A stretch of DNA of 15,885 bases, from positions 5,795 through 21,679 of the forward strand of contig MHFL01000009.1 in the NCBI GenBank assembly GCA_001804165.1, given 5' to 3'. The first letter of the stretch is position 1. Each line of letters begins with the position of its first letter. Source of the stretch: Omnitrophica bacterium RIFCSPLOWO2_01_FULL_45_10. GTDB lineage: Bacteria; Omnitrophota; Gorgyraeia; 2-01-FULL-45-10. The position numbers and the translations under genes were made by a program. The notes under the pieces are model-generated. The model was not told where the DNA came from. It searched no databases and was given only the letters and a program-made list of their open reading frames with translations. Below are positions 1 to 15,885 of this stretch, one piece after another.

Positions 1-1842
1 GAGGGCGCGGGCGTCGCGAGCGGGAAGGCATTTCCATCATTTGTCGCGTTCACTAAAGACGGTCAGAAACTTGTTGGCGAGCCCGCGAAAAGACAGGCAT
101 CCGTCAATCCGGAAGGGACGATATTCGCGGCGAAGAGGAAGATGGGCACAGATTTTAAATATAAGGTGTACGGCGAAGAATACACGCCCCAGCAGATATC
201 GGCTTTCATCCTGGCGAAGATAAAACAGGATGCCGAAAGTTATCTCGGTGACAGGGTAGAAGAAGTCGTAATAACCTGTCCCGCTTATTTTAACGATAAC
301 CAGAGGCAGGCGACCAAAGATGCCGGTGAGATAGCCAGCCTGAAGGTGTTGAGGATAGTCAACGAGCCCACAGCCGCGTGTCTTGCGTACGGACTTGAAA
401 AGGCCGGGAAAGAACTAAAGATACTGGTTTTTGACTTCGGAGGCGGAACACTTGATGTCACGATTATGGAAATGTGGAAAGAAGGCGGATTTAAAGTAAT
501 GGCGACAAACGGTGATACGCAGCTCGGCGGTACGGATATGGACAATGCCATGATCGATTATATAATGAAGGAGTTCAAGAAAGAGACCGGGATAGACCTG
601 AAGAACGACAAGATGGCTATGCAGCGCGTCAGGGAAGCTGCCGAAAAAGCCAAGGTGGAGCTTTCGAGCACGATCACCACGGATATAAATCTACCGTTCA
701 TCACCGCGGACCAGACGGGCCCGAAACATCTTACTATGACATTGAACAGGGCCAAAATAGAGGAGCTCATATCTCCGATAATTGAGAAGTGCCGCGGCCC
801 GCTTGAAAACGCAATGAAAGACGCGAAAGATGCATTTGCAAAGGAAGGTGTGAATTTTGAAGATAAGGGAATAGATAAAATAATCATGGTCGGAGGTCCT
901 ACAAGGATGCCAATCGTGCAAAAATTCCTAGAGGATTATTTCGGCAAAAAGATTGAGCGTGGAATTGACCCCATGGAATGCGTCGCGCTTGGAGCTGCTA
1001 TACAGGGAGCGATAATCAAGGGTGATGTTAAAGAGGTGTTGTTACTCGATGTTACGCCGCTTTCGCTCGGTATAGAGACTTTGGGCGGCGTTTGCACACG
1101 CCTCATAGAGAGGAACACAACGGTTCCCACCAAGAAGAGTCAGATATTCTCCACAGCTGCCGATAATCAGACCGCAGTGACGATTAGGGTGCTGCAGGGC
1201 GAGCGCAAGATGGCGGAAGGCAATGTCGAGCTCGGAAGATTCGATCTCGTAGGGATCCCTCCGGCTCCGCGCGGAGTTCCGCAGATAGAGGTCACATTCG
1301 ATATAGATGCCAACGGCATTGTCCATGTCAACGCCAAGGACCTCGGCACCGGCAAGGAGCAGTCGATAAAGATCTCCGCGCCGAAGAAGCTTTCCAAAGA
1401 AGAGATAGATAAGTTCGTAAAGGAGGCCGAGAAGTTCGCCCAGGAAGATGAGAAGAAGAGGGAAGAGGTGGACGTGCTGAATCAGGCCGACACTTTAGTC
1501 TACGCTACCGAAAAGTCGTTGAAGGAGTTTGGTGAAAAGGTTGGTCAGAGCGAGCGGGCCGACATCGAGAGCAGGATAAACGATCTTAAGCAGGCGATGA
1601 AGGATAAAAATATTGACGGCATAAAGCGCGGCATGGAAGAACTTACCAAGGTTTCGCACAAGTTGGCGGAAGAGATATATAAGCGCTCATCCGCGCAAGG
1701 GCCTAAATCAGGGCCGGATACACCGCAAAGGCCGAAGGAAGAGCCGGAAGGCGAAAAAAAATCATCCAAGGACAAAAAGGGCGAAGATATAATAGACGCG
1801 GATTTCACGGCAGAGGATGAGGGGAACGATAAGAAAAAATAA
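1..1842 (+). CDS. dnaK: Molecular chaperone DnaK (Hsp70), 5' end cut off by the window
   Basis: This is an ATP-dependent cytoplasmic Hsp70 chaperone that works with DnaJ and GrpE on unfolded proteins. The frame is open from base 1, so the gene enters from outside; about 27 N-terminal residues are probably missing and 613 are present. Visible landmarks are the ATPase motif [12 protein letters not shown] (near 430), the adenosine motif [11 protein letters not shown] (near 880-910), and the substrate-binding domain from [14 protein letters not shown] (near 1042) through [11 protein letters not shown] Pro/Lys/Glu-rich tail ends in an acidic IIDADF-type C-terminus. Between KRKMG (near 133) and TPQQIS (near 187) the protein is about 25 residues shorter than E. 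coli DnaK, so it lacks the insert typical of Gram-negative Hsp70. The opening [13 protein letters not shown] and [12 protein letters not shown] resemble archaeal Thermoplasma-type DnaK as I recall it. The dnaJ start follows the TAA with no gap. Identification is essentially certain. Confidence 0.98.
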
Positions 1843-3027
1843 ATGACGATGACTACCAAACGAGACTATTATGAGGTTCTCGGGTTAGGCAGAAACGCGA
1901 CCACGGATGATGTAAAAAAGGCCTATCGGAATTTGGCTCTCAAATACCATCCTGACAGAGTTTCGACCGATAAGAAGAAGGAGGCCGAGGAAAGATTCAA
2001 GGAGGTATCAGAGGCCTATGAGGTTCTCATTGACGCGAATAAGAGAGCCAATTACGACCAATTCGGACATGCGGGCGTTGAAGGCGCGTTCAAACAGGGC
2101 GATTTTACCTGGCAGGACTTTCATCATTTTGACGACCTGAAAGACATATTCGGTGAGTTCGACTTAAGCGACCTTTTCAGGGGATTCGGCGTAGGCGGAA
2201 ACATATTCGGCGATGTATTCGGGACCCAGAGCACTTCACGCCGCTCAGGCGCGAGGCGCGGTTCCGATTTAGAGTATAATTCAGAGATAGATTTTGAAGA
2301 GGCGGCGTTCGGGGCTGAGAAGACAATAACTATCCCCAGACACGAGAATTGCGAAGAGTGCGGCGGGACAGGCGCAAAGGCCGGCTCTAAAAAAGAACGG
2401 TGCCATAGTTGCGGAGGCCGGGGTCAAATAAGTTCATCGAACGGATTTTTCTCCATAGTCAGAACCTGTGACAGATGCGGCGGAGAGGGCAGCATAATAA
2501 AGACCCCATGCCCTCATTGCAGCGGCAGAGGGATAATCAGAGTTAAGCGCAGCATAAAAGTCAAGGTCCCTGCAGGCATAGATTCCGATATGCGGCTCAG
2601 GGTACAGGGCGAAGGCGAGGCGGGCGAAAGAGGAGGACGGCGCGGCGACCTTTACGTCCTTATAACTGTGCGGCCGCATGAGATATTTGAAAGGCATGAT
2701 TTCGATATATTCTGCGAGGTGCCGATAAATTTTGTCACAGCTGTTTTTGGCGGCGAGATCGAGATTCCCGCGTTGGAATGCAAGATAAAGATGAAGATAC
2801 CTCCCGGGACCCAGGGGGGCAGGATATTCAGACTGAAGGGTAAAGGCATTGCCCGGCTTCATGAGAGTAGCAGGGGGGATCAGTTGGTCAGGGTTCAGAT
2901 AGATGTGCCTACGGATTTGACTCAGGAACAGAAGAAGATTCTCAGGGATTTCGCGGCTATTACAGGCGAAGAGTCCGGGCCCTTATCTAAGTCGTTTTTA
3001 GAGAAGATGAGGCGGATGTTTAAATAA
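1843..3027 (+). CDS. dnaJ: Chaperone protein DnaJ (type I Hsp40)
   Basis: This is the Hsp40 co-chaperone that binds unfolded clients and stimulates DnaK ATPase. It has 394 residues, normal for type I. The J domain spans about residues 7-75, with the catalytic HPD at 36-38. A Gly/Phe region follows (about 76-140) that is unusually rich in Asp, His and Phe. The zinc domain has four CxxCxGxG-type repeats with cysteines at 170/173, 187/190, 209/212 and 223/226. The C-terminal peptide-binding domain runs to about 350. The ATG sits immediately after the dnaK stop; a second ATG two codons on (1849) is an alternative start. The nearest purine-rich tract (GAGGGGA, 1819-1825) is 17 nt away, so translation is probably coupled to dnaK. 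Complete zinc repeats separate it from CbpA-type proteins. Confidence 0.97.
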
Positions 3028-3049
3028 ACGTTAAATCGAGGTGAGCGAT

Positions 3050-3313
3050 ATGCCGACTTACGAATACGAATGCGAAGAATGCAGTAAACGGTTTGAGAAA
3101 TTTCAGAGCATGACAGCGAAGCCGCTCAAGGCCTGTCCCGAATGCGGCGGCAGTGTGACGCGTCTTATAGGGAAGGGCTCAGGCATCATATTCAAAGGCA
3201 CCGGTTTCTATCATACAGATTATAAAAATAAAAAAAATCAGGCCGCGAAAAATATTTGTCCCGATGCAAAGGGCGGTTCATGCGGCACTTGTCCTTTGAC
3301 CGATAAAAAATAG
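3050..3313 (+). CDS. FmdB-family putative regulatory zinc-ribbon protein
   Basis: This is a small 87-residue protein of the FmdB / CxxC_CxxC_SSSS family. It opens with the family's signature MPTYEYEC and has paired knuckles C8-x-x-C11 and C29-x-x-C32, expected to bind one zinc. A basic Lys/Asn stretch follows the GTGFYHTDY motif. An extra cysteine cluster, C70, C78 and C81, lies near the C-terminus. I chose the ATG at 3050 because GAGGTGA (3038-3044) lies 5 nt upstream as a good ribosome-binding site; an in-frame GTG at 3041 lies inside that site and would add three non-conserved residues. The family takes its name from a presumed regulator of formamidase/amidase genes, but its real role is not settled. 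It lies 22 nt after dnaJ and 16 nt before the DUF1015 gene, so it is probably co-transcribed with them. Confidence 0.88.
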   Translation: MPTYEYECEECSKRFEKFQSMTAKPLKACPECGGSVTRLIGKGSGIIFKGTGFYHTDYKNKKNQAAKNICPDAKGGSCGTCPLTDKK

Positions 3314-3329
3314 GCAAGGAACGATATAA

Positions 3330-4619
3330 TTGCCATCCATCAGGCCCTTCAAGGGTATCGTCTACAACGCTAAAAGATTCAAGGACCTATCGCGTCTTGT
3401 TTCCCCGCCTTATGACGTCATCTCAAAAATCATGCAGAATGAACTTTACCGAAAGAGCCCATATAATATCGTCAGACTCATACTCAGGAATTCAAAAAAA
3501 GAAAATAGCGTAAAAGAGAATAGATACGCGCGCGCCGCAGGCAATTTTAAATCCTGGATTAAAAAAAATATCCTCATCCAGGATAAGTCACCCGCGCTTT
3601 ACATATATTCTCAAGAGTATACATACGGCCAGAAGAAAATAGAGCGCATAGGATTTATGGGCCGCATGAGTTTCAATGGCTCCGGGGAAAAGAAGTCGGT
3701 CCTTCCTCACGAGAATACTTTGATGCTTCCCAAGTTAGACAGGCTTAATTTACTGCGAGCGGTCCGGGCGAACCTTGAGCCGATATTCGTTTTGTATCAG
3801 GATGAAGGCCATAAAGTAGTGGACATTTTGAAAGAATTTCGCAGTGATGCAGCCCCCTTTATTGACACAGATTTTGAAAATGTCAGGCACCGGATGTGGC
3901 GGCTTCAAAATAGGCGCATTATAAGCAAGGTGGGAAGCGTCGTCGGCTCCAAAGAGATATTCATCGCGGACGGTCATCATCGATATGAATCATCAAGGAC
4001 CTATTCTATCGAAATACAGGGGAAGCGCACACCCCAAAGATTGAAAAATTCTTCCAAATTTATAATGGCATATTTCGCCGAGTTCAATGACTATACTCTT
4101 ACCATTTTACCTTCTCACCGTCTCATTAAAGACATCGGAATTTTGAAAAAACGCGATATAATATCGAAAATCGAGGCATTTTTTTATATAGAAAAAACAT
4201 CCTACGAGGATGCGCCTATACTGAAACCGCGCGCTTCAAAGGAGTTATCCGTCTTCGGAATGTATCTGGGCAAAGGCGATTTCTATATTCTAAAATTAAA
4301 GGACCATGGAATCGTAGATCGGCTGATAAGAAATTATTCCGAAGAGTGGAGACGGCTTGATGTCGCCGTGTTGCATCTCCTTTTAATACAATACGTCTTG
4401 AGGATACGAGACGATGATGACAACGTTGAATTTATCAAGGACCAAGACGAAGCGGTGCGCCTCGTAGACTGCGGTAAATATAATATCGCCTTCATATTGA
4501 ATCCAACAAGCCTAAGTCAAGTGGCGCGGATAGCCAAGTTGGGCGAGCGCATGCCGCGAAAAGCAACTTATTTTTATCCCAAGCCGCTGTCAGGTCTCGT
4601 GATAAACAAGTTAGATTAA
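3330..4619 (+). CDS. DUF1015 family protein of unknown function
   Basis: This 429-residue protein matches the DUF1015 (PF06245) family by its opening xIRPFKGIVYN, the SPPYDVIS block (about residues 26-33), SPYNIVRL (about 43-50), and the hallmark ADGHHRYE at 213-220. Those His, Asp and Arg residues look like a conserved active site, but I know no established reaction for the family. It is predicted soluble, with no signal peptide or membrane segment. The start is TTG (3330), supported by AAGGA just upstream (about 3316-3320) and by agreement with the family N-terminus (M-P/A-x-I-R-P-F). Family members often lie near general metabolic genes; here the protein sits between the zinc-ribbon gene and asnB, with 13 nt to asnB. 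Family assignment is strong; function is unknown. Confidence 0.88.
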   Translation: MPSIRPFKGIVYNAKRFKDLSRLVSPPYDVISKIMQNELYRKSPYNIVRLILRNSKKENSVKENRYARAAGNFKSWIKKNILIQDKSPALYIYSQEYTYGQKKIERIGFMGRMSFNGSGEKKSVLPHENTLMLPKLDRLNLLRAVRANLEPIFVLYQDEGHKVVDILKEFRSDAAPFIDTDFENVRHRMWRLQNRRIISKVGSVVGSKEIFIADGHHRYESSRTYSIEIQGKRTPQRLKNSSKFIMAYFAEFNDYTLTILPSHRLIKDIGILKKRDIISKIEAFFYIEKTSYEDAPILKPRASKELSVFGMYLGKGDFYILKLKDHGIVDRLIRNYSEEWRRLDVAVLHLLLIQYVLRIRDDDDNVEFIKDQDEAVRLVDCGKYNIAFILNPTSLSQVARIAKLGERMPRKATYFYPKPLSGLVINKLD

Positions 4620-4632
4620 CGAAATACGAAAA

Positions 4633-6534
4633 ATGTGCGGAATCTGCGGTTACATACATTTAGATAGAGCAAAACGCGTGTCACAGTATATTCTAAAGAA
4701 TATGATGGATACGCTTGCCAATAGGGGACCCGACGATGAAGGTGCCTATCTTAAAGATAACGTCGCCTTAGGACACAGGAGACTCTCCATCATTGATTTG
4801 GAGAGCGGGCACCAGCCGATGGCGAACGAAGACGGCTCCATAATCATCGTATATAACGGTGAGGTCTATAATTTTTTGAGCCTCAAAGCGGAACTCACTA
4901 GAATAGGGCACAAGTTCAGGACGCATTCAGACACAGAGGTTATCATACATGCCTATGAGGAATACGGAGACGACTGCGTGAACCGTTTCAACGGCATGTT
5001 CGCCTTCGCTATATGGGATTCAAGAGCCAAACGGCTCTTTTTGGCTAGAGACAAGTTCGGTAAAAAGCCCCTTTATTACGCGGTCTTTGACAATCAGTTC
5101 ATATTCGGCTCCGAACTGAAGGCAGTGCTCAAGCATCCGTCTAGCATAAGAGAAATCGACTTGATAGCCGTAAGCAAATATCTTTCATATGAATATGTGC
5201 CAACGCCTTTCTCCATATTTAAAGGCATAAAGAAATTGGAAGCGGGATCGAGCCTTTCCGTTTCTCTGGAAGGAGAGATTAAAACAGGGCGTTATTGGGA
5301 TCTGAGCATAGGTCAAAAAAACTTCTTTAAAAATCCTAAGGACATCGAAGCGCGAATGCTTGAACTTTTAAAAGAATCGGTTAGGAAACGATTGGTAGCG
5401 GATGTTCCATTAGGCGTATTTCTGTCAGGCGGCATTGACTCTTCATCCGTTGTTTCGATGATGGCGGGATTGATGGACCCTAAAGAGATAAAGACTTTTT
5501 CGATAGGATTTAAAGAGAAGGCCTTTGATGAATCTGCAGACGCGAAAAAAGTCGCCGATTATTTCGGAACGGACCACCATGAAAAGATCCTAAACCCCCG
5601 GGCAATGCTGGATGTGTTGGAGAAGATATTGACTTTATTAGACGAACCATTCGCCGACTCTTCGATAATACCAACGTATCTGGTTTCAAATTTTACGCGC
5701 CAATACGTTAAGGTCGCTCTCGGCGGAGACGGAGGAGATGAGTTGTTTCTGGGATATCCCTCTTTCAGGGCGCAGAAACTTGACATCTATTTTGAGATGT
5801 TTCCGGCTCCGGTCAGAAAGGCCTCATTGTACTTTATGTCGAAAGTAACGCGCGGCTCTTCTAAGGATAGGGGATTGGGCTCCATGATGAGAAGGTTCTC
5901 GAGAGGGCTAAATTTTCCAAAGGACGTGCGACATCAGGTGTGGATAGGAACGTTCACGCCGGAGGACCAAAGAAAATTGTTTCTATCCAATAAAGAATTA
6001 GACTTTAGTCCTGATGCCGTCTACAGTTCAACTCAAGAATATTTTCAAAACTCAAGTTCTATTTCTCCGCTAGACAGGGCCATGTATATTCACATGAAGA
6101 CATACATGACCGATGATATCCTGACAAAGGTTGATAGGGCAAGCATGGCAAACTCTCTTGAGGTGAGGGCTCCTTTTTTGGATGCCGACTTTGTTGAGTT
6201 CGTTGCCTCGGTTCCGAGCAATTTGAAATTAAGAAATTTCGATTCCAAATGGATTCTAAAACATGCGTTAAGAGATAAACTGCCTCGGGAGACGCTCCGC
6301 AAAGGTAAACAAGGTTTCGCGGTGCCTGTAGGCGAATGGCTAAAAGCCGATCTGCGCGGCCTTTTGCTCAGCGCGTTCGACAAGTCAAAGATCGAGCGGG
6401 AGGGAATATTCAATTACGGCCATGTGAGGAATTTGATAGACGGATTTCTCGAGAGCAAAGGGCCTACGACAAAAGAGATCTGGGCCCTATTCATGTTTGA
6501 AATGTGGTACGATAGATGGATGGCGAGAAGATGA
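4633..6534 (+). CDS. asnB: Asparagine synthetase (glutamine-hydrolysing), AsnB type
   Basis: This is a two-domain amidotransferase of 633 residues that would transfer ammonia from glutamine to an aspartate-like acyl-adenylate. The N-terminal class II glutaminase domain (about 1-210) begins with the nucleophile Cys2 in MCGICGY and carries RGPDDEG, GHRRLSIIDL and YNGEVYNF. The C-terminal synthetase domain has the ATP-pyrophosphatase P-loop SGGIDSS (265-271) and GGDGGDE (364-370). Family resemblance includes the amidotransferases associated with exosortase or capsule loci, whose substrate need not be aspartate. No exosortase or glycan genes are visible here, so free-asparagine synthesis is the simplest reading. 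The ribosome-binding site is weak, and the leader contains two ACGAAAN heptamers. The TGA overlaps the next ATG by 4 nt. Confidence 0.93.
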   Translation: MCGICGYIHLDRAKRVSQYILKNMMDTLANRGPDDEGAYLKDNVALGHRRLSIIDLESGHQPMANEDGSIIIVYNGEVYNFLSLKAELTRIGHKFRTHSDTEVIIHAYEEYGDDCVNRFNGMFAFAIWDSRAKRLFLARDKFGKKPLYYAVFDNQFIFGSELKAVLKHPSSIREIDLIAVSKYLSYEYVPTPFSIFKGIKKLEAGSSLSVSLEGEIKTGRYWDLSIGQKNFFKNPKDIEARMLELLKESVRKRLVADVPLGVFLSGGIDSSSVVSMMAGLMDPKEIKTFSIGFKEKAFDESADAKKVADYFGTDHHEKILNPRAMLDVLEKILTLLDEPFADSSIIPTYLVSNFTRQYVKVALGGDGGDELFLGYPSFRAQKLDIYFEMFPAPVRKASLYFMSKVTRGSSKDRGLGSMMRRFSRGLNFPKDVRHQVWIGTFTPEDQRKLFLSNKELDFSPDAVYSSTQEYFQNSSSISPLDRAMYIHMKTYMTDDILTKVDRASMANSLEVRAPFLDADFVEFVASVPSNLKLRNFDSKWILKHALRDKLPRETLRKGKQGFAVPVGEWLKADLRGLLLSAFDKSKIEREGIFNYGHVRNLIDGFLESKGPTTKEIWALFMFEMWYDRWMARR

Positions 6535-7175
6535 ACGAAGAAATGCTAGAAGCGATACAAAATGCGGTGATGGAGGGTGACAGGGACGGCGTAGTCAAAT
6601 TGACTAAGTCATCACTCGAGGAAGGCATTGAGATAAAGCGAATTCTGGACGAAGGGCTCGTCGCGGCCATGGAGGTGGTCGGCGGCAGGTTCAAATGCAA
6701 CTCGATATTCATACCGGAAGTGCTCATCTCCGCCAAGGCGATGCACGCCGGCATGGCGGTCCTGGAGCCGTACTTTGCAAAGTGCGGAATAGAGCCTATG
6801 GGGAACGTAGTTATAGGAACGGTAAAAGGCGACCTTCATGATATCGGTAAGAACATCGTAAGCATGATGCTGAAGGGCGCGTGCTTCAAGGTCAACGACT
6901 TCGGGATCGATGTGGGTATAGAAAAATTTGTAGGCGCAGTGAAGAATGATTCGCCGGATCTTATTGCGATGTCAGCGCTTCTTACGACATCGATGCATTC
7001 GATGAGGGACGTAATTAATGCGTTGAAAGATTCAGGGCTTCGTGATAAAGTTAAAATAATAGTCGGAGGCGCGCCCGTTACGCAGGATTTCGCCGACTCG
7101 ATAGGCGCCGACGGCTATGCCAAAGACGCCCTTACGGCGGTAGATAAGGCGAAGGAACTGTGTGGTAAACCATAG
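6531..7175 (+). CDS. Corrinoid (B12)-binding methyltransferase protein, MtbC/MtaC-like
   Basis: This 214-residue protein looks like the cobalamin-carrying subunit of a methyltransferase system. It has an N-terminal helical cap (about 1-85, with the family-like IPEVLISAKAM) and a Rossmann-type B12 domain (about 86-205). The B12 domain contains the ligand motif GDLHDIGKN with D101, H103 and G106, His103 being the expected cobalt ligand, and later MSALLTTSMHSMR and VGGAPVTQDFA. In characterised systems it shuttles a methyl group between a substrate-specific methyltransferase and a second transferase to coenzyme M or tetrahydrofolate. Neither partner is in the window. I prefer ATG 6531, which overlaps the asnB stop as ATGA, over an in-frame ATG at 6516 that lies inside asnB. 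It could instead be a B12-dependent sensor subunit, although no output domain is attached. Confidence 0.9.
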   Translation: MNEEMLEAIQNAVMEGDRDGVVKLTKSSLEEGIEIKRILDEGLVAAMEVVGGRFKCNSIFIPEVLISAKAMHAGMAVLEPYFAKCGIEPMGNVVIGTVKGDLHDIGKNIVSMMLKGACFKVNDFGIDVGIEKFVGAVKNDSPDLIAMSALLTTSMHSMRDVINALKDSGLRDKVKIIVGGAPVTQDFADSIGADGYAKDALTAVDKAKELCGKP

Positions 7176-7180
7176 GTTTA

Positions 7181-7279
7181 GTATATCGCATATCGTAAAT
7201 CGTATATCGAAAAAAACAAAATACGGAATACGATGTACGAAGGACGAAGGACGATTTACGAACGACGAACGACGAAACG
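7181..7279 (+). repeat. Heptanucleotide-periodic repeat with inverted arms, in the accD leader
   Basis: The spacer between the corrinoid gene and accD is almost wholly repeat. ATCG occurs four times at exact 7-nt steps (7185, 7192, 7199, 7206). After an A-rich break, ACG occurs eight times at exact 7-nt steps (7223, 7230, 7237, 7244, 7251, 7258, 7265, 7272), often as ACGAAGG or ACGAACG. The two arms have opposite polarity: CGTAAATCGT (7194-7203) is a perfect inverted copy of ACGATTTACG (7251-7260), and CGTATATCG (7201-7209) pairs with CGATGTACG (7231-7239) with one wobble. The transcript could therefore fold. I see no open frame and no clear Shine-Dalgarno here. Confidence 0.85.
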
Positions 7280-7295
7280 GATAGTCTGACTCAAA

Positions 7296-8144
7296 ATGCC
7301 GCTTTTTCCAAGAAAACCAAAATATACCATAGTCAAGGTAGCGAAGAAAAGGGATATCCCTGATGATCTCTGGACGAGATGCGAGGAGTGCAGTGAGCTC
7401 ATCTATAATAAGAAGATGGAGGAGAATCTCTTCGTTTGCCCGAAGTGCAATTTTCATTTTAAGCTTAGCGCGGACGAAAGGATAAAACAAATATTGGATG
7501 AGGGCAGTTTCAAGGAGATGGATAGCACGATGGAGTCGTTAGATCCGCTATCTTTCGAAGGCCCCAAGGGATACAAAGAAAAGTTAAAGATGGATCAGGA
7601 GATTACAAATTTAAAGGATGCCGTGCTTAGCGGAGACGGCATGATAGATGGTAAGAGTCTAATCTTCGCCGTCACCGATTCCAGGTTCATAATGGGCTCG
7701 ATGGGTTCCGTTGTTGGTGAGAGGATAACAAGGGCGATAGAACGCTCAACAGCCAAACGCCTGCCGCTTATAATAGTTTCCGGCTCGGGCGGCGGAGCGA
7801 GGATGTATGAAGGGATGTATAGTCTTATGCAGGTGGCGAAAACTTCTGCCGCTTTGAGCCGCCATAATAAAGCAGGAAGTCTATTTATTTCGGTATTAAC
7901 GAATCCTACAATGGCAGGCATCATGGCAAGTTTCGCGTCATTAGGCGATATCATAGTGGCTGAGCCGAAGGCCTTGATCGGGTTTACAGGGCCGCGAGTG
8001 ATAGAGCAGACTATAAGACAGAAACTCCCCCACGGATTTCAAAGGTCCGAATTCCTGCTAAGCCACGGACTCATAGATATGATTGTGCACAGGAAGAATC
8101 TCAAAGAGATGCTTTCGAAACTTTTGGACTGTTTTTCGAGATGA
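7296..8144 (+). CDS. accD: Acetyl-CoA carboxylase carboxyltransferase subunit beta
   Basis: This is the beta subunit of the carboxyltransferase, which with AccA moves CO2 from carboxybiotin to acetyl-CoA to make malonyl-CoA for fatty-acid synthesis. At 282 residues it is the normal size. The N-terminal zinc ribbon uses C29/C32 and C48/C51. Crotonase-fold motifs are VVGERITRAIE, SGSGGGARM (162-170), TMAGIMASFA (205-214), EPKALIGFTGPRVIEQTIRQKLP and FQRSEFLL. Two spots differ from the usual sequence: the common SxSGGARM carries an extra Gly, and the common TxGG is TMAG, with Ala207 replacing the first Gly. The start is ATG with the expected MPLF opening, but no good ribosome-binding site is visible behind the repeat leader. 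No accA is in the window. The stop overlaps the next gene's ATG as ATGA. Confidence 0.96.
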   Translation: MPLFPRKPKYTIVKVAKKRDIPDDLWTRCEECSELIYNKKMEENLFVCPKCNFHFKLSADERIKQILDEGSFKEMDSTMESLDPLSFEGPKGYKEKLKMDQEITNLKDAVLSGDGMIDGKSLIFAVTDSRFIMGSMGSVVGERITRAIERSTAKRLPLIIVSGSGGGARMYEGMYSLMQVAKTSAALSRHNKAGSLFISVLTNPTMAGIMASFASLGDIIVAEPKALIGFTGPRVIEQTIRQKLPHGFQRSEFLLSHGLIDMIVHRKNLKEMLSKLLDCFSR

Positions 8145-9196
8145 TTATGAAAAAGGGCCGAATAATGATGGCCGGGTTTTTTCTCATCACGGTCATAGCC
8201 AGTATAACCTATTTTATATTTTTTTATAGGATTACAGAAAAACAATACGATAAGGCGATGACATATTTCGTCTCGCGCAGCATCACAAAAGATCTGCGCG
8301 GTTTTGACGAAAAGATCATTACCATAAGGGATTTTGTTCATTATAATGTCCGTCCCGTCACGAATTATCCTAACCGCCTTGATACTATCGCAATCGATAA
8401 ATTACTCTCAGGCGTAGGATTTTGCGATCAGCAATCCCGGGTCTTTATGCAGTTGGCCCACAACGTCGGGATAACATCGCGACTTTTGTTCCTGAAGCCA
8501 AAGTCCGGACCATCGCCTCATTCTGTCGCTGAGGCTCTTGAGCCGGATGGCAGGTGGATAATAGTCGACGTCGCATATAATCTGGACCTTGTCAATGCGG
8601 AAGGTAAGTTTGCAAGTCAGGAGGATATCAGGAAAGACTTAAATATAGTTAAGAATAACGAAAAGGTGCTATTAAGGACGCCATTTGAGAAACGGTTGGA
8701 AGATAACACGTATCTATCGATATACGGGAATGAACCAGTCTATATAGTGACAAAAAATAAGACCAAATTCGACCCATTGAGAAGGGTTCCTCTTTCATGG
8801 ATTAGACCTTTTGTAAGTTTCATTCAGAACAAATATCTCGAGCAAATTCACTCTATCATAAATGACCCGTATGAATTCAAAATATTAAAGGCCCGCGGAT
8901 ATCATCTTTTAGGTTATTATGATAGGGGCGACAGCATGTATGCTGAGATAATCGGTAATTCCAGAGATTTAATGGTGAAGCGAAAAGCCCAATATTATTA
9001 TTGCGTTTCGCTTAAAGACCAGAAGAGATATAAAGATTCTTATGATTACATTACATCTATAATAGAGAAGGACAAAGAGAACCCATATCGCGAATATTTA
9101 TACGGCACAAAGGCGAATCTCTTAAAAAAGATGGGAAGGCTGAACGAGGCAAAAGAAGATTTGGCTCGGATACAATATTCATTAGACGCGATGTAG
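8141..9196 (+). CDS. Membrane-anchored transglutaminase-like protein with TPR-like C-terminus
   Basis: This 351-residue protein has one N-terminal membrane anchor (about residues 10-29) after a short basic start, so the rest probably faces the periplasm. Residues about 55-150 resemble a transglutaminase-like cysteine-protease fold: GVGFCDQQSRVFMQLAHNVGI places Cys95 on the helix, PSPHSVAEAL gives His127, and WIIVDVAYN gives Asp143, a complete Cys-His-Asp triad with normal spacing. Residues about 245-345 form helical pairs resembling tetratricopeptide repeats (KARGYHLLGYYDRGD, KAQYYYCVSLKDQKRYKDS, GTKANLLKKMGRLNEAKED). The substrate is unknown; proteolysis, cross-linking or an inactive scaffold are all possible. 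The ATG overlaps the accD stop, so translation is likely coupled. I do not recognise a named gene. Confidence 0.75.
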   Translation: MIMKKGRIMMAGFFLITVIASITYFIFFYRITEKQYDKAMTYFVSRSITKDLRGFDEKIITIRDFVHYNVRPVTNYPNRLDTIAIDKLLSGVGFCDQQSRVFMQLAHNVGITSRLLFLKPKSGPSPHSVAEALEPDGRWIIVDVAYNLDLVNAEGKFASQEDIRKDLNIVKNNEKVLLRTPFEKRLEDNTYLSIYGNEPVYIVTKNKTKFDPLRRVPLSWIRPFVSFIQNKYLEQIHSIINDPYEFKILKARGYHLLGYYDRGDSMYAEIIGNSRDLMVKRKAQYYYCVSLKDQKRYKDSYDYITSIIEKDKENPYREYLYGTKANLLKKMGRLNEAKEDLARIQYSLDAM

Positions 9197-9226
9197 TCCT
9201 TATGTTAAAATAATAAGGGGCAAATT

Positions 9227-10330
9227 ATGGCACAAGTAAGTTTAAAGGATGTATCTAAGGTATTCGGTGGCAATGTCTGGGCCGTCAAGAAGGTCAATCT
9301 GGGCGTTGAGAATAAGGAGTTCGTTGTCCTTGTTGGGCCATCGGGCTGCGGGAAGTCGACCACATTAAGGATAATAGCAGGACTCGAAGAGGCCACAGAC
9401 GGCGATGTCTACATCGGAAATCAATTGGTCAATGACGTTCCTCCAAAGGATAGAAATATCGCCATGGTATTTCAGAATTACGCGCTCTACCCGCATATGA
9501 CCGTTTATGATAACATGGCATTCGGCCTTAAATTGAGAAAGTACCCCAAGCAGGAGATAGATACCAGAGTCAGGGAAGCCGCAAGCATTCTTGGTATAGA
9601 AACGCTTCTTCGCAGGAAACCGAGGGAATTGTCAGGCGGCCAGCGGCAAAGGGTGGCCGTGGGACGGGCAATAGTCAGAAAAACGCTCGTTTTTCTATTC
9701 GATGAGCCGCTATCGAAGCTGGACGCGAAGATGAGGGTCCAGATGCGCGTAGAGATAAAGAAACTGCATACGAGGCTCCAGACCACTATGATTTACGTGA
9801 CGCACGATCAGACCGAAGCCATGACGATGGGGGATAGGATAGTTGTTATGAAAGACGGCATTATTCAGCAGATCGCGGACCCCCTCACTCTCTACGATAA
9901 GCCGGTTAATAGGTTCGTAGCCGGATTCATCGGCAGCCCTCCCATGAACTTCGTGAACGGCAATATAGTAAGAAAGAACGGGAAATTATATTTTAACCAG
10001 GGACATTTTCAAGTGAAGATAATAGATGCCATGATACAACTATTGGCGCCATATGTAGATAAAGAGATTATATTTGGAGTAAGGCCCGAAGATATATATG
10101 ACAAACTGTTTGTTACAGATGCCCCGCCCGAGAACACTATTAAAGCGACATGCGAGGTCATAGAGCCGATGGGGTCGGAAGTATATCTATATCTCAACAC
10201 AGGAGCGAATTCTTTAGTTGCGAGGGTTGGCGGACATGATAAGCCCATCGTCAATCAGGACATAGATTTGGTATTAGATATGGCAAAGGCGCATTTTTTC
10301 AATAAAGACACCGATGAGACGATTATTTAA
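9227..10330 (+). CDS. ugpC: Sugar ABC transporter ATP-binding protein, UgpC/MalK/MsmX family
   Basis: This is the cytoplasmic ATPase of a CUT1-type carbohydrate importer, 367 residues long. Motifs appear in order: Walker A GPSGCGKST (37-45), Q-loop Gln83, signature LSGGQ (135-139), Walker B FLFDE (156-160), D-loop SKLD (163-166, where SNLD is usual) and H-loop His193. A C-terminal MalK-type regulatory domain (about 235-367) contains GVRPEDI and VIEPMGSEVYLYL. The ribosome-binding site AAGGGG (9215-9220) lies 6 nt before the ATG. No permease or binding-protein gene is adjacent. That is common for this family, whose members can power several importers. The symbol is a family label: MalK, MsmX or UgpC cannot be separated without substrate data. 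A hairpin follows the stop codon directly. Confidence 0.93.
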   Translation: MAQVSLKDVSKVFGGNVWAVKKVNLGVENKEFVVLVGPSGCGKSTTLRIIAGLEEATDGDVYIGNQLVNDVPPKDRNIAMVFQNYALYPHMTVYDNMAFGLKLRKYPKQEIDTRVREAASILGIETLLRRKPRELSGGQRQRVAVGRAIVRKTLVFLFDEPLSKLDAKMRVQMRVEIKKLHTRLQTTMIYVTHDQTEAMTMGDRIVVMKDGIIQQIADPLTLYDKPVNRFVAGFIGSPPMNFVNGNIVRKNGKLYFNQGHFQVKIIDAMIQLLAPYVDKEIIFGVRPEDIYDKLFVTDAPPENTIKATCEVIEPMGSEVYLYLNTGANSLVARVGGHDKPIVNQDIDLVLDMAKAHFFNKDTDETII

Positions 10331-10359
10331 CCCAAATTTTTCCTTTATAAAAATTTGGG
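10331..10359 (+). terminator. Hairpin directly after the ABC ATPase gene, possible terminator
   Basis: CCCAAATTTTT (10331-10341) and AAAAATTTGGG (10349-10359) form a perfect 11-bp inverted repeat around a 7-nt loop, starting at the base after the TAA. The stem is AT-rich with only three G-C pairs, and no U-tract follows on the + strand. It may be a weak bidirectional terminator or a 3'-end stabilising hairpin; termination is not certain. Confidence 0.5.
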
Positions 10360-10371
10360 ATTAATAATTAG

Positions 10372-10431
10372 GGACGGCATCCCTCGACAGGCTCGGGATG
10401 CCGTGTCTTGAGTGAAATCGAAGGACGGCAT
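10372..10431 (+). repeat. REP-like palindromic element overlapping the start of the cyclase gene
   Basis: ACGGCATCCC (10374-10383) and GGGATGCCGT (10395-10404) form a perfect 10-bp stem around an 11-nt loop, TCGACAGGCTC. The 9-mer GGACGGCAT occurs at 10372-10380 and again at 10423-10431, 51 nt apart. The motif pair CTCGACAGGCTC and TGAGTGAAATCGAAGGA resembles dispersed repeats I recall from many environmental genomes, whose reverse strand gives spurious peptides with an FDFxQD string. Here the reverse strand reads SFDFTQD. The GAAGGA at 10420-10425 serves as the ribosome-binding site of the following gene. Confidence 0.7.
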
Positions 10432-11860
10432 GGCTCCTTCCCGCGATAAGTTCATCTCGATATTTATCTCCCTAGCTCTAATAATAATTCCCACGCATAT
10501 TTTGTTATCCCTCATATCGAAGCAGCAAATAAGTCCGTCTGATGCGCTCCGTTTGTATGGGGCTGCAATCGCGGCGCTAAATATAGCCATCCTTTTCGCA
10601 TGGTATGCCCAAGGCACCGCCGGCGGAATTTTAGCAAGCGCTATAGCGGTAGTCGCGGCGCTTTGGTTGGTCCTGAAGATGGCCCATCATTACGGGTCCC
10701 TTCTTTTAATTGCCACTTTTTTTCCTACAAATCTTCTGGGATATATTTGCTCGAAAACGAAAGAATCGTTGATCAGCCAACGAAGTCTAAATTTGGAAAA
10801 ACTGGAAGAAAGCATAAATCTATTGTCAGAGTCCATAGGCGTGAGGAAAAAAGAAGCGGTTTCTCTAGGAGAGAAATTGCGGAGGTACGCTGTCTTAAAG
10901 GAAGCGGCAGAAAGTTTATCCACAACTCTCTTATTAAATGAAGTGACTAGGCCGGTCATAGAGAAGACACCTACGGTAATCGGCAAATCAGGCAGGGTAC
11001 TTATTTTTTTGGTTGATATGGAGAGCCAGGAATTGATGCTGTCCGCCTCTTCCGATAATTTGAGGATATTAGCAAAGAAAGGCGATATTTATGACCTGTG
11101 GGCCTTAAGGCATAGAAGATCTCTGATAGCAAATGATATAACGAAGGATTTCAGATTTCCTTCCGTAGAAATAGAAAAAACGCAGGAATTTTTCAGGTCT
11201 TTGATAATCGCGCCTCTCGTAAGCGAGCACAAGACAATAGGTCTATTGAGGATGGACAGCATGTATGAAGGCCAATTTACACAGGATGACCTGCGCCTAT
11301 TGGATATAATATCGGGATTGGCCGCAACGGCGATCCAGAACACCCGGCTTTACTCGAGGACGCAGGAACTTGCGATAAGGGACGGTCTCACGGGGCTTCT
11401 GGTGCGCAGATATTTTTTAAGCCGCTTCCAGGAAGAGGTGCATAGAGCCGCAAGGTCAAAGGCGCCCCTCACCCTAATTTTTTTGGATATCGACCATTAC
11501 AAATCGTTCAATGACAGATTCGGCCATGCGGCAGGCGATTTGGTACTGAAGCATTTGGCGCGGATCATATCTTCTATGACAAAAGAGGGTGATATCCCGG
11601 GAAGGTACGGGGGTGAGGAGATAGCGTTATTGAACATAGGGATGGGAAAGCCTCAAGCGAGTAATTTCGCGGAAGCGCTTCGTAGACGTGTAAAGAAGGA
11701 GCCATTCATATTGAGAAGGCAGAGGCACAATATTACCATTTCTATAGGGCTTTCTAATTATCCGGACGATGCCGTTAGCGTGGAAGACCTTATAAGGATT
11801 GCGGACGAGCGGCTGTACAAGGCAAAGGAAGACGGGAGAGATAGAGTTTGTTCAGGTTGA
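10430..11860 (+). CDS. Membrane-bound GAF-GGDEF diguanylate cyclase (first of a tandem pair)
   Basis: This would make the second messenger c-di-GMP from two GTP. It has 476 residues from ATG 10430. The N-terminus has about four membrane segments (about 9-27, 42-60, 62-80, 83-100). A charged, probably coiled-coil stretch (about 105-155) follows, then a GAF-like sensor (about 160-305) and a GGDEF domain (about 315-472) with LDIDHYKSFNDRFGHAAGD and the active-site loop RYGGEEI. That loop ends in Ile398 where Phe is normal, and the upstream inhibitory-site position reads KEGD (385-388) where RxxD is usual. An in-frame GTG at 10412 would add six residues coded by the repeat; I prefer the ATG because GAAGGA lies 4 nt before it. 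It overlaps the next cyclase gene by 13 nt. Confidence 0.88.
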   Translation: MAPSRDKFISIFISLALIIIPTHILLSLISKQQISPSDALRLYGAAIAALNIAILFAWYAQGTAGGILASAIAVVAALWLVLKMAHHYGSLLLIATFFPTNLLGYICSKTKESLISQRSLNLEKLEESINLLSESIGVRKKEAVSLGEKLRRYAVLKEAAESLSTTLLLNEVTRPVIEKTPTVIGKSGRVLIFLVDMESQELMLSASSDNLRILAKKGDIYDLWALRHRRSLIANDITKDFRFPSVEIEKTQEFFRSLIIAPLVSEHKTIGLLRMDSMYEGQFTQDDLRLLDIISGLAATAIQNTRLYSRTQELAIRDGLTGLLVRRYFLSRFQEEVHRAARSKAPLTLIFLDIDHYKSFNDRFGHAAGDLVLKHLARIISSMTKEGDIPGRYGGEEIALLNIGMGKPQASNFAEALRRRVKKEPFILRRQRHNITISIGLSNYPDDAVSVEDLIRIADERLYKAKEDGRDRVCSG

Positions 11861-13113
11861 GGATCGCATACGGAGTTTGCGCCATAGTGTTGGCGGTTTT
11901 TTTCACGATAGCATATCAGGCGTATGGAATATCACGCCTCTATTTTGAACCTGCTCTCATAGTTATGTGCGGCCTTTTTTTTGCCTTTCTAACGTATAAA
12001 AAATCATTAGATGCCGCGCTTTCGGATTGGGACACGAGGCTCAAGGACAAGAAGGCGGCCGAATCCGAAAAGATTAAGGGACTTGATGAGTTGAAGGCCT
12101 TTGTGAAGCAAGCAACGGAAAAAGAGATGGCTCTAGTGAAGCTTTACGAAGCGACTAAGGGTATGTCAGCGAGCCTCAAATTTGATGATATTTTCAACTT
12201 ATTCGGCGTATTTCTTAAAGAAAGTTTCAGATTTAGAAAGTGCGGGCTTTTCATTTTGAGGGGCCCTGACGATGATCTACATATTGAAAAAAGATACGAG
12301 GTGTGGGGTATTGGAGAAGAACCCAAATCTGAGGCAGATTTAGATTATGACAAGATAATCCGTCTTTACATGCAGTATAAGAGAGAAATTTATTTTGTTA
12401 GAGAGAATGACCCTTCTATTTTCGACGATCTGAAAGTGGGCCCGGAAGTACGGTCCATAATGTTTTTCCCTTTATCGAGTGAAAAAAAGGTCGTCGGTAT
12501 CCTATCGGTAGAAAACTTTTTAAGTGAAGAGGTGGATAGATTCTCAGTACTGGCAACGCAGTTCGCGCTGGAGATAAGGAAGGTGCTTCTATATGAAACG
12601 ATAGAAGAACTGGCCATAACGGATGGGCTCACCTCTCTTTACGTCAGGAGATATTTCTTCGAAAGATTGAACGAGGAATTGAACAGGTCAAAAAGGTATA
12701 AATTCAAATTCGCCTGCCTCATGATCGATATAGACGATTTTAAAAAAACCAACGATTCTTATGGTCATTTGGTGGGCGACGCAATACTGAGGGCTTTAGG
12801 CCGTATCATTAAGGAGAGCGTAAGAGAGATAGATATTGCGGCTAGGTACGGCGGAGAGGAGTTTTCTCTTATTCTGCCTGAGACTCCGAGTGAGAGCGCG
12901 ATGCTCGTTGCCGAGAGGATAAGGAAGAAGGTTGAGGAAAAGGTGTTCAGGGTGTATGACGAGAAGATCAAAACTACCATATCGATCGGCGTCTCGGTTT
13001 ATCCCGAAGACGCGCTTAAAGGAAAAGACTTGGTTGGGTGCGCGGACAAGGCGCTGTATGCGGCGAAGGCAGCGGGTAAAAATGTTGTGCGATATTACAA
13101 AAGTATAGTATAA
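11848..13113 (+). CDS. Membrane-bound GAF-GGDEF diguanylate cyclase (second of a tandem pair)
   Basis: This is a second c-di-GMP synthase, 421 residues long. It has two membrane segments (about 4-22 and 29-47), a charged linker likely to be coiled coil (about 50-95), a GAF-like domain (about 100-250) and a GGDEF domain (about 258-420). The active-site loop is canonical: RYGGEEF with G335-F339. An intact inhibitory site REID (326-329) sits exactly five residues upstream, so product inhibition is expected. The start is TTG inside the end of the previous gene, with GGGAG (11834-11838) 9 nt upstream; no ATG occurs early in the frame, and the membrane segments need this start. Its domain order matches its neighbour's, suggesting an old duplication that has diverged strongly. 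Confidence 0.9.
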
Positions 13114-13114
13114 T
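13085..13114 (+). promoter_or_regulatory. Possible sigma-70-like promoter before the transaldolase gene
   Basis: A perfect TATAAT (13109-13114) lies 30 nt before the transaldolase ATG and overlaps the stop of the cyclase gene. The best -35 candidate is a poor TTGTGC (13085-13090) at an 18-nt spacing. It suggests that tal-lptD could be transcribed apart from the cyclases, but a lone -10 in AT-rich DNA is weak evidence. Confidence 0.25.
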
Positions 13115-13144
13115 AAAGTTTTAAATGGTGGGAGGTGCAATGAA

Positions 13145-13792
13145 ATGAAACTGTTCATCGATACGGCTAATATAGATGAGATAAAGGAGGCGAATGCTCT
13201 CGGTATAATTGACGGAGTGACTACAAATCCATCTCTTATCGCGAAAGAAGGTAGAGATTTTATTACTGTAGTCAAAGAGATATGCTCCATAGTTGACGGG
13301 CCGATAAGCGCGGAGGCAGTGAGCTCGAAATCGGATGAGATAATAAAAGAGGCGCGTAATTTAACAAAAGTACACAAGAATATAGTTGTGAAGATACCGA
13401 TAACAGCGGAAGGATTAAAGGCTACCAAAGTTTTGTCAAGGGAAGGCGTCAAGACCAATTTGACTTTATGTTTTTCTCCGACTCAGGCGCTTCTCGCCGC
13501 CAAGGCAGGAGCCACTTATGTGAGTCCGTTTATAGGTCGGCTTGACGATATAAGCGAGGTAGGGATAGATTTGATACGGGATATAAAGGCAATATTCACA
13601 AATTACGGCATTAAGACGCAAATAATCGTGGCGAGCATAAGAAATTCGGTCCACGTGCTTGAGGCCGCCAAGATAGGCGCGGATATAGCCACGGTTCCTT
13701 ATAATGTATTGAAGGCCTTACTCAAACACCCGCTTACTGACATTGGAATAGATAGATTCCTAAAGGATTGGCAGAGTGTTTCCAGGAAATAG
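13145..13792 (+). CDS. tal: Transaldolase, small TalC/fructose-6-phosphate aldolase type
   Basis: This is a class I aldolase-fold enzyme of the short transaldolase group. It would transfer dihydroxyacetone units between sugar phosphates in the non-oxidative pentose-phosphate pathway, or cleave fructose 6-phosphate. At 215 residues it is the right length. Landmarks are [25 protein letters not shown], the Schiff-base lysine Lys83 in [28 protein letters not shown] and the C-terminal [15 protein letters not shown]. Ribosome-binding site GGAGG (13131-13135) lies 9 nt before the ATG. An earlier ATG (13140) reads ATGAAATGA and stops at once, so it is not the start. Whether it is transaldolase or aldolase cannot be settled from these motifs. 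lptD begins inside its last 17 bases in another frame. Confidence 0.93.
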
Positions 13793-15885
13793 ACAAAGTC
13801 CTTATACTTCGAAAATTTTTAAAACTTTTATCCTAACACTTATTTTCTATACGCTATACGCTTCCGCCTTTGGCGGATCCGCCAATCTTTGTGGCGGAAT
13901 ACGTTATACGCTATACGCAGAAGAGCCGCCGTCGAAAGAGCCAATCGTCGTCAACGGTGACGAAGTAGAATATTTCCACGAGAAGAAGGTAGTCGTCGGC
14001 AGGGGGAACGTCTCCATTACGTATAAAGACGTCATCCTGACCTGCGACAAGATAGAAGTTTATTTAGACACAAAAAACGCGGTTTGCGAAGGAAATGTCA
14101 AAATAACCCAAAAGGGCGCCTATTTTACCGGCGAAAGGATTGAATATAATTTTGAATCCAAAACAGGCCGCACTCTTAGCGCATACGTAAATTATAACCC
14201 CTTCTATGGCAGGGCCCAGGAGATAGCCAAGCTTGGCGATAAAGAAGCCGTTCTCAATAGAGGCTATGTAACGACCTGCGATCTTGAGAAGCCTCACTAC
14301 AGGGTTCAATCCAGACAAATCAGGATATATTTTGACGATAGAGTGACCGCGAAGCATGTCCTGTTCTTCATCGGCAATGTCCCTATCTTATACATCCCTT
14401 ATTATGTCCAGCCCCTGAAGCAGAAAAAAACCCATATGACAGTCATTCCTGGAGAGAGCAGGGATTGGGGTTATTATGTATTGACCGCGTACAGATATTA
14501 CATAAACGACGATAATTCGGGCGATCTGCTTTTAGATTACAGGACCAAAAAGGGGTTAGGAGAAGGCATCAACCATTATTACGATACCAAGTCGGTTGGC
14601 AAGGGATCTGTGAAGTTTTATTATACGAACGAAAATGACGACCTGGCATACGAGAAAGCAGTAGAGGAGCGTTCCAGATACCGTTTTCAGGTCAGGCATC
14701 GCTGGGACATGGGGGAAGACAAGGATACGGTTGGCATATTCGAATTAAACAAGGTGAGCGACAAAGACGGCATAAAGGATTACTTCTATAAGGAATATGA
14801 GGAGCAGGGAGCTATCGATAATTATATTTCGGTGATAACCGCTAAAGAAGATTACACCGCTGAATTTTTGTTGAGGAAGCGTTTTGATAAATTCTTTAAC
14901 GTGGTCCAACGCCTGCCTGAGTTTAAAATAAATATTCAGAATTATAATTTTAAAGGCACCCATCTTTATTATGCCTCCGAGATGAGCGGCGTATATTTGA
15001 ATGAGACCTTCGAGAAACAAGTGCCTAGCGAGAAAGATATCAAGGTGGTCCGTTTTGACGCCTACAATCAACTGTCCTACGCCCAAAGACTTTTTGGGTC
15101 TCTAAGCGTCACGCCTTATGCAGGGACGCGTCAGACATATTATTCGCGCAACAAGTGGGGCGAGACGAATCTTATCAGAGGGATATTCAGGGCGGGCGTT
15201 GATAATTCGGTAAAGTTTTACAGGATATATGATGTTATGACCGATTTTCTCAGCCTTGATATAAATAAGTTAAGACACATAATTACTCCAACGGCAAATT
15301 ACTCCTACACTCATCAGCCGACTATTTCGCCGGATAATCTGAATCAGTTTGACTCAATAGATTCCATCGATACCGCGAACGGCATTACCCTTTCCCTGGA
15401 AAATAAATTGCAGACCAAAAGGCCGTACGGCAACATGATGAAATCCGTCGATTTAGCCACTCTCATCATTAGTTCACAATACGACTTCAGGCTAAAAGAT
15501 GACTTAACGAGTTATAAGTCTCAGAAATTCAAGAGCGTAGATTTTAGGCTGGAACTCGTGCCGTATCCGTGGCTTTATACGCTCGCGAAGATGACGGTCA
15601 ATACAAAAAAATATCTGATAGAGTCGGAGAGTGTGGACCTGGTGGCTCAAAGGGGAGACAAATTCTCTTTGGGCTTAGGCCATAGATATGAGAACGCCGA
15701 AAGCGGTAAGTCAAACTTGTTGACATTGGACGCGACTTATAAGATAAATGATAAGTGGAAGGCACGCGCATATGAAAGATTCGATGTGCATAAAAGTTCA
15801 ATAGAGGAGCAGGAATATACGATATATAGAGACCTGCATTGCTGGCTGGCGGAATTGACATACAATATTAAACGAGACACCAGCG
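13776..15885 (+). CDS. lptD: LptD/OstA-type LPS-assembly outer-membrane protein, 3' end cut off
   Basis: LptD is the outer-membrane barrel that inserts lipopolysaccharide into the outer leaflet; its presence implies a diderm envelope. The frame is open from a TAA at 13761 to the window end (703 codons) and has no early ATG. GTG 13776, with AAAGGA (13762-13767) 8 nt upstream, is the only good start. Residues 1-31 form a signal peptide: Arg6, Lys13 and Lys16, then the hydrophobic [17 protein letters not shown]. An OstA/LptA-like domain follows (about 55-165: [47 protein letters not shown]). The barrel part starts near [16 protein letters not shown] (about 195-210) and is rich in alternating aromatic strands. 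The N-terminus carries a 57-nt repeat insertion, listed separately. The match is to family features; the barrel is divergent. Confidence 0.87.
13848..13918 (+). repeat. Palindromic element between heptamer direct repeats, inside the lptD signal peptide
   Basis: TATACGCTATACGC occurs at 13848-13861 and 13905-13918, 57 nt apart. Both copies are made of 7-nt units with ACG at 13851 and 13858, and at 13901, 13908 and 13915. Between them lie two abutting palindromes: TCCGCC-TTT-GGCGGA (13863-13877) and TCCGCCA-ATCTTTG-TGGCGGA (13878-13898), joined by the 12-bp palindrome GGCGGATCCGCC (13872-13883). The unit is exactly 19 codons, so the lptD frame is kept and YTLYA appears twice (residues 25-29 and 44-48). 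Confidence 0.85.

Follow-up and report, generated by a model that had tools for sequence, protein, structure and literature searches.

A dispersed palindrome nested in a heptanucleotide array lies in frame in the likely signal-peptide region of an Omnitrophota lptD gene

Rickettsia palindromic elements (RPEs), together with comparable elements of Wolbachia, are described as lying in frame inside conserved protein genes (PMC2229807, PMC3767692), with lengths in Rickettsia of 105-146 bp (PMC2229807). GTAG- and CGTC-tagged REP elements are palindromes of 20-40 bp, present in many copies and found, in different organisms, also within coding regions (PMC3733652). The Yersinia YPAL/RU-2 element, a mobile repeat of about 168 bp, is reported to contribute, in frame, to a predicted signal peptide (Delihas 2007, reviewed in PMC2229807). 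Direct repeats with a 7-nt unit are likewise documented. According to MacGregor 2015 (PMC4679880), the TAACTGA heptamers of Beggiatoaceae, Cyanobacteria and Bacteroidetes are stop-free on one strand and encode one repeating heptapeptide; they are mostly intergenic, and the few inside ORFs are mostly at protein ends. Dispersed tandem 7-nt units are described for Calothrix and Nostoc and, as GGGAATC repeats, for Xanthomonas, and heptamers are stated to be over-represented in many bacteria (PMC4692102).

The locus reported here has features of each of these systems and, by the tests made, belongs to none of them. No paper on repeats in Omnitrophota was among the best-ranked literature matches, which is not proof of absence. 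The stretch of DNA analysed, hereafter the window, has 15,885 nt and lies within contig C9 of an Omnitrophota draft genome (G000, hereafter the own genome; 1,433,776 bases, 64 contigs, 86.7% complete). Its relevant features are these:

13145-13792: transaldolase/fructose-6-phosphate aldolase gene (PF00923), adjoining lptD upstream
13776-15884, plus strand: lptD, an open frame with a GTG start that runs past the end of the window
13827-13871, plus strand: hydrophobic stretch (F18-F32 in the translation) of the likely signal peptide, about half of it encoded by array plus palindrome
13848-13862, plus strand: left part of the heptamer array, TATACGC TATACGC T
13863-13898, plus strand: 36-nt double-hairpin palindrome of 12 codons, recognised by its fold, its other copies and its freedom from stops in six frames
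13899-13918, plus strand: right part of the heptamer array, ATACGT TATACGC TATACGC

The segment 13848-13918 consists of two repeat families, the palindrome being nested in the heptamer array. Exact copies of TATACGCTATACGC occur at 13848-13861 and 13905-13918, spaced 57 nt, and with up to three mismatches there are five sites, against a shuffle mean of 1.3 (at least five sites in 2 of 200 shuffles). TTGGCGGATCCGCCAA is a perfect palindrome at 13870-13885 (shuffle mean 0.04 with up to three mismatches) within the layout TCCGCC TTT GGCGGA TCCGCC AATCTTTGT GGCGGA. Folded as RNA, the 36 nt are predicted to form two adjacent hairpins (-20.5 kcal/mol, z -4.2), a value that none of 200 shuffles reached, and this copy is open in all six reading frames. 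When the flanks are joined without the 36 nt, they fit (TATACGC)5 at 34 of 35 positions. Translation from the GTG at 13776 crosses the whole element without a stop, and the proposal of an initial sequence-only reading, that a palindrome-bearing direct-repeat interval lies in frame in the signal-peptide region of lptD, is thus borne out. That reading had taken the 57-nt interval as the inserted element; the spacing of the direct repeats is real, but the interval is not a single unit, its flanks being a separate heptamer-array family. Insertion of the 57 nt as one unit is ruled out, a 35-nt array and a 36-nt palindrome accounting for all 71 nt. A known structured RNA was also rejected as an identification, no Rfam family reaching its gathering threshold in the window or in seven repeat loci.

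The lptD product is 64-67% identical to the first five homologues listed, some homologues being named LPS-assembly protein or LptD, and residues 59-129 give a marginal match to Pfam LptD_N (PF03968; 22.4 bits versus a cut-off of 20.4). Its best 15-residue hydropathy window falls within the likely signal-peptide region, which would be expected to work as a signal peptide, with cleavage possibly at A31 or A48. The translation has A-S-A at residues 29-31, in agreement with the AxA site that had been proposed there. As in the YPAL/RU-2 case, in-frame repeat DNA supplies part of a likely signal peptide; the Yersinia example, as it is reviewed in PMC2229807, concerns a putative new exported protein, whereas here a conserved protein of the envelope is affected, by two repeats of far smaller size.

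The 19 extra residues that the sequence-only reading ascribed to LptD are supported by comparison with its relatives. The region preceding a conserved VNGD-like motif comprises 58 aa in the own protein and 39 aa in that of G001, which is 68% identical to it over 46-699; in 19 of 29 other loci it comprises 31-50 aa. Longer regions are found in G016 (59 aa, with a heptamer array of its own), G013 (82 aa), G020 (88 aa) and three others with long extra domains, so length alone does not set the own lptD apart; the remaining loci in this count comprise one with a misplaced motif, two without the motif and one that is truncated. In a MAFFT alignment with nine of the closest homologues the extra block is present only in the own LptD. 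The first 120 residues of 120 LptD homologues contain no convincing palindrome-type peptide (two four-letter matches look like chance), and a 21-base pattern found the palindrome in no other lptD gene among the 38 genomes searched. The aligned relatives thus lack the block and the palindrome has other copies, the reverse on both counts of what had been named as counting against the proposal. Among the relatives searched, which included no same-genus genome, no two strains were found that differ in having the palindrome at this site. The N-terminus of one homologue, P0003, containing FSYTLYLIPYTLSYAAEPPSKEP, is by eye close to the own sequence without the palindrome, and therefore suggests, from this one protein and with gaps placed differently from those that MAFFT sets, that in lptD the array preceded the palindrome.

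Two further observations concern LptD N-termini. Those of P0006, P0009, P0051, P0055 and P0083 contain, at the protein level, strings resembling LAMT or RGAKRRSNL...RPRNDI, which resemble a translation of the third repeat described below (at L269 and L033); more than two repeat families may therefore feed the lptD N-terminus. P0046 and P0083 start with sequence like that of the transaldolase encoded upstream (MKLLTDTANIDE, VKLFIDTAG), which is what a deletion joining the talC start to lptD would give.

The palindrome is a dispersed repeat with in-frame copies in other conserved genes, as the comparison with RPEs in the sequence-only reading had implied. A 27-base pattern with up to three mismatches and a right-hand loop fixed at 9 nt gave hits at five positions of the own genome and, across the phylum, in 54 of 384 genomes, the reversed pattern giving no match in the same 384; the stricter 21-base pattern found only three copies in 38 genomes. 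From 110 places listed, some of which are one palindrome read on both strands, 21 copies were chosen, comprising the five own-genome copies, seven other extracted loci and nine hand-picked copies, with 0 or 1 mismatch. Six of these lie in frame within recognised genes (lptD, recA, pyrD, carB, and genes for a chorismate-binding enzyme and a cytochrome-c-type protein), and the other 15 are between genes or in ORFs without an identified family. In recA of G008 the palindrome is near the N-terminus in the opposite orientation (33 of 36 bases), in pyrD of G068 it is at an internal net insertion of 12 residues relative to 1ep1, and in carB of G044 (locus L261) it lies between the two CarB halves. 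The copy in the chorismate-binding enzyme of G079 (L274), with only 3 of 6 bases in its left stem, is in a longer composite insertion and sits in a longer repeat that is common to L279; the remaining in-frame copy is that in the cytochrome-c-type protein of G128.

A frame-preserving length is common for the palindrome. Six of the 21 copies have 36 nt (left loop 3) and nine have 42 nt (left loop 9), the left loop being set by the best stem match and ties being assigned to 3 or 9. It is not a rule, because the other six copies deviate (35, 37, 38, 40, 40 and 43 nt), giving an overall range of 35-43 nt. For the intergenic copy on C43, a fold that includes the flanking sequence is unremarkable (z -1.2). 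Among the 21 copies, flanks above the lag-7 threshold were found only at lptD. Those of L261 (carB of G044) and L277 (G040) are weakly heptamer-like, with 9 and 10 of 14 lag-7 matches against a threshold of 11; lag 6 gave 10 at L261, and a preference of the palindrome for heptamer arrays may or may not be indicated. L269 (G000:C49:27577) and L033 (G000:C43:9198) share a third repeat, with GTCATTGCGAGG- and CGCAATGAC-like ends, and at each of them a palindrome copy is next to this repeat or within it.

The likeness to RPEs, as these are described in the sources cited above, holds by analogy: both are palindromic with stable stem-loops (two hairpins in the lptD copy) and occur in frame in conserved genes. 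It does not extend to membership, the Omnitrophota element being a double hairpin of 35-43 nt rather than 105-146 bp, whose lptD copy has six open frames and a heptamer array around it. In-frame placement of a palindrome is also less special than had been implied, since GTAG/CGTC REPs, likewise short and multi-copy, also occur within coding regions, although the account in PMC3733652 describes no heptamer arrays with them. In those Omnitrophota copies that were inspected by eye, no shared GTAG or CGTC tag, a REP feature, lies beside the stems. REP elements have an associated transposase.

We propose, with a rough probability of 0.75, that the lptD signal-peptide region gathered two dispersed repeats, selfish or slippage-made, in succession, both being tolerated through an open frame. 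The hydrophobic core would first have acquired a TATACGC run as the coding sequence of its last part, and the 36-nt double-hairpin palindrome would then have split the array after a T, with ATACG as the next bases on the far side; the two repeats would, in that case, be mobile and nearly neutral at this site. Because 7 and 3 share no factor, a heptamer array encodes one and the same seven-residue peptide in every frame (YTLYAIR in lptD) and can reside in a gene wherever its strand is free of stops, and the palindrome, stop-free in six frames and mostly 36 or 42 nt long, hence a whole number of codons, is frame-neutral; both could be tolerated in lptD because translation stays open. A signal peptide would be a permissive site because it needs hydrophobicity and not a sequence, such that hydrophobic units might be tolerated in signal peptides and charged units in loops. 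The copies seen in genes would be those that did no harm, recruitment for use being possible and not needed.

Arrays at a lag of n nt, heptamers being n = 7, were scored where 18 or more bases in a run of 21 were identical to the base n nt further along. The own-genome sample of 323,040 bases was drawn from contigs 1-20, with at most 20 kb from the start of each; the exception is C10:10001-30000, which was chosen for an IspG array and supplies both IspG arrays of this genome. It contains 17 arrays at lag 7, eight at lag 14 (harmonic) and one at lag 11, with none at lags 4, 5, 6, 8, 9, 10, 12, 13 or 15. G023 has 24 lag-7 arrays in 273 kb, with one each at lags 6 and 8, and G025 has 20 in 236 kb (lag 8, five; lag 12, three; lag 6, two; lags 9 and 13, one each). 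No clear lag-7 excess was found in G012 (two in 400 kb, with lag 12 also two), G035 (three in 400 kb), G018 (one in 200 kb) or G010 (none in 200 kb, with one at lag 10). The density of the arrays is hence lineage-specific. Of 67 arrays, 31 are internal to ORFs, 13 near the N-terminus, four C-terminal and 19 intergenic, under a crude longest-ORF rule by which some arrays called internal may be wrong; the array at L126:4054 is probably an untranslated leader, and translation of TrpS (L133) may begin after its array. Overlap with ORF calls is seen for 48 of the 67, compared with 88-98% of sampled bases, so that arrays are under-represented in genes, as is expected if many insertions harm.

NCBIfam names nine of ten scanned own-genome array proteins, the tenth having no match: IspG, HisF, MiaB, MtaB, MnmE, Alr, TrpS, a glutamate synthase subunit and a MEMO-type fusion. 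In each of the five aligned with solved structures the array corresponds to an insertion, of 7 residues in HisF, 18 in MiaB, about 22 in MnmE and 9 in Alr; IspG has 31 residues at its array versus 13 in 3noy, with a further 6 extra residues downstream at a second array. The IspG search matched 33 of 38 genomes; in 14 of these the alignment splits at or near own residues 136-148 and 161-170, at the first array, and in the others it is continuous through this site. The second IspG site of G002 has the same TATACGC array as the own genome.

These arrays resemble the TAACTGA repeats, as described in PMC4679880, in being direct 7-nt arrays, with lag 7 in excess over other lags in the own genome. 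They differ in that one unit is involved there, whereas Omnitrophota have many units per genome, in frame in core enzymes and in signal-peptide-like leaders. The cyanobacterial and Xanthomonas heptamers are reported to be in excess in intergenic DNA and depleted on the coding strand of ORFs, and the term "signal peptide" is absent from the main text of that source (PMC4692102). Neither TAACTGA nor its reverse complement is present among the 17 own-genome arrays. The cyanobacterial heptanucleotide repeats are, we assume, those known as STRR.

The strongest competitor to our reading, which we regard as possible though clearly short of even odds, is that the heptamer half is not dispersed, polymerase slippage having duplicated a local 7-nt seed in place, with the palindrome as the only mobile partner. 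Slippage would fit the variety of units within one genome (TATACGC, GGACGAA, ATCGGGT, GTAGACC, AAGGGTC and others in the own genome) and the first IspG site, where the own genome has ATCGGGT-type and G002 AACCGAA-type units; slippage with a 7-nt preference has, moreover, already been proposed for bacterial heptamer repeats, as set out in PMC4679880 and PMC4692102. However, one unit recurs at many places per genome, several times as short-spacer inverted pairs, which count against slippage because slippage alone does not make them. TATACGC doublets with up to one mismatch occur 29 times in the own genome versus four in the reversed control, and units recur across families of the phylum.

Loci from 30 of 35 lptD-bearing genomes were taken, and with the truncated G037 dropped, 29 lptD genes had enough sequence for a search between start and mature domain for at least 12 of 14 lag-7 matches. 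Nine N-terminal regions contain an array (G000, G002, G003, G007, G008, G014, G016, G023 and G025), and five or more kinds of unit occur among them; none of the 29 has a run at lags 5, 8, 10, 11 or 13, and none of 395 equal-length windows in lptD gene bodies reaches the threshold. The lptD N-terminus is thus a hot spot for heptamer arrays, although 9/29 overstates the independent events because the TTTCAGC-like units of G002, G003 and G007 may descend from a common ancestor, and shared ancestry enters all counts made across relatives. In G014, G023 and G025 the hydrophobic core of LptD is LLVTGYW, encoded by ACTGGTT. In 12 genomes at least 34 ACTGGTT arrays are present, of which we inspected 30: all 16 of a first set and 14 of a second set of at least 18, from which four listed arrays were not taken and to which G266 would add more. 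Ten of the 30 form, by eye, the hydrophobic core of a signal-peptide-like or lipoprotein leader, including three in lptD and one in lptE; six are C-terminal, 14 are intergenic or unclear and none is clearly gene-internal. With a rough rule, the share of sampled bases lying in such cores is estimated at about 0.5-0.8%, giving an expectation of about 0.2 in 30 at random. The comparison is not blind, because its presence in lptD was the reason for choosing the unit; excluding the three copies there leaves 7/27.

This concentration of ACTGGTT cores, together with the strong mRNA hairpins close to the lptD start, is what speaks for a second alternative, that the repeats are kept as useful, the arrays having been recruited as signal-peptide cores or the hairpin regulating lptD translation. 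We consider it unlikely, since arrays with charged peptides are found in cytoplasmic enzymes, where no use is plausible, 20 of the 29 N-terminal regions of lptD fall below the array threshold, and the palindrome and its peptide have no convincing counterpart in the other lptD genes and homologues surveyed. That the region is untranslated or the start wrong, and the frame accidental, is very improbable, since, although the GTG overlaps the 3' end of the upstream transaldolase gene, no other in-frame ATG, GTG or TTG is present from 13776 to 14200, which disposes of a start downstream, and the GTG is supported by the start context, M-x-x-K/R-N type N-terminus and ensuing hydrophobic stretch that many relatives have in common.

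Beyond the accumulation of two repeats at lptD, a wider proposal can be made tentatively, at somewhat below even odds. Omnitrophota heptamer arrays may be a frame-blind source of protein parts, with hydrophobic units (LLVTGYW, FSFQLSA, YTLYAIR) as ready-made signal-peptide cores and charged units as loops; they would come and go repeatedly at the same permissive positions in essential genes, one unit also being replaced there by another, through some copying mechanism that advances in 7-nt steps, the frame-neutral palindrome spreading in the same niche. Junk-like DNA seems to keep supplying parts of essential proteins in this phylum. If the proposal is true, it would constitute a route from selfish or slippage-made DNA to working protein in free-living bacteria, taken many times in one phylum and supplying both signal peptides and loops of essential enzymes. 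The frame-independence of heptamers offers a simple, testable reason why 7-nt repeats can live in genes. For annotators, unusual strings like LLVTGYW or YTLYAIR in Omnitrophota proteins are likely to represent repeat DNA and not sequence errors.

Outside lptD, the window contains a further element of heptamer type:

7180-7278, intergenic: second heptamer-like element with, by eye, ATCG-type units on the left and ACGA-type units on the right in an inverted arrangement

The arrays of this element, which presumably lies between a corrinoid-protein-like ORF and an accD-like ORF, read RRSSFVNRPSSFVH on the minus strand; the segment 7170-7285 folds at -23.3 kcal/mol, and 8 of 200 shuffles fold as well. 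In two other genomes ORFs start directly in TATACGC arrays, giving MFSLYAIRYTLYAIRYTL at L115 (G009:C67) and MRFYTLYAIRYTLILAVLLIIP, which is signal-peptide-like, at L100 (G011:C65). The window also carries a terminator-like inverted repeat at 10322-10368, with 20-nt arms that are 90% complementary and 7 nt apart, between what we take to be an ABC-ATPase-like gene and a GGDEF-like gene.
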